NCBI RefSeq assembly: GCF_037975215.1
Contig: NZ_CP150239.1
Coordinates: 2,208,001-2,272,000, forward strand
Direction: 5' to 3'
Source: Solibacillus sp. FSL R5-0449
Lineage (GTDB): Bacteria; Bacillota; Bacilli; Bacillales_A; Planococcaceae
DNA length: 64,000 bases
The position numbers were made by a program, and so were the translations under genes. Each line of letters starts with the position of its first letter. Position 1 is the stretch's first letter. Below are positions 1-64,000 of this stretch, piece after piece. Below the pieces are notes generated by a model. It did not search any database. It saw only the letters and a list, made by a program, of their open reading frames with translations, and was not told where the DNA came from.

Positions 1-639
1 CAGCCATGTCACATATTGCTCATACGCAAATGTGCGCTGATAATGTTCTTCATCAAAACGTTCATACAGACCGCTTTCTGTTAGTACAAAAAACGTCATC
101 TGATGGTACACAGAATGGGGTTCTTCACCCGGCTCCGTATGCCAAACATATGAAGTTTCGCCGTCGTCATAGGTAAATGGACCATCCAGAAAAATATCGT
201 CCATTTTAAATAACGAATGTACATCAAAGAATAGTTGTCCGCCTTCACGAAGACTGTCAAATACCCGTTTCAATGTTTCCAAGACATTTTGCTGTTCTTT
301 TACATAATTGATCGAGTCAATTGGAATAATCGCAACATCCAACTCGCTAAAACCGTCCAGTTCGTCCATTGACATCGCATATAGAGGCATTGAAACTTTT
401 TCATCCTCCATACGGGCACTTGCAATGGCAAGCATTTCTTCGGATAAGTCAATACCTGATACAGCGTAACCCGCTTTATGCAGCATTAATGCCAGCGTTC
501 CTGTACCACAGCCGATATCGAGCAGATTTTTATAGTTCTGTGCAGGTGCATATGTTTGAATCCATTCCACATATTCCGCGTAAGGGATATCTGTCATCAA
601 TTCATCATAAACTTCCGCAAAACGATCATAACTATTCAT
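1..639 (-). CDS. yqeM: YqeM-type class I SAM-dependent methyltransferase, partial
   Basis: The reading frame starts at ATG 639 and runs off the window edge after 213 codons, so the C-terminus is missing. The N-terminus MNSYDRFAEVYDELM is typical of YqeM. An AdoMet-binding glycine motif, LDIGCGTGTLAL, lies at residues 39-50, followed by an acidic residue in GIDLSEEM that should contact the ribose. The substrate of the family is not established. It overlaps the 3' end of rsfS by 8 bases and is the last visible gene of the yqeG-to-yqeM operon, which suggests translational coupling. Function beyond methyl transfer cannot be stated. Confidence 0.88.
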   Translation of the reverse strand, partial: MNSYDRFAEVYDELMTDIPYAEYVEWIQTYAPAQNYKNLLDIGCGTGTLALMLHKAGYAVSGIDLSEEMLAIASARMEDEKVSMPLYAMSMDELDGFSELDVAIIPIDSINYVKEQQNVLETLKRVFDSLREGGQLFFDVHSLFKMDDIFLDGPFTYDDGETSYVWHTEPGEEPHSVYHQMTFFVLTESGLYERFDEEHYQRTFAYEQYVTWL

Positions 640-985
640 TTTCCATTTGTGGCGCGTCTAATTGTGGTGCATCTCCCCATAGACGCTCTAGGTTATAATA
701 GGCACGCTCATCTTTATGGAAAATATGTGCAACCACATCACCCATATCGACTAAAATCCAGCGTGCAGTATCAAAGCCTTCAAGCTTACGTACTGTGTAG
801 CCCGCTTCTTCTGCTTTTTCTTTAATTTCACGTGCAATTGCCTGCACTTGGCGCTCTGAGCTACCTTCAGCAATAATGAAATAATCAGCTAAAAGTGAAA
901 TCCCCTGCATATTTAATGCAACGATATCCTCTCCTCGCTTGTCATCGATTGCTTTGTACGTAATATTTAATAACGTTTCATTCAT
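632..985 (-). CDS. rsfS: ribosome silencing factor RsfS
   Basis: This 117-residue protein has the full RsfS/Iojap domain, including the conserved stretch ADYFIIAEGSSERQVQAIA and, further on, WILVDMGDVVAHIF. The family binds ribosomal protein L14 on the 50S subunit and blocks subunit joining during starvation. Length fits the family (about 105-120). It lies 6 bases downstream of yqeK and overlaps yqeM, in the order yqeK-rsfS-yqeM known from Bacillus. Nothing is unusual. Confidence 0.95.
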   Translation of the reverse strand: MNETLLNITYKAIDDKRGEDIVALNMQGISLLADYFIIAEGSSERQVQAIAREIKEKAEEAGYTVRKLEGFDTARWILVDMGDVVAHIFHKDERAYYNLERLWGDAPQLDAPQMENE

Positions 986-991
986 GTATGT

Positions 992-1552
992 TTATTCCTC
1001 TCTTAGTAAGCTGTTGTAGCATTCAATTGAAACAGGGTAAATTGCCTGCTGTGACGAAACTAAGAAACTGAGCGTGTGTGTCACACATGCTCGGAATGCA
1101 TCCTCTAAACTGCTGTCTGCCAGCGTTCTTAATTCCTCAACACCCTGAAACTTACGATTTGGTTCAATCATATCTGCTACATAAATAATTTTCTCAAAAG
1201 TTGTCATATTCGCACGTCCGGTAGTATGGTAACGTATTGCATTTAAGATGGCTTCATCATGAATTTGGAATTCCGTCTCGACAATCCAGGCCCCGACAGG
1301 ACCATGCAATATTTCTGCATTCCAGTCAAGCAGACGCGAATCCAACTGCTGATCGATCACGACTTGCTTCATCCAGTCAACGTCCGCATATTTAGCGATA
1401 TCATGAAAGATAGCCGCTATCTCTGCTTTTTGTGGATTTTCACCATATTGATGAGCTAAACGGATCGCTGTTTCCATTACACCGATTGTATGAATATACC
1501 TTTTTTCAGGCATTCGATCCTTAATCGCTGCCAGCATCGTTTGACGTTCCAT
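992..1552 (-). CDS. yqeK: HD-domain Ap4A hydrolase YqeK
   Basis: This 186-residue HD-domain protein carries the metal ligands as HTIGVMETA and IFHDIAKYAD. The YqeK family hydrolyses diadenosine tetraphosphate symmetrically to ADP. I chose ATG 1552 (MERQTM) because AAAGGAAGG sits just upstream; the open frame continues further up but only as antisense-free overlap with nadD. The start lies 32 bases inside the 3' end of nadD, which implies coupled translation. The nadD neighbour is logical, since both handle adenylylated nucleotides. Confidence 0.92.
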   Translation of the reverse strand: MERQTMLAAIKDRMPEKRYIHTIGVMETAIRLAHQYGENPQKAEIAAIFHDIAKYADVDWMKQVVIDQQLDSRLLDWNAEILHGPVGAWIVETEFQIHDEAILNAIRYHTTGRANMTTFEKIIYVADMIEPNRKFQGVEELRTLADSSLEDAFRACVTHTLSFLVSSQQAIYPVSIECYNSLLREE

Positions 1553-2114
1553 ACAAACCTTCCTTTCGAATATACTGTTCAACTGCAGCAGGCAATAAAA
1601 ACTGTAACGGTGCCTCCGTTTGCTGTAGTCGATTTCGAATGTATGTTGAAGAAAGGTCAATTTGCGGAGCTTCCACCATACACACGTCGTAGGAAGATTT
1701 TGCTTCACTGCCCGGGCGCTTCACTCCAACAAATGTGACAAGTTCCATTAATTCATCGATACGGTGCCATGTATGCAATGAATCGATCATGTCCCCGCCG
1801 ATAATAAAATAAAACTGTGTTTGTGGTTCACGTTCACACAATGCTTTCATTGTGTCGAATGTATACGATACCCCTCCGCGTTCAAGTTCATATGTTTCGA
1901 CTTGAAAATAAGGAATGTCCTCGATCGCCAGCTCAACCATCCGCAGACGCTGCGCATTTGTAGCTGAGCGGGCCAGATCCTTATGCGGCGGTTTTGCGTT
2001 CGGCATAAAGCGCACTTCCGTCAAATCAAGTGCTGCATATACTTCATTGGCCATCATCAAATGTCCAATATGCGGTGGATTAAAAGTTCCGCCAAAAAGA
2101 CCGACTTTCTTCAT
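1521..2114 (-). CDS. nadD: nicotinate-nucleotide adenylyltransferase
   Basis: NadD transfers AMP from ATP to nicotinate mononucleotide in NAD synthesis. The nucleotidyltransferase signature GGTFNPPHIGHL lies at residues 8-19 with the HxGH histidines at 15 and 18. The second motif, LSSTYIRNR, is near residue 155. The 197-residue length is normal. The gene lies between yhbY and yqeK as in B. subtilis. With the orphan niaR in this window, it is the only visible enzyme of NAD metabolism, and it is needed for both salvage and de novo routes. Confidence 0.96.
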   Translation of the reverse strand: MKKVGLFGGTFNPPHIGHLMMANEVYAALDLTEVRFMPNAKPPHKDLARSATNAQRLRMVELAIEDIPYFQVETYELERGGVSYTFDTMKALCEREPQTQFYFIIGGDMIDSLHTWHRIDELMELVTFVGVKRPGSEAKSSYDVCMVEAPQIDLSSTYIRNRLQQTEAPLQFLLPAAVEQYIRKEGLYGTSNDAGSD

Positions 2115-2125
2115 TACAATTCACC

Positions 2126-2431
2126 TTATTTCGTAGCTACTTTTGGTAACACGATTTTTTTGTTATTGCGTGACTCTTTATATAAAACAACAGTCAATCC
2201 GATCAGTTGAACAAGCTCGGCACGTGTACCTTCAGCCAGTTCTTCCGCCACGACATTTTTGTCTTCTTCACAGTTGTCTAAAATGCGTACTTTAATAAGT
2301 TCGCGTGCTTCCAATACATCGCGTAATTGTGCAATCATTGCATCATTTACGCCACCTTTCCCAACTTGGAAAATTGGATCTAAGTGATGTGCCTCAGCAC
2401 GTAAAAAACGTTTTTGTTTACCTGTTAACAT
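2126..2431 (-). CDS. yhbY: YhbY family RNA-binding (CRM domain) protein
   Basis: This 101-residue protein is a single CRM domain. It starts MLTGKQKRFLRAEAH and contains the conserved VGKGGVNDAM loop, the GxxG-like element used for RNA contact. Family members associate with pre-50S particles, which suits the neighbouring ribosome biogenesis GTPase YqeH. Its start lies 14 bases inside the end of aroE, so translation is likely coupled. The B. subtilis counterpart is yqeI. Confidence 0.94.
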   Translation of the reverse strand: MLTGKQKRFLRAEAHHLDPIFQVGKGGVNDAMIAQLRDVLEARELIKVRILDNCEEDKNVVAEELAEGTRAELVQLIGLTVVLYKESRNNKKIVLPKVATK

Positions 2432-3260
2432 AATTTCCTCCTAATTGCGCCGTTAAACGGGCAATCATTGCATTTGTATTTGGATAATGACCTAACCAGT
2501 GTTCGTAGGCAATCGCACCTTGATGCACGAACATGCCTAACCCATTGACAATCGTCGCCCCTTTTTGCTCAGCCGCTTGCAAAAATGGCGTCATTAATGG
2601 ATTATACACAATATCTGCAGCAATTGCGCCTGCCGGGAACTTTTCAAGCGAAAATGGTAATGCAAAGTCGCCCGTAGTCATTCCAGCTGGTGTTGTTTGA
2701 ATAAAAATCTTATAATTCGCCAGACTTTGTTCTGCTTCTTGCATCGAAACAGCTTGGCCGGCATGTAGTTCATTAATAATCTGTTGTGCTTTTTCAACTG
2801 TCCGGTTGGCTATTGTTATATTCGTATAACCTGCCATTTGAAGGGCAAATGCAATTCCGCGAGCTGCGCCGCCTGCTCCGATCAGTAATACCGGTGCCTT
2901 GCGTTTCTCCGTACCGATTACATGCTCGAGTGACTTCACAAAACCAGGACCATCCGTATTATAGCCTTTTAATTTCCCCTCTGTAGTGCGCACGACCGTA
3001 TTGACCGCTCCCATTTTTTCGGCAAGCTCGTCCAGCTCGTCGAGGAACGGAATAATCGATTGCTTATGTGGAATCGTTACATTCCAGCCGCTTGTCCCTA
3101 ACAGTTTGAATGATGCAACAGCTTGTTGTAGATGTTCGGGTTTCACGTGGATTGGGATATACGTCGCATCCACATTCGCTTCTTCATACCACGCATTATG
3201 CATTTCCGGAGATTTTGACTGGGCAATCGGATCCCCAATAACCGCAAACCACTTTTTCAT
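2418..3260 (-). CDS. aroE: shikimate dehydrogenase (NADP+)
   Basis: AroE reduces 3-dehydroshikimate to shikimate. The substrate domain has IGDPIAQSKSP near the N-terminus, the catalytic lysine in NVTIPHKQ and the aspartate in GYNTDGPGF. The nucleotide domain has GAGGAARGIA, followed by NRT, the usual NADP-selecting turn. Two starts are possible: ATG 3266 (MLMKKW) and ATG 3260 (MKKW). The second has better spacing to the AAAGAGGG upstream and matches the usual N-terminus, so I used it. The length is about 280 residues, as expected. Confidence 0.94.
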   Translation of the reverse strand: MKKWFAVIGDPIAQSKSPEMHNAWYEEANVDATYIPIHVKPEHLQQAVASFKLLGTSGWNVTIPHKQSIIPFLDELDELAEKMGAVNTVVRTTEGKLKGYNTDGPGFVKSLEHVIGTEKRKAPVLLIGAGGAARGIAFALQMAGYTNITIANRTVEKAQQIINELHAGQAVSMQEAEQSLANYKIFIQTTPAGMTTGDFALPFSLEKFPAGAIAADIVYNPLMTPFLQAAEQKGATIVNGLGMFVHQGAIAYEHWLGHYPNTNAMIARLTAQLGGNYVNR

Positions 3261-3313
3261 CAACATTTCCCTCTTTCCTGCTACCGCGCATTCACTTCAA
3301 AATAACGATTCCG

Positions 3314-4417
3314 TTAAATCAGTGATGGACGAATGAATACTTCTACGCCTTTAGGTGCGTGTGCTGCTACGACAACATTGGCATGCTGTACTGTAATCCA
3401 GCCCAATCCTGAAATAACTACATCCGTTTTCGGTTCTTTAATCGAGAACTCATGACGCACTAATGGCGGTAATTGATCGATATGTTTAGACGTTGGAGGT
3501 GCCAGTAACTCACCTTTATGTTCTTCATATAATTGATCTGCACGTTCCAGCTTCGTACGGTGGATCGGTAAATCATTTGCAACATGTACTGTAAATGCCG
3601 AACGTTCACCTTGAATGAAATCAAAACGGGCAAGAGCACCGATAAACAGTGTCTGTCCAGGATTTTGCTGATACACTTTTGGTTTAATTTCTTTTTTCGG
3701 CATAATATATTTTAGTTCACTCGAATCGATATGGTGTGCCATTTGGTGGTGATTGATAATACCAGGCGTATCGTATAAAGATGATCCGTCATCAAGCGGA
3801 ATGCCAATCATATCAAGCGTAGTTCCAGGGAAATGGGAAGTTGTAATAATTTCGCCCTCACCTGTAGCTTGCTTAATAATACGGTTAATAAACGTCGATT
3901 TGCCGACATTTGTACAACCTACGACATATACATCTTTGCCGTTACGGTATTCTTCTATCGCTTCCACGACTTCCTGCATGCCCATTCCTTTATGTGCCGA
4001 AACAAGTTTGACATCAACCGGCTTCAACCCAAGTGCTTTCGCTTCTCGTTTTAACCAGTTGATCACTTTCTTTTCTTTTACCGATTTTGGTAAAAGGTCT
4101 GCTTTATTTGCTACTAAAAGAACCGGATTATTTCCAACGAATCGGTGTAAACCTGGTAACCAGCTGCCATTGAAATCGAAAATATCCACGATTTTCACGA
4201 TCAGACCTTGCTGTTGTCCAAGACCGTTTAAAATACGTAAAAAATCATCATCCGTTAAGCTAACAGGTTGGATTTCATTATAGTTTTTTAAACGGAAACA
4301 ACGTTGGCAAATAATCATTTCCTTTTCAAGCGAGGATGCAGGTGCATACCCTAATCCATTTTTATCTTCAGTTTGAATCACTGTTCCACAGCCAATACAT
4401 TGTGGCATTTCATTCAT
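3314..4417 (-). CDS. yqeH: circularly permuted ribosome biogenesis GTPase YqeH
   Basis: YqeH is a GTPase required for 30S assembly. An N-terminal zinc knuckle (CIGC at residues 7-10, CQRC at 37-40) precedes a permuted G domain: NKAD (G4), then SAH (G5), then GCTNVGKS (G1, near 167), and DTPG (G3). The 367-residue length is normal. The start at ATG 4417 follows TAGGAGG with good spacing. It stands between yqeG and aroE in the conserved order. Confidence 0.96.
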   Translation of the reverse strand: MNEMPQCIGCGTVIQTEDKNGLGYAPASSLEKEMIICQRCFRLKNYNEIQPVSLTDDDFLRILNGLGQQQGLIVKIVDIFDFNGSWLPGLHRFVGNNPVLLVANKADLLPKSVKEKKVINWLKREAKALGLKPVDVKLVSAHKGMGMQEVVEAIEEYRNGKDVYVVGCTNVGKSTFINRIIKQATGEGEIITTSHFPGTTLDMIGIPLDDGSSLYDTPGIINHHQMAHHIDSSELKYIMPKKEIKPKVYQQNPGQTLFIGALARFDFIQGERSAFTVHVANDLPIHRTKLERADQLYEEHKGELLAPPTSKHIDQLPPLVRHEFSIKEPKTDVVISGLGWITVQHANVVVAAHAPKGVEVFIRPSLI

Positions 4418-4474
4418 TCACTATTTCCTCCTAACTACTATTGCACATTCATGCAAAAAAACTCGGGTCGCTGA

Positions 4475-4990
4475 TTAGTCTTCCCAAGGATACTTTCCTT
4501 TTCGCTTTAAATCGTTATATACACGACGTTCTACGAAGCGGTTAAATTTTGTAACGAGTCCATCAGAGTCAGCTACAGGACGAACTAAAAACGTATAAAG
4601 TTTTTGACGTTTCGCACCCATCACATCTGTCAATAGCTGATCTCCCAGCATCGCAACTTCATGGCGACGTAGACGCAGCTGAACAAGGGCCGCATAATAT
4701 GCTGCACCTAATGGTTTTTTGGCACGGAAAATAAACGGTATGCCATGCGGTTCTGCAAACTGGCGCACCCGCGCTTCATGATTGTTTGAGGCAATGATAA
4801 TTTTTATCCCTGCTTCACGCATCATTTCAAACCATTGTACAAGCTCTTCCGTCGCATCAGCACGGTCCCATTCAACAAGCGTATTATCTAAATCTGTTAT
4901 GATCCCTTTAATGCCTAAATCCTTTAATTTTTCCGGTGTAATTTCATATACACTGCGAATAAATTCATCTGGTAATAAAAAGTTGTACAA
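4475..4990 (-). CDS. yqeG: YqeG family HAD-IIIA phosphatase
   Basis: This 171-residue HAD phosphatase has the nucleophile motif TDLDNTLVEWD near residue 32, IIASNN as motif II, the lysine in FRAKKPLG and GDQLLTDVMG as motif IV. Homologues include mitochondrial phosphatidylglycerolphosphate phosphatases, and a lipid role would fit the neighbouring psd and pssA, but this is inference. The start appears to be TTG 4990 (read as MYNFLLPDEF); the Shine-Dalgarno upstream is weak. Confidence 0.9.
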   Translation of the reverse strand: MYNFLLPDEFIRSVYEITPEKLKDLGIKGIITDLDNTLVEWDRADATEELVQWFEMMREAGIKIIIASNNHEARVRQFAEPHGIPFIFRAKKPLGAAYYAALVQLRLRRHEVAMLGDQLLTDVMGAKRQKLYTFLVRPVADSDGLVTKFNRFVERRVYNDLKRKGKYPWED

Positions 4991-5024
4991 AGCCGTAACC
5001 CCTAACTCAAAATTTATTTATTCA

Positions 5025-5807
5025 TTATACCATAGTAGCAAAGGCTTCTCCCATTTTTATCTTCGCCCCGTTTGTAACATTCTCGGTAAATTCAATTGCA
5101 TTTTGTTCAAATAACATGACAACGGTTGAGCCGAAAGCAAAATAGCCGACTTCCTCCCCTTTTTTCCACTGTGTTGACGTGTTTGTAAGCTCAATTGAAT
5201 TTACAAATGTCGCTCCTACTTTAATGAATGCTGTATAATGTTGTTTTTCATAGTTAATTTCGCTAATCATACGATAATTATGACTGATCGGTTTTTTTCC
5301 GTATTGTAAGCCCATCTGATTTACTGGATACGATTTTTGTCCAAGTATGTACTGTCTCTTCACAACACCATCAATTGGACTATGAATTCGGTGATAATCT
5401 GCAGGACTCAAGTAGAAAACAATATATTTGCCATTATTATACCTCTTTGCCTGTGTTTCATTTCCCATTAAATCATTTAACGAATACGGTTTATTTTTCA
5501 CAGTAAACATTTTCTGATCCTCAATATTGCCGAATGCTTCTATTTTTGCGTCAACAGGACTGGTAAATATATTTTCACGAATATCGACAGGACGCACTTC
5601 TTCTTTTAACTGGCGAACAAAAAAATCATGCAGGCTCGTAAATTCTTTTGGAGATTTTGAAACTTCTTGTATGTTAATTCCGTATATTTGACTATAGCTA
5701 CGAATAAAATTTTTACTTAAACGGGATTGTGCAATTTGTTGTAAAATTTTCGAAGAGATCTTACCATTTGATAGTTCTATCATATTCCGGTATAATTTTT
5801 CCTTCAT
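5025..5807 (-). CDS. psd: phosphatidylserine decarboxylase proenzyme
   Basis: Psd decarboxylates phosphatidylserine to phosphatidylethanolamine at the membrane. The 260-residue proenzyme has the active-site stretch YLSPADYHRIHSPIDG and the self-cleavage motif FGST (usually LGST) near residue 226, whose serine becomes the pyruvoyl cofactor. It is divergent from pssA, the enzyme that makes its substrate, with a 207-base shared upstream region. AGGACCTA precedes ATG 5807. Confidence 0.95.
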   Translation of the reverse strand: MKEKLYRNMIELSNGKISSKILQQIAQSRLSKNFIRSYSQIYGINIQEVSKSPKEFTSLHDFFVRQLKEEVRPVDIRENIFTSPVDAKIEAFGNIEDQKMFTVKNKPYSLNDLMGNETQAKRYNNGKYIVFYLSPADYHRIHSPIDGVVKRQYILGQKSYPVNQMGLQYGKKPISHNYRMISEINYEKQHYTAFIKVGATFVNSIELTNTSTQWKKGEEVGYFAFGSTVVMLFEQNAIEFTENVTNGAKIKMGEAFATMV

Positions 5808-5974
5808 TCTAGGTCCTCCGGTTTTGATTAAATATTGAAGCTTTTGCTGCTACGCTCTGGAAGCAGATTAATGATCACCTGCAAATGCAGGATAAAAGTA
5901 AATTATATAATGACTGGCCATACAAAGATAGGTCTTAATATGAATTAACTATTACCTTTTTTTAATAGAACAAG

Positions 5975-5980
5975 TATAAT
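5975..5980 (+). promoter_or_regulatory. candidate -10 element of pssA
   Basis: A perfect TATAAT lies 35 bases before the pssA start codon, in the region shared with the divergent psd. I find no good -35 hexamer at 16-18 bases, so this is a weak call. Confidence 0.3.
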
Positions 5981-6014
5981 AGAATATAGCCGATGTGCAA
6001 GGGAGTGTTTTCCA

Positions 6015-6554
6015 ATGTTTCTACTTCAAAAAGTTGATTCAACATTTAAAAAAATAAAAGCAAATGCTGCTAATATTATTACAATTACAAATATGTCGTT
6101 TGGTGGGGCTGCAATTATGGCTACACTGAATGAGTATCATAGCTACAGTGTATTATTAATTTTTATCGCTGCTTTTTTAGACCGGTATGATGGTAAGGTT
6201 GCTCGTAAATTCAATCAGGAATCCGAATTGGGAAAACAGCTCGATTCCATGGCAGATATAATTTCTTTCGGTGTAGCACCTGCCCTGTTAATGTATGAAA
6301 TGGCATTGATGAATGCAGGATTTACAGGTATGATGATGCCGGTATTATTTATTGCTGCTGGGGCGTTGCGTTTAGCTCGTTTCAATGTGATGGATTCAAC
6401 AGGTTATTTCGTAGGACTGCCGATTACAGCGGCGGGTACATTACTCACTTTTTCTTATTTCTTTACAAACATGCTATCGGAAACGTTTTATTTAATTCTT
6501 TTCCCGGTATTGGCATTATTGATGGTAAGTACGTTTACATTAAAAAAAGTGTAA
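6015..6554 (+). CDS. pssA: CDP-diacylglycerol--serine O-phosphatidyltransferase
   Basis: PssA makes phosphatidylserine from CDP-diacylglycerol and serine. The CDP-alcohol phosphotransferase signature reads D-G-x2-A-R-x8-G-x3-D-x3-D, seen as DGKVAR...GKQLDSMAD near residues 58-80. There are several membrane segments in 179 residues. ATG 6015 follows AAGGGAG. It is divergent from psd, so the two steps to phosphatidylethanolamine are encoded back to back. The stop codon lies inside the terminator stem. Confidence 0.94.
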   Translation: MFLLQKVDSTFKKIKANAANIITITNMSFGGAAIMATLNEYHSYSVLLIFIAAFLDRYDGKVARKFNQESELGKQLDSMADIISFGVAPALLMYEMALMNAGFTGMMMPVLFIAAGALRLARFNVMDSTGYFVGLPITAAGTLLTFSYFFTNMLSETFYLILFPVLALLMVSTFTLKKV

Positions 6555-6583
6555 GAGCAGAAATATCGCTCTTACACTTTTTT
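6549..6583 (+). terminator. intrinsic terminator after pssA
   Basis: GTGTAAGAGC pairs perfectly with GCTCTTACAC across a 9-base loop and is followed by six T. The stem contains the pssA stop codon. Confidence 0.9.
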
Positions 6584-6639
6584 CATTTCTGCGCAAAATT
6601 CATCATATACTGTCGAAAAGATGAAAGGATGTTAATTGC

Positions 6640-7341
6640 TTGAGCGGTTTCGTAACAGCTTTGGTTCAACTTTGGCTTGAGCTTCCCGCATTATTAGGCT
6701 ATTTAAAAGGGCAGACGTTTTATAAACCGTTATCACGCGAGGAAGAAGAAGAAGTCATCAATCGTTTTATCAAGGGGGATGAAAGTGCTCGTATTGAATT
6801 AATCGAGCGAAATATGCGTTTAGTCGCGCACGTTGTTAAGAAATTCCATCCCTCCCATGATTTACTTGATGATTATATCTCAATTGGCACGATCGGTCTG
6901 ATGAAAGCCGTCAGCAGCTTCACACCAGAAAAAAAGACCCGTCTCGCCACTTATGCCGCCCGATGTATCGAAAATGAAATTCTGATGCATCTCCGTGCAC
7001 AAAAAAAAGTGCAAAAAGATGTTTCTTTATTTGAACCGATTGGTGTCGATAAAGATGGGCAGTCTCTTCAAATCCGTGATTTACTGCAGCTTGACGAACC
7101 TTCAACAATTGAAAAAATCGAACGACAGGAGGATTTTGCCCAGCTGTATCGCTATTTGGATACATTAGATCCACGTGAGCTCGAAATTATTTCCTACCGC
7201 TATGGGCTTCAAAACTTTGACCCGCATACACAAAAAGAAATTGCCAAAAGGCTCAATATTTCACGCAGCTATGTTTCACGCATTGAAAAAAGGGCACTTA
7301 TTAAGCTATATCAGCAGTTTAAGCATGGCGAGAAAGAATAA
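6640..7341 (+). CDS. sigK: RNA polymerase sporulation sigma factor, pro-sigma-K
   Basis: Sigma-K drives late mother-cell gene expression. The 233-residue product has a hydrophobic N-terminal pro-sequence of about 20 residues, and LLG-YLKG aligns with the known B. subtilis cleavage site (S20-Y21), so cleavage is expected near G20-Y21. Region 2 (RLVAHVVKKF, ISIGTIGLMKAV, ATYAARCIENEI) and region 4 (KEIAKRLNISRSYVSRIEKRA) are complete. The start is TTG 6640, with GAAAGGATG upstream. The gene is uninterrupted, with no skin-like element. The protease that should process it, SpoIVFB, lies 47 kb away in this window. Confidence 0.96.
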   Translation: MSGFVTALVQLWLELPALLGYLKGQTFYKPLSREEEEEVINRFIKGDESARIELIERNMRLVAHVVKKFHPSHDLLDDYISIGTIGLMKAVSSFTPEKKTRLATYAARCIENEILMHLRAQKKVQKDVSLFEPIGVDKDGQSLQIRDLLQLDEPSTIEKIERQEDFAQLYRYLDTLDPRELEIISYRYGLQNFDPHTQKEIAKRLNISRSYVSRIEKRALIKLYQQFKHGEKE

Positions 7342-7383
7342 ACCAGTTAGAAAGGTAAACCTGTTCTCCACATCCCAAAAGTA

Positions 7384-7415
7384 AAATGCCCAATCCTTTT
7401 AGTGATTGGGCATTT
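7384..7415. terminator. bidirectional terminator between sigK and mtnN
   Basis: AAATGCCCAATC pairs with GATTGGGCATTT across an 8-base loop, between two convergent genes. The T-runs are short on both strands. Confidence 0.7.
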
Positions 7416-7430
7416 CTATGGTGATTTAAA

Positions 7431-8123
7431 TTATAATTTTGTAATTGCGTTTAATACGATTTCTGTTGAGTGTTTCGCTGCAACAGGTAAAAACTCATCA
7501 AATGACATGCTCGATTCTTGACCTGCAATGTCTGATAATGCACGAATTACAACAAATGGTGTGTTGAATTGGTGGCATACTTGCGCTACAGCAGCCGCTT
7601 CCATTTCAACGGCCTTCATTGTAGGGAAATCTTTTCGCACTGTCTCGACACGCTCAGGGTTGCTCATAAATACATCGCCCGAACAAATAAGACCAACACT
7701 GTAATTATGCTCTCCCACTTCTTCAACAGCCTGTTTCGCAACTTCCATTAATTTTTCGTCCGATTTATATGAGGCCGGCATTCCTGCCATTTGACCGATT
7801 TCATAGCCAAAAGCCGTAACATCCACATCATGGTGACGTACTTCATCCGAAATAACGATATCCCCAACCTTTAATGCAGCATCAAAACCGCCTGCAGATC
7901 CTGTATTAATGACAACTTTCGGATTATACTTTTCCAATAGGATCGTTGTAGACATTGCCGCGTTTACTTTACCGATACCGCTTTTTAACAGTACAACTTC
8001 TTTGCCTTCATATGTACCTGTTGTGTATTCACTGTTTGCAATTGTTTCTGTTTTCGTATTTTGCAGAGCACCGCGTAATAACTCCACTTCCTGCTCCATT
8101 GCACCGATTACTGCTATAGTCAT
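7431..8123 (-). CDS. mtnN: 5'-methylthioadenosine/S-adenosylhomocysteine nucleosidase
   Basis: MtnN cleaves adenine from MTA and SAH in the methionine salvage and activated methyl cycles. The 230-residue protein has [11 protein letters not shown] (ribose and phosphate-side loop), [12 protein letters not shown] with the substrate-binding Glu, and ALSDIAG with the catalytic Asp. It is the last gene before the convergent sigK, downstream of yrrS as in B. subtilis (mtnN is also called pfs there). Confidence 0.96.
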
Positions 8124-8159
8124 TTATTTATTCCTCCAATTAATCTTGCTAACTATTTT

Positions 8160-8840
8160 TTACCGGGAACCTTCCAATGTCGATAAAACTTCCACTTGGA
8201 CCGGTTTCCAGCCTTCATTGTCAACCCATTCTATACTCACTCGATATTTTTGTTCTTTGTCCATCGATGTGACAACGGCAATTGCACTTTCCGCACTGCC
8301 ATTATTATTCACGCGCAGTACAATACTGTTTTCCTGCTGTAAATCAATCACACTAAAAATTGCTTTTAGTTTTTCTTCATAATCAATATGTCCTTTTTCA
8401 TATGTCGACACATGATTACCTGTTTGTGCCGTCGGATAGGCCGGCCAATTCGGATTTGTAATGACTTCTTTTACTGACGGATCGTCGGAAGGACTTACGA
8501 TTTCACCAGATTCGGAAGTTGGCTGTTCGGATTCATCCGAAGCGGTATCTTCCTCTTCTACTTCTTCCGGTACATTAGTTTCTGTTTCATTTTCTTCCGA
8601 TTCTTGTCCATTATCTTCATCCTGGACATCCGTTGCTACTTCTTCAGCTGAATCTTCCTCCACTGCCTCGTTTTTCGGCTCTGGCTCTTGAGTAATTATA
8701 AAAATTAATGTTGCCACAATTAACACAGCGACAATAGCGATTAAATAATTTAATCTTTTATCCGCTTTTTGAAATTTCGTCTGTTTTGTCTTTTGTTCAG
8801 CATACTGTTGTCGTGTTTGAAATCGTCTTTTTCGGTCCAT
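8160..8840 (-). CDS. yrrS: YrrS family DUF1510 membrane protein
   Basis: This 226-residue protein has a basic N-terminus (DRKRRFQTRQQ), one membrane segment (about residues 30-52), a long acidic Glu/Asp/Ser/Thr linker (about 55-120) and a C-terminal DUF1510 domain expected outside the cell. B. subtilis YrrS lies beside the mother-cell penicillin-binding protein gene pbpI and mtnN; no pbpI is seen here. ATG 8840 was chosen because ATAGGAGG precedes it. Function is unknown. Confidence 0.85.
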   Translation of the reverse strand: MDRKRRFQTRQQYAEQKTKQTKFQKADKRLNYLIAIVAVLIVATLIFIITQEPEPKNEAVEEDSAEEVATDVQDEDNGQESEENETETNVPEEVEEEDTASDESEQPTSESGEIVSPSDDPSVKEVITNPNWPAYPTAQTGNHVSTYEKGHIDYEEKLKAIFSVIDLQQENSIVLRVNNNGSAESAIAVVTSMDKEQKYRVSIEWVDNEGWKPVQVEVLSTLEGSR

Positions 8841-8936
8841 TTCAATTCCTCCTATGCACACCTATTTTAGCATTAGAACCGCAATGGTTGCACGAAAATC
8901 GAACATTGGAAGCTCTTCCAAATTTATCAACATAAT

Positions 8937-8965
8937 AAAAGCAGCTAGCAATCGATGCTAACTGC
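8937..8965 (-). terminator. terminator after greA
   Basis: Read on the minus strand, GCAGTTAGCA pairs with TGCTAGCTGC (one wobble) across a 5-base loop, followed by TTTTA. Confidence 0.65.
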
Positions 8966-8973
8966 TCCTAAAA

Positions 8974-9459
8974 TTATTTTACTTCTAAAATTATTACTTC
9001 CATTTCTCCGCCTGGTGTTGTCAGTTTAACAACATCATCTACATGCTTGCCCATTAATGCTTTCGCAATCGGAGAGTCATTTGAAATTTTACCTTCCATC
9101 GGATCTGCTTCAGCAGAACCAACAATTGTGTAAGATTCTTCAAAGTTTGCACGTTTACCATTGATCAGCTCATCAAATGTAACAGTTTTCCCTAAAGAGA
9201 TTGTATTTGATGTTTCATCTTCTGTAATAATGACAGCATTGCGCAGCATTTGCTCGATCAATGAAATACGACCTTCCACAAATCCTTGCTCTTCTTTTGC
9301 TGAATCATACTCAGAGTTTTCAGATAGGTCACCGAAGCTGCGAGCTATTTTGATACGCTCTACTACTTCCGGACGCTTTACTGTCTTTAATGTGTTTAAT
9401 TCTTCTTCTAATTTTTGTTTTCCATCAAGTGTCATTGGATATTGTTTTTCATTTGACAT
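8974..9459 (-). CDS. greA: transcription elongation factor GreA
   Basis: GreA rescues backtracked RNA polymerase by stimulating transcript cleavage. The coiled-coil N-terminal half carries the acidic tip region ([20 protein letters not shown]) that reaches the active site, and the C-terminal FKBP-like half ends in [16 protein letters not shown]. The length is 161 residues. ATG 9459 follows AAGGAG with 8-base spacing; a GTG nine bases upstream overlaps that Shine-Dalgarno and is unlikely. A cre-like box lies about 25 bases upstream. Confidence 0.96.
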
Positions 9460-9483
9460 TATTCCCACTCCTTAATATTAACT

Positions 9484-9497
9484 TGAAAACGTTTACT
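9484..9497 (-). promoter_or_regulatory. candidate cre (CcpA) box upstream of greA
   Basis: TGAAAACGTTTACT on the plus strand matches 13 of 14 positions of the consensus TGWAANCGNTNWCA. It lies about 25 bases before the greA start. Inference from consensus only. Confidence 0.4.
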
Positions 9498-9585
9498 TTT
9501 GGCGTTTTCTATTTCTATTTCTAAAAAAATACGGATAAATTTAAAAGTTATTCTCACGTATTTTGTTCATAAATAACAGAAAACC

Positions 9586-9655
9586 CGGCTACTAGTTTAC
9601 GGTATGTGTAAATCCCTTCTTTTAGAAGAAGTTTACACCGTAATACGGGCAGCCG
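9586..9655. repeat. 70-base nested hairpin between udk and greA
   Basis: Four successive arm pairs are nested: CGGCT/AGCCG, TTACGGT/ACCGTAA, GTGTAAA/TTTACAC and CTTCT/AGAAG around a small loop. There is no long T-run, so it is more than a plain terminator. It may end udk transcription or be a small mobile structured repeat. Confidence 0.6.
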
Positions 9656-9727
9656 AATTTTATGATTAATTATTTATGTTGTTCTATCAATTTAAAATGT
9701 AATTAATGTAAATACTACATCATCATA

Positions 9728-10363
9728 TTACAAGTTCGATTCAGTTTCAAGAATTGTTTTTATTTTCGTTACCATTAAGTCAATTGCAACGTTATTTTCC
9801 CCGCCTTCAGGGATGATGACATCAGCGTATCGCTTAGTCGGTTCGATAAACATATTGTGCATTGGACGCACTGCTGTTAAATACTGTTCGATTACCGAAT
9901 CAGCTGTACGGCCACGCTCTTTAATATCACGTTGAATGCGTCGGATAATACGTAAGTCAGAGTCTGTATCCACGAATAATTTAATATCCATTAAATCACG
10001 CAGACGCTCGTCCTCCAGCACTAAAATTCCTTCGACAATGATTACCTCTTTCGGTTCTACGTGAATTACCTCGTCTGAACGTGTATGCTGCACATAATCA
10101 TAGACCGGTTTTTCCACTGATTTGTAGGCAAGTAAACTATGGATATGCTCGATCAGTAGATCATTGTCAAATGCAAGCGGATGATCATAGTTCGTTTCCA
10201 GACGCTGTTCAAACGTCATATGGCTTTGATCCTTATAATAATAATCCTGTTCGATAACAACTACTGAATGTTCACGGAACACATCGTATATAGAACGTGT
10301 CACACTCGTTTTACCTGAGCATGATCCACCGGCAATTCCGATTACAACTGGACGGTTTGACAT
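9728..10363 (-). CDS. udk: uridine kinase
   Basis: Udk phosphorylates uridine and cytidine in pyrimidine salvage. The 211-residue protein has a P-loop, GGSCSGKTS, at about residues 12-20, the uridine-binding stretch EQDYYYKD and the family motif YDHPLAFD. It directly abuts the trhP2 stop, so it is the last gene of the trmR-trhP1-trhP2-udk operon, as in B. subtilis. Confidence 0.96.
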
Positions 10364-11641
10364 TTAATTATTCTCCTTTCGCATCATATCAAAATGTGAT
10401 AATGAGCGATCAACTTTAAATTTAACGATTTGTAGTGGGTGGCGGGCAACATCAAGTTCATTGCCTTTTTCATCCCAAAGCTGGCCAACCGTCATTTTGA
10501 ATGTATCCATATTCGGGCCGAAAAATTCAACCGTATCGCCTGTCTTGAAATAGTTACGCTGTTCCAATGTGACCATTTGCGTTTCGGCATCATAATCCAT
10601 CACAAATCCGGCAAAATCCCACTTCATTTTATGTGAATGGAAACCAAACATCTGTTGTTTATAGCTTGGCTCACCTTCAAAGAATGACGAAGCAGTTGCA
10701 CGGTTTGCACAGCGTGCCAATTCTTCCAGCCATTCTTTTTCGAATGTAAAGTTCTCCGGATCTGCACAGTATGCATCAATTACTTTACGATAAACGGAAA
10801 TAACTGTTGCAATATAGTGAATAGACTTCATGCGGCCTTCGACTTTCAATGAATCAATCCCCAGCTCAATCATGTGAGGAATGGATTCGATTAATTTCAA
10901 GTCTTTCGGGCTCATTGCAAACGGTGCTTCACCTTCGTTAAACAATGCTACTTCTTCACCGTCGTTATTTTCATATAAATCATAATCCCAACGGCAAGAC
11001 TGACAGCAGCCGCCACGGTTTGAGTCACGGGCAGTCATATGGTTTGAAAGTGTACAGCGTCCTGAATAAGCGATACACATTGCACCGTGTACGAATGCCT
11101 CGATTTCAATGTCTACCTCTTCTTTCATTTTGCGCATTTCTTCTCCGCCTACTTCACGTGCCAATACAACACGTTCCAAACCTTCTTCTTTCCAGTACTT
11201 TACCGCTTTCCAGTTGGATAGTGACTGTTGTGTAGAAAGATGGATTTCCAGAGATGGTGCACACTTTTTACATGTTTCAATGATTAACGGGTCTGCAACG
11301 ATAATCCCTTTTACGCCTGCGCCTTCGATTGCCTGCAAGTATTCTTCCAAACCATCCATATTTTCATTATGCGCGAAAATATTTGTTGTGACATAGACAA
11401 CGGCTCCGTATTTGTTTGCAAATTCAACGCCTTCCTTCATTTCTTCAATTGTGAAGTTACCTGCGTTTGAACGTAAACCAAATTCCTGACCACCGATAAA
11501 TACTGCATCAGCACCGTAATGGACAGCTACTTTTAACTTTTCAAGACTTCCAGCTGGCGCCAAAAGCTCCGGTTTTTTCGTAATTACTGTCTTTCCGTTA
11601 ACTGTTTGACGAATTTTTTCATTTTGAATTAATTGTAGCAT
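10364..11641 (-). CDS. trhP2: tRNA uridine(34) prephenate-dependent hydroxylation protein, U32 peptidase family
   Basis: The U32-family protein YrrO/TrhP2 works with TrhP1 in making 5-hydroxyuridine at tRNA position 34. Visible features are the N-terminal TIM-barrel start KPELLAPAGSLEKLK, the central EAFVHGAMCIAYSGRC with conserved cysteines, and the Cys-rich SNRGGCCQSCRWDYDLY; such Cys residues bind an iron-sulfur cluster in this family. I chose ATG 11641 (425 residues); the Shine-Dalgarno GGAG is about 12 bases away, rather far. The larger upstream frame overlaps trhP1 and is not coding. Confidence 0.93.
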   Translation of the reverse strand: MLQLIQNEKIRQTVNGKTVITKKPELLAPAGSLEKLKVAVHYGADAVFIGGQEFGLRSNAGNFTIEEMKEGVEFANKYGAVVYVTTNIFAHNENMDGLEEYLQAIEGAGVKGIIVADPLIIETCKKCAPSLEIHLSTQQSLSNWKAVKYWKEEGLERVVLAREVGGEEMRKMKEEVDIEIEAFVHGAMCIAYSGRCTLSNHMTARDSNRGGCCQSCRWDYDLYENNDGEEVALFNEGEAPFAMSPKDLKLIESIPHMIELGIDSLKVEGRMKSIHYIATVISVYRKVIDAYCADPENFTFEKEWLEELARCANRATASSFFEGEPSYKQQMFGFHSHKMKWDFAGFVMDYDAETQMVTLEQRNYFKTGDTVEFFGPNMDTFKMTVGQLWDEKGNELDVARHPLQIVKFKVDRSLSHFDMMRKENN

Positions 11642-11660
11642 ACTGCGTTCGTTCTCCTTC

Positions 11661-12593
11661 CTAGTAAACTGTTTCCTTGTAGATGAAGCCAGTATCCAGT
11701 GGACGTAACGCTGGCTGAATCGCTTCGATTTGCTCGAATAACTCGGATTTAATGTCATCGTACGCATCTTTGCCTTGATCGAAATACACATCAATTGCTT
11801 GACGGTAAAGTTTTGTAACCGTTACCGTATAATCAAACGTTTGAAGAACACCATCAATTTTCAATGAATCGATACCTGCCTCAAACAGCTCATTTAACTC
11901 TTCGATAATGCACATATCATTCGGTGAGAAAATATGTGTACCGTTCATATCCTCATAGATCGGATATTTATTTTTACGCTCTTTATCGTGAAGGAACATA
12001 TTTTTGTTTTCTTTACGATTTTCGATTTCCATCGCTTCATCACGGTACAGGAAATAGTTTCCTAAAAGTGAACGCTTAGATTGGAACATACACGTCATTC
12101 CATGTACTTGCACTTCGATTTCATGCTTTGTATTTTCTTTTATTTCAATCACTTCATCGACTGAAAGTTCACGAGCTAGTACTGCACGCTTACTTCCGCG
12201 TTCACCCCAATAGTTCACTTGGAAGAAGTTTGTTGCCGTCGTTTCCGGATTCCAATGCAACGGTATCGTTACATTGTTTTCACGTACAGCAATAATGACT
12301 GCAGGGTCCCCAAACAATAATGCATCTACGCCAATACGTTGCATCTGCACTAAATAGTCATCCAATGCGTCTAAACGATCGTTATGGAATAATGCATTGA
12401 CCGCTACATAAACTTTTTTACCTGCAGCATGAATCAGCTTAGTTGCTTCTTCTACCTGTGCTACTGTAAAATCTCCAGCTAAGCGCAAGCCAAATTTCTG
12501 TTCACCGATCACAAAAGCATCTGCACCCGCCTCAAGTAGTGCTGTAATATGCTCAATAGATTGTGGTGTTACTAATAATTCTGGTTTTTTCAC
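11661..12593 (-). CDS. trhP1: tRNA uridine hydroxylation protein, U32 peptidase family
   Basis: This is YrrN/TrhP1, 310 residues, a shorter paralogue of trhP2 starting KKPELLVTPQS. It shares the barrel and the EVQVHGMTCMFQSKRSLLGN motif but lacks the CCQSC cluster motif of its neighbour. The start is GTG 12593, with GAGGTG six bases upstream. It lies between trmR and trhP2, in the known order trmR-trhP1-trhP2. Confidence 0.92.
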   Translation of the reverse strand: MKKPELLVTPQSIEHITALLEAGADAFVIGEQKFGLRLAGDFTVAQVEEATKLIHAAGKKVYVAVNALFHNDRLDALDDYLVQMQRIGVDALLFGDPAVIIAVRENNVTIPLHWNPETTATNFFQVNYWGERGSKRAVLARELSVDEVIEIKENTKHEIEVQVHGMTCMFQSKRSLLGNYFLYRDEAMEIENRKENKNMFLHDKERKNKYPIYEDMNGTHIFSPNDMCIIEELNELFEAGIDSLKIDGVLQTFDYTVTVTKLYRQAIDVYFDQGKDAYDDIKSELFEQIEAIQPALRPLDTGFIYKETVY

Positions 12594-12598
12594 ACTAA

Positions 12599-13231
12599 TC
12601 ACCTCTTCAAACAAATTAACAAACCATCACCGACAGGGAAAAAGGCACTCGAATAATCCGGATGTGCCATGATCCAGTCTGAAAATGTTTTTAAGTTGCG
12701 GATCATCGTTCTTTTTCTTCTAGGTACTTCTTTTATATCTAAATCCGATAGTCCGTGCATATACATATTATCGATGTATAAAACGCCACCCGAAGGAACG
12801 AGCGATGCGTACTTTTCGAAAAACTTCATGTATTGCCCTTTTGCCGCATCAATAAAAACAGCATCAAAAGTAGTAGGAAGTGTTTCCATGTCTACCTCTA
12901 ACGCATCGCCCTCAATTACTTGTATGCGGTTTGCCACCTCTGACCTTGCAATGAATTCCTTGGCATACTGAACTCGCGATACATCGCGTTCTATCGTCAC
13001 AATATGACTTTGTGGCAGCGCTTGCGCCATTCGTATCGCAGAATAGCCAATTGCCGTGCCAATTTCTAAAATTGATTTTGGATTTTGAATACGCAAAATT
13101 TGATTCAATGACTCAATCCCCGCCAGCTGCATGATCGGGACATGATTCTGTTCTGCGAAGCGTTCCATTTCCATTAATAATTCATCACGTTCAGGAATGA
13201 AGGAAGCAATATAAGCGTCTGATAATTCCAT
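12599..13231 (-). CDS. trmR: tRNA 5-hydroxyuridine methyltransferase
   Basis: TrmR (YrrM) methylates 5-hydroxyuridine at tRNA position 34 to 5-methoxyuridine. It has the class I O-methyltransferase fold: SILEIGTAIGYSAIRMA (AdoMet loop, about residues 53-69), VFIDAAKGQYMKFF with a metal-binding Asp, and the later YIDNMYMHG. The length is 210 residues. As first gene of the operon, it should act after the hydroxylation done by the TrhP products just downstream. Confidence 0.94.
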   Translation of the reverse strand: MELSDAYIASFIPERDELLMEMERFAEQNHVPIMQLAGIESLNQILRIQNPKSILEIGTAIGYSAIRMAQALPQSHIVTIERDVSRVQYAKEFIARSEVANRIQVIEGDALEVDMETLPTTFDAVFIDAAKGQYMKFFEKYASLVPSGGVLYIDNMYMHGLSDLDIKEVPRRKRTMIRNLKTFSDWIMAHPDYSSAFFPVGDGLLICLKR

Positions 13232-13447
13232 TTGTCATTCTCCCTTTACCTGGTTGTTTGCGCACATCTTTCTTTCACAAGAAAAAAGACGAAACGAAGT
13301 TGTTTGCGCCTACAAAATTGTTATATAAGGACAAAAAATCACAATTTATAATAGCATGAAAAGAAAAGGAATGCGAACAATTTAATGAATTCCGTCTTAA
13401 AACGGAAATTTCAAGCCATTCGATTCCTTTTCTACAACTTATCTTTC

Positions 13448-14566
13448 TTAACGTAAATACTTTTCGATGTTCGCTAAGTGCTCATCATACGTTTTGGCAA
13501 AATGGTTTGTGCCATCTTTATCTGCCAGGAAGTATAAATAATCAGTTTGCGAAGGGTTCAGCGCAGCTTCGATTGATGTCTTGCCGGCTCCAGCGATTGG
13601 TCCAGGCGGCAATCCGACATTTTGGTACGTATTATACGGATTGTCTACTTCCAGATCCTCATACAGTACACGGTCCTTATGCGATCCTAATGCATACAGT
13701 ACTGTTGGGTCTGTCTGTAAAGGCATATCAATCTCGATACGGTTATAGAATACACTCGCAATTGTTTCACGGTCCGTTTGCGCAGTTGCCTCTTCTTCAA
13801 GCAATGAAGCAAATGTCAGCAATTCATGAACCGATGTATTACGTTCTTCCAATATTGGCGTATATTCAGAAACAATTGTATTCATCGCAGTTAGCATTGT
13901 ACCGATAATTTCCTCAATCGATGGGTTATCCTCAAAGAACGGATAGGTTGCAGGATATAAATAGCCTTCCAACGGATGACGTATATTTTCCTTTAAGATA
14001 TCTTCTGATAATAGATCAGGATATTCAGTGATCAATTGCTCCACATAGGCAGCATCCGTCACTTTTTTCATAAAGTCTTCTGCTTTGTGCGAAGTATTTT
14101 TCTGTACAACATCAGCTACTTGCTCGAGTGTTAATCCTTCTGGCACCGTCATTGTAAATACAGGTTCACGATATACTCGCCCTGTCTTTAAACTTTCAAT
14201 AATTTCGTCAAGTGTCATGGATTTCGTTAAAGAATAACTGCCGGCTTGGAATTCCGATTCATTTTTAAATTTAGTATAATATTTAAAAATCTTTGCATTC
14301 TTTACAATACCCTTATCTTCTAAAATAGTTGATATTAAGGTAATCCCTGAGCCCATCGGAATTTCGACTTCAACTTGTTCATTCGACTCCGGGTCCATTG
14401 GTTTTAATGCCGATGTCACGTAGTTGTATCCTGCGAAACCGACAATGGCAATAATAAGAAGAGCGACAAGCGCGATGATTCCCACAATTTTACGCACCGT
14501 TTTAACTTCTCCTTTACGCTCTTTCATCTTATTGAACATTTCTTGCTTCTTATTTTCGTCTAGCAC
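13448..14566 (-). CDS. mltG: endolytic murein transglycosylase MltG
   Basis: MltG cleaves nascent glycan strands at the outer membrane face of the cell and is thought to set strand length. After a basic cytoplasmic start comes one membrane segment (about residues 30-50), then a LysM-like region and the catalytic domain with ASLLEEEA (catalytic Glu) and FYNRI...MPLQTDPTVLYALG. GTG 14566 was chosen (372 residues) because AAAGGGGGG lies seven bases upstream; an ATG further up (MYHYGREK) has no ribosome site. The B. subtilis name is yrrL. Confidence 0.93.
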   Translation of the reverse strand: MLDENKKQEMFNKMKERKGEVKTVRKIVGIIALVALLIIAIVGFAGYNYVTSALKPMDPESNEQVEVEIPMGSGITLISTILEDKGIVKNAKIFKYYTKFKNESEFQAGSYSLTKSMTLDEIIESLKTGRVYREPVFTMTVPEGLTLEQVADVVQKNTSHKAEDFMKKVTDAAYVEQLITEYPDLLSEDILKENIRHPLEGYLYPATYPFFEDNPSIEEIIGTMLTAMNTIVSEYTPILEERNTSVHELLTFASLLEEEATAQTDRETIASVFYNRIEIDMPLQTDPTVLYALGSHKDRVLYEDLEVDNPYNTYQNVGLPPGPIAGAGKTSIEAALNPSQTDYLYFLADKDGTNHFAKTYDEHLANIEKYLR

Positions 14567-14708
14567 GGGAGTCCCCCCTTTTTCTCTTCCATAATGATAC
14601 ATAAAAATCTCTTTCGACACAATATAGAGCCACGAAAGGTATGTAATTTCTCACTATTTGCGACGTTTTATAAAATAAAATGTTCGTTTTTGTCTATTTT
14701 TGAACAAT

Positions 14709-14746
14709 AAAAAAACCTTACTTTCGTATTACATCGTCAGTAAGGT
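14709..14746 (-). terminator. terminator after the double-DUF1292 gene
   Basis: On the minus strand ACCTTACT pairs with AGTAAGGT, followed by seven T. Confidence 0.85.
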
Positions 14747-14754
14747 CCTTGCAA

Positions 14755-15267
14755 TTAGTTTTGTGCTAGTGAGTTTAAAGCTTGTTCTACCATTTCCCAC
14801 TCTTCGTCTGTTTCGATAGGAAGCAAGTCCGCTACTTCACCGTTATCGCCAGCGATGTAGGCTGATGCATATACTTCCTCCAATACAGGCTCATCGTCTT
14901 CCATAATTGCATAGAACAGATAATTTTTGCCGTTGTTTTCGAAGCGGTGTAATATTTGGCACATAATTTCTTCATCATCTTCATTTGTGATTGTGAAGTA
15001 ATTTGTCTGATCTGAGCCAAATTCAGCAAGAACGGTATTCATTACTTCTTCAACCATTGCCCATTCATCATCAGTTTCAATATCCGAAAAGCCGCTCATT
15101 TCGCCGTTTTCATCGAGTACATAGCGAAGTGCAGAAATACCTGCTTCTTCATCACCGATTAACGAGAATAAAACATAAGAATGCTCTTCCGAATCAAATG
15201 TAAATACAACGCGGCATTGCTGCTCTCCGCCGTCTTCTTTTTGTAAAATAAAAATATTTTCTTCCAT
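14755..15267 (-). CDS. protein with two tandem DUF1292 domains
   Basis: This 170-residue acidic protein consists of two copies of the DUF1292 fold, about residues 3-85 and 88-168. Each copy ends in the same signature, DIETDDEWAMVEEVMN and PIETDEEWEMVEQALN. The neighbouring gene upstream encodes a single-domain version with [16 protein letters not shown], so this gene probably arose by duplication and fusion. The start ATG 15267 follows GGGAGG. Function is unknown. Confidence 0.85.
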   Translation of the reverse strand: MEENIFILQKEDGGEQQCRVVFTFDSEEHSYVLFSLIGDEEAGISALRYVLDENGEMSGFSDIETDDEWAMVEEVMNTVLAEFGSDQTNYFTITNEDDEEIMCQILHRFENNGKNYLFYAIMEDDEPVLEEVYASAYIAGDNGEVADLLPIETDEEWEMVEQALNSLAQN

Positions 15268-15294
15268 ACTGTTGCCTCCCGTTGAATGAATAAA

Positions 15295-15321
15295 ACAGAG
15301 CAGGCAAATCACCTGCTCTGT
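15295..15321 (-). terminator. hairpin between the two DUF1292 genes
   Basis: ACAGAGCAGG pairs perfectly with CCTGCTCTGT across a 7-base loop; the minus strand continues TTTTATTC. It can end or dampen transcription between the paralogues. Confidence 0.7.
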
Positions 15322-15340
15322 TTTTATCGTGTCAAATGAA

Positions 15341-15631
15341 TTATTCTTCTTCGCCTAATTCGTCTTCGATCTGGTTTAATACTTCTTCGATTAAATCCCA
15401 TTCTGCTTCTGTTTCGATTGGCGTTAATTCGCCATCTTCACCATTTTCAGCAGGAACGAAAGCAGAGGCAAAGATTTCAACTGCGCCATCTTCATCTTCT
15501 TCTGCACCTACTAAAGAATATAATACGTATGATTTACCGAACTCTTCTGAATCGAAAGTGTGTAAAATTTCGCAAAGTTGTTCGTTGCCGTTTTCATCGA
15601 CTACTGTAATGTGATTTTGTTGTTCTGACAT
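15341..15631 (-). CDS. yrzB: DUF1292 protein YrzB
   Basis: This 96-residue acidic protein has a single DUF1292 domain ([16 protein letters not shown] through [15 protein letters not shown]). It follows ireB-ruvX as in B. subtilis, where the counterpart is YrzB (93 residues). ATG 15631 follows GAGGTGA. Function is unknown; conservation next to ruvX and ireB in Firmicutes is the main clue. Confidence 0.9.
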
Positions 15632-15738
15632 GATCGTCACCTCTTCATAATATTTAGGCATTGGTGCCTGTTGCTGCTCAATTCATTATACATAAAGCCT
15701 TTTCGGATAAGTACAAAAAAGCCTTATATGGAGCAACT

Positions 15739-16155
15739 TTAGTTTTTACTATCTAAATAGCCTTGTAAAATCATGACAGCAGCCATTTTATCAATAACTT
15801 GCTTTCTTTTTTTACGGCTTACGTCTGCCTCGATCAGCATACGCTCAGCAGCCATCGTTGTCATACGCTCGTCCCAAAGCTTAACAGGAAAACCGAATGT
15901 ATCTTCCAGCAACTTCTTGTAACTTTCGGAAGCTTCACCTCGAGGGCCGATTGTATTATTCATGTTTTTTGGGTAGCCTACAACAAATTCAGTTACATTG
16001 TGTTCCTTCACAAGCTCTTTAATACGCTCAATACCAAATTCGCCTACCGCTTCATTGATTTTAACCGTCTCGATACCTTGCGCTGTCCACCCTAGCGCAT
16101 CACTAATTGCAACGCCGACTGTTTTCGAGCCGACGTCTAAACCCATAATTTTCAT
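15739..16155 (-). CDS. ruvX: RuvX/YqgF Holliday-junction resolvase-like nuclease
   Basis: The RNase H-fold protein is 138 residues long. The first catalytic Asp is in [15 protein letters not shown], and the later ones are in LWDERMTT and [11 protein letters not shown]. coli YqgF acts in 16S rRNA 5'-end processing, and a junction-resolving role has also been proposed. Its start overlaps the ireB stop by 4 bases, showing tight coupling. Confidence 0.94.
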
Positions 16156-16424
16156 TTATCCGCCTCAGTATTCTTTCTAATATAAAATCTAACGAGTTCT
16201 TCTAAAATCTCGTCACGTTCAAGCTTGCGGATTAAATTACGTGCGTCCTGGTGGCGAGGGATGTATGCCGGGTCGCCAGATAACAAATACCCTACAATTT
16301 GATTTGTTGGATTATACCCTTTTTCCTCTAAAGCCGTATACACCTTCAGCATCACTTGCTTTACTTCTTGTTCCATGGATTCTTCTGGAAAACTGAATTT
16401 CATTGTTTTATCGAAAGAACTCAA
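16152..16424 (-). CDS. ireB: IreB family regulatory phosphoprotein
   Basis: This 90-residue protein (YrzL in B. subtilis) has the invariant core [18 protein letters not shown]. In Enterococcus, IreB is phosphorylated by the PASTA kinase IreK and influences cephalosporin resistance. The start is TTG 16424 ([10 protein letters not shown]), with GAGGTG seven bases upstream; SSFDKTMKF also aligns with YrzL. The threonine in FDKTMKF is a plausible phosphosite by family analogy. Confidence 0.94.
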
Positions 16425-16541
16425 GACCAGCACCTCGCTTTCAGCAATGAGGAGATGAAGCACACTCTTCCATCTCCATTTATATCATTATAACTTATTC
16501 CTGTAAGCACTTCAAATATGCCAGTAGTAAATTTTAGATGT

Positions 16542-19214
16542 TTAGAAAGATTTTACATGTTCGTAAACAGCATTTAATGCTTCTTCAAGTTTTGCAGCAT
16601 CTTTTGCACCAGCCATTGCCATATCCGGACGACCGCCGCCTTTACCGCCGCAAGCTTCAGCAACTTGCTTCACGATGTTCCCGGCGTGATAGTTTCCACC
16701 TACGATATCTTTCGTCACACCTGCACACAGCATGACTTTCTCGCCATCGACTGCACCAAGAACAATAACAGCTGATTCCATTTTTTCTTTTAAATCATCC
16801 ATCATTTGGCGTAATTGATTGTTGTCTTTTGCTTCTACACGCGTTGCAAGTACTGTTACATCACCGATTTTTTGGGCAGCATCCAATACAGCACCCGCTT
16901 GTGCATTTGCAATTTTTTGAGACAATGAATCATTTTCGCGTTGCAGTTCTTTGTAGTCCGCTTGAAGTGTTGCCACACGAGTTGCTACATCTTTAGCATT
17001 CGCTTTTAAAAGGCCGGCTGCTTCATTTAAGATTGCTTCTTCCTCTTTAATCGCTTCATATGCCGCCTTACCTGTAACAGCCTCGATACGGCGTGTACCT
17101 GCACCGATTCCGCTTTCGGATACGATTTTGAAAATACCGATTTCAGATGAACGGCTGACATGCAGTCCACCGCAAAGTTCAATCGAGTAATCTGAAACGG
17201 CTACAACCCGGACAACATCACCATATTTTTCACCGAACAATGCCATTGCGCCCATCACTTTTGCAGAATCGATATCCATTTCCTGAATAACAACTTCGAT
17301 ATCTTCCCAAATTTTTTCGTTCACTGCACGCTCAACTTGTGCAAGCTCTTCTTTCGTTGCAGCGCCAAAATGAGAGAAGTCAAAGCGTAAACGGTCTGGA
17401 CCTACATAAGATCCCGCTTGTGCTACATGGTCACCTAATACGTCTTTTAAGGCACGGTGCATTAAGTGTGTTGCTGTATGGTTTTTAAGGATCAATTTAC
17501 GTTTTGCTTCATCTACTTTTGCTGTAGCTGCATCGCCGACGTTCATTTCACCTGATTCCACTACTACTGTGTGCAGTGGCTGACCATTTGGTGCTTTTTG
17601 AACATCTTTTACGATCGCCGTAAATCCGTCTGCTTGAATGATACCTGTATCGGCAATTTGTCCACCCATTTCAGCATAGAACGGTGTTTCAGTTAGAATA
17701 ACTAACGCTTCTTCACCTTCAGAAGCAGTTGACGTTTCTTGTCCATTGACAACTATTGCAGCAACTTTTGCAGAAGCTTCAAATGCATCATAAATAAATG
17801 TCGATTGCTGAGTTAAGTTTGAAAGCACTTCATTTTGCACTTGCATTGAATCCACATCAGCACGTGCATTACGTGCACGTTCACGCTGTTGCTCCATAGA
17901 AGCTTCAAAACCTTCATGGTCAACTGTCATGCCAACTTCTTCAGCATATTCTTCCGTTAACTCAATCGGGAAACCGAATGTATCATATAGTCTGAATGCG
18001 TCAGCACCAGGAATCACTGTTTCGCCTTTAGCTTTTTGGTTTTCTGCTACTTCATTGAAAATTGCTAAACCGCCATCAAGTGTTTCATGGAAACGCACTT
18101 CTTCATTTTTGATAACACGTTGAATAAATGCTTCCTTCTCTTTTACTTGTGGATAGAAATCTTCCATAATCTCTCCGACAGTCGGTACTAATTCGAACAT
18201 GAACGGCTTTTCAATGCCGATTTTTTTCGCATAGCGGACAGCACGACGTAATAAACGGCGTAATACATAGCCACGGCCTTCATTTGATGGTAATGCACCG
18301 TCACCGATAGCAAACGCTACTGTACGGATATGGTCGGCAATTACTTTGAATGGTGTATTCACATCTTCAGTTGATCCGAAAATTTCATTTAAATCCACTT
18401 CATGCGGACGTTTGTACGTACGGTTTGCAAACGTTTCTGTTTTTTCGATGATTGGCATGAAAAGATCTGTATCAAAGTTTGTCGGTACATTTTGTACTAC
18501 AGAAACGATACGTTCAAGCCCCATACCTGTATCGATATTTTGCTTTGGAAGTGGTGTATATGTGCCATCCGGATTGTGGTTGAATTGAGAAAATACAAGG
18601 TTCCAAATTTCAAGATAACGTTCGTTTTCCCCGCCTGTATACATTTCTTCCGCCGGCGCACCAACACCGTACTCTTCACCGCGGTCATAGAAGATTTCAG
18701 AGTTTGGACCAGATGGACCTTCACCGATATCCCAGAAGTTGCCTTCAAGTCGGATTAGACGCTCTTTCGGCACTCCGATTTCATTGTGCCATACGTCATA
18801 TGCTTCCTGGTCTTCAGGGTGGATTGTTACCGATAACTTTTCAGGATCGAAGCCCATCCATTTTGGATCCGTTAAAAATTCCCAAGCGTAATGAATTGAT
18901 TCTTTTTTAAAGTAATCCCCGATTGAGAAGTTCCCTAACATTTCAAAGAATGTATGGTGACGCGCTGTTTTCCCTACATTTTCGATATCGTTTGTACGAA
19001 TTGATTTTTGTGCGTTCGTAATGCGCGGGTTATCTGGAATGATACGTCCGTCAAAATATGGTTTTAATGTAGCTACTCCCGAGTTGATCCATAATAGTGA
19101 TGGGTCATTGATTGGAACTAATGGTGCTGATGGTTCAATATGATGCCCTTTTTCTTTAAAGAAATTCAAATAAAGACGACGAATTTCAGAACCTGTCATA
19201 ATTTTTGTTGTCAT
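16542..19214 (-). CDS. alaS: alanine--tRNA ligase
   Basis: AlaS charges tRNA-Ala. The class II catalytic domain begins [19 protein letters not shown] and contains [11 protein letters not shown] and [19 protein letters not shown]. The editing domain has the metal ligands HTATHLMH and CGGLH, and the C-Ala domain ends in [17 protein letters not shown]. The length is 890 residues. ATG 19214 follows TAGGAGG. Expression is under the T-box leader and sigma-A promoter described below. Confidence 0.97.
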
Positions 19215-19330
19215 GATTTTTTTCCTCCTAATTTTTGTTGAAGTCGATGAGTTTTGGTACATCTTAATAACAGCTGCACGTAAATAATTGATTCTTTCAC
19301 CGGTTATATTAATAATTCGCTGAAGAAAAC

Positions 19331-19567
19331 AAAAAAAGCCCTCATCCCGGTAAAGGGACGAAGACTATTATCTCGTGGTACCACCCTAATTTATAATGCG
19401 CTATGCATTATATCTCAAGTGCTTGTAACGTAAGCAGACGGCAGGGATTAGCTGCACTCTGGAGTAGCTTTCAGTATTTATTCGGGGAGATTTTTTCAGC
19501 CGGGAAATCTCTTTCTGCTCACGAAGTCCATACGTACTTGTTCCATCATCGTTTTCATTTTATTATG
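19331..19567 (-). promoter_or_regulatory. alanine T-box riboswitch leader of alaS
   Basis: The T-box sequence AGGGTGGTACCACG (minus strand, 19374-19387) is near-canonical and is followed by a terminator (CTTCGTCCC with GGGATGAGGG, then seven T at 19331-19337). Upstream the leader can form stem I, closed by CGTGAGCAGA with TCTGCTTACG. GCT within AGCTAA (19450-19452) is a candidate Ala specifier codon. About 115 bases between the terminator and the alaS start hold nothing I recognise. Uncharged tRNA-Ala should favour readthrough. Confidence 0.93.
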
Positions 19568-19573
19568 CTCTTC

Positions 19574-19602
19574 ATTATAAAAAATAGACATCGCGCTGTC
19601 AA
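19574..19602 (-). promoter_or_regulatory. sigma-A promoter of alaS
   Basis: TTGACA (19597-19602) and TATAAT (19574-19579) are both perfect and 17 bases apart. The promoter sits directly after the MFS gene stop and before the T-box leader. Confidence 0.9.
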
Positions 19603-19612
19603 TCGGCATTCC

Positions 19613-20761
19613 TTAATAATTGAAACGTTTTTTCGTCAGTAAAATTAAAAGGATTGCAGGTACTGTACATATAATCATTCCTAAGAACGCCAAACCTGGC
19701 TCGATTTCATAAAGTGCACCACCTAATAATGTTAGAACCGCTGCACTTAAACTCATCGCTAGTGCTGAATAGATCCCTTGTGCATTTGGAATCTGCTCCT
19801 GCGGTAAAGCTTTGGAAATATAGCGTATAAAGGCATAATGTGCCATCGCAAACGACAGTGCATGAAGTGCCTGAGAGAAGATAAACATCGGCATATTCGG
19901 AAATGCATATACAAGTATCCATCGAACGGTCGAACCAATTGCCGCGATAAGCAATAAAGAAGACGGCTTCCATTTTGTTAAAATTGTATCGGCCTTATAA
20001 AAATAAAGAACTTCAAAAATTACTGCAACATTTAAAATCATTCCGATATAAAACGGATTGACATTCAGATCCTGCAGATAAATATATCCGTAGTTATAGT
20101 ACGATGCATGCGCCCCCTGAAGCAGAATGACGACAAACAATACGATGATAAAGCTCTTTACTTCAAAGAGACCCTTCATGGAGAGCGTTTTTCGCTCCTC
20201 TTTAACCGTCACGATATTTAATACTCGAGGCGCAGGCATGAACTGAATAATGAGTAATGACGTTAAACCTAAAATCATCATCCATAAAATCATTCGCTCC
20301 CCGTACATTCCGCTGATCATACTGATGATTAATACTGCGACGACAAATCCGAACGACCCGAAAGAACGGGCTCTCCCGTAATGGATGGATCCATGTTGCA
20401 TTAGTGTGGAGGCACTGCTCTCAACAGCCGGTAACAATGCCGGGTAAAAAGCACTGAACAGCAATGTCATTAAAAATAAGCCGGCAAATGAATTAATCGG
20501 TATGTACAGCAGTGTCACAATTAATGAACTTGCCGTAAAAAAGATCAGCACATTTTTGTTGCTCATTACTTTTGACACAAACGGGAAGATAAACATCGTT
20601 GAGGCAGCCCGTGCAACTAGCCCAAAGCCCATTATAATGCTTGCTTCTGATACCGTAAGCCCTTTATCGTTGATAAGCCAACCTGTCCAATATGGAAGAA
20701 AAATCCCCCATGTAATAAAGAACATAAAGAAATTTTTCGCGAGCCAGCGCTGATTATTCAT
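19613..20761 (-). CDS. MFS transporter, HcaT/YwbF-like
   Basis: This 382-residue protein has about 12 membrane segments and resembles the MFS group of 3-phenylpropionate (HcaT) and nucleoside-proton symporters. The N-terminus RWLAKNFFMFFITWGIFLPYW and the charged GRARSFGSFGF loop after the fourth segment are typical of the HcaT-like group. The substrate is unknown. ATG 20761 was chosen over the upstream codon, which overlaps the AAAAGG ribosome site. It diverges from a Crp-type regulator that probably controls it. Confidence 0.8.
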   Translation of the reverse strand: MNNQRWLAKNFFMFFITWGIFLPYWTGWLINDKGLTVSEASIIMGFGLVARAASTMFIFPFVSKVMSNKNVLIFFTASSLIVTLLYIPINSFAGLFLMTLLFSAFYPALLPAVESSASTLMQHGSIHYGRARSFGSFGFVVAVLIISMISGMYGERMILWMMILGLTSLLIIQFMPAPRVLNIVTVKEERKTLSMKGLFEVKSFIIVLFVVILLQGAHASYYNYGYIYLQDLNVNPFYIGMILNVAVIFEVLYFYKADTILTKWKPSSLLLIAAIGSTVRWILVYAFPNMPMFIFSQALHALSFAMAHYAFIRYISKALPQEQIPNAQGIYSALAMSLSAAVLTLLGGALYEIEPGLAFLGMIICTVPAILLILLTKKRFNY

Positions 20762-20821
20762 TGTCTTCATCCTTTTTCGTTTTTATTAATTTGAATATTA
20801 ACACGAGAAATACTACAATAA

Positions 20822-20837
20822 TGTGAGAAATCTCATA
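20822..20837. promoter_or_regulatory. candidate Crp-type operator in the MFS/regulator intergenic region
   Basis: TGTGAGAAATCTCATA contains the perfect arms TGAGA/TCTCA around AA and resembles a Crp/Fnr half-site pair. It lies between the divergent transporter and regulator genes. A related GAGAAAT occurs about 20 bases upstream. Inference from symmetry and position. Confidence 0.4.
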
Positions 20838-20864
20838 TTTTATTGGAAGGAGTTGCTTTATACT

Positions 20865-21533
20865 TTGAGAAAGTTACCAATAGATGAAAGTCTCAAATAT
20901 ATCGAACAATACCCGATTTCCCAGTATTTTTCGTTTGATATTGTTCCATTTATCCACGTGTATGAATTCGATAAAGGCGAATTTATTTTTCATGAGCATT
21001 CATTCCCCGATTATTTGTATTACATGGTTGAGGGAAAAGCTAAATTGTATATTACCCATAAAAACGGTAAAATTTCGCTCATTGATTTTATTACAGCGCC
21101 TACATTTATGGGGGAAATGGAATTATTAAATGCTGAACGTTACTCAAAAGGCATTCAGACTTTATCCAAGTCAATTTGCTTTGCGATATCGATCCAGGAA
21201 GTGAAAGAAAAATTATTGGCAGATCCTGTTTTTCTGAAAATGCTCTGTATTTTTTTAAGTCATAAAGCAACGACAGCAACAGCAAAATATACGCAAAATC
21301 AGGCCTATCCATTGGAGAACCGGTTAGCCTCATTCATTTTACTATCGTCGGATCAGCAATTCTATAAAGAAAAGCATACAGAAGTATGTGAATATTTAGG
21401 GGTATCCTATCGCCACTTGCTATTTGTCCTTGCACAATTCAGCGAAGCCGGCTATATTACGAAGCAAAACCGCGGATATGTACTGACAAATCGTTCTGAA
21501 CTGGAGAAGCTTGCAGCAGAAATTACGTACTAA
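20865..21533 (+). CDS. Crp/Fnr family transcriptional regulator, YeiL-like
   Basis: This 222-residue regulator has a cyclic-nucleotide-binding-like beta-barrel (FDKGEFIFHEHSFPDYLYYMVEGKAKLYI) and a C-terminal helix-turn-helix (EVCEYLGVSYRHLLFVLAQFSEAGYI). The barrel lacks the cAMP-binding arginine motif of E. coli Crp, so the ligand is unknown. I chose TTG 20865, where GGAAGGAG lies about 11 bases upstream; an ATG at 20823 has no ribosome site and would overlap the candidate operator. In E. coli, yeiL also sits beside a nucleoside transporter gene; here nupC follows. Confidence 0.82.
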   Translation: MRKLPIDESLKYIEQYPISQYFSFDIVPFIHVYEFDKGEFIFHEHSFPDYLYYMVEGKAKLYITHKNGKISLIDFITAPTFMGEMELLNAERYSKGIQTLSKSICFAISIQEVKEKLLADPVFLKMLCIFLSHKATTATAKYTQNQAYPLENRLASFILLSSDQQFYKEKHTEVCEYLGVSYRHLLFVLAQFSEAGYITKQNRGYVLTNRSELEKLAAEITY

Positions 21534-21567
21534 AAAAAGACTGCGCTAAATTTTTAGCACAGTCTTT
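21533..21567. terminator. bidirectional terminator between the Crp-type gene and nupC
   Basis: AGACTG-C-GCTAAA pairs with TTTAGC-A-CAGTCT. Seven T follow on the minus strand, so it mainly ends nupC. Confidence 0.85.
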
Positions 21568-21575
21568 GAAAGATA

Positions 21576-22787
21576 TTATATAAACATACCAGCAATTGCA
21601 GCTGATAATAAAGATGCCAATGTTCCTGCAGCTACTGCTTTAATCGCAAGTTTTGCAATGATTGGACGTTTATCCGGTGCCATACCACCTAAACCACCGA
21701 TTAAAATACCCATTGAACTTAAGTTTGCAAAACCACAAAGTGCAAACGAAATGATAATGGCTGTTTTGTCAGAAAGTTCGCCGATAACCGGACCAAAGTT
21801 AGAATATGCAACAAATTCATTTAAAATTAATTTTTGACCGATAAATGAACCTGCACGTACTGCTTCATCCCAAGGAACACCAATTAAAAATGCTAATGGC
21901 GCAAAGACATAGCCCAATAAACCTTCAAGCGTTACATTATCAAAACCGAATAATCCTGTAATGCCACCTAAAATACCATTTAATAACGCAATTAATGCGA
22001 TGAAACTTAATAGCATTGCACCAACGTTTACAGCTAATTTCAAACCGTCAGATGCACCTGATGCAGCTGCATCAATAACGTTTGTCGCTTCAGAATTACG
22101 TTCTAATTTAAAGTCATCTTCATTTACTTCTTCTGTTTCAGGAATCATTAATTTCGCCATAACCAATCCTGCTGGAGCAGCCATGAAACTAGCCGCCAGT
22201 AGGTATTCAAGAGGAACACCTAATACTGAATAACCGATTAAGACCGAACCTGAAACCGATGCAAGTCCACCTGTCATAACAGCGAACATTTGCGATTTCG
22301 TCATTTTATTTAAAAATGGACGAATTACAAGCGGTGCTTCTGTTTGTCCAACGAAAATATTGGCAGCAGCATTTACCGATTCCGCTTTTGTTGTACCTAA
22401 TACTTTTGATAAGAAACCACCAATAATCTTAATGATAAATTGCATAATACCTAAGTAGTAAAGCACAGAGATTAAAGATGAGAAGAAAATAATAATAGTT
22501 AATACACTCATCGCGAATACAAAACCAACATTATCCGGATTTGCTAAACCGCCGAATACGAAGTTAATCCCCTCATTGGCATAACCAATCAGCTTCTGAA
22601 CACCTTCTGAAAGTTGCATAAGCTTCTCGCGGCCGAAAGACCACTTCAATACGATAAATGCAAAAATCAGTTGGACAACTAATCCTGAAATAATAATTCT
22701 CCATTGAATTGCTTTACGGTTATTAGATAACCCGATGGCAATCAGTACGATTCCCAGAATACCTATGATTCCCCATACGAAATCCAT
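21576..22787 (-). CDS. nupC: concentrative nucleoside transporter, NupC family
   Basis: This 403-residue CNT protein imports nucleosides with a cation. It has the family motifs GGFLSKVLGTTKAESVNAAANIF, where GTTKAESV contributes to the binding site, GQTEAPLVIRPFL and the C-terminal ALCGFANLSSMGI. Membrane segments fill most of the sequence. ATG 22787 follows GAAGGTG. It is likely monocistronic between two terminators. A near-palindromic box lies 25-40 bases upstream. Confidence 0.93.
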   Translation of the reverse strand: MDFVWGIIGILGIVLIAIGLSNNRKAIQWRIIISGLVVQLIFAFIVLKWSFGREKLMQLSEGVQKLIGYANEGINFVFGGLANPDNVGFVFAMSVLTIIIFFSSLISVLYYLGIMQFIIKIIGGFLSKVLGTTKAESVNAAANIFVGQTEAPLVIRPFLNKMTKSQMFAVMTGGLASVSGSVLIGYSVLGVPLEYLLAASFMAAPAGLVMAKLMIPETEEVNEDDFKLERNSEATNVIDAAASGASDGLKLAVNVGAMLLSFIALIALLNGILGGITGLFGFDNVTLEGLLGYVFAPLAFLIGVPWDEAVRAGSFIGQKLILNEFVAYSNFGPVIGELSDKTAIIISFALCGFANLSSMGILIGGLGGMAPDKRPIIAKLAIKAVAAGTLASLLSAAIAGMFI

Positions 22788-22812
22788 GTATGTGCACCTT
22801 CTTTTTTAGTTT

Positions 22813-22826
22813 TGAAAACCTTTTCA
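22813..22826 (-). promoter_or_regulatory. cre-like palindrome upstream of nupC
   Basis: TGAAAA and TTTTCA are perfect 6-base arms around CC; a standard cre has CG in the centre. It lies 26 bases before the nupC start. Nothing else was recognised in the AT-rich gap 22827-23072. Confidence 0.3.
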
Positions 22827-23072
22827 TTTTGTAATATTTGACATCAAACTTCGGACGTCATATAAGTTTTTTTCATACTAACATATCTGGACAATTAATA
22901 TTAATTAATAGTTTCTTTTAAAATTTCTGATTTTTTCCGCAAAAAATTATTATTTTCCATTATAATCCTACTTGTTTCAACTTTTTATTATATTTAAAAC
23001 ATTTTCCCTCTCCCTTTGAACGTAAACACATCATTTAATAAATTTGTCCAAAATAGTACATTTCTATGTACA

Positions 23073-23119
23073 TAAAAAACTAGCCATTCCCATTCAAACA
23101 TGAACGAAAATGGCTAGTT
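23073..23119 (-). terminator. terminator after recD2
   Basis: AACTAGCCATT pairs perfectly with AATGGCTAGTT across a 20-base loop, with TTTTTTATG following on the minus strand. The stem abuts the recD2 stop codon. Confidence 0.88.
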
Positions 23120-25621
23120 CTATTCTTCATTGAAGTCGTATGGCGAAATATTTGCCATACCAATTAATGGATGAATATATGGTGCTGTTTCAGCTGTTAA
23201 GTGATTTGGCAGTGATTCACCGATCTTATGCGAATCCGAGACATTCAACAGACCAAGCTGTTCTGTGGAAGGATTTTGTTTCTCTTCCTTAACAGCCACT
23301 TGTTTTTCTTCTGTTTCCGGTAATTCTTTCATCTTTTCTGCAGTGATAAATTCCGGATTTAATCGTGCCTTTAAGGTTGTCAATCGAGTTAGATCATCTG
23401 TTTTCGCTAATCCGTTCGCTAATACATCCGGCTCTCCACATAAAATCAAAAAGTTTTTAGCACGTGTAATCCCTGTATACAGTAAATTTCTGCGAAGCAT
23501 TTTTGAATAGCCACGAACAATCGGCATAATGACCGTTTGAAATTCCGAACCTTGTGATTTATGAATTGAACAGCAATAGGCCAAAGTTATCTGGTTTAAG
23601 TCTGCACGCTGGTATGTTACTTCAATCCCATCGTAGCTGACAATAAGCAGATCCTGCTTTTCCACTGTTTCCTTTGCACGGATGATGGAAATCACTTCGC
23701 CCATATCTCCGTTGAATACATTATTATCCGGCTGATTTACCAGCTGCAGCACTTTGTCCCCGATTCGGTAAATCGTATCACCGAAAACAAGTTCTTTTCT
23801 CGACCCGTCATTCGGATTTACAAGCTGCTGAATTTCTTTATTTAAATTGTCGATGCCTGCAGGACCTTTGTACATCGGCGCCAATACTTGAATATCCCGT
23901 ATCGCCTGTCCTTTTGCAAGTGCCCCTTTTACGATTTGTGTGACAACGCTTGTCACTTGTCCGGCTCCTGCCTGGATAAACGAACGGTCCGTTGTTTTGG
24001 CAGTCAGCGTATCCGGAACTTTGCCTTTTTTAATTTGGTGGGCCATTTCGATAATTGTAGATCCTTCAGCCTGACGATAAATATCCGTCAATTCAACGGT
24101 TGGAATTTGCTTCGATGCAAGCAAATCCTTTAATACTTGCCCCGGTCCGACAGGCGGTAACTGATCCTGGTCACCTACAAAAACGACTTGTACATCTTCA
24201 TGCAGCGCTTTTAAAAGCTGATGTGCGAGCCATGTATCCACCATTGACATCTCATCGATAATGATGAGCCGCCCTACAACTTCACGCTCCGTTTCTTCAT
24301 CCTTTTCCTGCCCATTAAATCCTAATAAGCGGTGTATGGTCATTGCAGGCAATCCCGTAGATTCCGCAAGCCTTTTCGCTGCACGTCCTGTAGGTGCAGC
24401 TAGTACAATCGGAAACGGTTCTTCTTTTTCCGCGTACGTTTTCGGGTTCAGTGATAATCCGTGAAGCTCAGCATATACTTCGACCAAACCCCGGACAACC
24501 GTTGTTTTCCCAGTTCCCGGTCCGCCTGTTAAAATCATTACCGCGGAATTAATCGCCGTTTCAATCGCCTGTGCCTGTGTCGGCGCATAGGTCACATCAT
24601 ACTGCTCTTCAATATCGCCAATCGCTTTTCGGATTTCATCTTTCGAAAAACTTTCAGCCATTTTATTTTTTTCTTTCAGTTCATTAATCTTACTGGCAAT
24701 GCCCACTTCACTAAAATAAAGTGAAGGCAAGTACATGCGTGTTTCTTCACCGCATATTTTCGAATCCTCTCGCATTTCGATTGCCGCTTTCGAAATCGCT
24801 TCATACGGAATTTCAATGCGCTGACTTTGTTCAAGTATATCTTTCACCATCGGAAGCACCATTTCCGCATCCAAATAAACATGGCCTTCAGATAATGCTG
24901 CATTTGTCAGCACATGAAAAATGGCTGCTTTAATTCGGTCCGGGTGATTTCCCGTGATCCCCAGCTTCGAACCGAGTTCATCCGCACGTATAAATCCGAC
25001 CCCTTCGACTTCCTCAATTAAACGATAAGGATTTTCTGTCAGCAGCGGAATGGTTTCTTCCCGGTAAGCCTGATAAATTTTCATCCCGAGCTGTGGTCCA
25101 AAGCCCCAGTCATTCAGGCGTACCATCACCCGTTCCAAACCAAGATTTTCTTCGATTGTTTGGCGAATATGTAATTTCTTTTCAGCAGATAGTCGGGGAA
25201 CTGCATCAAGTGCTGACGGATCCTCCAATATTTTCGTGAGGGCATCCATTCCGAGCTTTTCTACGATTGTCTCTGCTGTTTTTCTCCCGACCCCTGTAAA
25301 TAGGTCACTTGATAAATAATGGACAATTCCCTGCTCTGTTGTCGGCACTTCTTTTTCAAATGTATCAATTTGAAACTGCATCCCGTATTTCGGATGACTT
25401 TTTAGCTGCCCTGTAAAACGGTATAGTTCATCAGTTACTAATTGAGGAAAATAACCAACGATGATAATTTCTTTTTCGTCATGCTGTATATTGGTTTCTT
25501 GAATTTTGACACGAACAATGGAGTACATATTCGTTGCATTATGAAAAATTGTTACAATTGGTCGACCTAAAATAAAGAGCTTATTTATGTCAAACAAGTT
25601 TAGATTTTCCGCCATTTCCAT
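23120..25621 (-). CDS. recD2: ATP-dependent DNA helicase RecD2
   Basis: RecD2 is a 5'-3' SF1B helicase of Firmicutes without RecBC partners. In order it has an N-terminal OB/helix-hairpin-helix region (SSDLFTGVGRKTAETIVEKLG), Walker A GGPGTGKTT, Walker B IIIDEMSMVD, motif III GDQDQLPPVGPG, SIHKSQGSEF and motif VI YTGITRAK. The start is taken as ATG 25621 (833 residues) with AGAAAG upstream; a second ATG six bases later is also possible. The yrrB and mnmA genes that usually flank recD2 are absent here. Confidence 0.92.
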   Translation of the reverse strand: MEMAENLNLFDINKLFILGRPIVTIFHNATNMYSIVRVKIQETNIQHDEKEIIIVGYFPQLVTDELYRFTGQLKSHPKYGMQFQIDTFEKEVPTTEQGIVHYLSSDLFTGVGRKTAETIVEKLGMDALTKILEDPSALDAVPRLSAEKKLHIRQTIEENLGLERVMVRLNDWGFGPQLGMKIYQAYREETIPLLTENPYRLIEEVEGVGFIRADELGSKLGITGNHPDRIKAAIFHVLTNAALSEGHVYLDAEMVLPMVKDILEQSQRIEIPYEAISKAAIEMREDSKICGEETRMYLPSLYFSEVGIASKINELKEKNKMAESFSKDEIRKAIGDIEEQYDVTYAPTQAQAIETAINSAVMILTGGPGTGKTTVVRGLVEVYAELHGLSLNPKTYAEKEEPFPIVLAAPTGRAAKRLAESTGLPAMTIHRLLGFNGQEKDEETEREVVGRLIIIDEMSMVDTWLAHQLLKALHEDVQVVFVGDQDQLPPVGPGQVLKDLLASKQIPTVELTDIYRQAEGSTIIEMAHQIKKGKVPDTLTAKTTDRSFIQAGAGQVTSVVTQIVKGALAKGQAIRDIQVLAPMYKGPAGIDNLNKEIQQLVNPNDGSRKELVFGDTIYRIGDKVLQLVNQPDNNVFNGDMGEVISIIRAKETVEKQDLLIVSYDGIEVTYQRADLNQITLAYCCSIHKSQGSEFQTVIMPIVRGYSKMLRRNLLYTGITRAKNFLILCGEPDVLANGLAKTDDLTRLTTLKARLNPEFITAEKMKELPETEEKQVAVKEEKQNPSTEQLGLLNVSDSHKIGESLPNHLTAETAPYIHPLIGMANISPYDFNEE

Positions 25622-25775
25622 GCCACGCTTTCTAATTAATAGTATGCCTATTTTATCATACCCGAAATAACCTGTCCTACAATATAACAATAGATTACAC
25701 GTCTGATTTTTCTATTAATTTAGCACGCTGAAATGTTATGATACGTATAGAATGTAAGAGAAAGTAGTGAAGAAC

Positions 25776-26537
25776 ATGAATTTTAGACCTTGTATTGATT
25801 TACACGATGGGAAAGTGAAGCAAATTGTCGGGAGTACTCTCGGCTATGACAATAAAGAAGTGGTTGAAAATTTTACATCTGACCAGGATACCTCGTATTA
25901 CGCTTCATTATTTCTGCAAAATAAACTGACTGGCGGACATGTGATTATGCTTGGTCCCGGTAATGAGGAAGCGGCGATTTCTGCATTGAAAGCTTACCCG
26001 AACGGTCTGCAAATAGGCGGCGGAATCACTGCCGACAATGCACAGAAATATATCGATGCAGGCGCTTCACATGTCATTGTGACTTCCTATATTTTTCATG
26101 ACGGGCAGCTTGATATGGACCGGCTGCAGCAACTAGTAAAAAACATCGGCAAAGAAAAACTTGTCCTTGATCTAAGCTGCCGAAAACGTGATGGGAAATG
26201 GTATGTCGTAACAGATAAATGGACAAAATTCAGCGACTTCGAAGTGAATGCGGAATCAATTAAGGAAATTGAAGCCTATTGTGACGAACTGCTCATACAT
26301 GCAGTCGATGTGGAAGGAAAGCGCAGTGGCATGCAGGAGGATTTAGTTCGTGATTTGGCGGAATGGACAACAATTCCTACAACGTATGCAGGCGGTGTAC
26401 GTTCAATTGAGGACCTGAAAAAATTCGAATCACTTTCAGACGGTAAATTACATGTCACTATTGGCAGTGCCCTTTCCATCTTCGGTGGTGACCTGGACTT
26501 CCAAACAGTGGTGAATTACTGCGAAGGTATTGAATAG
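25776..26537 (+). CDS. eukaryote-type HisA (ProFAR isomerase) homologue
   Basis: This 253-residue TIM-barrel protein resembles yeast HIS6 rather than bacterial HisA: FRPCIDLHDGKVKQIVG at the N-terminus, LGPGNEEAAISAL, LQIGGGI, LVLDLSCRKRDGKWYV, LIHAVDVEGK and TTYAGGVRSIEDL. HisA converts ProFAR to PRFAR in histidine synthesis; the catalytic Asp pair is probably in CIDLH and AVDVEG. It stands alone, with no other his gene in the window. ATG 25776 is used; GTG 25767 in the same frame is an alternative, and neither has a strong ribosome site. Confidence 0.85.
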   Translation: MNFRPCIDLHDGKVKQIVGSTLGYDNKEVVENFTSDQDTSYYASLFLQNKLTGGHVIMLGPGNEEAAISALKAYPNGLQIGGGITADNAQKYIDAGASHVIVTSYIFHDGQLDMDRLQQLVKNIGKEKLVLDLSCRKRDGKWYVVTDKWTKFSDFEVNAESIKEIEAYCDELLIHAVDVEGKRSGMQEDLVRDLAEWTTIPTTYAGGVRSIEDLKKFESLSDGKLHVTIGSALSIFGGDLDFQTVVNYCEGIE

Positions 26538-26603
26538 CTAGTCTTTTAGTTACTTGGACAGTTGGAATATAGAACCTCAATACTTACTGTAGCTAGCAAC
26601 ATC

Positions 26604-26640
26604 AAAAACCCATTTTTCATTCAGCGAAAAATGGGTTTTT
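26604..26640. terminator. bidirectional terminator between hisA-like gene and Mn catalase
   Basis: A perfect 15-bp stem, AAAAACCCATTTTTC with its complement, encloses a 7-base loop and ends in a T-run on either strand. Confidence 0.92.
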
Positions 26641-26655
26641 AATTTTATTATGCTC

Positions 26656-27549
26656 TTACATATTAAACATAAGACGTTTTGCAATCATCTGGAACTCTTC
26701 CGGACCGATTCCCGGTGCAAACTCTTCCGGCAATTCATCAAGATCCGGCATTTTTGCACCTTTTGGCATCCCCTCTTCTACGATGAGCGGTGCATTCGTT
26801 GTCGGATGAGGCCCTTTCCAGATTTTATTTATATCCTGATAATCCCCTACGTAATTCCACGTAAATAATACATTTCCATAACCACGCTCTTCATATTTTC
26901 TCGCGTGGTCAAATACATGGTTATCAAGGCTAGGTATCGGAAGCATCCGCGTTACATCAACGCCCGTTGCCATTTCAAGTGCTTTAGCATAGGCAACAAC
27001 ATGCGTTCCGCCGCGCACTAGTAAATAGCCGATCATTTCTCGGGCTGTCGGATGGTCCGTCATTTCATACACACGCATTTTATGTGTTCGCGCCCCACAT
27101 TCCAAGAAGAAATTATGCAGCAAATCGAGTACCAAATTCCCGCTGGAAAAAACATATTCCCCATTCCACGGTTTTCCCATCGAATCGACAGGTAAAGCGG
27201 TCTGTGCAGAAGCGATAAAACTCTGCGTATTGCGCATGTTTTTCGCATTCATCATCGGTCCCAGATTCGGGTTTCCGGAAAACGTCGTATCTTTGCCGAG
27301 TAAATTGATTGTCGTCGCTACGAGTTCCACATGTCCAAATTCTTCGGCAGTAATACTCGCAACTAAATCATAAAAAGGCTTTAGTTTCTTTTTTCCGCGG
27401 AAATTGAATGACTGATACATATAGTTATTCAAAGTCGACATTTCGCCAAACTTTCCGCCTAATAATTCCTGTACCGCACTTGCAGCATTTGCGTCTCCAT
27501 ATTCCACCTGTGGTAAATCAATAAGTAATCGATTGACGCGTTGAAACAA
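26656..27549 (-). CDS. manganese catalase family protein
   Basis: This 297-residue ferritin-like protein matches dimanganese catalases (B. subtilis YdbD/CotJC group), which break down hydrogen peroxide. Metal ligands are expected in VQELLGGKFGEMSTLNNY, ITAEEFGHVELV and LECGARTHKMRVYEM, RGGTHVVAY. The start is probably TTG 27549. The AGGGGGTG ribosome site is held in the 3' arm of a long hairpin, so translation may be controlled. The neighbouring YuzF-like gene points to a spore-associated setting, which is inference. Confidence 0.9.
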   Translation of the reverse strand: MFQRVNRLLIDLPQVEYGDANAASAVQELLGGKFGEMSTLNNYMYQSFNFRGKKKLKPFYDLVASITAEEFGHVELVATTINLLGKDTTFSGNPNLGPMMNAKNMRNTQSFIASAQTALPVDSMGKPWNGEYVFSSGNLVLDLLHNFFLECGARTHKMRVYEMTDHPTAREMIGYLLVRGGTHVVAYAKALEMATGVDVTRMLPIPSLDNHVFDHARKYEERGYGNVLFTWNYVGDYQDINKIWKGPHPTTNAPLIVEEGMPKGAKMPDLDELPEEFAPGIGPEEFQMIAKRLMFNM

Positions 27550-27553
27550 TAAA

Positions 27554-27598
27554 GCACCCCCTAATTGTCATAGTAAGCTTATGACGATTAGAGGGTGC
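27554..27598 (-). promoter_or_regulatory. long hairpin masking the Mn catalase ribosome binding site
   Basis: Arms of 19 bases (27554-27572 and 27580-27598) pair with one mismatch and one wobble around a 7-base loop. On the minus strand the 3' arm contains AGGGGGTG, the Shine-Dalgarno of the catalase gene. It could equally act as a weak terminator of the upstream gene, since TTTATTGTTT follows. Confidence 0.6.
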
Positions 27599-27614
27599 GT
27601 AGACCACATTCATT

Positions 27615-27830
27615 TCATTTTTTTAAAAATGGCATAATCCAAACAATTTTGTCGATACGGATATAGAACGGTGTCTGGCATACATCAAGCACAATATAGT
27701 CCGGACAGATCGCGGCCAATATTCCTTGCTGAACACGATTCCCCTCTTGCTGGACAGCAACCATCTGTCCTAAATAGTTTTGGATCGCTTCAAGCCAATA
27801 CGCGTTTGGATATGTGTTCATTTGAACCAA
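27615..27830 (-). CDS. YuzF family (DUF2642) small protein
   Basis: This 71-residue protein has the short Sm-like beta fold pattern of DUF2642: LGQMVAVQQEGNRVQQGILAAICPDYIVLD and the ending FYIRIDKIVWIMPF. Related proteins are found in spores and coats of Bacillus. The start is TTG 27830, with AAGGAG seven bases upstream; ATG 27821 would be 16 bases away. It lies just upstream of the Mn catalase and could share its transcript. Confidence 0.75.
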   Translation of the reverse strand: MVQMNTYPNAYWLEAIQNYLGQMVAVQQEGNRVQQGILAAICPDYIVLDVCQTPFYIRIDKIVWIMPFLKK

Positions 27831-27891
27831 AAAATCACTCCTTTGTATGCATACTGTACAATATGCGAAAAAGGAGTGATGCGTTCATCGA

Positions 27892-28338
27892 TTATTTGCC
27901 TTTAGACTCTATTGTGATTGTTACAGGACCATCATTAATCAGCGCAACATCCATCATTGCCCCGAATACACCTGTTTCAACATGCAGCCCATTTACCTTC
28001 AGTTGTTCATTGAAAGCTTCCCATAACGGTTTTGCCTGTTCCGGTCTTGCTGCTTCCACAAAACTAGGCCGCTTCCCTTTACGTGTATCCGCATAAAGCG
28101 TAAATTGTGAAATTGATAAAATATCCCCGCCTGCATCAATAATGGAACGATTCATCTTGCCGTCCTCATCTTCCCAAATACGCAAGTCGGTAATTTTTTT
28201 CGCTACATATTTAATATCTTCTTCTGTATCACTATGTGTAATGCCGACAAGCAGCACATAGCCTTTTTGAATCGCACCTGTTACTTGTCCATCGACTGTA
28301 ACAGAAGCCTGTTTTGAACGTTGTAATATTACGCGCAT
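27892..28338 (-). CDS. dtd: D-aminoacyl-tRNA deacylase
   Basis: Dtd removes D-amino acids and glycine mischarged onto tRNA. The 148-residue protein has the two cross-subunit motifs SQFTLYAD (about residue 78) and NDGPVTI (about 137, the Gly-cisPro motif). ATG 28338 lies 18 bases after relA, as in B. subtilis. Unlike there, hisS and aspS do not follow. Confidence 0.96.
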
Positions 28339-28356
28339 CTTTTCCCCTACTATCTA

Positions 28357-30552
28357 TTAATTAATTACACGCTGAACGGAGTATATATCCGGAAGCTGTT
28401 TAATTTTTTCGACAACACGATGCAATCCTGAAATATTCGTGATGGCTATCGTCAAATGAATCGTGGCAATTTTTTCACGATCTGCACGACCTGTAACCGC
28501 CAAAATATTAGTTTTCGCTTCACTGACCGCGTGCATGACGTCATTTAAAATACCTGGACGGTCATATGCCGAGATTTCGATATCCACTGGGTAATCTTTG
28601 CGGATTTGTGTACCGTCATTTTCCCATTCCACTTCAATAAGACGCTCCAAATTTCCGTCTTCCTGGATGTTCGGACAATCTGCACGGTGTACAGAAACAC
28701 CACGTCCCTTTGTAATGAAGCCGACAATATCATCACCCGGTACCGGTGTACAGCAGCGTGATAGACGAATTAGTAGATTATCGATCCCTTTTACAATAAC
28801 GCCTGATTCCGTACGCTTTTTCGGTGTCGGATTGTTCATGCTTTTAACGATTTTTTCGAGTGCTTCTTCCTGCTCACGCTCTTTGCGCATTTTTTCGGCA
28901 AGACGATTGACGATTTGCTGTGCTGTAATTCCGCCGACGCCGACAGCCGCATATAGATCATCTTCATGAGTATAGTTGTATTTTTCAATCACACGCTTTA
29001 TATTTTCAGTTGTTAAGACTTCCTTCATATCAAACTCTTGAGCTTTAATTTCCTTTTCAACGAGTTCTTTTCCTTTAACAACACTTTCTTCACGCACATG
29101 CTTTTTGAAAAATTGCTTGATTTTATTTTTTGCCTGCGAACTTTGGGCAATCTTTATCCAGTCACGGCTCGGGCCGAATGATTGTTTCGATGTTAGTACT
29201 TCAACGATATCCCCTGTTTTTAATGGTGTATCAAGCGGTACCATTTTTCCGTTAACTTTTGCACCAATTGTTTTGTTCCCGACTTCCGAGTGTACGCGGT
29301 AAGCAAAATCGATCGGGACAGAGCCCGATGGAAGCTCAATGACGTCACCTTTAGGCGAGAATACATAGACCATGTCCGAAAACAAATCGAATTTCAACGA
29401 TTCCATAAACTCCGCAGCATTCGACGATTCATTTTGGAACTCAAGAATTTCACGGAACCAAGTCAGTTTCTGGTCAATTGTTTCGGCATTTTGTTCTACC
29501 GTTTTACCTTCTTTATAGGCCCAGTGTGCCGCGATACCGAACTCTGCGATTTTGTGCATGTCCTTCGTACGGATCTGCACCTCAAGCGGATCCCCATATG
29601 GTCCGATAACAGTTGTATGTAGGGATTGGTACAGGTTTTGCTTCGGCATCGCAATATAGTCTTTAAAGCGTCCCGGCATCGGCTTCCATAAAGTATGGAT
29701 AATCCCGATTACCGCGTAGCAATCTTTAATACTATCTACTAAAATACGCACTGCCAGTAAATCGTAAATTTCATTAAACTGCTTTTTTTGAAGCACCATT
29801 TTCCGGTAAATACTATATAAATGTTTCGGGCGGCCAAAAATATCCGCTTCAATCTCTACTTCTTTCAGCTGGGAATTGATCTCGTCCATTACGTTATCCA
29901 AATAAGCTTCACGTTCATCACGCTTTTTCTTCATCAAGCTGACGATCCGGTAATACTGCTGCGGATTTAAATAGCGTAATGCCGTATCCTCCAGCTCCCA
30001 TTTCACTTTTGAAATCCCTAATCTGTGCGCTAACGGAGCGAAGATTTCAAGTGTTTCCTGAGAAATACGACGTTGTTTTTCAGCCGGTAAATGCTTTAAA
30101 GTCCGCATATTATGCAGACGGTCTGCCAGCTTAATTAAAATTACTCGGATATCCTGAGCCATTGCGACGAACATTTTCCGGTGGTTTTCGGCCTGCTGCT
30201 CTTCTTTTGACATATATTTAATTTTACCGAGCTTCGTTACCCCATCAACAAGCTTGGCTACTTCTTCACTAAATTCATTTACTAGATCTTCGCGTGTCAC
30301 TTCCGTGTCTTCCACGACATCATGCAAAAACCCTGCGGCTACCGTTTCAGGGTCCATTTGCAGCTCAGCCAAAATACCCGCTACCTGTACCGGGTGTATT
30401 ATATATGGTTCTCCGGAGCTGCGGAACTGCTCTTTATGTGCTTCTTTCGCTACCTCATATGCTTTAACAACAAAGGTAACATGTTCATCGTTCATATAAG
30501 ATTTGACGAGCTCGAAAACATCTTCGGGCGCCAATATTTGTTCTTTCGCCAT
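28357..30552 (-). CDS. relA: bifunctional (p)ppGpp synthetase/hydrolase Rel
   Basis: This 731-residue Rel enzyme makes and degrades (p)ppGpp. The hydrolase HD domain has [10 protein letters not shown], the synthetase domain has [13 protein letters not shown] and [11 protein letters not shown], then TGS ([15 protein letters not shown]), a zinc-finger-like segment ([15 protein letters not shown]) and a C-terminal ACT domain ([15 protein letters not shown]). ATG 30552 ([12 protein letters not shown]) follows AGGTGG. It lies between apt and dtd. Two terminator-like hairpins separate it from apt, so it may have its own regulated leader. Confidence 0.97.
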
Positions 30553-30608
30553 TATGAGTCCACCTGTTCTTTCTATTTTCGCTTTAAGTATAAGTTCAAT
30601 TGTATAAA

Positions 30609-30643
30609 AAATGCCTACTAAATGTAAAGGCACGCGGGCATTT
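30609..30643 (-). terminator. terminator-like hairpin in the relA leader
   Basis: AAATGCC pairs with GGCATTT; the minus strand continues with a run of T and then ATACA. It is 57 bases before the relA start and downstream of the apt terminator, so it could be an attenuator. Confidence 0.4.
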
Positions 30644-30703
30644 AGTTTTGCAGAAAGTCGAAATTTGTAGAATTATTGAACAGCTTATACAAGATAATTC
30701 ATT

Positions 30704-30740
30704 GAAAAAAAACTATCCCGCAAAGTTTATACGGGATAGT
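30704..30740 (-). terminator. terminator after apt
   Basis: ACTATCCCG pairs perfectly with CGGGATAGT across an 11-base loop, followed by eight T on the minus strand. Confidence 0.88.
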
Positions 30741-30747
30741 TCAGGGA

Positions 30748-31260
30748 TTAATATTGTATTAATGTTTTAATTGGAATATTGTTGATTTTGTTGCGGCCAT
30801 TTAATTCTGTAAGCTCGATAATGAATGCTGCACCCACTACTTCGCCGCCTAATTGTTCGATTAAGCGAACAGTTGCTTCTACTGTACCGCCTGTTGCAAG
30901 CAAGTCATCACAGATTAAAACTTTCTGACCTGGTTTAACTGCATCTTTGTGCATTGTTAAAGTATCTGTACCATATTCTAATCCATAATCTGCAGAAATG
31001 ACTTCACGTGGAAGCTTTCCCGGTTTACGAACTGGAGCGAAACCGATTTCCAATGCATAGGCTACTGGACATCCAATAATAAATCCGCGTGCTTCAGGAC
31101 CTACGATAATTTCAGCGCCAACTTCTTTTGCATATTTTACAATTTCATCAGTCGCATATTTATATGCCGGACCATTGTCCATGATCGTTGTAATATCTTT
31201 AAAGCTGATGCCCTCTTTCGGCCAATTTTCAACTGTTGTTACGTACTGTTTTAAATCCAT
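30748..31260 (-). CDS. apt: adenine phosphoribosyltransferase
   Basis: Apt converts adenine and PRPP to AMP. The 170-residue protein has the PRPP-binding motif [13 protein letters not shown] (about residues 115-127), EARGFIIG and [11 protein letters not shown]. It follows recJ by 16 bases, and a strong terminator separates it from relA, although the gene order apt-relA is conserved. Confidence 0.97.
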
Positions 31261-31276
31261 TCTTCCTATGTCCTCC

Positions 31277-33598
31277 TCAAGAACTCAATCGTTCATTAAA
31301 CCATTGCTTCAGTTCACTGTATGTTGCATATAACAGTTTCTGCTCAAGTTCAATTTGTTGTGAACGCAATTTATATGACGGTGCTTCGGATAATGCTGTT
31401 TTCGGTGCATTTTCGTTTACGGTCGTCAAACCATTCTCTATTGTAACAAATCCTAGCTCAAAAAACACTTTTGTCATAAATTTAATTACTTCTATATTTA
31501 GTCCGATATGTTCGGATAATTGTCGAATATGTTGTTTCAGGTTAAAATCCGGACGTTTTTTCAGGAATCCGTAATACCATTTAAAATGTTCCCTTGTCGG
31601 CATGCCATTGAAATACGCGGATTGATCGGTATATAAATGTGCATAGATTCGTTCAATTGGAACTTCTTTTAGTAGTATTTCCAATGTGGCTACATTTTCC
31701 GGCAAATCCAGTAAAACGATATTTTTATGCAATTTTTCAGCTTCAGTTCCAACAGTGAAATGTACTATTTCTTTCGGTATCTCCTGTTCAAAATGCAGCT
31801 TTGTCTGTTCGGAAAACGCAATAAAATCGGTTTTTTCCACATTAATTTTTGCTAGCCAGTTTGCCGTCTTGCTTTTTCCGCGGTAATCATACAGCTGCCA
31901 TTCATTAACCCGGACATCCTGAATCATAAACTGCGGTTTTTTATTGCCCTGCCATTCATTGACCTGCAAATCGCCTACTACCGACAACGCAACACCATAC
32001 GAAATTTCATCGTGTAAAAAACCTTTATTGAACCCTATTGCATCAAGAGAACGGTACGGATCTTCCAGTTCCATTTTAAGGTGATTTTCGCCTGAACCGA
32101 TTTTGCGCATCGATTTTACCTTTACTTCCTGGATGCCAAAGACCGGCTTCGGAAACTCTGTGCCAAATGGAGCCAACTGTCGCAGCTCTTCAATCGCATC
32201 AACGGTAATTTCACTTAGCTCAATCGGCACATCAATCTGCATCTTCTGTACGAGCTGTTCTTCAGTTAAACAAAGTCTAGCTTGTTCATTTAAACGTGTA
32301 CGCAATGAATCGACATGTTCAATCGGCAATGTCATCCCGGCTGCCATCGGATGTCCACCGAAATGCGGTAAAATATCCCGGTTTTTCGCCAACTCATTAT
32401 ACAGATGGAACCCTTCAATACTTCTCGCGGATCCTTTTGCGATCGCTTTTTCCGGATTAAGTGATAGAACAATTGTCGGTCGGTAATACTTTTCGACTAA
32501 TCGCGATGCAACAATTCCGACAACACCCGGATTCCAGCCTTCACCTGCTACGACTAATACGAGGGAATCTTTTAAGGTAACGTCATTTTCAATCATTGCC
32601 ATTGCTTCATTGGTAATGTCTTCTACTATTTTTTTTCGTTCTGTATTTTTATCATTTAGTTGGGTTGCCAATGCATTTGCCTGTTGCGGATCTTCACTCA
32701 TTAAAAAATGCACTCCAGGCTCGGCACTTCCTAAACGGCCGATTGCATTAAGACGAGGGCCAAAATAAAAACCGACAGTTTCTTCATTGATATCTCTTTG
32801 GTTTGCCCCTGAAGCATCACAAAGAGCCTTAACCCAAGGATTCGGAGACTGTTTCAATGCCTGCAAACCCCGCTGAACTAAATAACGGTTTTCGCCAACG
32901 AGCGGTACTAAATCGGCGATAGTTCCCACTGCCACATATTCAAACAAATGGTCCGGCAACTCACCGTATAATGCATGCGCCAATTTGAAAGCAACACCTA
33001 CTCCGGCAAGCTCACCAAACGGGTAATGGCCTTCGGGCACACGTGGGTGAATAATCACATTGGCATCAGGCAATACATCCCCCGCCTCATGGTGATCGGT
33101 AATAATGACATCCATTCCAAGCTCTCTTGCAACTTTTACTTGTTCGATTCCACTTATCCCATTATCGACCGTAATAATTAATTTTACGCCATCTTCATAT
33201 GCTTTTTTGAAAAGTTCTTCATTCGGTCCATATCCATGAATAAACCGATCCGGAATAACAAAGCTGACATCAGCACCCAAATCTAGTAAAGCATTAAGCA
33301 GCACAGTTGTACTTGTAATACCATCGGCGTCATAATCACCGTATACGAGAATCTTTTCGCCATTATCCAATGCCTGCTCAATACGCATCACTGCATCTTC
33401 CATCCCAGCCATTAGAAATGGATCATGATATTGGGTTTCATCAATTTTCAGTAACGGCTTTGCCTGTTCTACCGAAGTGCAGCCACGGGCAATTAAGATT
33501 TTTGCTGCGATCGTTGATATATTCAGTTGTTCACTAAATTGTTTTACAAGTTGCTCATCTTGCTGTGTTATTGTCCATAATTTTTGTGACTGTATCAT
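31277..33598 (-). CDS. recJ: single-stranded-DNA-specific exonuclease RecJ
   Basis: RecJ is a 5'-3' single-strand exonuclease in recombination and repair. The DHH phosphoesterase motifs are [31 protein letters not shown] and the HPR of IIHPR. The DHHA1 part has GGHPMAAGM. The 773-residue length includes the extra C-terminal domain (from about residue 560) typical of Bacillus RecJ. TATCATA-type spacing leaves no strong ribosome site apart from GAAG before ATG 33598. Confidence 0.95.
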
Positions 33599-33744
33599 AT
33601 CTATTCACTTCCTCACGCAGTTCATTATAACGGAAATCTATCTTGTTTCCCAAAGTTTCTTCTGATATTAATAGAAAAGTTGATATGTAATTTCAGGAAG
33701 ACAGTTTGAAAAAATGAGATAGTATGCAGTTCTTAACTGAAAAT

Positions 33745-33786
33745 AAAAAAGCAATTTGAAACGTATTCCTGCTTCAAAATTGCTTC
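33745..33786 (-). terminator. terminator after the lapA-like gene
   Basis: AAGCAATTTTGAA pairs with TTTCAAATTGCTT with one bulge; six T follow on the minus strand. Confidence 0.75.
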
Positions 33787-33808
33787 AGTTAGTCATCTTC
33801 TGTTTTCA

Positions 33809-34174
33809 CTATTTTTTCGGCATTTCGCTATCATCCGGCATTTCTTCTGTCACAAATGCGGAAGCACCTAGTTCGTGGAGTTCATTTTTTAAACGGACAA
33901 TCTCTGTATCCTTTTCGTTAATCAATACATGTGCTGCATCCAGTTCTTTCTGAATCGCTTTCGTTTGCCTTTTTCCCCCGTACATACGGAATGCTGAAAA
34001 GCAAAAGCTGATGATAAATCCGATGAGTACCGATCCTAAAATGATTAATATTAATGGCCAGCGCGCTTCACCAAAGACATAATTCACCTGCACGCTATCC
34101 ACATTTACTGTGGCAAAAATGGCAATGATAATAGCAAAAATGAGTCCTACTGCAAATGTCCATTGAATTTTCAT
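33809..34174 (-). CDS. LapA family (DUF1049) membrane protein
   Basis: This 121-residue protein has two membrane segments (about residues 8-25 and 40-60), then a charged helical cytoplasmic tail (TKAIQKELDAAHVLINEKDTE) likely to form a coiled coil. E. coli LapA works in lipopolysaccharide assembly, which cannot apply here, so the Firmicute function is unknown. The counterpart at this place in B. subtilis is yrvD. ATG 34174 follows GAGGAGAC. Confidence 0.85.
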   Translation of the reverse strand: MKIQWTFAVGLIFAIIIAIFATVNVDSVQVNYVFGEARWPLILIILGSVLIGFIISFCFSAFRMYGGKRQTKAIQKELDAAHVLINEKDTEIVRLKNELHELGASAFVTEEMPDDSEMPKK

Positions 34175-34237
34175 ATTCGTCTCCTCTCATACATAATATA
34201 AGAAATTTATTCCTTTTTTTGAATAAGGGTAAACAAA

Positions 34238-34271
34238 AACCGCGTAATTTGCAAAATGCAATTACGCGGTT
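34238..34271 (-). terminator. terminator after secDF
   Basis: AACCGCGTAATT pairs perfectly with AATTACGCGGTT across a 10-base loop; TTTTGTTT follows on the minus strand. Confidence 0.85.
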
Positions 34272-34279
34272 CATATGTT

Positions 34280-36553
34280 TTAAACTTGTGGCTCGTCTGA
34301 ACCCCATTGTTTTTTCTCTTTTTTCACAACAGATGTACCTTTTTTGTCCATTTCACGGCATTTTAGTGAATACCAAACTTGTGCCGCAATACAGATAGAA
34401 GAGTAAATCCCTGTAATTAATCCGATTAATAGAGCGATTGAGAAGTTTTGAATAGAAGGAGCACCTAAGAAAATCAATGCTATAACTACTACAATAACCG
34501 TCAATACTGTATTAACAGAACGTCCCATTGTCTGACGAAGCGATTTGTTGACGATCGTAGCCAACTCTTCTTTCGATGTAATTTTTTCTTGACGGTCAAT
34601 ATTTTCACGAATACGGTCAAACGTAACAATTGTATCGTTTATCGAGTACCCGACAATCGTTAACACCGCAGCGATAAATGTAATATCTACCTCTAAACGC
34701 AACATACTGAAAATCACAATGATAAAGAATACGTCATGCAGTAATGAAACAATTGCACCTAGACCCATACGCCATTCGAAGCGAATCGCTACGTAAATAA
34801 TAATGCCTAGTGCTGCCAATGCCAATGCATAGATTGCATTTTTAGCCAGTTCTTTTCCGACTGTAGCTGATACAGTACTCAAACTTGGCTCATGACCGTA
34901 TGTTTCTTTTACTTGCGCAGAAAAATCAAGTACTTCTTGTTGGGAGAAGTCATCTTTATAACGCATTACAGCAATATTATGATCGTCGCCTGAAATTACG
35001 ACATCATCATTTGCAAAACCGATTTCAACAAGATAATTTTCCACTTCTTCTTGCACTAGCTCCGTATCGGATTTAATTTCCACCCGTGTACCTTGTGAAA
35101 AATCGATTCCAAGGTTCAGTTTGAATACACCCAGTACAATAATCCCTGCAACTAAAATAAAAGTCGATATTGCATAGAATTTTTTACGGTTTCCAACAAA
35201 ATCCAATTTATCGAATTTCGTTGTTAAGTCTAATGAAGTGATTCCTTCATCAAGTGAATGCTGTTTCGACTTGCTGATCCCGAACCATGCCGGATTATTG
35301 AAGTAGCCACTGTTTACAAGTAATCCTTGCAATAAGCGAGAACCCCATACAGCCGTTACAAATGATAGTAAAATCGAAATGATTAACGTCGTAGCAAAAC
35401 CTTTAACAGAACTTGTACCATAGTAGAATAATACGACAGCAGCAAGCAAAGTTGTCAGCTGTGCATCGATAATTGCTGATAAAGATTGCTTAGAACCTAA
35501 TTTGAATGCATCTTTTACAGTATGGCCAACACGTAATTCTTCGCGAATACGCTCAGCAGTTAAAATGTTCGCATCAACGGCCATCCCGATCCCTAAAACA
35601 ATCGCCGCAATACCTGGTAATGTTAATACAGCATTAATACCATTAAAGACGATTAATACTAAATATGTGAATACCGATAATGTAATGATTGAGATAAAGC
35701 CCGGTAAACGGTAGTAGATCAGCATGAACAGGAAGATTAGCAGTACGCCGACTACCCCTGCAAATACTGTATCATTCAATGCATCTTTACCGAATTGTGC
35801 TCCAACCGATGTTGAATAGATTTCCGTTAACTTAACAGGTAAAGAACCTGCATTTAATACAGATGCAAAGTTTTTCGTTTCTTCTACTGTGAAGTTACCC
35901 GAAATCATAACATCTGTTGTATTTAAAACTTGTGTTACAGAAGCAGCTGACTGGAATTTCTGTTCTGCAGGTGGCTTTTCTTTTTCTTTAGCGTATGAAT
36001 CTACGCCTTCTTCAAAATCCAACCAAACAACTAATAAGTTATTCGGTGCACCCATGCTCATAACTTTTTGCGTCACTTCCGCAAATTTAGCCGCGTCTTT
36101 CAATGTTAAAGTTACGATTGGCTGGTTCTGTTGGTCAAATGACGCTGCTGCGCCACCTTCCTTTAAATCTGTACCATCCAATAAAATATTGTCATTTACG
36201 TCACGGAAAGTTAAATTCGCTGTACTCGATAATAGCTCACGAGCAGAGTCCTGATCCGCCAAGCCGGCAAGCTGGACACGAATTCGGTCTTCCCCTTCTA
36301 TTTGAATGCTTGGCTCACTAACACCGAATGCATTTATACGATTGTTTAATGCCGTCGTTGTATCCGCCAGTACACTCTGGGTAATCGCTTGTCCATCAAC
36401 AAGTGATTCCACTTCATAAAGTACTTCAAATCCACCTTGAAGGTCCAATCCAAGTTTTACATCGTTTAAAACCTTCTCTACCGTTGTGCCCATTCCTGTA
36501 AATAGCAATGCTACGACAAGAACGAACGTAATGATACGGTTTGCTAATTTCAT
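34280..36553 (-). CDS. secDF: fused protein translocase subunit SecDF
   Basis: SecD and SecF are fused in one 757-residue protein, as in B. subtilis. It uses the proton gradient to finish protein export through SecYEG. The SecD half has DVKLGLDLQGGFEVLYEV, the large extracellular P1 domain and GMAVDANIL; the SecF half has LNLGIDFSQGTRVEI and GYSINDTIVTFDRIREN. About 12 membrane segments are present. GAGGAGG precedes ATG 36553. A sigma-A promoter and a small hairpin (36572-36593) lie upstream. Confidence 0.97.
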   Translation of the reverse strand: MKLANRIITFVLVVALLFTGMGTTVEKVLNDVKLGLDLQGGFEVLYEVESLVDGQAITQSVLADTTTALNNRINAFGVSEPSIQIEGEDRIRVQLAGLADQDSARELLSSTANLTFRDVNDNILLDGTDLKEGGAAASFDQQNQPIVTLTLKDAAKFAEVTQKVMSMGAPNNLLVVWLDFEEGVDSYAKEKEKPPAEQKFQSAASVTQVLNTTDVMISGNFTVEETKNFASVLNAGSLPVKLTEIYSTSVGAQFGKDALNDTVFAGVVGVLLIFLFMLIYYRLPGFISIITLSVFTYLVLIVFNGINAVLTLPGIAAIVLGIGMAVDANILTAERIREELRVGHTVKDAFKLGSKQSLSAIIDAQLTTLLAAVVLFYYGTSSVKGFATTLIISILLSFVTAVWGSRLLQGLLVNSGYFNNPAWFGISKSKQHSLDEGITSLDLTTKFDKLDFVGNRKKFYAISTFILVAGIIVLGVFKLNLGIDFSQGTRVEIKSDTELVQEEVENYLVEIGFANDDVVISGDDHNIAVMRYKDDFSQQEVLDFSAQVKETYGHEPSLSTVSATVGKELAKNAIYALALAALGIIIYVAIRFEWRMGLGAIVSLLHDVFFIIVIFSMLRLEVDITFIAAVLTIVGYSINDTIVTFDRIRENIDRQEKITSKEELATIVNKSLRQTMGRSVNTVLTVIVVVIALIFLGAPSIQNFSIALLIGLITGIYSSICIAAQVWYSLKCREMDKKGTSVVKKEKKQWGSDEPQV

Positions 36554-36699
36554 TAAAAAATCCTCCTCAATATCACACTAAAAGCGGTGTGATGTAAAAC
36601 GTAAAAATTACCTTCCACAAACTATGTATTCATTTCAATAATTTTCTGAATTACTTTTCAAAAATAACAATCCGATAGTTTGAAAAGCACAACACTCTC

Positions 36700-36728
36700 A
36701 TTATGAAACAGCTAGTGGAAACTGTCAA
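36700..36728 (-). promoter_or_regulatory. sigma-A promoter of secDF
   Basis: TTGACA (36723-36728) and CATAAT (36700-36705) are 17 bases apart. The leader to secDF is about 140 bases and contains a small ATCACAC/GTGTGAT hairpin next to the ribosome site. Confidence 0.8.
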
Positions 36729-36768
36729 ATTATTACTAGATAATTTATTATAGAATTCTTATTTTTCC

Positions 36769-37077
36769 CTATTCCTTAAGCGGTTGAAATAAACTTTGGA
36801 GCTCTTCATTAGAAAGTTTTAAGTTCAATTCATTACGCTTAAAATCCCTTATTTGCATATAGCTCAGCACTTCCGAAGCCGTTGCACCGAAAATGCCTGC
36901 TGTCAGCTCATGCAACCGCATATTTTGCACATCTTTTTTGCGCCACGCCTTATCGATGCAATATTTCCATAAATCCTGTTCTGTTATCGAATCATATCCA
37001 TAGTAATGAAATTCCTCGATTTTGTTCGTCAATATAAGCTGGACCTTTTCGTAAAGGCCGAAAAATGGAATTTGCAT
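36769..37077 (-). CDS. comN: post-transcriptional regulator ComN
   Basis: This 102-residue protein matches the ComN/YrzD family: WKYCIDKAWRKKDVQNMRLHELTAGIFGATASEVLSY is the conserved helical core. B. subtilis ComN affects comEA transcript level and localises to division sites with DivIVA. The start ATG 37077 follows AGGAG with 8 bases spacing. It is divergent from spoVB, as in related genomes. Confidence 0.88.
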   Translation of the reverse strand: MQIPFFGLYEKVQLILTNKIEEFHYYGYDSITEQDLWKYCIDKAWRKKDVQNMRLHELTAGIFGATASEVLSYMQIRDFKRNELNLKLSNEELQSLFQPLKE

Positions 37078-37176
37078 GTCGATCACTCCTGAACTTAGGT
37101 TTTAACTGCGATTACTACTGCATACTTTATTGTATATGAATGAAATTAAATTGAGAAGGGAGAATGTAGAAGTTAT

Positions 37177-38679
37177 TTGGGCTCATTTCTAAAAGGAACA
37201 TTATTTTTAATGTTTGTCATATTTATTTCAAAATGTCTTGGGTTTTTGTACCGAATGCAGTTTATGCGTATTGCCGGGGAGGAAGCGGTCGGACTCTATA
37301 TGACGGCTTATCCCACATTTATATTTTTCATTTCGCTTATTCAATTAGGTATTCCGATTGCGATCTCGAAGCTGATTGCAGAATACCATGCGAAACGAAA
37401 AACAGAACATGTTACATCCGTAATGAAAACAGCAATCAAAATTTCGGCCATTTCCATTATTTTATTTAGTCCATTCATTTATTTTGCAATTCCTTATATT
37501 GCAAAAGTGCTTTTACATAATGAAAACCTTATTTTCACACTTTATATTAGCCTTTTCACAATTCCAATCGTAATCTTTTCAAGCTTAATAAAAGCATATT
37601 TGCAAGGTTTAGCAAAAATTGCCCCTACTGCATGGGCACAACTTCTTGAGCAACTTGTACGGATTGGCCTCATTGTCGTCTTATTGCCTTATTTCATTTC
37701 GGAATCGCCTGCAATGACTGCCGCAGCCGCTATGGGAATAACAGCAATTGGTGAGATTTTCTCGTTACTGTTTTTGGCGATTTTTTATAAACGCTCGAGT
37801 AAAATGTTCAAAAAGGGGTCGACAGGCACTTCCTTTACAAAACCGATTTTTAACATTGCATTGCCTTCAGCCGGCAGTAAGTTGTTCGGGACCTTTACAT
37901 GGTTTTTGGAACCGATCATTTTCTTAAAAGCACTGACGGTTTCAGGTTTGGCTGCAGGAGCCGCTACTACATTGTACGGAATTATTTCCGGGGTGCATAT
38001 ACCATTACTGCTGTTCCCGGCTTTCATACCTGCTGCATTGGCAATCGTACTGATTCCTGCAGTAAGTAGCGCACTGGCGAGCAATAATTACACATTGCTG
38101 AATAAACGGATCACCCATTCATTACGGTTATCTTCATTAATCGGCTGTATGGCCGCTACTGTGTTTTTCATACACGGCGATGAGTTGACAATGGTGCTGT
38201 TTCACCTTGAGGAAAATCGTGGGTATATGAAAATATTGGCACCTATTTTTTATTTTTACTATATTCAGAGTCCGCTTCACTCCATTTTACAAGCTTTGGA
38301 TGAAGCCCAGGCTGCCATGATGAATTCTATTTATGGTGGTATAGGAAAACTGTTTTTACTGTTCTTCCTTGCCTCACAACCAGCCATTCAGGAAAAAGGC
38401 GCGATTATTGCAATCGGCTTTGGTGTTCTTATCACATCCTTTTTACACATCGCTTCAATTAAACAGCAAAAGAAAATCAATGTCGGTTTCAGATTTTTCG
38501 TTCTGCCATACGGAATTTTTATCCTCACGTCGTTTGTACAGCCGATCATTGCTGCCGGAATGCCGCTTATGATCAGCGTTGCAATTACAATCGGGTTTGT
38601 CTTGCTGTTACTTTTCATTACAAAACAAATTCGTTTCAATGATTTCCAGTATCTACGTTCCATTTTTTCGCGCTCGTAA
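37177..38679 (+). CDS. spoVB: stage V sporulation protein B, MOP-family flippase
   Basis: SpoVB is a polysaccharide flippase of the MATE/MVF group needed for spore cortex synthesis. The 500-residue protein has about 14 membrane segments and opens with FLKGTLFLMFVIFISKCLGFLYR and GEEAVGLYMTAYP, as in B. subtilis. The start is TTG 37177; GGGAG is 14 bases upstream, which is rather distant. Its 3' end overlaps the convergent yrbG by 27 bases. Confidence 0.92.
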   Translation: MGSFLKGTLFLMFVIFISKCLGFLYRMQFMRIAGEEAVGLYMTAYPTFIFFISLIQLGIPIAISKLIAEYHAKRKTEHVTSVMKTAIKISAISIILFSPFIYFAIPYIAKVLLHNENLIFTLYISLFTIPIVIFSSLIKAYLQGLAKIAPTAWAQLLEQLVRIGLIVVLLPYFISESPAMTAAAAMGITAIGEIFSLLFLAIFYKRSSKMFKKGSTGTSFTKPIFNIALPSAGSKLFGTFTWFLEPIIFLKALTVSGLAAGAATTLYGIISGVHIPLLLFPAFIPAALAIVLIPAVSSALASNNYTLLNKRITHSLRLSSLIGCMAATVFFIHGDELTMVLFHLEENRGYMKILAPIFYFYYIQSPLHSILQALDEAQAAMMNSIYGGIGKLFLLFFLASQPAIQEKGAIIAIGFGVLITSFLHIASIKQQKKINVGFRFFVLPYGIFILTSFVQPIIAAGMPLMISVAITIGFVLLLLFITKQIRFNDFQYLRSIFSRS

Positions 38680-39309
38680 TTGGACAAACCACTTTCCGTC
38701 TTCATAGCTGCAGTAAAAAATATCCCGTATATTCGGATAGCCATTAACCAGTAATTCGCGAACGAGCCATTCTTCATCCTTACCAATAATTCTCAAGTGT
38801 CTTTTGTCAACATAGCCATCCATAATGAGGGGCAATATAAACCCGCCAGAATTTTTTTGATAAATCGATAGCTTTCCGGATTGTTCCAAAAAAGCGTAGG
38901 CAACATCCTGAACAGAACAAACTCCTTGTTCACGTAATTGCTGGAGTAGGTCATCAAGATTGTAGCGTTGCTTTTTCATTTCTACTTCACATATGAATCC
39001 ATCGCGGATAACAAGAGAGGGATCGCCTTCAATAAAGTCACGTAATTTTTTATTTTTTAATATAAGCCATGAGTTTAAGTATTGAATTAAAAACAATAAA
39101 ATAATAGGCAAAACGGCTTTAAAGAACTGCCGGTCATAGTCGTCCAAAGCAATTGCAGCTATTTCACCCATCAACACGAATATCGCCAAATCCACAATAC
39201 TGAGTTCACCAACTTCACGTTTGCCCATCAGACGGAAAACAATGAGTAAAATAATATACAAAACAATTGTTCGAAATATAATTAATGTATAATCTTCCAA
39301 TTGATTCAC
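38653..39309 (-). CDS. yrbG: DUF421 membrane protein, YetF family
   Basis: This 218-residue protein has three N-terminal membrane segments followed by the cytoplasmic YetF-like domain (DPSLVIRDGFICEVEMKKQRYNLDDLLQQLREQGV...VAYAFLEQSGKLSIY). Family members occur often in sporeformers, and some affect germination (for example Bacillus YetF/2Duf work), but the role here is unknown. Position between spoVB and yajC matches B. subtilis yrbG. It overlaps the spoVB end tail to tail. Confidence 0.88.
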   Translation of the reverse strand: MNQLEDYTLIIFRTIVLYIILLIVFRLMGKREVGELSIVDLAIFVLMGEIAAIALDDYDRQFFKAVLPIILLFLIQYLNSWLILKNKKLRDFIEGDPSLVIRDGFICEVEMKKQRYNLDDLLQQLREQGVCSVQDVAYAFLEQSGKLSIYQKNSGGFILPLIMDGYVDKRHLRIIGKDEEWLVRELLVNGYPNIRDIFYCSYEDGKWFVQLRARKNGT

Positions 39310-39350
39310 CTCTCATACAATAGCTTGTTCTAAATTGCATGAAAGATACA

Positions 39351-39386
39351 AAAAAGCTTGCGGAAATTAAATTTCCGCAAGCTTTT
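39351..39386. terminator. strong terminator after yajC
   Basis: A near-perfect palindrome, AAGCTTGCGGAAA with TTTCCGCAAGCTT, is flanked by A- and T-runs on both sides, so it works in both directions. Confidence 0.93.
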
Positions 39387-39394
39387 TTTAACGT

Positions 39395-39655
39395 TTAAAC
39401 TGATTCTACACGACCAATTGCTTGGCGTTCGAATTTTAAACGAGTATTCCCGTCAACAATTAAATAAACAGTCGTATCTTCAATTGCATCAACTTCTCCG
39501 TGTAAGCCACCTACAGTAACTACTTTATCCCCACGTTTTAAGCTGTTTTGCATTGTAGCGGTTGCTTTTTGACGTTTTTGTGCTGGACGAATTAAAATGA
39601 ACCACATCGCAACGAACATTACGATAATCGGTAAAAATTGTACTAAACCTTCCAT
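39395..39655 (-). CDS. yajC: preprotein translocase subunit YajC
   Basis: This 86-residue protein has one N-terminal membrane segment (LPIIVMFVAMWFILIRPAQKRQK) followed by the small basic domain LKRGDKVVTVGGLHGEV. YajC associates with SecDF and the holotranslocon. ATG 39655 follows GGGGGC with 9-base spacing. It is the last gene of the ruvA-ruvB-queA-tgt-yajC cluster. Confidence 0.95.
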   Translation of the reverse strand: MEGLVQFLPIIVMFVAMWFILIRPAQKRQKATATMQNSLKRGDKVVTVGGLHGEVDAIEDTTVYLIVDGNTRLKFERQAIGRVESV

Positions 39656-39783
39656 TTTCAAATTGCCCCCTTTCTCTATCTCTTTCTCACTTACCTAGTA
39701 TAGTATAGAATTGCACGTTATTGCGCAAAAAACTCTATTTTTTCTCAAAAAATTATAGTGAATTTCGGATTTCGAACATATTT

Positions 39784-41022
<1,239 letters not shown>

Positions 41023-41057
41023 TTATTATTGTATATAGGTTTTGATTTAATTGCAAA

Positions 41058-42095
41058 TTACTTAGCCGGGCGGATAAACATGGCATCGCCAAAGCTGAAG
41101 AATCGGTATTTTTCCTTAACCGCTTGTTCATAGGCGTTCATTATTGTTTCTTTCGATGCAAGTGCGCTGACAAGCATGACTAATGTCGACTTCGGTAAAT
41201 GGAAGTTTGTAATGAGTCCATCGATTGCTTTATATTCATAACCCGGATAAATGAAAATATTTGTCCATCCCTGAGAAGCGACAATTTTCCCATCATTTCT
41301 CGATGCAACCGTTTCAAGTGTACGAGTGGAAGTTGTCCCTACCGAGATCACCTTGCCCCCCGCTTGTTTAACACGTTCGATTACAGCAGCTGCCTCTTCT
41401 GTCACACTGTAAAATTCAGAGTGCATATCATGGTCCTCAATCGAATCCACACTCACAGGACGGAATGTGCCAAGACCTACGTGCAATGTAATAAATACAA
41501 CTTCAACACCTTTTGCTTTAATCGCCTCAAGTAAAGGTTGTGTAAAATGCAGACCCGCTGTTGGTGCAGCTGCAGACCCGCGCTCTTTCGCAAATACCGT
41601 TTGATAACGATCTTGGTCATCCAACTTTTCACGGATATATGGCGGTAACGGCATTTCACCAAGCTGATCTAAAATCTCATAAAAGATCCCGTCGTATGTG
41701 AATTTGAATGTACGGCCGCCGTGCTCAAGCTCACCTGTACAAGTCGCCGTCAATAGTCCGTCACCAAATGTCACGACAGTGCCTATTTTCACACGCTTCG
41801 CTGGCTTTACTAGTGTCTCCCACTCATCTTCATTTGTCTGTTTTAACAGCAATAATTCAATGTTCGCACCCGTATCAGCTTTAACACCCATTAAGCGTGC
41901 CGGCAATACGCGTGTATCATTCAATACTAAACAATCTCCGGCATTTAACTCATCCAAAATATGACCGAATGTGTGATGCTCCACTTCCAATGAGTTTGGA
42001 TTTACTACCATTAGACGACTCGCTGTACGGTCCAACAATGGTGTTTGGGCAATTAATTCTTCTGGTAAATAAAAATCAAAATCTTCTACTTTCAC
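41058..42095 (-). CDS. queA: S-adenosylmethionine:tRNA ribosyltransferase-isomerase
   Basis: QueA adds the ribosyl group of AdoMet to preQ1-tRNA, forming epoxyqueuosine. The 345-residue protein starts [19 protein letters not shown] and has [43 protein letters not shown] and [18 protein letters not shown]. It follows ruvB and precedes tgt, the preceding enzyme of the same pathway. Confidence 0.97.
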
Positions 42096-42110
42096 GTTTA
42101 AAACTTCCTT

Positions 42111-43115
42111 CTATTCATTTTGTGTCGGCGGGTAACCGAAATGGTCGTAACATAGATTTGTCGCAATTCGGCCGCGTGGTGTTCGTTGGATAAATCCGAT
42201 TTGCAGTAAATATGGTTCATATACATCTTCAATCGTAATGCGCTCTTCCCCGATTGATGCCGCTAATGCATCCAATCCGACAGGTCCGCCGCCGAATCGT
42301 TCAATCATTGACTGCATCAGCTTATGATCGATATGATCCAGTCCACGAGGGTCAACTTGCAGCAGTTCCAGTGCCTGTTCAGCCAGACTTGTGGAAACAA
42401 TGCCATCTGCCAGTACTTGGGCGTAGTCCCGGACCCTTTTTAACAATCGGTTTGCAATACGAGGTGTCCCTCGGGATCTGCGTGCAATTTCAAATGCGGC
42501 ATGCTTATCGAGTTGAACACCAAACAATTCACCGGACCGGATAACAATTTCAGCGAGTGACTGTTCATCATAATATTCCAGGCGGGATAATACACCAAAA
42601 CGGTCACGAAGCGGAGCAGATAAAGCGCCAGCTCTCGTTGTTGCACCGACAAGAGTAAATGGCGGCAATTCCAATCGGATCGAACGGGCTTCAGGACCTT
42701 TTCCGACAACGATATCAAGACAGTAATCTTCCATCGCCGAATAGAGCACCTCTTCTATCGCTCTAGGCAGGCGATGAATTTCATCGATAAAAAGTACATC
42801 CCCTGCTTCAAGGGAGCTTAAAATCGCTGCTAGATCGCCAGGCCGCTCAATCGCAGGACCGCTCGTCATTTTCACATTTACATCCATCTCATTGGCAATA
42901 ACGATTGCTAACGTCGTCTTACCTAAACCTGGTGGTCCATAAAGGAGAACATGGTCAAGACTTTCCTGACGTAGCTTAGCGGCCTCGATAAAGATTTTCA
43001 GGTTTTCCTTTACTTTATCCTGACCTATGTATTGCGCTAGACGTTGCGGTCTTAAAGAAAGCTCAAACTGCTCTTCGGCATCTGTTGCTTCACCAGAAAG
43101 TACACGGTCTGACAT
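42111..43115 (-). CDS. ruvB: Holliday junction branch migration ATPase RuvB
   Basis: RuvB is the AAA+ motor of the RuvAB complex. The 334-residue protein has Walker [10 protein letters not shown], Walker [10 protein letters not shown], sensor 1 [10 protein letters not shown], the arginine-finger region [14 protein letters not shown], and a C-terminal winged helix ending in [14 protein letters not shown] 43115 follows AAGGAG. It lies 15 bases after ruvA and is probably transcribed from the LexA-controlled promoter before ruvA. Confidence 0.97.
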
Positions 43116-43130
43116 GATTCTCACTCCTTT

Positions 43131-43751
43131 TTATTTCAATTTCAACAACAGCTTCAGAGCCTGCTTAATATAGGCGTCTGTTGTCGTTAACTTTTCATCT
43201 TCACTTAATTGCGGTCTGATCTTATCTAATTCTTTTTCTGAATAGCCTAATGCCATAAGTGCCAGCATCGCTTCCTGCAATTCATGTTCATTCGGATTCA
43301 CTCCGAACAACGGCAGCTCATTTTCCGCGCTCGGTAACTCGACGTGATCAAGCAGCATATCCAGTTTCCCCTTCAAATCGAGAATCATTTGACGTGCTGT
43401 TTTCTTCCCGACACCCGGGAAACGGATTAAAAATGCTTCATCTTCCATTTCAATTGCCTGGATGACTGAAGTCGGATTTCCGCTCGCTAAAATAGCAAGC
43501 GCGCCTTTTGGTCCGATGCCTGATACTTGAATCAGTTTTTTAAATAATTCACGTTGCTCCAAACTATTGAACCCATATAGATTTTGTGCATCTTCACGTA
43601 CTTGCAATGACACATAGATCTGCTGTTCACTTGCAGACGTACGGAATGCAAATGGATTTGGTGTATACAGCATCCAGCCTATCCCTTGCTGCTCCAATAC
43701 AATATATTCCGGGGTAACCCTAGTAACCTGTCCTTTTAAATAATCATACAT
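43131..43751 (-). CDS. ruvA: Holliday junction binding protein RuvA
   Basis: RuvA binds four-way junctions and loads RuvB. The 206-residue protein has the N-terminal OB domain (MYDYLKGQVTRVTPEYIVLE), two helix-hairpin-helix motifs (LIQVSGIGPKGALAIL and LIRFPGVGKKTARQMIL) and the C-terminal domain III (LQEAMLALMALGYSEKEL) that contacts RuvB. It is the first gene of ruvAB. Confidence 0.96.
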   Translation of the reverse strand: MYDYLKGQVTRVTPEYIVLEQQGIGWMLYTPNPFAFRTSASEQQIYVSLQVREDAQNLYGFNSLEQRELFKKLIQVSGIGPKGALAILASGNPTSVIQAIEMEDEAFLIRFPGVGKKTARQMILDLKGKLDMLLDHVELPSAENELPLFGVNPNEHELQEAMLALMALGYSEKELDKIRPQLSEDEKLTTTDAYIKQALKLLLKLK

Positions 43752-43777
43752 CGTTTATCCCTCACATTTCTCGCTCT

Positions 43778-43817
43778 ATTATAGCATAAGAACTGTGAAT
43801 TACCGAACGTATGTTGC
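43778..43817 (-). promoter_or_regulatory. ruvAB promoter region with LexA-like box
   Basis: CGAACGTATGTTGC (43804-43817) agrees with 12 of 14 positions of the Bacillus LexA box CGAACRNRYGTTYG. A perfect TATAAT (43778-43783) lies 20 bases further toward ruvA, so LexA would cover the -35 area. B. subtilis ruvAB is SOS-controlled. Confidence 0.6.
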
Positions 43818-43822
43818 ATCAA

Positions 43823-43853
43823 AAAAGAAAAGACCGTCCTTGAAGACAGCCTT
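43823..43853 (-). terminator. terminator after the CotS-like kinase gene
   Basis: On the minus strand AAGGCTGTC pairs with GACGGTCTT (two wobbles), followed by TTCTTTTTT. Confidence 0.65.
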
Positions 43854-43903
43854 TAATAGTTTATCATATTCTTCTCCATCTCACATCGATTATAAACTGC
43901 CAA

Positions 43904-44746
43904 TTAGTTTTGCAATGTATCAATCTGTCTTGCAAAAGAATCATAATGTTTCATCCAGTCATATACAATCGATTGAATAAACGGATAGCAGGAAAGCTTT
44001 TGCCGGTCGCTGAGTTTCAAATAGTATAAACATTCCCTTAATATTTCATTCGGGAAAAACAGATAGTGAAGCTTTTCCTGCGCTTTATGCAAATATTGAT
44101 GATCATTTACAAGTGGCTGAACTTCATATTGAACATGTGGCAATACACGATGAAGCCATAAAATAATTTCATCTGACGCCTCTCCTAAAGAGGCTAAATC
44201 AAAATCAATAAGTTTCACATCTTCACCACGTAGCATCACATTATGATGAACAACATCCCCATGTAAAATCGTTGGCTTTTCACTCGGCACTGTAATTTGA
44301 GCCATTAAACCTAAGGCATAGGAAGCATGATTGACTAAAATATCATAATTGCTTTTTAGTAAACGTCTCAATTCTCTTTCATGATTGATAAAACGCTCGA
44401 ATCTCCTCGTCCATTTCTCCTGTAATTGATACGTGGACAAGATGCCCAATTCCGCCCAAGGAATGACTTCATTTGTTTCATGCAGTTTTTCGATAGCATG
44501 GAGGGAAAGCTGCTGATGTTCAAAACGTTTATACTCAGCACTTTTCCCCTCAAACCAAAACTGCTTTATTATATGCTTCTCTTCATTTTCAACAAGTGGA
44601 ATATGATATGGAAATTGTATATTTTCAAGCTCTCGGTGAACCGCTTTAACTTTCTGTGCAACAAAACCATTTTCATAATACTTCATAAAAAAGGACCCTT
44701 TATGTGTATCCCACTTCCAGCAATTTTCCTTAATTACTATTGACAT
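43904..44746 (-). CDS. aminoglycoside phosphotransferase/CotS-like kinase
   Basis: This 280-residue protein has the APH/choline-kinase catalytic motifs ILHGDVVHHNVML (catalytic Asp, near residue 163) and KLIDFDLAS (metal-binding Asp). The same fold occurs in spore coat proteins CotS and YtaA. It starts 10 bases inside the end of safA, so it is coupled to a coat morphogenetic gene; a sporulation role is inferred from that. ATG 44746 has a poor ribosome site; a downstream ATG (MKYYENG) preceded by AAAGGG is an alternative start. Confidence 0.78.
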   Translation of the reverse strand: MSIVIKENCWKWDTHKGSFFMKYYENGFVAQKVKAVHRELENIQFPYHIPLVENEEKHIIKQFWFEGKSAEYKRFEHQQLSLHAIEKLHETNEVIPWAELGILSTYQLQEKWTRRFERFINHERELRRLLKSNYDILVNHASYALGLMAQITVPSEKPTILHGDVVHHNVMLRGEDVKLIDFDLASLGEASDEIILWLHRVLPHVQYEVQPLVNDHQYLHKAQEKLHYLFFPNEILRECLYYLKLSDRQKLSCYPFIQSIVYDWMKHYDSFARQIDTLQN

Positions 44747-45816
44747 GATTTCGGCGGGTGTGGCATTTGTTGCATTTGAGGCATCGTATTTGCTGGATAT
44801 GGCATCATCTGCTGCATTGTATTTTCAGGATACGGCATCGGCATCATATGTGGGTGACAAGGGTTTGGTTGACGCATCATGTGGTCAATTTCTTCATAAT
44901 ACTGATGTACTAGGTGATCCTTATCCTGACAATGATCTCTCTTTAATGATGACTCTTCGTGGCAAATCGGCTGCATCTGCATTTGCATCGGCATCGACAT
45001 TGGCATTGGCTCCATATACATATTTGGTTGCATCTGCATTGGGGATTCCATTGCCATTTGATTACATTTCGAACAACCCGGCATTTGCGGCATTGGCATC
45101 GGCATTGGCATTGGCTGCATATGCATTGGAGATTCCATTGCCATTTGATGACATTTTGAACATACAGGCATTTGAGGCATTGGCATTGGCATTGGCATTG
45201 GCATCGGCATATGGTGACATGTTGGACATACCGGCATTTGCGGCATTGGCATCGGCATTGGTTGGATATATTGCGGTTGCTCGATAAAAATTGGTTGCTG
45301 TGGTTGCTGCGGAGGTTGTTGAGCAACCGGTTGCTGTGGTGTCGGCATTGGTTGCGGTACTGTCACCGTATTTTCGAATGTCGGCTGAACATGTACATGT
45401 GTTTGCCAATTCGGCATTGGCATCGGCTGCGGTTGCTGGAAATAAATAATATCCCCTTGCCAAATCGGTTTTTGCGGTTGTGGCATTGGCATCGGAGCCG
45501 GTGTTGGAGCCGGTGCTGGCGCTGGTGCCGGCTTAACTTGCTCTTTTTTCGGCGCTGGCGCTGGGGCTGGAGCCGGTTTTGGCGCCGGCGCCGGTGTTGG
45601 TACCGGTTGCTCTTTAACAGACTTCGGCTGTTCCTTCACTGGTTGCTGCACTTCTTTTTTCGTAGTCGTGTCCGGTAAATAGATTTCCATTCCCGGAACA
45701 ATATAGTCAGGGTTTGCTAAATGGGCATTTAATCGCTTTAACTCATCAAAGCCAACCGCGTATTGCTTCGCGATTTTCCACAAAGTGTCTCCCTTTTGAA
45801 CAATATGAACGCGCAC
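44737..45816 (-). CDS. safA: SafA-like LysM spore coat morphogenetic protein
   Basis: This 359-residue protein begins with one LysM domain (VHIVQKGDTLWKIAKQYAVGFDELKRLN) that should bind cortex peptidoglycan, as in B. subtilis SafA, which directs inner coat assembly. Next comes a Pro/Ala-rich linker (about residues 65-115) and then a long Pro/Met-rich tail with three CxxC units (CPTC, CSKC, CSKC) in repeats of the type MPQMPVCSKCHQMAMESPM. The tail ends in His/Met/Cys-rich sequence. The start is GTG 45816, with AAAAGGAGG upstream. Divergent from niaR, as in Bacillus. Confidence 0.88.
   Translation of the reverse strand: MRVHIVQKGDTLWKIAKQYAVGFDELKRLNAHLANPDYIVPGMEIYLPDTTTKKEVQQPVKEQPKSVKEQPVPTPAPAPKPAPAPAPAPKKEQVKPAPAPAPAPTPAPMPMPQPQKPIWQGDIIYFQQPQPMPMPNWQTHVHVQPTFENTVTVPQPMPTPQQPVAQQPPQQPQQPIFIEQPQYIQPMPMPMPQMPVCPTCHHMPMPMPMPMPMPQMPVCSKCHQMAMESPMHMQPMPMPMPMPQMPGCSKCNQMAMESPMQMQPNMYMEPMPMSMPMQMQMQPICHEESSLKRDHCQDKDHLVHQYYEEIDHMMRQPNPCHPHMMPMPYPENTMQQMMPYPANTMPQMQQMPHPPKSCQ
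44955..45290 (-). repeat. hexanucleotide-like low-complexity repeats inside safA
   Basis: Runs of GGCATT/GGCATC units encode the Met-Pro tail. They keep several other frames open, which explains spurious Leu-Ala and His-Trp frames on the opposite strand. Such runs are prone to slippage. Confidence 0.85.
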
Positions 45817-45846
45817 TTCTTTCCTCCTTTTCTCGTAATAGCATAT

Positions 45847-45859
45847 GCACAAATTGTGC
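45847..45859. promoter_or_regulatory. palindrome in the safA/niaR intergenic region
   Basis: GCACAAATTGTGC is a perfect 13-base palindrome about 80 bases before niaR. It is a candidate operator; the binding protein is unknown. Confidence 0.3.
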
Positions 45860-45940
45860 TATTGCCACAATGTTCACGCTTAGCAAACGGTAAATATGAT
45901 AAGATAAAAAGGAACTGGTATGCTAATTGAGGTGAAGATA

Positions 45941-46468
45941 TTGAAAAAATTATTAGGTGAAGAACGTCGTCTGGAACTGCTCGCATTGTTAAAAAATGCT
46001 GAACAGCCGATGACGGGTACAGATTTGGCGAAGCATACAAATGTTTCAAGACAAGTTATCGTCAATGATATGAATTTATTGAAAGCACGAAATGAACCGA
46101 TTGTAGCAACAAGCCAAGGGTATATTTATATGCACAATGTCCAGCAAACACGCCTTCAGCGAAAAATTGTGTGTATGCACAATCCAAATGAAGCTAAAGA
46201 AGAACTTTTCATATTGGTCGATTGTGGCGTGACTGTCGAAAGCGTTATTGTCGAACATCCGGTATATGGAGAAATTACCGCTTCGATTATGGTTTCGAAC
46301 CGTTTGGAAGTTGAGCATTTTGTGAAACGCGTCCAGGAAACGAACGCCCTGTATCTATCTGCATTAACGGATGGTACACACCTGCACGTCATTAGCTCGA
46401 CTTCTGAAGAAAGCCTGAACCTGGCCGAAGAGAAATTACGCCAGCGCGGCTTCTTAATTGAAAACTAA
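45941..46468 (+). CDS. niaR: niacin-responsive transcriptional repressor NiaR
   Basis: NiaR (YrxA) represses NAD synthesis and niacin uptake genes when nicotinic acid is present. The 175-residue protein has an N-terminal HTH_11 domain (TGTDLAKHTNVSRQVIVNDMNLL) and a C-terminal 3H domain with the metal-binding histidines in VEHPVYGEI and THLHVIS. The start is TTG 45941, with GAGGTG six bases upstream. In B. subtilis it lies next to nifS-nadBAC, which are not here. Confidence 0.92.
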   Translation: MKKLLGEERRLELLALLKNAEQPMTGTDLAKHTNVSRQVIVNDMNLLKARNEPIVATSQGYIYMHNVQQTRLQRKIVCMHNPNEAKEELFILVDCGVTVESVIVEHPVYGEITASIMVSNRLEVEHFVKRVQETNALYLSALTDGTHLHVISSTSEESLNLAEEKLRQRGFLIEN

Positions 46469-46471
46469 GTT

Positions 46472-46517
46472 AAAACAGCTTATTCAAAAGACACTCGTCC
46501 GATGAATAAGCTGTTTT
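46472..46517. terminator. bidirectional terminator between niaR and the SEDS gene
   Basis: AAAACAGCTTATTC pairs perfectly with GAATAAGCTGTTTT across an 18-base loop, followed by T-runs. Confidence 0.88.
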
Positions 46518-46520
46518 TCA

Positions 46521-47813
46521 TTATGAATAATTCCGTTGTACTCCATATCCGGTGAATGTTTTCCTGCGATATACACTTAGTGCAATCCCGATGACAAACG
46601 AATTTAATAATAGAGACGTAAAACCATAACTGATAAAAGGAAGCGCCAATCCGATAATCGGCAGCCAGCCAAGGATCATCGCAACAGAATAGCCAAACTG
46701 CATGCAGTAAAAAGAGACTGCTCCAATTACAAGCATTTTCCCATAGGAACGGGGTAATCGGTTCACTTTCCAAAGTATACGAACGGCAACGGCAAATAAT
46801 ACCGAAACGACGGCAATTCCTGCAATATATCCGAATTTCTGAATAAGCAGTACTAAAGCGAAATCAGTATGTCCTTCCGGAATATAACGAATCGTCTCCG
46901 TCCCAAACCATCCTGCTTCATTTAATGCATTTTTAACTGCCAAATAAACATAGCCTTCCTCTGTCGGATAACTGGCCGGATCCAAATATGCGTATAACCG
47001 CACAAGCTGGTAATCATGCAACCGGGGTATAATGAGGAACATGTTGCTCGCTACGAACCCGCTTACCGCTAAACTTGTTACTATTTTTGCCTTGGCGGAA
47101 TAGTCACTGACAAAAAATAAAACCGTCACTACCCCAGCATACAGGAATGCTGCTATCAGGCTTGGCGCACTTAAAATAAACCATAACGGCAAAACAAATA
47201 AGACGATTAACTGCCAGCTTTTAAATTTCCCCCGCGTAAAAAACCCTGCCCAGGCAATGAACAGCATTGGTAAAACGGTCAAAGCCTGAATCTGTATCGG
47301 TCCTGCCATTAAATAGCTTTGCCCCTGCACTCTAACTGTCGGGAAATAACTTAATACCATTAACAGAATAAGTGCACCTAAATATAGAGCGAGACTGAAT
47401 CGTTCCACCTTCCGATAATCGGTATACATCAGGACGGCAATCAATATTACGGCAAATACAAGATGCAGCCACTTACCTCGAATAAAATGATCGGTCATAT
47501 CGGCTCCAAAAAAGATGGTACTGTCAAATGTTACTATCGGGATAAAACTTGTACCTAAAAGAATGGCCACTAAACCGATTAATAGCCAGTCTACTTTCGG
47601 TCGGTGAATTTTATCCATCGATTTACCGATTTCAGAAGGCGACCCCATTTCTTCGATTGCTTTTCGCTCTGCTTCCTCCGCTGTATATCCTTTTTTCATC
47701 CATGCAATTTTCGAATGTTCTAGATGTTGCTTTAATTCATCATATACATGAACCTGAGCTTCCTTCGATCGAATAAAGGCAGTGACTTTTCTTAAGAAGC
47801 TTTCACTCTGCAT
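46521..47813 (-). CDS. SEDS (FtsW/RodA/SpoVE) family protein with N-terminal permease-prefix-like domain
   Basis: This 430-residue protein has a cytoplasmic N-terminal domain (about residues 1-70, ELKQHLEHSKIAWMKKGYTAEEAERKAIEEMGSP) of the permease-prefix type, then about 10 membrane segments of SEDS type. The catalytic-site motif EGHTDFALVLLIQKFG keeps the Asp that is essential in RodA and FtsW, and LALPFISYG is the family C-terminal signature. It should thus be able to polymerise glycan strands. It overlaps the PadR-like gene by 11 bases and is the last gene of an ECF sigma operon. Confidence 0.88.
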   Translation of the reverse strand: MQSESFLRKVTAFIRSKEAQVHVYDELKQHLEHSKIAWMKKGYTAEEAERKAIEEMGSPSEIGKSMDKIHRPKVDWLLIGLVAILLGTSFIPIVTFDSTIFFGADMTDHFIRGKWLHLVFAVILIAVLMYTDYRKVERFSLALYLGALILLMVLSYFPTVRVQGQSYLMAGPIQIQALTVLPMLFIAWAGFFTRGKFKSWQLIVLFVLPLWFILSAPSLIAAFLYAGVVTVLFFVSDYSAKAKIVTSLAVSGFVASNMFLIIPRLHDYQLVRLYAYLDPASYPTEEGYVYLAVKNALNEAGWFGTETIRYIPEGHTDFALVLLIQKFGYIAGIAVVSVLFAVAVRILWKVNRLPRSYGKMLVIGAVSFYCMQFGYSVAMILGWLPIIGLALPFISYGFTSLLLNSFVIGIALSVYRRKTFTGYGVQRNYS

Positions 47814-48198
47814 GCATGCGCACCCCCAGTAAACGTTCCTTCAATGTCAGCTTCACATGACCTTCTTGCTGTAATTGTTTTTTACCGGCCTTCGTTAGCT
47901 CGTAACGCTTAACACCGTCATTCCAACTGGCAAGCACAAGTCCATCGTTTTCCTGTTCGTGTAGAATGGAATAGATCATGCCCTCATTGTTGACAACATC
48001 CTGTACTCCCCTTACATGGAGTAACTGCGTAATTTCAATACCGGACTTTGCTTCGAAAAGAAGTGATAGAAGCACTTTTTTCACCTCATCGACGTTTAAC
48101 TGACGCTGAACTTGTTGCTTGTGCTGCTCTGTGAATTTCGTGCCGGAAAATGCAGTGCGATCCATCGCTTTTTTCAAATTTTTTAAACGATCATCCAT
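47803..48198 (-). CDS. PadR-like winged-helix protein
   Basis: This 131-residue protein has a PadR-type winged helix in its second half: LLSLLFEAKSGIEITQLL, then MIYSILHEQENDGLVLASW and RYELTKAGKKQLQQEG. The N-terminal 40 residues are charged and helical. It overlaps the sigma gene (ATGGATGA) and the SEDS gene, so all three are co-translated. It may repress the operon or regulate the sigma factor; neither is shown. ATG 48198 is used; GTG 48207 is an alternative. Confidence 0.82.
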   Translation of the reverse strand: MDDRLKNLKKAMDRTAFSGTKFTEQHKQQVQRQLNVDEVKKVLLSLLFEAKSGIEITQLLHVRGVQDVVNNEGMIYSILHEQENDGLVLASWNDGVKRYELTKAGKKQLQQEGHVKLTLKERLLGVRMHAE

Positions 48199-48736
48199 TT
48201 TCTTCACGCTCCAGATGTTTTTTTAATAGCTGCTTCCCTTTTCGAAGCCTCGTTTTTACGGTGTTTTCATTAATTTGCAGTACATCGGCCATTTCCTTCA
48301 TCGTCCGATCTTCGTAATAGCATAAATAAATAACTTCACGGTATTTGACCGGCAGCGCCATGACCGCCTTTACTAAGTCAGCATCTTCCTGCTGCTGGAT
48401 GACTTCCTGTTCTACGGAATGGCTGCTTTCCACTTGCATAAACACATCATCATCTTTTGCTTCGACATTTTTGGCATACCAGCTTTTCAGATAATCTTTC
48501 GAATGGTTAATGGCAATGCGCCAAAGCCACGTTTTTAACGACGAGCCATACTGAAACGTTGGGAGTGCCCTGTAGCATTTCACGAAAATTTCCTGTGTCA
48601 GATCCTCGGCAACCGAGTTGTTATGTACATATTGCATGACGAGCTTTAATACGTCTTCTCCGTACTGTTGCATAAGTTCGTCTATAATCGCTTCATTTGA
48701 TAAGTTAGCGGTATCATTGATTAAGTAACTTTCCAT
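48191..48736 (-). CDS. ECF-type RNA polymerase sigma factor
   Basis: This 181-residue sigma factor has region 2 (AEDLTQEIFVKCYRALPTFQYGSSLKTWLWRIAINHSKDYLK) and region 4 (LPVKYREVIYLCYYEDRTMKEMADVLQINENTVKTRLRKGKQLL), typical of group 4 (ECF) factors. No standard anti-sigma gene follows; a PadR-like gene and a SEDS gene do. ATG 48736 follows AAAGGAGG. A TCAAAC-17-CGTC promoter directly upstream suggests that it drives its own operon. Confidence 0.92.
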   Translation of the reverse strand: MESYLINDTANLSNEAIIDELMQQYGEDVLKLVMQYVHNNSVAEDLTQEIFVKCYRALPTFQYGSSLKTWLWRIAINHSKDYLKSWYAKNVEAKDDDVFMQVESSHSVEQEVIQQQEDADLVKAVMALPVKYREVIYLCYYEDRTMKEMADVLQINENTVKTRLRKGKQLLKKHLEREENG

Positions 48737-48760
48737 CGGAATACCTCCTTTCAACAATTA

Positions 48761-48787
48761 GACGAGCCCCGATATGGGAAAGTTTGA
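48761..48787 (-). promoter_or_regulatory. ECF-type (sigma-M/W/X-like) promoter of the sigma operon
   Basis: TCAAAC (48782-48787) and CGTC (48761-48764) are 17 bases apart; Bacillus ECF consensus is TGAAAC-16/17-CGTC. Transcription would start near 48754, leaving a short leader with the ribosome site. Confidence 0.55.
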
Positions 48788-48801
48788 TTTCTTATCGGAA
48801 A

Positions 48802-49117
48802 TTCTAATATATTTGAAGATCTTCTAATATAAATTTTTATCTTCTAATAAAATGGCAGTTTTCTAATATACTGGCCGGATGTGCTAATATAATTTCTTAT
48901 TTTCTAATATCATTGCCGGATGTTCAAATATCCGCATGAGATGTTCTAATATGTTGCACCAATGTTCTAATATAAACGGTACGCCTATTTTTTTCGCCCC
49001 TATACGGACAAAAAATCCGGAGTACGTATTCAAATTTCCCCAAAGTTCTAATATCCTCTTCACATGTTCGAATAAACACCACCATTGTTCTAATAACCGG
49101 CAAGATTGTTCTAATAA
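48802..49117. repeat. array of TTCTAATAT boxes phased at about 21 bp
   Basis: The 9-base box TTCTAATA(T/A), or a 1-2 base variant, starts at 48802, 48822, 48842, 48861, 48882, 48902, 48923, 48944, 48965, 49029, 49046, 49067, 49088 and 49109. Steps are 19-21 bases, with a degenerate centre (48986-49028). Sequence between boxes is not conserved apart from a frequent ATG or TTG just before the box. Two helical turns per unit puts every box on the same DNA face. No gene is supported here. Confidence 0.9.
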
Positions 49118-49145
49118 AATCTCCCCCGACAACTTCCGAACAAAT

Positions 49146-49178
49146 AAAAAGCGCACTCTGCATGAAAGCAAAGTGCAC
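49146..49178 (-). terminator. terminator after the DCC gene
   Basis: On the minus strand GTGCACT pairs with AGTGCGC (one mismatch), followed by TTTTTATTT. Confidence 0.6.
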
Positions 49179-49187
49179 CTGTACATC

Positions 49188-49577
49188 TTATAAAAAACGT
49201 TTACGCTGTTCTGGTGACGGTAACATGCATTCCTGCTTTTTCCCGAACCATTTGTAGCGGTTTTTGGCAATCCAGCGATACACAAGATCGCGAACCGGCT
49301 TCGGTACAACGATAAATACATAAAACAACTTCCACAAACCTGATAAATTCCGTGTAATCTTAAGTGCGGCCGTCGATTCCGTATAATGCCGGTCATTTTC
49401 AATAAACACAATACTGTCCGTTGTTTCCGGCACATCATACTTTTTCAACAAAGCTGCTCCGACATCACTTTGTAGCGAGGCAAACTGAAATAATGCATTC
49501 GGGTCACGTTTAATTATAAACTGGACGCTCGCATCACAGAAATTGCACTCTCCATCAAATAATAAGATTCGCTTCAT
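49188..49577 (-). CDS. thiol-disulfide oxidoreductase DCC family protein
   Basis: This 129-residue protein of the DUF393/DCC family has the signature LLFDGECNFCDASVQFII, with a thioredoxin-like CxxC (CNFC) near residue 14. The true substrate of the family is unknown. ATG 49577 follows GAGGTG. It lies 10 bases after pheA and ends at a terminator, so it may be co-transcribed with pheA. Confidence 0.88.
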   Translation of the reverse strand: MKRILLFDGECNFCDASVQFIIKRDPNALFQFASLQSDVGAALLKKYDVPETTDSIVFIENDRHYTESTAALKITRNLSGLWKLFYVFIVVPKPVRDLVYRWIAKNRYKWFGKKQECMLPSPEQRKRFL

Positions 49578-49587
49578 GCTTTTCACC

Positions 49588-50460
49588 TCATTCTGGTGTG
49601 ACGTATGTATAATAGGTTCCGAGTGACTTCACCTTACATCCGAGCGCAATCAGTTCTTCCACCGCGCCTTTCATCATCGGTTCCTCTTCATCTGCTAGTA
49701 TATCAGTTATGAAGAAATAATTCCCGAGTCCGGTTTTAAGTGGACGCGATTCAATCTTGCTCAAGTTCAGTTTACGCCATGCAAATACCGAAAGTACTTG
49801 ATGGAGCGCCCCTGATACATCTGTCGGCAATGTCAGCATGAATGTAGTTTTTGGCTGTGCGTGAAGCGGGACTAAGCCATGCTTTATATTTTGCTTCGAT
49901 AAAACGAAGAAACGCGTATGATTAAAATGGAAATCATGAATATTTTTTTCGAGTATATGTAAATTATATTTCTCAGCGGCAGAAAGGTTCGCAACAGCGG
50001 CGATACAGCGGTCTTCCGTTTGGGAAACAAGTTCTGCTGCGGCGGCAGTTGAAGAATAAGATGTTTGTCTTACTCCGCCATGATTATAATATAAATATTT
50101 ATGACACTGTGCCAACGCATGCGGATGTGAATAAATCTCTTCGATTGCCTCGCTATTTTCCGCAAATTTTTTATTAACTAATAAATGCTGCTGGATTTTT
50201 GACATGACTTCGGCTGTAACGAAAAGCTCGGATTCATGGAACAAATAGTCAATTGTCAGCGGAACAGATCCTTCCAGCGCATTTTCAACTGGTACAACGG
50301 CCAGCTCGACTTTCCCCTCCGATACAGCTTCGATACATTCCGGAATGGACTTGTATGGAATATGCCAATCATTCGGAAACAGACCTTTTGTCGCTAAATA
50401 TGTAAATGATGCTTCCGGACCTAGATAAGCAATTCTTTTTTCCCAATTTTTTTCTGACAT
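49588..50460 (-). CDS. pheA: prephenate dehydratase
   Basis: PheA converts prephenate to phenylpyruvate in phenylalanine synthesis. The 290-residue protein has the catalytic domain (AYLGPEASFTYLA, VVPVENALEGSV, NHTRFFVLS with the key Thr) and a C-terminal ACT domain (LNLSKIESRPLKTGLGNYFF) where Phe binds for feedback inhibition. AGAGGTG precedes ATG 50460. A pheB-obgE terminator lies upstream. Confidence 0.96.
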   Translation of the reverse strand: MSEKNWEKRIAYLGPEASFTYLATKGLFPNDWHIPYKSIPECIEAVSEGKVELAVVPVENALEGSVPLTIDYLFHESELFVTAEVMSKIQQHLLVNKKFAENSEAIEEIYSHPHALAQCHKYLYYNHGGVRQTSYSSTAAAAELVSQTEDRCIAAVANLSAAEKYNLHILEKNIHDFHFNHTRFFVLSKQNIKHGLVPLHAQPKTTFMLTLPTDVSGALHQVLSVFAWRKLNLSKIESRPLKTGLGNYFFITDILADEEEPMMKGAVEELIALGCKVKSLGTYYTYVTPE

Positions 50461-50511
50461 AAAAAAGCACCTCTATTATAAGTTCTAAATTTTCTGGAAA
50501 TTTACCCTAAA

Positions 50512-50551
50512 AAGAAAGCTGTCCAATATGCCCTGAAACTTATTGGACAGC
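50512..50551 (-). terminator. terminator after pheB
   Basis: GCTGTCCAATA pairs perfectly with TATTGGACAGC; the minus strand continues TTTCTTTTTA. Confidence 0.82.
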
Positions 50552-50610
50552 AAATTTTATTTATTTTCTGATGCCATTGCCATTACATAGGACATCTCAT
50601 TTTAAGTAAG

Positions 50611-51066
50611 TTAAAATGCGCCTGAACTGATTACTTCAGCAGATTCGATAAATTCAAGCTGATTCAAGCTTCGAATAAGTTCATCCAACTCATAAGACAT
50701 GCTTGTCACATCTAAAGAAAGCGTCACATTGGCACGTCCTTGAATTGGAATCGTCTGGTGAATCGTCAGTACATTGCAATGGGCATCAGATACAGTTTCG
50801 AGTAATTTGGCAAGTGTACCTTTTCGGTCTTGCAATTGAATGAAAACCGTTAAAATACGCTCTTGCACAATCGAATGGAAAGGAAAAACTGCATCACGAT
50901 ATTTATAAAATGCGCTGCGAGATAAATCCACTTCTTTTACCGCATCCCAAATGGATGAAACAGATCCTTTTTGCAATAATTGTTTTGCTTCCAATGTTTT
51001 TTGCATCGCATCTGTCAGGACATCTTCACGCACTAAATAATATCGCTGATTTGCTACGTTTTTCAT
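50611..51066 (-). CDS. pheB: ACT domain protein PheB
   Basis: This 151-residue protein has a helical N-terminal half (RYYLVREDVLTDAMQKTLEAK) and a C-terminal ACT domain (VFIQLQDRKGTLAKLLETVSDAHCNVLTIHQTIP). Despite the name, a chorismate mutase activity is not established; an amino-acid-sensing role is plausible. ATG 51066 follows GGGGG. It follows obgE by 17 bases, as in B. subtilis. Confidence 0.9.
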   Translation of the reverse strand: MKNVANQRYYLVREDVLTDAMQKTLEAKQLLQKGSVSSIWDAVKEVDLSRSAFYKYRDAVFPFHSIVQERILTVFIQLQDRKGTLAKLLETVSDAHCNVLTIHQTIPIQGRANVTLSLDVTSMSYELDELIRSLNQLEFIESAEVISSGAF

Positions 51067-51083
51067 CGTCATCCCCCACTTAA

Positions 51084-52373
51084 TTAGTCGACAAAGTCAA
51101 ATTCGAATTCCATTAAACGAACAGTATCGCCGTTTTGAGCACCGCGTTTACGTAACTCTTCATCGACACCCATCGCACGTAACTGGCGAGCAAAGCGTCG
51201 AATACCGTCTTCACGGCTGAAGTCCGTCATCTTGAATAGGCGTTCGATTGTGTATCCTGAAAGTACGTATGCACCATCATCATCACGTGTAATTTCGAAG
51301 TCGCCACCTTGGCCTTCATGCTTGTACATTACTACCGCATCTGATTCTTCTTCAAGTACATCATGTAATAAGAACTCAGGTGTTACTTCTAAAAGATCCG
51401 CAATTTCAAATAGCAATGGCTTTAAACCTTGACGGGAAACGGCTGAAATCGGGAAGATTTTTACATCTTCGCCTACTTTCTTTTTGAACTCTTCCAAGTT
51501 CTCTTCCGCATTCGGCATATCCATTTTGTTCGCAACGATAATTTGAGGACGCTCAAGTAATCGTAAATTATATTGTTCAAGCTCATTGTTGATTGTTACA
51601 TAATCATCATAAGGTTCGCGGCCTTCCATACCGGACATATCAATTACGTGTACGATGACACGTGTACGCTCGATGTGACGCAGGAACTGCATACCTAATC
51701 CGACACCTTGGTGTGCGCCTTCGATTAGACCAGGTAAATCCGCCATTGCGAATGAACGGCCATCATCTGTTTCCACCATACCTAAGTTCGGTACGATTGT
51801 TGTAAAGTGGTAAGCACCGATTTTAGGTTTTGCAGAAGAAACTACCGATAGTAATGTTGATTTACCTACTGAAGGGAAACCTACCAATCCAACATCCGCT
51901 AATACTTTCAATTCTAAAATTACTTCAAGTTCCTGACCTGGTTCACCTTTTTCGGCTAATTCCGGTGCAGGGTTAGAAGGTGTTGCAAAACGGCAGTTAC
52001 CGCGTCCGCCACGGCCCGCTTTAGCAATAATCGCTTGTTGGCCATGTTCAACTAAATCGGCAATGACTGTTTTTGTTTCTGCATTCATTACAACTGTCCC
52101 TGGTGGCACCTTAACGATTAAATCTTCTGCACGACGACCGTGCATCCCTTTACTCATTCCGTGCTCTCCACGTTCAGCTTTGAAGTGACGTTTGTAACGG
52201 AAATCCATTAACGTACGTAAACCTTCTTCAACTTCAAATACTACGTTACCGCCACGTGCTCCATCTCCACCTGCAGGACCACCATTCGGTACATATTTTT
52301 CACGGCGGAATGCAACCATTCCATCCCCGCCGTCTCCACCTTTAACATAAATCTTAACGTGATCGACAAACAT
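51084..52373 (-). CDS. obgE: GTPase ObgE/CgtA
   Basis: Obg is an essential GTPase linked to 50S maturation, the stress response and sporulation initiation. The 429-residue protein has the Gly-rich OBG fold ([14 protein letters not shown]...[12 protein letters not shown]), the G domain ([29 protein letters not shown]) and a C-terminal OCT domain. ATG 52373 follows GAGGAG. It lies 12 bases after spo0B, the classic spo0B-obg pair. Confidence 0.97.
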
Positions 52374-52385
52374 TTCTTTCACTCC

Positions 52386-52901
52386 TCATATGTGAAGAAC
52401 ATATTTCCAACTTGTATCCGTTTGTTCATATGTTTCCACATTAAAAATATTCTGTTCTATTGAAAATGGCGACTGTTCCCATTTTCCCTTTAAATGAAAT
52501 GAAATATTCCATTTATCTTCATATGTTTCGATGTTTAACAGTAATTGATGCTCTTCATATGGATCAAGCTTGTCGTAAACATGAATAATTGTGTTTTCCA
52601 AGTATTGAACAATCGCTTCATCGTACTTGCTTTGTATTGGTGCATTTACATCACTCGTCATGCTTAGTTGTAAAGCCGGATAACGCCAGCAAAGGGTCTG
52701 AAGCCATTCGACTGTTTCCTTAATTTGGAGACGATTGATGTTCGAAAGCATTTTACAATATTCAGACTGGTCAAAAATCACCTTTTTCGCTTCATCCACT
52801 CGTCCTAAATCCAGGTTCATCTGGATTAAATGAAGCTGATTCAAATAATCGTGATTTGCAAAGCGCAATGCTTCACTTACAGTTAATTTCGAAACGGTCA
52901 T
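52386..52901 (-). CDS. spo0B: sporulation initiation phosphotransferase Spo0B
   Basis: Spo0B passes phosphate from Spo0F to Spo0A. The 171-residue protein has the helical hairpin with the phospho-accepting histidine in LRFANHDYLNQLHLIQMNLDLG (His about residue 18), followed by a weak, ATPase-like C-terminal domain. Sequence similarity outside the His helix is low, as is usual for this family, so the obgE neighbour adds to the call. ATG 52901 follows GGAG. Confidence 0.88.
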   Translation of the reverse strand: MTVSKLTVSEALRFANHDYLNQLHLIQMNLDLGRVDEAKKVIFDQSEYCKMLSNINRLQIKETVEWLQTLCWRYPALQLSMTSDVNAPIQSKYDEAIVQYLENTIIHVYDKLDPYEEHQLLLNIETYEDKWNISFHLKGKWEQSPFSIEQNIFNVETYEQTDTSWKYVLHI

Positions 52902-53062
52902 TTCACACACTCCGTATTACAGTATTATTAGTATAACAAGTTTTTTATCAGTTTTCCTTCCATACTCCATACTCATGACATATTCAATACTTAAGAAAAG
53001 TTCAATCATCCATTTGCATTACTTGAAGGCATCGTTAATCATCAATAATTTGTGCAAAAACT

Positions 53063-53094
53063 TAAAAAAAGGACTGCAATAAATGCAGTCCTTT
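53063..53094 (-). terminator. terminator after rpmA
   Basis: AAAGGACTGCA pairs perfectly with TGCAGTCCTTT across a 5-base loop; a T-run follows on the minus strand. Confidence 0.92.
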
Positions 53095-53105
53095 CATTGC
53101 AAGAA

Positions 53106-53757
<652 letters not shown>

Positions 53758-53773
53758 GTCCATCACCTACTTA

Positions 53774-54082
53774 TTAAGCGTTGATTGCTTCAACTACTAA
53801 TTTAGTGTATGGTTGACGGTGACCTTGCTTACGACGGTAGTTCTTTTTCGCTTTAAGTTTGAAAACAGTAATTTTCTTTTGCTTACCTTCTTTAACAACT
53901 TTCGCTGTTACAGTAGCGCCAGCAACAGTTGGAGCTCCAACTTTAACTGTTTCTCCACCTACGAATAAAACTTTGTCAAAAGTTACGATTTCGTCAGCAG
54001 CCACACCTAGTTTTTCAACATAGATTTCTTGACCTGCTTCAACTTTGATTTGTTTTCCACCAGTTTCGATAATTGCGTACAT
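53774..54082 (-). CDS. rplU: 50S ribosomal protein L21
   Basis: L21 is 102 residues here: [18 protein letters not shown] at the start, then [24 protein letters not shown], the C-terminal RNA-binding stretch. AGAGGAGG precedes ATG 54082. The gene starts the rplU-prp-rpmA operon and is preceded by an L21 leader RNA that should mediate feedback. Confidence 0.97.
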
Positions 54083-54193
54083 TAAAATGCACCTCCTCTT
54101 AGACTCAGACTCGCCCGGAATTGCAGGTGACCTATAAAGGTACTTAAACCTGTTCAGCGCGGTTGCAGTAGCACGGGTGCTACAAACAATAAC
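54083..54193 (-). promoter_or_regulatory. ribosomal protein L21 leader RNA
   Basis: Between the promoter and rplU the transcript contains GTAGCACCCGTGCTAC, a strong hairpin, then conserved-looking GAACAGGTTTAAGTACC...GGTCACCTGCAATTCCGGGCGAGTCTGAGTC. This matches the L21 leader of Bacilli in layout and position; it is called from memory of the family. Confidence 0.78.
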
Positions 54194-54199
54194 ATTAAA

Positions 54200-54228
54200 A
54201 TACTACCACATCGAAATTATCAAGTCAA
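54200..54228 (-). promoter_or_regulatory. sigma-A promoter of rplU operon
   Basis: TTGACT (54223-54228) and TAGTAT (54200-54205) are 17 bases apart. The -35 hexamer lies inside the last codons of spoIVFB. Confidence 0.78.
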
Positions 54229-54831
54229 CCGCTTCATTACTATTTTCTCAAAAGCAGCGCGGTATTTCCGATATTTCCAATCTCCAATAACTTTGCTCCA
54301 TAAAAAGAGGCTAATAATTACTAAAGATAATGATTGCGGCAATAAATATAATAGTACGATAATTGTTCCCGTAAGTAAATAAAAAGAAGCCGTTAAATAA
54401 AATTCGAAAATTTTAGAAAACGGCTGCCGTTTCAAAATGCTGTAACATATTATTCTCCCACCATCGAGTGGCCAAATCGGAACAAGATTAATAGCAAGAA
54501 TAAAGAGCTGCACTTCTATTAATTTAGCACTCAGCATATCAGGCAGAAATAAACTGATGAAGATTCCGAGACATGTTGCAACAGGTCCTCCAATAGCAAT
54601 GATGATCAGCTGATTATAGGATAACTGCAGTTCATCCTTAATCGTCATTTCCCCGCCGTACGGAACAATTTTACATTGCGTTATTTTCGCTCCGACGAGT
54701 TTTGCAGCAATAAAATGACCTAACTCATGAAATAAAAGCGAAACAATAATAACGCTGTATAAAGCAATATCTCCATATAAAACAATCGATAAGAGCAGTA
54801 ACAAAAACAATGGATGAATCGTAACTTTCAT
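54220..54831 (-). CDS. spoIVFB: SpoIVFB intramembrane metalloprotease, short form
   Basis: SpoIVFB is the site-2 protease that cleaves pro-sigma-K. The 203-residue protein has the zinc motif FHELGHF (about residue 35) and the third-ligand motif LVPIWPLDGGRI (about residue 119), with about six membrane segments. B. subtilis SpoIVFB has 288 residues, ending in a cytoplasmic CBS domain; here the frame stops after the last membrane segment and no CBS remnant follows. ATG 54831 abuts the spoIVFA stop, so the pair is coupled. Confidence 0.9.
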   Translation of the reverse strand: MKVTIHPLFLLLLLSIVLYGDIALYSVIIVSLLFHELGHFIAAKLVGAKITQCKIVPYGGEMTIKDELQLSYNQLIIIAIGGPVATCLGIFISLFLPDMLSAKLIEVQLFILAINLVPIWPLDGGRIICYSILKRQPFSKIFEFYLTASFYLLTGTIIVLLYLLPQSLSLVIISLFLWSKVIGDWKYRKYRAAFEKIVMKRLT

Positions 54832-55380
54832 CTAAATCGGCTGTTCCTTTAGCCAGCGAATCGTTTCTTCCATATTCAACACTTGCCCGTCACGTTCGAT
54901 CTGAATGTAGAGTTCCCCGCTTTTTTTCGTTGCGACTATCGTTCCTTTTGTTACGGTCGTGTACGGTAATACATAGAAGTCGTCCACAAATCCGAATGTA
55001 ACCGTATCGCCTGTATCATAAACAACCGAGACCGTTTTCCCGTTATACTTTGTATGGCCCGTAAATACAATCATCCCATCATACAATGCATTTAATACAA
55101 ACGGTTCATCATACACGAGTAAATATCCGTCATTAAAACGATCAATCGTCTCAAAAAGCTGTAACTGATTAATCGATACATCTGCACTAACAGGGAGCTG
55201 CTGGTCTTCTTTAGATAACATATTCACAACCGCTTTTCGCATCATGACTAAATCATCCGAACTGTAGACAATGGAATGGATGACACGTTTTGTAGCGAGA
55301 TCCCCATAATAATTACAGCTATAAATAACAACAAAGACAATACTCGCGATGAGCCACTGCCATTTTTTCAAGCTCACCAT
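54832..55380 (-). CDS. spoIVFA: SpoIVFA-like regulator with degenerate M23 domain
   Basis: This 182-residue protein has one membrane segment (WQWLIASIVFVVIYSC) and a C-terminal LytM/M23-like fold (ALYDGMIVFTGHTKYNGKTVSVVYDTGDTVTFGFVDDFYVLPYTTVTKGTIVA) without the zinc-binding histidines. SpoIVFA holds SpoIVFB in a complex with BofA and is a target of SpoIVB. B. subtilis SpoIVFA is 264 residues; the long cytoplasmic N-terminus is missing here. ATG 55380 is used; GTG 55395 is possible. Confidence 0.82.
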   Translation of the reverse strand: MVSLKKWQWLIASIVFVVIYSCNYYGDLATKRVIHSIVYSSDDLVMMRKAVVNMLSKEDQQLPVSADVSINQLQLFETIDRFNDGYLLVYDEPFVLNALYDGMIVFTGHTKYNGKTVSVVYDTGDTVTFGFVDDFYVLPYTTVTKGTIVATKKSGELYIQIERDGQVLNMEETIRWLKEQPI

Positions 55381-55450
55381 CCAATCTTTTTGCACTATTA
55401 TATGTCAGGAATGACAATACAATTCAAGAAAGCCTGTACATAGAAACAAA

Positions 55451-55619
55451 AGCGCTAAAGCCCTTTCAGCTCCGAGTGGGCAAAACGCCACATCCATGTG
55501 GCATGCCCCCAATGACTCACATCGTGTGAGCCTCAGACATTGGAGGGCCCGACGCAAAAGTAAACGCTTCACCACTTTTGCATGAGGGACCGAAATGACC
55601 GAGGAGCTGGCGCTTTAGC
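55451..55619. repeat. structured intergenic element with several perfect hairpins
   Basis: Inside one another or in series lie GCCACAT/ATGTGGC (55487-55502), CCAATG/CATTGG (55509-55543) enclosing CTCACA/TGTGAG (55516-55530), and GCAAAAGT/ACTTTTGC (55554-55581). Outer arms GCTAAAG/CAGCTCC match GGAGCTG/GCTTTAGC near the right end. The element is more GC-rich than the flanks and fills most of the gap upstream of spoIVFA. It looks like a dispersed repeat or structured RNA. Confidence 0.7.
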
Positions 55620-55684
55620 CTAGACGGGAAGTAACCCTGTTTCAAAGTGATCCACAATGCCAAAACTCTTTAATTTCCTTAACA

Positions 55685-55727
55685 GAAAAAAAGCTGTAAA
55701 GAATAATTGAATCTATCCCATACAGCT
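55685..55727 (-). terminator. terminator after minD
   Basis: AGCTGTA pairs with TACAGCT across a 22-base loop, followed by seven T on the minus strand. Confidence 0.75.
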
Positions 55728-55733
55728 GACTTC

Positions 55734-56618
55734 TTATTTAAATAATGCTTTCAGTTTCGCGAAAACGCCTTTTGGCTGATCATCTTCCAAGGACATTAGC
55801 GGCACAGAATCCCCTAATATACGGCGTGCGATATTACGGTATCCCAATGATGCTTTGTTGTTCGGATTCATGACAATTGGTTCACCTTTGTTGGATGAAC
55901 TGATAACATCTTCACTATCGACGATGATTCCCAATAAATCAATCGATAAATGAGTCGTTACTTCTGTAATATCCATTGCATCTCCGGTGTTCATCAAACT
56001 TTTACGGATTCGGTTAATAATAAGCTTTGGCGGTTCAATCGGCTCCTGCTCAAGCAATCCGATAATTCGATCCGCATCTCTTACTGCAGAAATTTCAGGT
56101 GTCGTCACAACGATGGCACGATCCGCACCAGCAACCGCATTGCGGTAGCCTTGCTCAATACCAGCAGGACAATCAATTAAAATATAGTCAAACTCACGCT
56201 TCAACTCATCAATCAAAGCTTTCATCTGTTCAGGGTTGATGGCGTTTTTGTCTGTATTTTGGGCAGCAGGCATCAAGTATAGACGTTCATCTACACGCTT
56301 GTCTTTCACTAATGCCTGATGCATTTTACAGCGCCCTTCAATTACGTCCACTAAATCATAAATGATCCGATTTTCCAAGCCTAATATAACGTCTAAATTA
56401 CGCAGTCCGATATCCGTATCGACTAGACAAACTTTCTTACCTTGAAGTGCCAATGCCGTTCCTAGGTTTGCAGTCGTAGTAGTTTTCCCTACTCCACCTT
56501 TTCCTGAAGTTATAACGATTGCTTCTCCCACATTAGCGGCCCCTTCCTTATATAAGGTAGCTTTTTGAGCTCCAGTATCATCAGTATTCTTAGAGAATAA
56601 TAATTCTTCATCACTCAT
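55734..56618 (-). CDS. minD: septum site-determining ATPase MinD
   Basis: MinD recruits MinC to the membrane to block polar septa. It has the deviant Walker A KGGVGKTT, DTDIGLRNLD, DCPAGIEQGY and the C-terminal amphipathic helix GVFAKLKALFK. Two starts are credible: ATG 56618 directly after minC, with perfect AAAGGAGG, giving 294 residues, and GTG 56531 (VGEAIVITSGKGG), with AAGGAAGGGG, giving the usual 265 residues. The extra 29 residues do not resemble known MinD. Confidence 0.93.
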   Translation of the reverse strand: MSDEELLFSKNTDDTGAQKATLYKEGAANVGEAIVITSGKGGVGKTTTTANLGTALALQGKKVCLVDTDIGLRNLDVILGLENRIIYDLVDVIEGRCKMHQALVKDKRVDERLYLMPAAQNTDKNAINPEQMKALIDELKREFDYILIDCPAGIEQGYRNAVAGADRAIVVTTPEISAVRDADRIIGLLEQEPIEPPKLIINRIRKSLMNTGDAMDITEVTTHLSIDLLGIIVDSEDVISSSNKGEPIVMNPNNKASLGYRNIARRILGDSVPLMSLEDDQPKGVFAKLKALFK

Positions 56619-57287
56619 TTAGCTTCCTCCTTTGAATGTTGATAAATTCGGTCGTACATTTCTTATTTCCTGGATTCTGTCATATGCTATTACATTGTTT
56701 TCTCCAAGATAGGCAAAAATTTGATCGGTATTATCTAATATATATTGCGACTCGTTCGTCATTACTTCCACATAATTCCCAATTAATATATGTGTCGGTT
56801 CAAAATGTGACGCGGATACAATTGCTTGTTCATTGCCACCCATTCCTGCATGCACAATGCCCTTTAACTTACCCGCAATATGTACATTACCCCCTGCCTC
56901 AATACGTCCGTTAGGATTCACATCCCCTAACACAAGTATATCACCCGTCACACGAATTGTTTGTCCGGAACGCACTATGCCTACAAATGTTTCTAAGCGA
57001 CTTGTCTCTAGGAGTTTATGGCTTTCTTCCAATGTAATGACATCACTTTGGATCTTTTTTACACATAGTTTTTGCTGTCCTTCCACAATTTCAGTGAGCT
57101 GGTCTTTTTGCTCTTGTGTACAGTAACGTTTTCCTAAGTGCAGTTGTACATCTATTTTACCATCAAGATGGCCGTCTGTAACTTTTTTTCCAAGTTCTTC
57201 TATCAACTCAGCAAAAGAACATTGGTCATCCAAACGTAGTACTAACCCATCTTTTGTTCCTTTAATATGGATAAGTTGTTTTTTCAT
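56619..57287 (-). CDS. minC: septum site-determining protein MinC
   Basis: MinC inhibits FtsZ assembly. The 222-residue protein has the N-terminal domain (IHIKGTKDGLVLRLDD) and the C-terminal beta-helix domain (RSGQTIRVTGDILVLGDVNPNGRIEAGGNVHIAGKLKG), which binds MinD. It follows mreD after a gap holding a long hairpin and runs into minD (stop and next start adjacent). Confidence 0.96.
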   Translation of the reverse strand: MKKQLIHIKGTKDGLVLRLDDQCSFAELIEELGKKVTDGHLDGKIDVQLHLGKRYCTQEQKDQLTEIVEGQQKLCVKKIQSDVITLEESHKLLETSRLETFVGIVRSGQTIRVTGDILVLGDVNPNGRIEAGGNVHIAGKLKGIVHAGMGGNEQAIVSASHFEPTHILIGNYVEVMTNESQYILDNTDQIFAYLGENNVIAYDRIQEIRNVRPNLSTFKGGS

Positions 57288-57320
57288 AGCTTTTTCAAGT
57301 CACCTCGCGCTACATAATAA

Positions 57321-57365
57321 CGAAAAGAAAACAAACGGATTATCGGTCCGTTTTGTTTCTTTTCG
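57321..57365. terminator. long hairpin between mreD and minC
   Basis: CGAAAAGAAA-A-CAAACGGA pairs with TCCGTTT-T-GTTTCTTTTCG. The best T-run is on the plus strand; on the minus strand (the operon direction) it is TTTTCGTTATT, so it may only reduce readthrough from mreBCD into minCD. Confidence 0.6.
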
Positions 57366-57378
57366 TTTTTTTAAAATG

Positions 57379-57897
57379 CTATTGTGCCCGTTGAAATACA
57401 CGAGCGCTAAGACAATATTTAAACGCCCATGCAAGCATTATCAAAAATAATAGATTACCAATTGTTGTCGGAACTAATCGATTTACTAGAAACGGCTGAA
57501 GCGCCATCGTTGTAAATTGAAGCATATAGAAAAATTCATATACAACAAATTCGAAAACAATCATTAGCAATAATGCCAAAATCGTAGAAAATACTAAATG
57601 TGGATGAACACGTTTTACACACCATGCCGCAATATAGCAGATCGCGGGATATAAAACTGTATATAGACCAATAATATTAATATAAAACACATCAAAACAA
57701 AGTCCAAAAATAAGACCATAAATCATCGCTTTTTTTCGGCTGTAATAAATGGATAGAAAAATTAAATATAAAATTAAAAAACGCGGAATCAAATAATAGA
57801 TTCCTTCGCCGAACTGCAATGGAGAGAAGACGGCGAATTCAGATTCCAGCAAAAACAGCAAGACAGCAACGAAGCCAATTAAAAATCGAGCGAGCAT
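57379..57897 (-). CDS. mreD: rod shape-determining protein MreD
   Basis: This 172-residue integral membrane protein has five to six segments and the MreD motif PRFLILYLIFLSIYYSRKKAMIYGLIFGLCFDVFYINIIGLYTVLYP. It is part of the elongasome with MreB and MreC. Its start overlaps the mreC stop by one base. Confidence 0.92.
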   Translation of the reverse strand: MLARFLIGFVAVLLFLLESEFAVFSPLQFGEGIYYLIPRFLILYLIFLSIYYSRKKAMIYGLIFGLCFDVFYINIIGLYTVLYPAICYIAAWCVKRVHPHLVFSTILALLLMIVFEFVVYEFFYMLQFTTMALQPFLVNRLVPTTIGNLLFLIMLAWAFKYCLSARVFQRAQ

Positions 57898-58814
57898 TAC
57901 TTATCCCCCTCATTTTCATCGGCTGGTCCATTTACTAGATCTTCATTTGTATTGCCCCCGTCAGACCCATCTACCGAAATTGTTTTGCGCTTAGCAATTA
58001 TAACATGTTCGATCATTGAAAAATCTGCTGCTGGTTTGACATAGGCCATTTTCGTTAAACCGAAATCATCCGTTGTTACTTCAGTAATCTCACCGATCAG
58101 GATACCTTTCGGGAAGATTCCACCGAGTCCGGAAGACAAGACTTTTCCGCCTTCTTTCAGATCAACTTTAGAATCGATACGCTTTAATAATAATTCGTTA
58201 CGCTCAACGTCATACCCTTCTACTAAACCATGAATTTCCCTATTCTTTTCATCATGGACTACTGCTGATACACGATAGTTTTCATTATTCGTATAAAGCA
58301 ACTCCACTTCAGAAGTATAAGGTGTTGCGATGACAATTTTACCAACTAGCCCTCGAGAAGTCATAACAGCCATGTTTTTTTCAACACCATGTGCTGTCCC
58401 TTTATTTAAAATAATTTTTTCTTCCCACTGATCAGGGTTTCTCGCGATGACCGTCGCCTGAATTGGGTCGAAATCACGCAAACTTTCCTCGATTGATGCG
58501 AGTTCACGCAATGAAGAATTTTCTGCCTTTAATGTGCTTACCTCCGCCTTTAGGACGGCAAAGTCTTCTAGACGCATTTTTAAGCGCTGGTTCTCTTCAT
58601 ACGTATTTAACAGCGAATCAATATTGCTAAAAATACCTGTTATGTAATTAGCCGGCTTTGCGACAAGCGATTGTGCAAAGCCAACTGTATCTTTAATAAT
58701 TTTCTCGGGTAATGTTGCGTTATGACGATCACGTAAAGAGAAACCAATCAATGCCACTAGAAAAATCACGCTTACTAATAGGACAATTAACTTTTTATTA
58801 GAAAAATGTGGCAC
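57897..58814 (-). CDS. mreC: rod shape-determining protein MreC
   Basis: MreC is a bitopic protein that organises the elongation machinery outside the membrane. The 305-residue protein has one N-terminal membrane segment (LIVLLVSVIFLVALIGFSL), a coiled coil (about residues 68-110, LLNTYEENQRLKMRLEDFAVLKAEVSTLKAENSSLRELA) and the beta-rich core with NKGTAHGVEKNMAVMTSRGLVGKI. The tail is Gly/Asn/Asp-rich. GAGGACTG precedes ATG 58814. Confidence 0.95.
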   Translation of the reverse strand: MPHFSNKKLIVLLVSVIFLVALIGFSLRDRHNATLPEKIIKDTVGFAQSLVAKPANYITGIFSNIDSLLNTYEENQRLKMRLEDFAVLKAEVSTLKAENSSLRELASIEESLRDFDPIQATVIARNPDQWEEKIILNKGTAHGVEKNMAVMTSRGLVGKIVIATPYTSEVELLYTNNENYRVSAVVHDEKNREIHGLVEGYDVERNELLLKRIDSKVDLKEGGKVLSSGLGGIFPKGILIGEITEVTTDDFGLTKMAYVKPAADFSMIEHVIIAKRKTISVDGSDGGNTNEDLVNGPADENEGDK

Positions 58815-58826
58815 TGCCAGTCCTCC

Positions 58827-59843
58827 TTACTTCAATTGTTGCGCGCGAATTAAAGCGATGTTATCTAATGCTTTACCCGTACCGATTGCAACACAATCCA
58901 ACGGATCTTCAGCAATAAATACAGGCATTTTTGTTTCATCGCTGATTACTTTATCTAAGTTGCGTAATAATGCACCACCGCCTGTTAAAACAATGCCGCG
59001 CTCCATTACGTCTGCAGATAATTCAGGTGGTGTTTGTTCCAATGTTTTCTTAACGCCATCTAAAATTACTACAATTGCTTCATGTAATGATTTTGAAATT
59101 TCATCTGATGTAATTTCAATTGTTTTTGGTAAACCTGTTAACAGGTCACGTCCGCGAATTTCCATCGTTTCAGCAGGTCCTTCAGCACGTGCAGTACCGA
59201 TTTCAACCTTGATGCTTTCCGCCGTACGCTCACCAATAGTTAAGTTATATGTTTTACGGATGTAAGCAATGATAGACTGATCCATTGCATCACCACCAAC
59301 ACGTACTGATTCACTTGTTACAATACCGCCAAGAGAAATAACAGCAACTTCAGTTGTACCGCCACCGATATCAACTACCATCGAACCTGTTGGCTCCCAT
59401 ACAGGTAAGTTTGCACCGATTGCCGCAGCAAATGGTTCTTCAATTGTAAATGCTTCTTTTGCGCCTGCTTGACGGCTTGCATCAATTACAGCACGTTGCT
59501 CAACTGAAGTAATACCATATGGTACACAAATCATGACATTCGGTTTCTTCCAGTTAGAACCCGATGCTTTCATTGCTTCTTTTAAATAATATTGGATCAT
59601 TGCTGTTGTAATCTCAAAATCAGCAATAACGCCATCTTTCATCGGGCGGATAGCCACGATAGAACCCGGTGTACGACCGATCATATTTTTTGCGTCATTT
59701 CCGACTGCTACAATATCGCCTGTTTTTGTATTTTTCGCTACTACTGAAGGTTCACGTAATACAATTCCTTTACCTTTTACAAATACTAATGTATTAGCTG
59801 TGCCAAGATCGATCCCGACATCTTTATTCCCTAATCCAAACAA
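58827..59843 (-). CDS. mreB: rod shape-determining actin homologue MreB
   Basis: MreB filaments guide lateral wall synthesis. The 338-residue protein has the actin-type phosphate 1 loop [13 protein letters not shown], phosphate 2 [15 protein letters not shown], and the adenosine motif [18 protein letters not shown]. The start is TTG 59843 with AAAGGGAG eight bases upstream. It heads the mreBCD-minCD operon; a possible -10 (TATAAT, minus strand 59909-59914) lies 65 bases upstream. Confidence 0.97.
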
Positions 59844-60196
59844 ATTAAGTACTCCCTTTCTTATTAAAACGATTTCTAATTTATGATGCTAGCAAAATCA
59901 TACGCTCTATTATAACGAATTCCATCAAAAAATTATAGTGTTACTAGCACCGAATCGCGACTTTTGTCGAATGTTTTTTTCTGCAACACTACTTTACTAT
60001 TGTATTTCTATTTGCGTTACGAGACAAATAAAATTAATATGTAAGATTTAACAAAATCGCCACATACTTATGACGAATATAACAGATAAAAGTTGCGATT
60101 GCGAAAATTGTCGATGAATTTTTAAATCCGTAATAATTGTTATCGCAATGTAATAATTCCTAATTATAAAATAACTACAATCATGAGACATAATTC
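59844..60196. other. gene-free AT-rich region upstream of mreB
   Basis: No open frame with a ribosome site is seen. Two TATAAT-like sequences (minus strand) at 59909-59914 and near 59934 lie in the first 100 bases, without convincing -35 partners. The rest shows nothing I recognise. Confidence 0.5.
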
Positions 60197-60236
60197 AAAA
60201 CACCATTTTTTCTTTTTAAGAAAAAATGGTGTTTTT
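60197..60236. terminator. bidirectional terminator upstream of mreB, downstream of radC
   Basis: AAAACACCATTTTTT pairs perfectly with its complement across a 9-base loop, with T-runs both ways. Confidence 0.88.
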
Positions 60237-60264
60237 TCACTGTCCGTATTAATGATTTCCATTT

Positions 60265-60340
60265 CGGGACGCTTTCCGCGGGCACGGCCTGAGCCTGTAG
60301 TCTCAGGCGTCGTGCTTTTCCCGCTGGAGTCGCCCTCCAT
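60265..60340. repeat. GC-rich cruciform repeat between radC and mreB
   Basis: GCGGG-CACG-CCTGAG and CTCAGG-CGTGC-CCCGC form a nested stem, flanked by outer arms GGGACGC and CGCCCTCC. GC content is well above the flanks. The layout (ACGCTTTCCGCGGGCACGG ... CCCGCTGGAGTCGCCCTCC) resembles a repeat that I recall as widely dispersed in Bacillaceae genomes. Confidence 0.65.
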
Positions 60341-60423
60341 TCCAATCAATTTTATAAAGTATTCGTTTCTTTTATAAGAGTTATTGAACTTTCTCTATAA
60401 AATTTCTACGTTTGTCCAGTTAC

Positions 60424-61125
60424 CTAGAAATATCCTTTTTCCTTCATGCTTATAAACTGATGATCGCCAATGATGACGTGGTCGAGCAAATCGACTCCGA
60501 CTATTTTACCGGCTTCATAAAGTCTTGTCGTGACATCGATATCTTCCGGGCTTGGGGTCGGGATGCCGCTTGGATGGTTGTGGGAACAAATGATAGAAGC
60601 AGCGGAACGTTTTACAGCTTCGCGAAAAATTTCCCGTGGATGGACGATGCTTGCATTTAAGCTCCCAACAAAAATGGTTTGCTTATGGAGCACCTGATTT
60701 TTTACGTTAAGAAAAAGACAGACAAAATGTTCCTGCTGTAATGACGTCATATCCTGCATTAAGAAGGTAGCTGCATCTTCCGGCGAGCGAATTGTAAACC
60801 GCTCTTCCAAATCTTTGGATGCGAGTCTTCTTCCCAGTTCGATCGCAGCAAGCAGCAAAACTGCCTTCGCTTCCCCAATCCCTTTAATCTCGGTCATTTC
60901 TTCAAGTGTTGCATGCTTTAAATTATGCAATTTCTCGAAGTTGATCAATACCCGATTGGCTACTGTCAATACAGACTCTCTTTTTGTTCCGGTACCGAGC
61001 AATATAGCAATAAGCTCCTGGTTCGACAGACTTTTTGCGCCTTGGCGGATGAGGCGTTCTCGCGGGCGGTCCGCTTCATGCACGTCATGGATTTTCATAT
61101 TTAATAACGGTTGTTGGACCGTCAT
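60424..61125 (-). CDS. radC: RadC family JAB/MPN protein
   Basis: This 233-residue protein has an N-terminal helix-hairpin-helix region (IKGIGEAKAVLLLAAIELGRR) and a C-terminal MPN domain with the metal motif ICSHNHPSGIPTPSPED. Despite the name, a direct repair role is unproven for the family. It lies between maf and mreB, as in B. subtilis; ATG 61125 starts 12 bases after maf. Confidence 0.95.
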   Translation of the reverse strand: MTVQQPLLNMKIHDVHEADRPRERLIRQGAKSLSNQELIAILLGTGTKRESVLTVANRVLINFEKLHNLKHATLEEMTEIKGIGEAKAVLLLAAIELGRRLASKDLEERFTIRSPEDAATFLMQDMTSLQQEHFVCLFLNVKNQVLHKQTIFVGSLNASIVHPREIFREAVKRSAASIICSHNHPSGIPTPSPEDIDVTTRLYEAGKIVGVDLLDHVIIGDHQFISMKEKGYF

Positions 61126-61136
61126 TTACATCACTC

Positions 61137-61730
61137 CTAAAATGGTAGTTTTAGTAGTTGTAATGTAAGCATTTTTTGCACTAATGTAGCAATCGGTAAA
61201 CCGACGACATTATTGTAGTCGCCTTCAATACGGTCAACGAGCATGGCGCCACTCGTCTGAATTCCGTATCCGCCTGCTTTATCAAAAGGATCTCCTGTCT
61301 GAACATAGGCCTTGATCATCTGCGGGGAAATAGCTTTAAACAGCACCGATGTGACTTCAACAAATGTATGCTCAGTTCCATCCGGTAAAATCAGAGCAAC
61401 AGCAGTCATCACTTCATGCCGTTTTCCTGCAAGTTTCGTTAAATGCTCTATAGCTTCTTCTTCCGAAACTGGCTTGTGCAATATTTGATCATTAAATACA
61501 ACAATTGTATCCGCTCCGATTATACAATGCCCCGGACATTTCTTAGCCACATCACGCGCTTTCAATAATGCCACTTCTGTCACATATTCATGAACCGTAT
61601 CGCCAGTGACACTTGTTTCGACAACATCACTTGTCACAATTTCAAACGGGACGTTCAGCATTTGGAGCAATTCCTTTCTCCGTGGTGATGCAGAAGCTAA
61701 TATAAGTTGTTCATTAGTAGTAAAATTCAT
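61137..61730 (-). CDS. maf: Maf family nucleoside triphosphate pyrophosphatase
   Basis: Maf hydrolyses dTTP, UTP and modified pyrimidine nucleotides, and B. subtilis Maf affects septation. The 197-residue protein has ILASASPRRKELL near the N-terminus, the conserved IGADTIVV and KPVSEEEAIEHLTKLAGKRHEV. ATG 61730 follows TAGGAGG with 7-base spacing, preferred over TTG 61736. Confidence 0.95.
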   Translation of the reverse strand: MNFTTNEQLILASASPRRKELLQMLNVPFEIVTSDVVETSVTGDTVHEYVTEVALLKARDVAKKCPGHCIIGADTIVVFNDQILHKPVSEEEAIEHLTKLAGKRHEVMTAVALILPDGTEHTFVEVTSVLFKAISPQMIKAYVQTGDPFDKAGGYGIQTSGAMLVDRIEGDYNNVVGLPIATLVQKMLTLQLLKLPF

Positions 61731-61835
61731 TTCCAATCCTCCTACACTCTATAGTAACTGAGAAAAGGAAATTTGAACAACAGCCAACTCCACTTCTATA
61801 TATGAGAAAACACGATTTCTTGAAGTTTCCACCGA

Positions 61836-62435
61836 TTAAAATGACACTTTCAAGCAATCAAGACTCTCAAAATAATTTATAAACATATGGAGACGAACAA
61901 CATTCGGATTCGTGGAAAGCTTTGAAACTTCGGTCATTACTCCTGTCCAGTCTTCCGGCACCTGTTGCTTGTCAACTGATTCTGCCTCCTCTATCGAGAA
62001 CAGTTTTGAATCTTTTAATGTAACCGGCAGCTGCAGTTCTGCAGGATTTGGACAGCTGCTCGCAATCGTAATTTTTTTATAAAAACCTGTCGGCACTATC
62101 GTTAATGCCGTTTCCACTTTTTCAGTATCCAGTCGTGACCAGACAAAATATTGTTCGCCCACCTTAACGACGGCGGCTTTATTCAATGTAGGATAAGTCC
62201 CCAAAAATTGTGCTGCACTATCAAAATTTGAAAAAACACCATGCTGCAATGCAAAATACTCTTGCTGTACTTGCTGCTCCTCAGGTGTTTGAACAGTTGT
62301 CGGGATTGTTTCTGCAGCTTCTTCGGTTGTTGAAGGTAGTTGCAGAATAAAAACAAATAGTATGACGCCAGCAAGCCCTGTAATACTTCCAATGAACATT
62401 GCTTGAAAAATGGCATTATTCCTTAAAGCTTTCAT
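61836..62435 (-). CDS. SpoIIB-like membrane protein (by position and layout)
   Basis: This roughly 200-residue protein has one N-terminal membrane segment (FIGSITGLAGVILFVFIL), a Thr/Glu linker and an extracytoplasmic domain with a SPOR-like stretch (YFALQHGVFSNFDSAAQFLGTYPTLNKAAVVKVGEQYFVW). In B. subtilis spoIIB occupies this place between folC and maf and encodes a septal peptidoglycan-associated sporulation protein of 332 residues. Sequence similarity alone would not name it. ATG 62435 is used; GTG 62444 is possible. Confidence 0.6.
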   Translation of the reverse strand: MKALRNNAIFQAMFIGSITGLAGVILFVFILQLPSTTEEAAETIPTTVQTPEEQQVQQEYFALQHGVFSNFDSAAQFLGTYPTLNKAAVVKVGEQYFVWSRLDTEKVETALTIVPTGFYKKITIASSCPNPAELQLPVTLKDSKLFSIEEAESVDKQQVPEDWTGVMTEVSKLSTNPNVVRLHMFINYFESLDCLKVSF

Positions 62436-62483
62436 CGTTGCCACAGCTCCATCTCTTTTTCATACAACCATAGCAAAATAACG

Positions 62484-62514
62484 ATAAAAAAAGAGGAGAC
62501 TGCTGTCGCCTCCT
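62484..62514 (-). terminator. terminator between folC cluster and spoIIB-like gene
   Basis: On the minus strand AGGAG pairs with CTCCT across an 11-base loop, followed by TCTTTTTTTATC. Confidence 0.6.
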
Positions 62515-62542
62515 TCTAAAAAGTTTTCGCTATTATTCTTCA

Positions 62543-62617
62543 TTATTTGCAGCCCGCTTTAAGGTCTTTCAAATTGCCCCATACCGCAATATACAAGCTT
62601 TTACCAAGGTTGGTCAT
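62543..62617 (-). CDS. possible 24-residue small ORF after folC
   Basis: ATG 62617 lies 7 bases after the folC stop and opens a 24-codon frame ending in TAA at 62543, just before a terminator. The peptide starts MTNLGKSL, contains IAVWGNLKDLK and ends KAGCK; it is amphipathic and has a single C-terminal Cys. The ribosome site (GAAG) is weak. I do not recognise it; chance is possible. Confidence 0.2.
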   Translation of the reverse strand: MTNLGKSLYIAVWGNLKDLKAGCK

Positions 62618-62624
62618 TGAGTCT

Positions 62625-63872
62625 TCATTGCATATTCCGTCGAATTTCACTCAATAAATAAAGCGAACCGGTAACAATCCGTACGGTTTCACCTAGTACT
62701 GGGCCCTGTAAAAATTCATTTACGTCATCAACGATATGTTTTTCCATCGCCTGACTATGATCGTAAAGAGTCATTGCCTGCATTGCCCGTTCATTATGAA
62801 TATTGGCGAAATAAAAAGCATCCCCGACTTCTTCCAATAGCCGTAATATTGTTTTAACATCCTTGTCCGCAAGTAAACCGATGACAAACTCGATTCGCTT
62901 GTTTGGGAAATGTTCTTTTACCGTATCGATCAATGACTGGATACTAGCAGGATTATGTGCTCCGTCAAAATATAGGTTCGGTCGGATTTGTTCAAAACGG
63001 CCTGCAAGTTTTGCATTGTTCACACCTGTGCGGAGCTTTTGATCATCTATCGGCAATTCAAACTTCTTTAACACTTCCAAAAATGCTGTAATGGCCAATG
63101 CCATATTATGTCCTTGGTGTTGTCCTAATAACTGACGATGCAAGTCCGTAATGTTTAGTTGCATTAGCGGATATTTATATGCTTCCTCTCCTTCAATTTT
63201 TGAAATGAAAAAGTCGGTACCGAACTTGAATAACGGCACATTTTTCTGAGCGGCTTCCTTTTCGAAAACTTCGGTAACCTCATCTGTCATCTGTCCTATG
63301 ACCGCTGGACGATTTTCTTTCAATATTCCGGCTTTGTGATACGCGATACTCGTTAATGTATTGCCTAAAAAATTCGTATGTTCCAAAGCGATGCTCGGGA
63401 CAACCGAGACAATGGGTGTCACCACATTTGTGCTGTCTTCCCTGCCGCCCATACCTGCTTCGATTAACACTAAGTCCGGCTTTTGCTCAGCAAAGTATAA
63501 AAGCGCAACTGCCGTCAATAGCTCAAAGTCCGTCAGTTTTCCGCTAAGTCCGGCTTTTGCCAACTGCTGAAACATCCTGTCCATCTGCTCATTTGTGATG
63601 GAACGGCCATTAATCTGGATTTGATCATGAACATCTACAATACAAGGCGACATAAACTTCCCGACTGATAACCCGTACTCTCGTGCCATCCCTTCAATAA
63701 AAGCGAGTGTTGAACCTTTACCGTTCGTTCCTGCTAAATGAACTACATTCAGCTGTTTTTCAGGTTGTCCAAGCAGACGAAGCGCGGATTCAATAGCATC
63801 CAAACCCGGCTTGATCGCTCGTTCACTTTCCACTTGCCAACTCTCTTTGTATACATCCAGTAACGGAATCAT
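62625..63872 (-). CDS. folC: folylpolyglutamate/dihydrofolate synthase, copy 2
   Basis: FolC adds glutamate to dihydropteroate and folates. The 415-residue protein has the P-loop AGTNGKGST (about residue 47), LIEAGMGGREDSTN, EHTNFLGNT, YHKAGILKENRPAV with the carbamylated Lys region, and FDGAHNPAS. ATG 63872 follows GAGAGG and overlaps the stop of a second folC copy upstream (ATGA). Only one folC would be expected here. Confidence 0.95.
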   Translation of the reverse strand: MIPLLDVYKESWQVESERAIKPGLDAIESALRLLGQPEKQLNVVHLAGTNGKGSTLAFIEGMAREYGLSVGKFMSPCIVDVHDQIQINGRSITNEQMDRMFQQLAKAGLSGKLTDFELLTAVALLYFAEQKPDLVLIEAGMGGREDSTNVVTPIVSVVPSIALEHTNFLGNTLTSIAYHKAGILKENRPAVIGQMTDEVTEVFEKEAAQKNVPLFKFGTDFFISKIEGEEAYKYPLMQLNITDLHRQLLGQHQGHNMALAITAFLEVLKKFELPIDDQKLRTGVNNAKLAGRFEQIRPNLYFDGAHNPASIQSLIDTVKEHFPNKRIEFVIGLLADKDVKTILRLLEEVGDAFYFANIHNERAMQAMTLYDHSQAMEKHIVDDVNEFLQGPVLGETVRIVTGSLYLLSEIRRNMQ

Positions 63873-64000
63873 GAAATCCAACCTCTCTCTGCAAAATAAC
63901 TGCGCACTTCAGCGATAAAATATAAAGACCCGGTAATAACGAGCAGCTCATCTTCAGCCAAATGATTCATCTCTTTTTCAATTAGCTCCTGCCAGTCCGA
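63869..64000 (-). CDS. folC: folylpolyglutamate synthase, copy 1, C-terminal fragment
   Basis: The last 43 codons of a frame entering from the window edge end in DELLVITGSLYFIAEVRSYF, which parallels ETVRIVTGSLYLLSEIRRNM at the C-terminus of the next gene. This is the FolC C-terminal signature. The stop TGA overlaps the ATG of copy 2. The 5' part lies outside the window. Confidence 0.85.
   Translation of the reverse strand, partial: SDWQELIEKEMNHLAEDELLVITGSLYFIAEVRSYFAERGWIS

Follow-up and report, generated by a model that had tools for sequence, protein, structure and literature searches.

The array of short direct repeats at positions 48802-49116 of the window (the whole stretch of 64,000 nucleotides analyzed here, from contig NZ_CP150239.1 of Solibacillus sp. 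FSL R5-0449) is one copy of a dispersed, constrained and helically phased intergenic repeat family, which we lean towards regarding as a platform for a protein that binds cooperatively and head to tail, perhaps at a boundary between transcription units. When up to one mismatch was allowed, 13 TTCTAATA boxes were found in this array, and they are arranged in two blocks of nine (starting at 48802, 48822, 48842, 48861, 48882, 48902, 48923, 48944, and 48965) and four (starting at 49046, 49067, 49088, and 49109). Two additional words with two mismatches to TTCTAATA both fall off the main steps of the array. The longest chain of boxes in the window has nine members, while the best among 40 Markov-simulated windows had two. 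Also, the word TGTTCTAATA, with one mismatch, was matched 16 times in the window versus 6.5 times expected, and 12 of the 16 matches lie inside the array; a count of 16 was reached in none of 100 shuffles. The array and its coordinates, as reported in a first-pass annotation of this DNA, are thus borne out by the box listing and the simulated windows; its spacing of 19-21 bases is retained, whereas its count of about 14 boxes has to be lowered to 13. The features of the locus are as follows.

48191 to 48757, minus strand: ECF sigma factor gene, neighbor of the array and outside the element, scoring above the cut-off of PRK09415 "sigma C"
48761 to 48785, minus strand: promoter-like site AAAC-N17-CGTC of the sigma gene, ECF-type and kept in the array-free relative G011
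48802 to 48972, plus strand: block 1, nine TTCTAATA-type boxes with steps 20-20-19-21-20-21-21-21, a pattern nearly identical in the set of 50 elements described below
48973 to 49045, no strand: linker between the blocks, with a box-to-box step of 81 (71/72, 80-82, or 92 in other copies)
49046 to 49116, plus strand: block 2, four boxes with steps 21-21-21
48884 to 49438, minus strand: spurious ORF through the array with heptads such as ILEH; no Pfam match at E≤1 and no NCBIfam match at E≤10
48924 to 49178, minus strand: spurious ORF through the array with heptads such as IRT; no NCBIfam match and one chance Pfam match (E 0.2)
48936 to 49193, plus strand: spurious ORF through the array with heptads such as CSN; no NCBIfam match and two chance Pfam matches (E 0.16 and 0.87)
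49147 to 49179, minus strand: hairpin and T-tract just past the array, likely terminator of the DCC1-like gene, as read from the sequence
49188 to 49586, minus strand: DCC1-like thiol-disulfide oxidoreductase gene by family match, with its 3' end toward the array

The three ORFs running through the array have no significant match in Pfam or NCBIfam, which agrees with the earlier suggestion of a non-coding repeat family that opens spurious reading frames; furthermore, a protein-coding repeat is rejected by the steps of 19 and 20 bases, which break any frame. The array was also said to lie upstream of a promoter, and a promoter-like site AAAC-N17-CGTC of the ECF type is indeed present on the minus strand, 16 bases from the first box. 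The sigma factor gene heads a likely operon (46521-48757, minus strand) together with genes for a PadR-like regulator, which scores above the cut-off of Pfam but below that of NCBIfam, and for a member of the FtsW/RodA/SpoVE family that carries an N-terminal permease-prefix domain; it is unusual for a cell-wall flippase-like protein to be paired with a sigma factor of its own.

The same locus in relatives tells the array apart from the promoter. The array is present in G007, G012, G003, and G008, with 24 nt missing inside it in G012, and also in G005 and G004, where block 2 is absent. In G011, by contrast with these, the aligned pieces flanking the array position are only 39 nt apart, and the promoter and the hairpin are adjacent with no array in between; G009 and G002 are likewise without the array at this locus. 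Since the array-free G011 keeps the AAAC...CGTC promoter, and G009 and G002 have similar sites by eye, the array appears as an addition to the locus that is unneeded for the existence of the promoter. That the array acts as an upstream activating or UP-like element of the ECF sigma promoter, from the -35 element of which it ends 16 bases away, is hence hardly credible; a divergent context is also rare, being seen at three of the 50 places where the same layout occurs. We accordingly give up the link to the sigma promoter and the PadR-like gene that had been proposed, given the layout repeated at about 50 places and the promoter kept in G011.

Those places were found with a four-box pattern (steps 20-19-21, up to three mismatches in 32 letters), which occurs 50 times in the genome containing the window (G000; 3.58 Mb in one contig) and 47, 55, and 41 times in three congeners, while its reversed control gave no match in G000. 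The expectation that arrays would always lie by the same operon, which the first-pass annotation had proposed to check in the genome and its relatives, therefore fails on some 50 dispersed places in this genome. In the genus, the exact two-box pattern was matched at least once in 13 of the 16 genomes searched, with a single match only in G009 and G014, and was not matched in G002, G010, and G011. The exact four-box pattern, searched in named genomes, matched two contigs of Solibacillus merdavium. A search of plasmids gave no match for the window array; among viral contigs, the 20-19 pattern was found in none and the exact 21-21 three-box pattern in five, which look like coding or simple repeats by eye.

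When the 50 elements were aligned on their second box, nearly all had the steps 20/21, 20, 19, 21, 21, 21, 21, and 20/21, and nine direct boxes are the architecture common to the copies; in 30 of the 50, tandem neighbors being counted in, a gap of 71-82 is followed by more boxes. The extended consensus of the box is W-T-B-TTC(T/A)AATA-W-V, after which the positions are nearly devoid of information. This consensus was derived from the 246 of 250 examined boxes that have up to two mismatches, and among such boxes seven of the eight positions have at least 94% identical letters within the genus. When the 246 boxes are read in the minus-strand Leu-Glu frame, their fourth position shows the synonymous variant least often (1%) and the Leu-to-Phe variant most often (17%); this is the reverse of coding constraint, and a coding role in that frame is rejected.

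A dispersed repeat of this kind may be suspected to be a mobile or selfish element, the ends of which are bound by a transposase or recombinase supplied in trans. The roughly 50 dispersed copies with one layout, the tandem arrangement of whole elements near 314, 1078, and 1155 kb, and the empty site at the window locus in G011 would all suit such an element; on the other hand, different species share copies at the same place with their boxes conserved, a close reading by eye of one empty site (G011) revealed no target duplication, and terminal inverted repeats gave no sign of themselves. In particular, the two flanks of an element pair no better with each other than with those of different elements (10.56 versus 10.30, with a standard deviation of 2.65), by which a transposon or MITE with terminal inverted repeats is rejected, and we hold a mobile element to be unlikely. 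In the tandem arrangements (near 314000, 1078500, and 1155300 in G000), two to three copies are placed 235-345 bp apart, and the internal steps are kept.

Comparison between orthologous elements argues for constraint on the boxes. By BLAST of both flanks, 31 of the 47 elements in G003 (40 of the 41 planned stretches being taken in) were paired with elements in G000; the aligned flanks are largely coding sequence, with 90% median identity. Over boxes 2-8 of the 31 pairs, 83 of 1736 box positions differ versus 488 of 2325 spacer positions. As boxes 2-5 were used for finding the elements and are thus conserved by choice, the figures to be quoted are those of boxes 6-8, where, in sums of per-column counts, 59 of 744 box positions (7.9%) differ versus 213 of 806 (26%) in the two adjoining spacers, namely 3.3-fold fewer. 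The comparison was ungapped, and an indel of 1 bp inflates the differences in boxes and spacers alike; one pair (1155538) was out of register. The box map at the one-mismatch cut is identical in only 7 of the 31 pairs. Because the differences in boxes are well below those in spacers, the boxes at each locus are constrained and not merely young, and the arrays would be more than neutral filler, with their boxes under apparent purifying selection.

These figures bear also on the idea of a neutral minisatellite, in which tandem duplications of 21 bp are decaying. Long, nearly identical runs in some genomes (e.g., G086 and G092) would be expected from it, but decay should make all positions of the unit drift alike, whereas the boxes differ so much less than the spacers here and the length is kept; moreover, a step of 24 bp is far rarer than that of 21 bp, as described below. 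We thus regard a neutral minisatellite as quite improbable. The first-pass annotation had held that arrays scattered at random, with variable phase and no link to promoters, would point to a neutral repeat; scattered arrays with no promoter link are what we observe, but their phase is constant and their boxes are constrained.

In terms of the helical register, steps within a block are 19, 20, or 21 with few exceptions, and the gap lengths that separate blocks in G000 and G003 are 38, 42, 49, 50, 58, 60-62, 71, 72, 80-82, 92, 105, 122, and 144. For these 17 distinct gaps, the vector strength is 0.72 at 10.5 bp, which is the best among the periods of 8-13 tried and is reached by none of 20,000 random integer sets; for the subset of 13 values from 38 to 92, it is 0.81 at 10.5 bp, with the best period at 10.7. 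Gap lengths share ancestry, an effect that is reduced by the use of distinct values only. Between orthologs, some gaps are shifted by about one helical turn (71 versus 82 at 128340, and trailing steps of 61 versus 71 and 38 versus 49), but other shifts are not a turn, several being by 1 and one by 18 (81 versus 63 at 1329280). On balance, the pattern of gaps and steps is what selection for helix position would give. The helical phasing of a cooperative-binding type that had been envisaged for the array is in keeping with these data, in that the steps hold to 19-21 as the spacers drift and the gaps stay near a ladder of 10.5 bp.

A cooperative head-to-tail binder of the arrays is likely in our opinion. 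A sequence-specific protein would bind the boxes head to tail, with one protein unit per two helical turns, and its binding would be cooperative on one face of the DNA by analogy with LytTR-type proteins on two sites. The resulting nucleoprotein run may then form a boundary between transcription units as a block to read-through, an insulator, or an element of local topology. The boundary role is the weakest step of the explanation, its basis being location alone as given by a crude ORF caller.

With that caller, and in the orientation of the element, the right-hand neighbor has its 3' end toward the array at 39 of the 50 places in G000. When the array is denoted as A and the strands of its neighbors as signs, the contexts of the 50 arrays are -A- in 21, +A- in 18, +A+ in 8, and -A+ in 3. 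After collapse to 47 loci, the count is 16 convergent versus three divergent (p=0.004). The background of all gaps of 80-1000 bp in these stretches, with the arrays counted in, is 23 convergent versus 33 divergent; array-free gaps of 80-600 bp are convergent in six and divergent in 25, in stretches that are themselves centered on arrays. In tandem gaps, furthermore, one orientation of the array is preferred (20 versus 8, p=0.036). In other genera, convergent versus divergent arrays number 15 versus 6 in G063 and 6 versus 3 in G102, and the background of all gaps is 40 versus 39 and 39 versus 43, respectively.

Given that arrays adjoin the 3' ends of genes, an element acting at the RNA level might be considered, with read-through transcripts carrying repeated sites for an RNA-binding protein. 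At the window locus, however, a likely terminator sits between the DCC1-like gene and the array, and steps by helical turns make little sense on RNA. Also, no fold signal was obtained for the 17 of the 50 elements examined, which with boxes fixed and spacers shuffled folded no better than their shuffles (mean z of +0.49), and an Rfam search returned five matches, all below gathering scores; a folded or otherwise structured RNA is rejected by these two results, and an RNA-level element in general is very unlikely.

The arrays are further marked by a turn in GC skew from positive to negative across them, both flanks being G-rich and C-poor when read inward. In G000, the left 50-nt flank has a higher skew than the right one in 50 of 52 arrays, versus 37 of 101 for the halves of array-free intergenic regions; the corresponding counts are 27 of 37 versus 50 of 121 in G063 and 14 of 20 versus 55 of 152 in G102, where the signal is weak (14 of 20 by flanks and 13 of 20 by halves). 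Solibacillus arrays share ancestry, and their skew does not amount to 50 independent cases, so that G063 with its other words provides the better evidence in spite of some duplicates. G is raised alike on the sides facing gene 5' ends and gene 3' ends in all three genomes. In the core of the G000 arrays, the turn is seen in all four gene contexts, with positive values from -70 to 60 and negative ones from 100 to 225, and the skew further to the right of the core varies with gene context. The inversion is hence tied neither to the word nor, in the core, to the orientation of genes, and it is not an inverted repeat according to the flank-pairing comparison. Such a turn of skew is known from replication termini, and it would also suit convergent transcription that stops at the array. 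The boundary reading by itself leaves the inversion unexplained.

Arrays with the same step extend beyond the genus. Six exact TTCT words at 21 bp were found in 69 of 261 genomes of the bacterial family, in 15 of its 19 genera and with up to 166 matches in one genome, and the words behind TTCT differ between genera. With a step of 24 bp, chosen as a control for the reason that coding repeats should fill 24 bp as easily as 21, the pattern was found in 20 of the 261 genomes, with at most 12 matches in one and none in the array-rich G102, G203, G220, and G224. The reversed word was found in 59 of the 261 genomes at 21 bp and in 19 at 24 bp, so mere occurrence in a genome does not single out TTCT; an excess of the reversed word at 21 bp is what a shared step, and not a shared word, would predict. 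The 24-bp matches in both directions of the word were mostly one coding-like place each by eye. Five TTCT words at 21 bp with one mismatch allowed were found in 213 of the 261 genomes, many of them in coding repeats by eye.

A scan free of any word, in which four 8-mers had to match in a chain at lags of 10-63, points to the same step. Lag 21 accounts for 74 of 78 hits in G000, where the stretches had been selected for their arrays; over 400 kb each, it accounts for 52 of 69 hits in G102 and, with N excluded, 44 of 65 in G063. Many of the other lags are near multiples of 20-21. G102 and G063 were picked as rich in hits; the stretches of G102 were evenly spaced, whereas four of the 20 from G063 were placed on known hits. 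The 44 hits at lag 21 in G063 include five exact duplicates, and the contamination of this assembly is given as 7%; its runs of N gave false hits at long lags, also in the Markov control (25 hits, none at 21). In G102 and G063, which belong to genera other than that of the window, the 21-bp arrays have words unrelated to the window box, and at least eight unrelated words were counted by eye in G063. A strict test found no lag-21 array in 19 further genomes of the family (two of them from the genus of the window), each sampled over at most 20 kb and two over far less; G203, in the same run, had been chosen for its arrays. Outside the family, 20 genomes gave one case, the coding-looking one in G055. 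Among 299 genomes of the class outside the family, 22 matched, mostly in coding or simple repeats by eye, and only G470 has dispersed arrays that resemble these by eye. Many genomes of the family, including G002, G010, and G011 of the same genus, have few or no arrays by these patterns, which suggests that the function of the arrays is dispensable or replaced.

The variety of words raises the alternative that the arrays are phased elements of DNA shape, in which a bend repeated every two turns is recognized by a wrapping protein or gyrase that ignores the word. Differences in the word from one array or lineage to the next would be accounted for in this way, and many unrelated words with one step, the 10.5-bp ladder of gaps, and the ten proteins encoded beside large arrays of G102, which have no family in common, are all in its favor. 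Letters that are so uniform at seven of eight box positions and are kept at each locus are, however, more than shape should need, and we consider the shape reading unlikely, albeit worth some weight. For the preferred reading, in turn, the many words within one genome fit poorly with a single specific protein. We would propose, as a tentative generalization of rather less than even probability, an undescribed bacterial class of intergenic arrays in which one word recurs every two helical turns, with cooperative readers that change fast, a location at the ends of transcription units, and an inversion of GC skew; the word would be specific to the lineage, with several words per genome.

Iterons and the centromeres bound by ParR or TubR also consist of direct repeats in blocks, with about two turns per repeat and in some cases a gap between two blocks; there, one or few arrays per replicon lie beside a rep or par gene. 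The arrays described here differ in number, with about 50 per chromosome. Of the ten proteins beside the G102 arrays, one is an IS3-like transposase, one has no match, and the others are ordinary enzymes and regulators; no rep or par gene was among them. By eye, no expanded paralogous family of DNA-binding proteins was recognized among the ORF clusters of the sampled stretches of array-rich genomes.

The sites of the LytTR family (PF04397) have the same geometry as the arrays, namely a direct word of 9 bp in one orientation and mostly 12 bp (11-13) in between, which makes a step of 21 bp, and their spacing is kept more than their sequence (PMC6193735). There, LytTR sites are pairs just upstream of the -35 element, whereas our arrays are dispersed runs of 9-13 or more boxes mostly at the ends of genes; a LytTR-like position just upstream of -35 would hardly describe the arrays in G000, given the prevalence of gene 3' ends on their right-hand side noted above. 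The loosely defined LytTR words are ACC-CTT-like in the same text (PMC6193735), a consensus that TTCTAATA does not fit by eye. Furthermore, the number of LytTR genes does not follow the arrays, with 4-6 matches per genome across all 16 members of the genus, array-rich and array-free alike. As another candidate binder, RemA (PF04025) gave no match in the 16 genomes at E≤0.001, with a positive control in Bacillus subtilis. RemA forms a ring for which DNA wrapping is proposed, and it binds cooperatively to poorly conserved periodic direct repeats, but these are protections of 7 bp with a spacing of 3 bp at a promoter (PMC8481266), unlike the arrays.

Among interspersed repeats, the STAR elements of staphylococci resemble the arrays in being short intergenic direct repeats with locus-specific spacers and stable positions, while they differ in their GC-rich motif of 14 bp, T(G/A/T)TGTTG(G/T)GGCCC(C/A), and in having at least 40 bp between motifs with tandem units of about 50 nt, as described in PMC3532100, where the arrays have 12-13 bp between boxes of 8 bp and many motifs. 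The TAACTGA repeats of Beggiatoaceae and Cyanobacteria are alike in their many sets of short intergenic direct repeats and their patchy distribution, but in PMC4679880 they are heptamers, most of which immediately precede start codons in the main genome studied, and are read as acting at the RNA level, whereas the arrays are phased on DNA and lie at gene ends. These two are the closest kinds described, both without a step of 21 bp as far as their descriptions available to us extend (PMC3532100 and PMC4679880), and the arrays, as interspersed intergenic direct repeats, have a fair chance of being a class of their own. Among the top literature matches, in which subscription journals are mostly uncovered, there was no paper on such arrays in this bacterial family.

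The intergenic DNA of these bacteria is easily mistaken for filler, and ORFs in arrays may receive an annotation as proteins; gene and promoter prediction in the family would thus need the arrays to be masked. Hundreds of boxes per genome stand in one helical register, and other genera show this too, with different words. Should a protein read the boxes, the arrays would constitute an architectural or boundary system across the chromosome, and we know of no current model of Bacillus-like chromosomes that includes such a system. Two questions can now be put to a direct test: the identity of the protein that reads the boxes, and the reason why lineages differ in the word but not in the step.

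Several minor observations accompany these results. A second phased family in G000 uses the word TTCTACTTT at a step of 21 bp (654454-654625, 674367-674641, and 2005277-2005406, with further sites at L100:4635 and L093:6195), and a third small array in this genome has GATAATCCTCA, also at 21 bp (L095:6411-6500). In the array-poor congeners G015 and G001 (L031 and L032, around 1401-1530), an array with a step of 21 is kept beside an ArsR-like regulator, a permease-like gene, and a small glyoxalase-like gene, all named by eye, and the ORF call of the regulator in G001 extends back through the array. In G203 (L322, about 13140-14170 and 15710-16110), very long arrays alternate between words such as TTCTCGTTAAT and TTCTCATTCCC and lie between genes that look ordinary by eye, and two related ORFs in G102 (L266, 548-2359 and 4507-6318) resemble reverse transcriptases of group II introns by eye. 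Finally, the minus strand at 44737-45852 of the window encodes a protein that is LysM-like by eye and has a long repeat tail rich in Met/Pro/Gln and in Cys-His, and the region of this gene contains DNA repeats of 66 and 87 bp.
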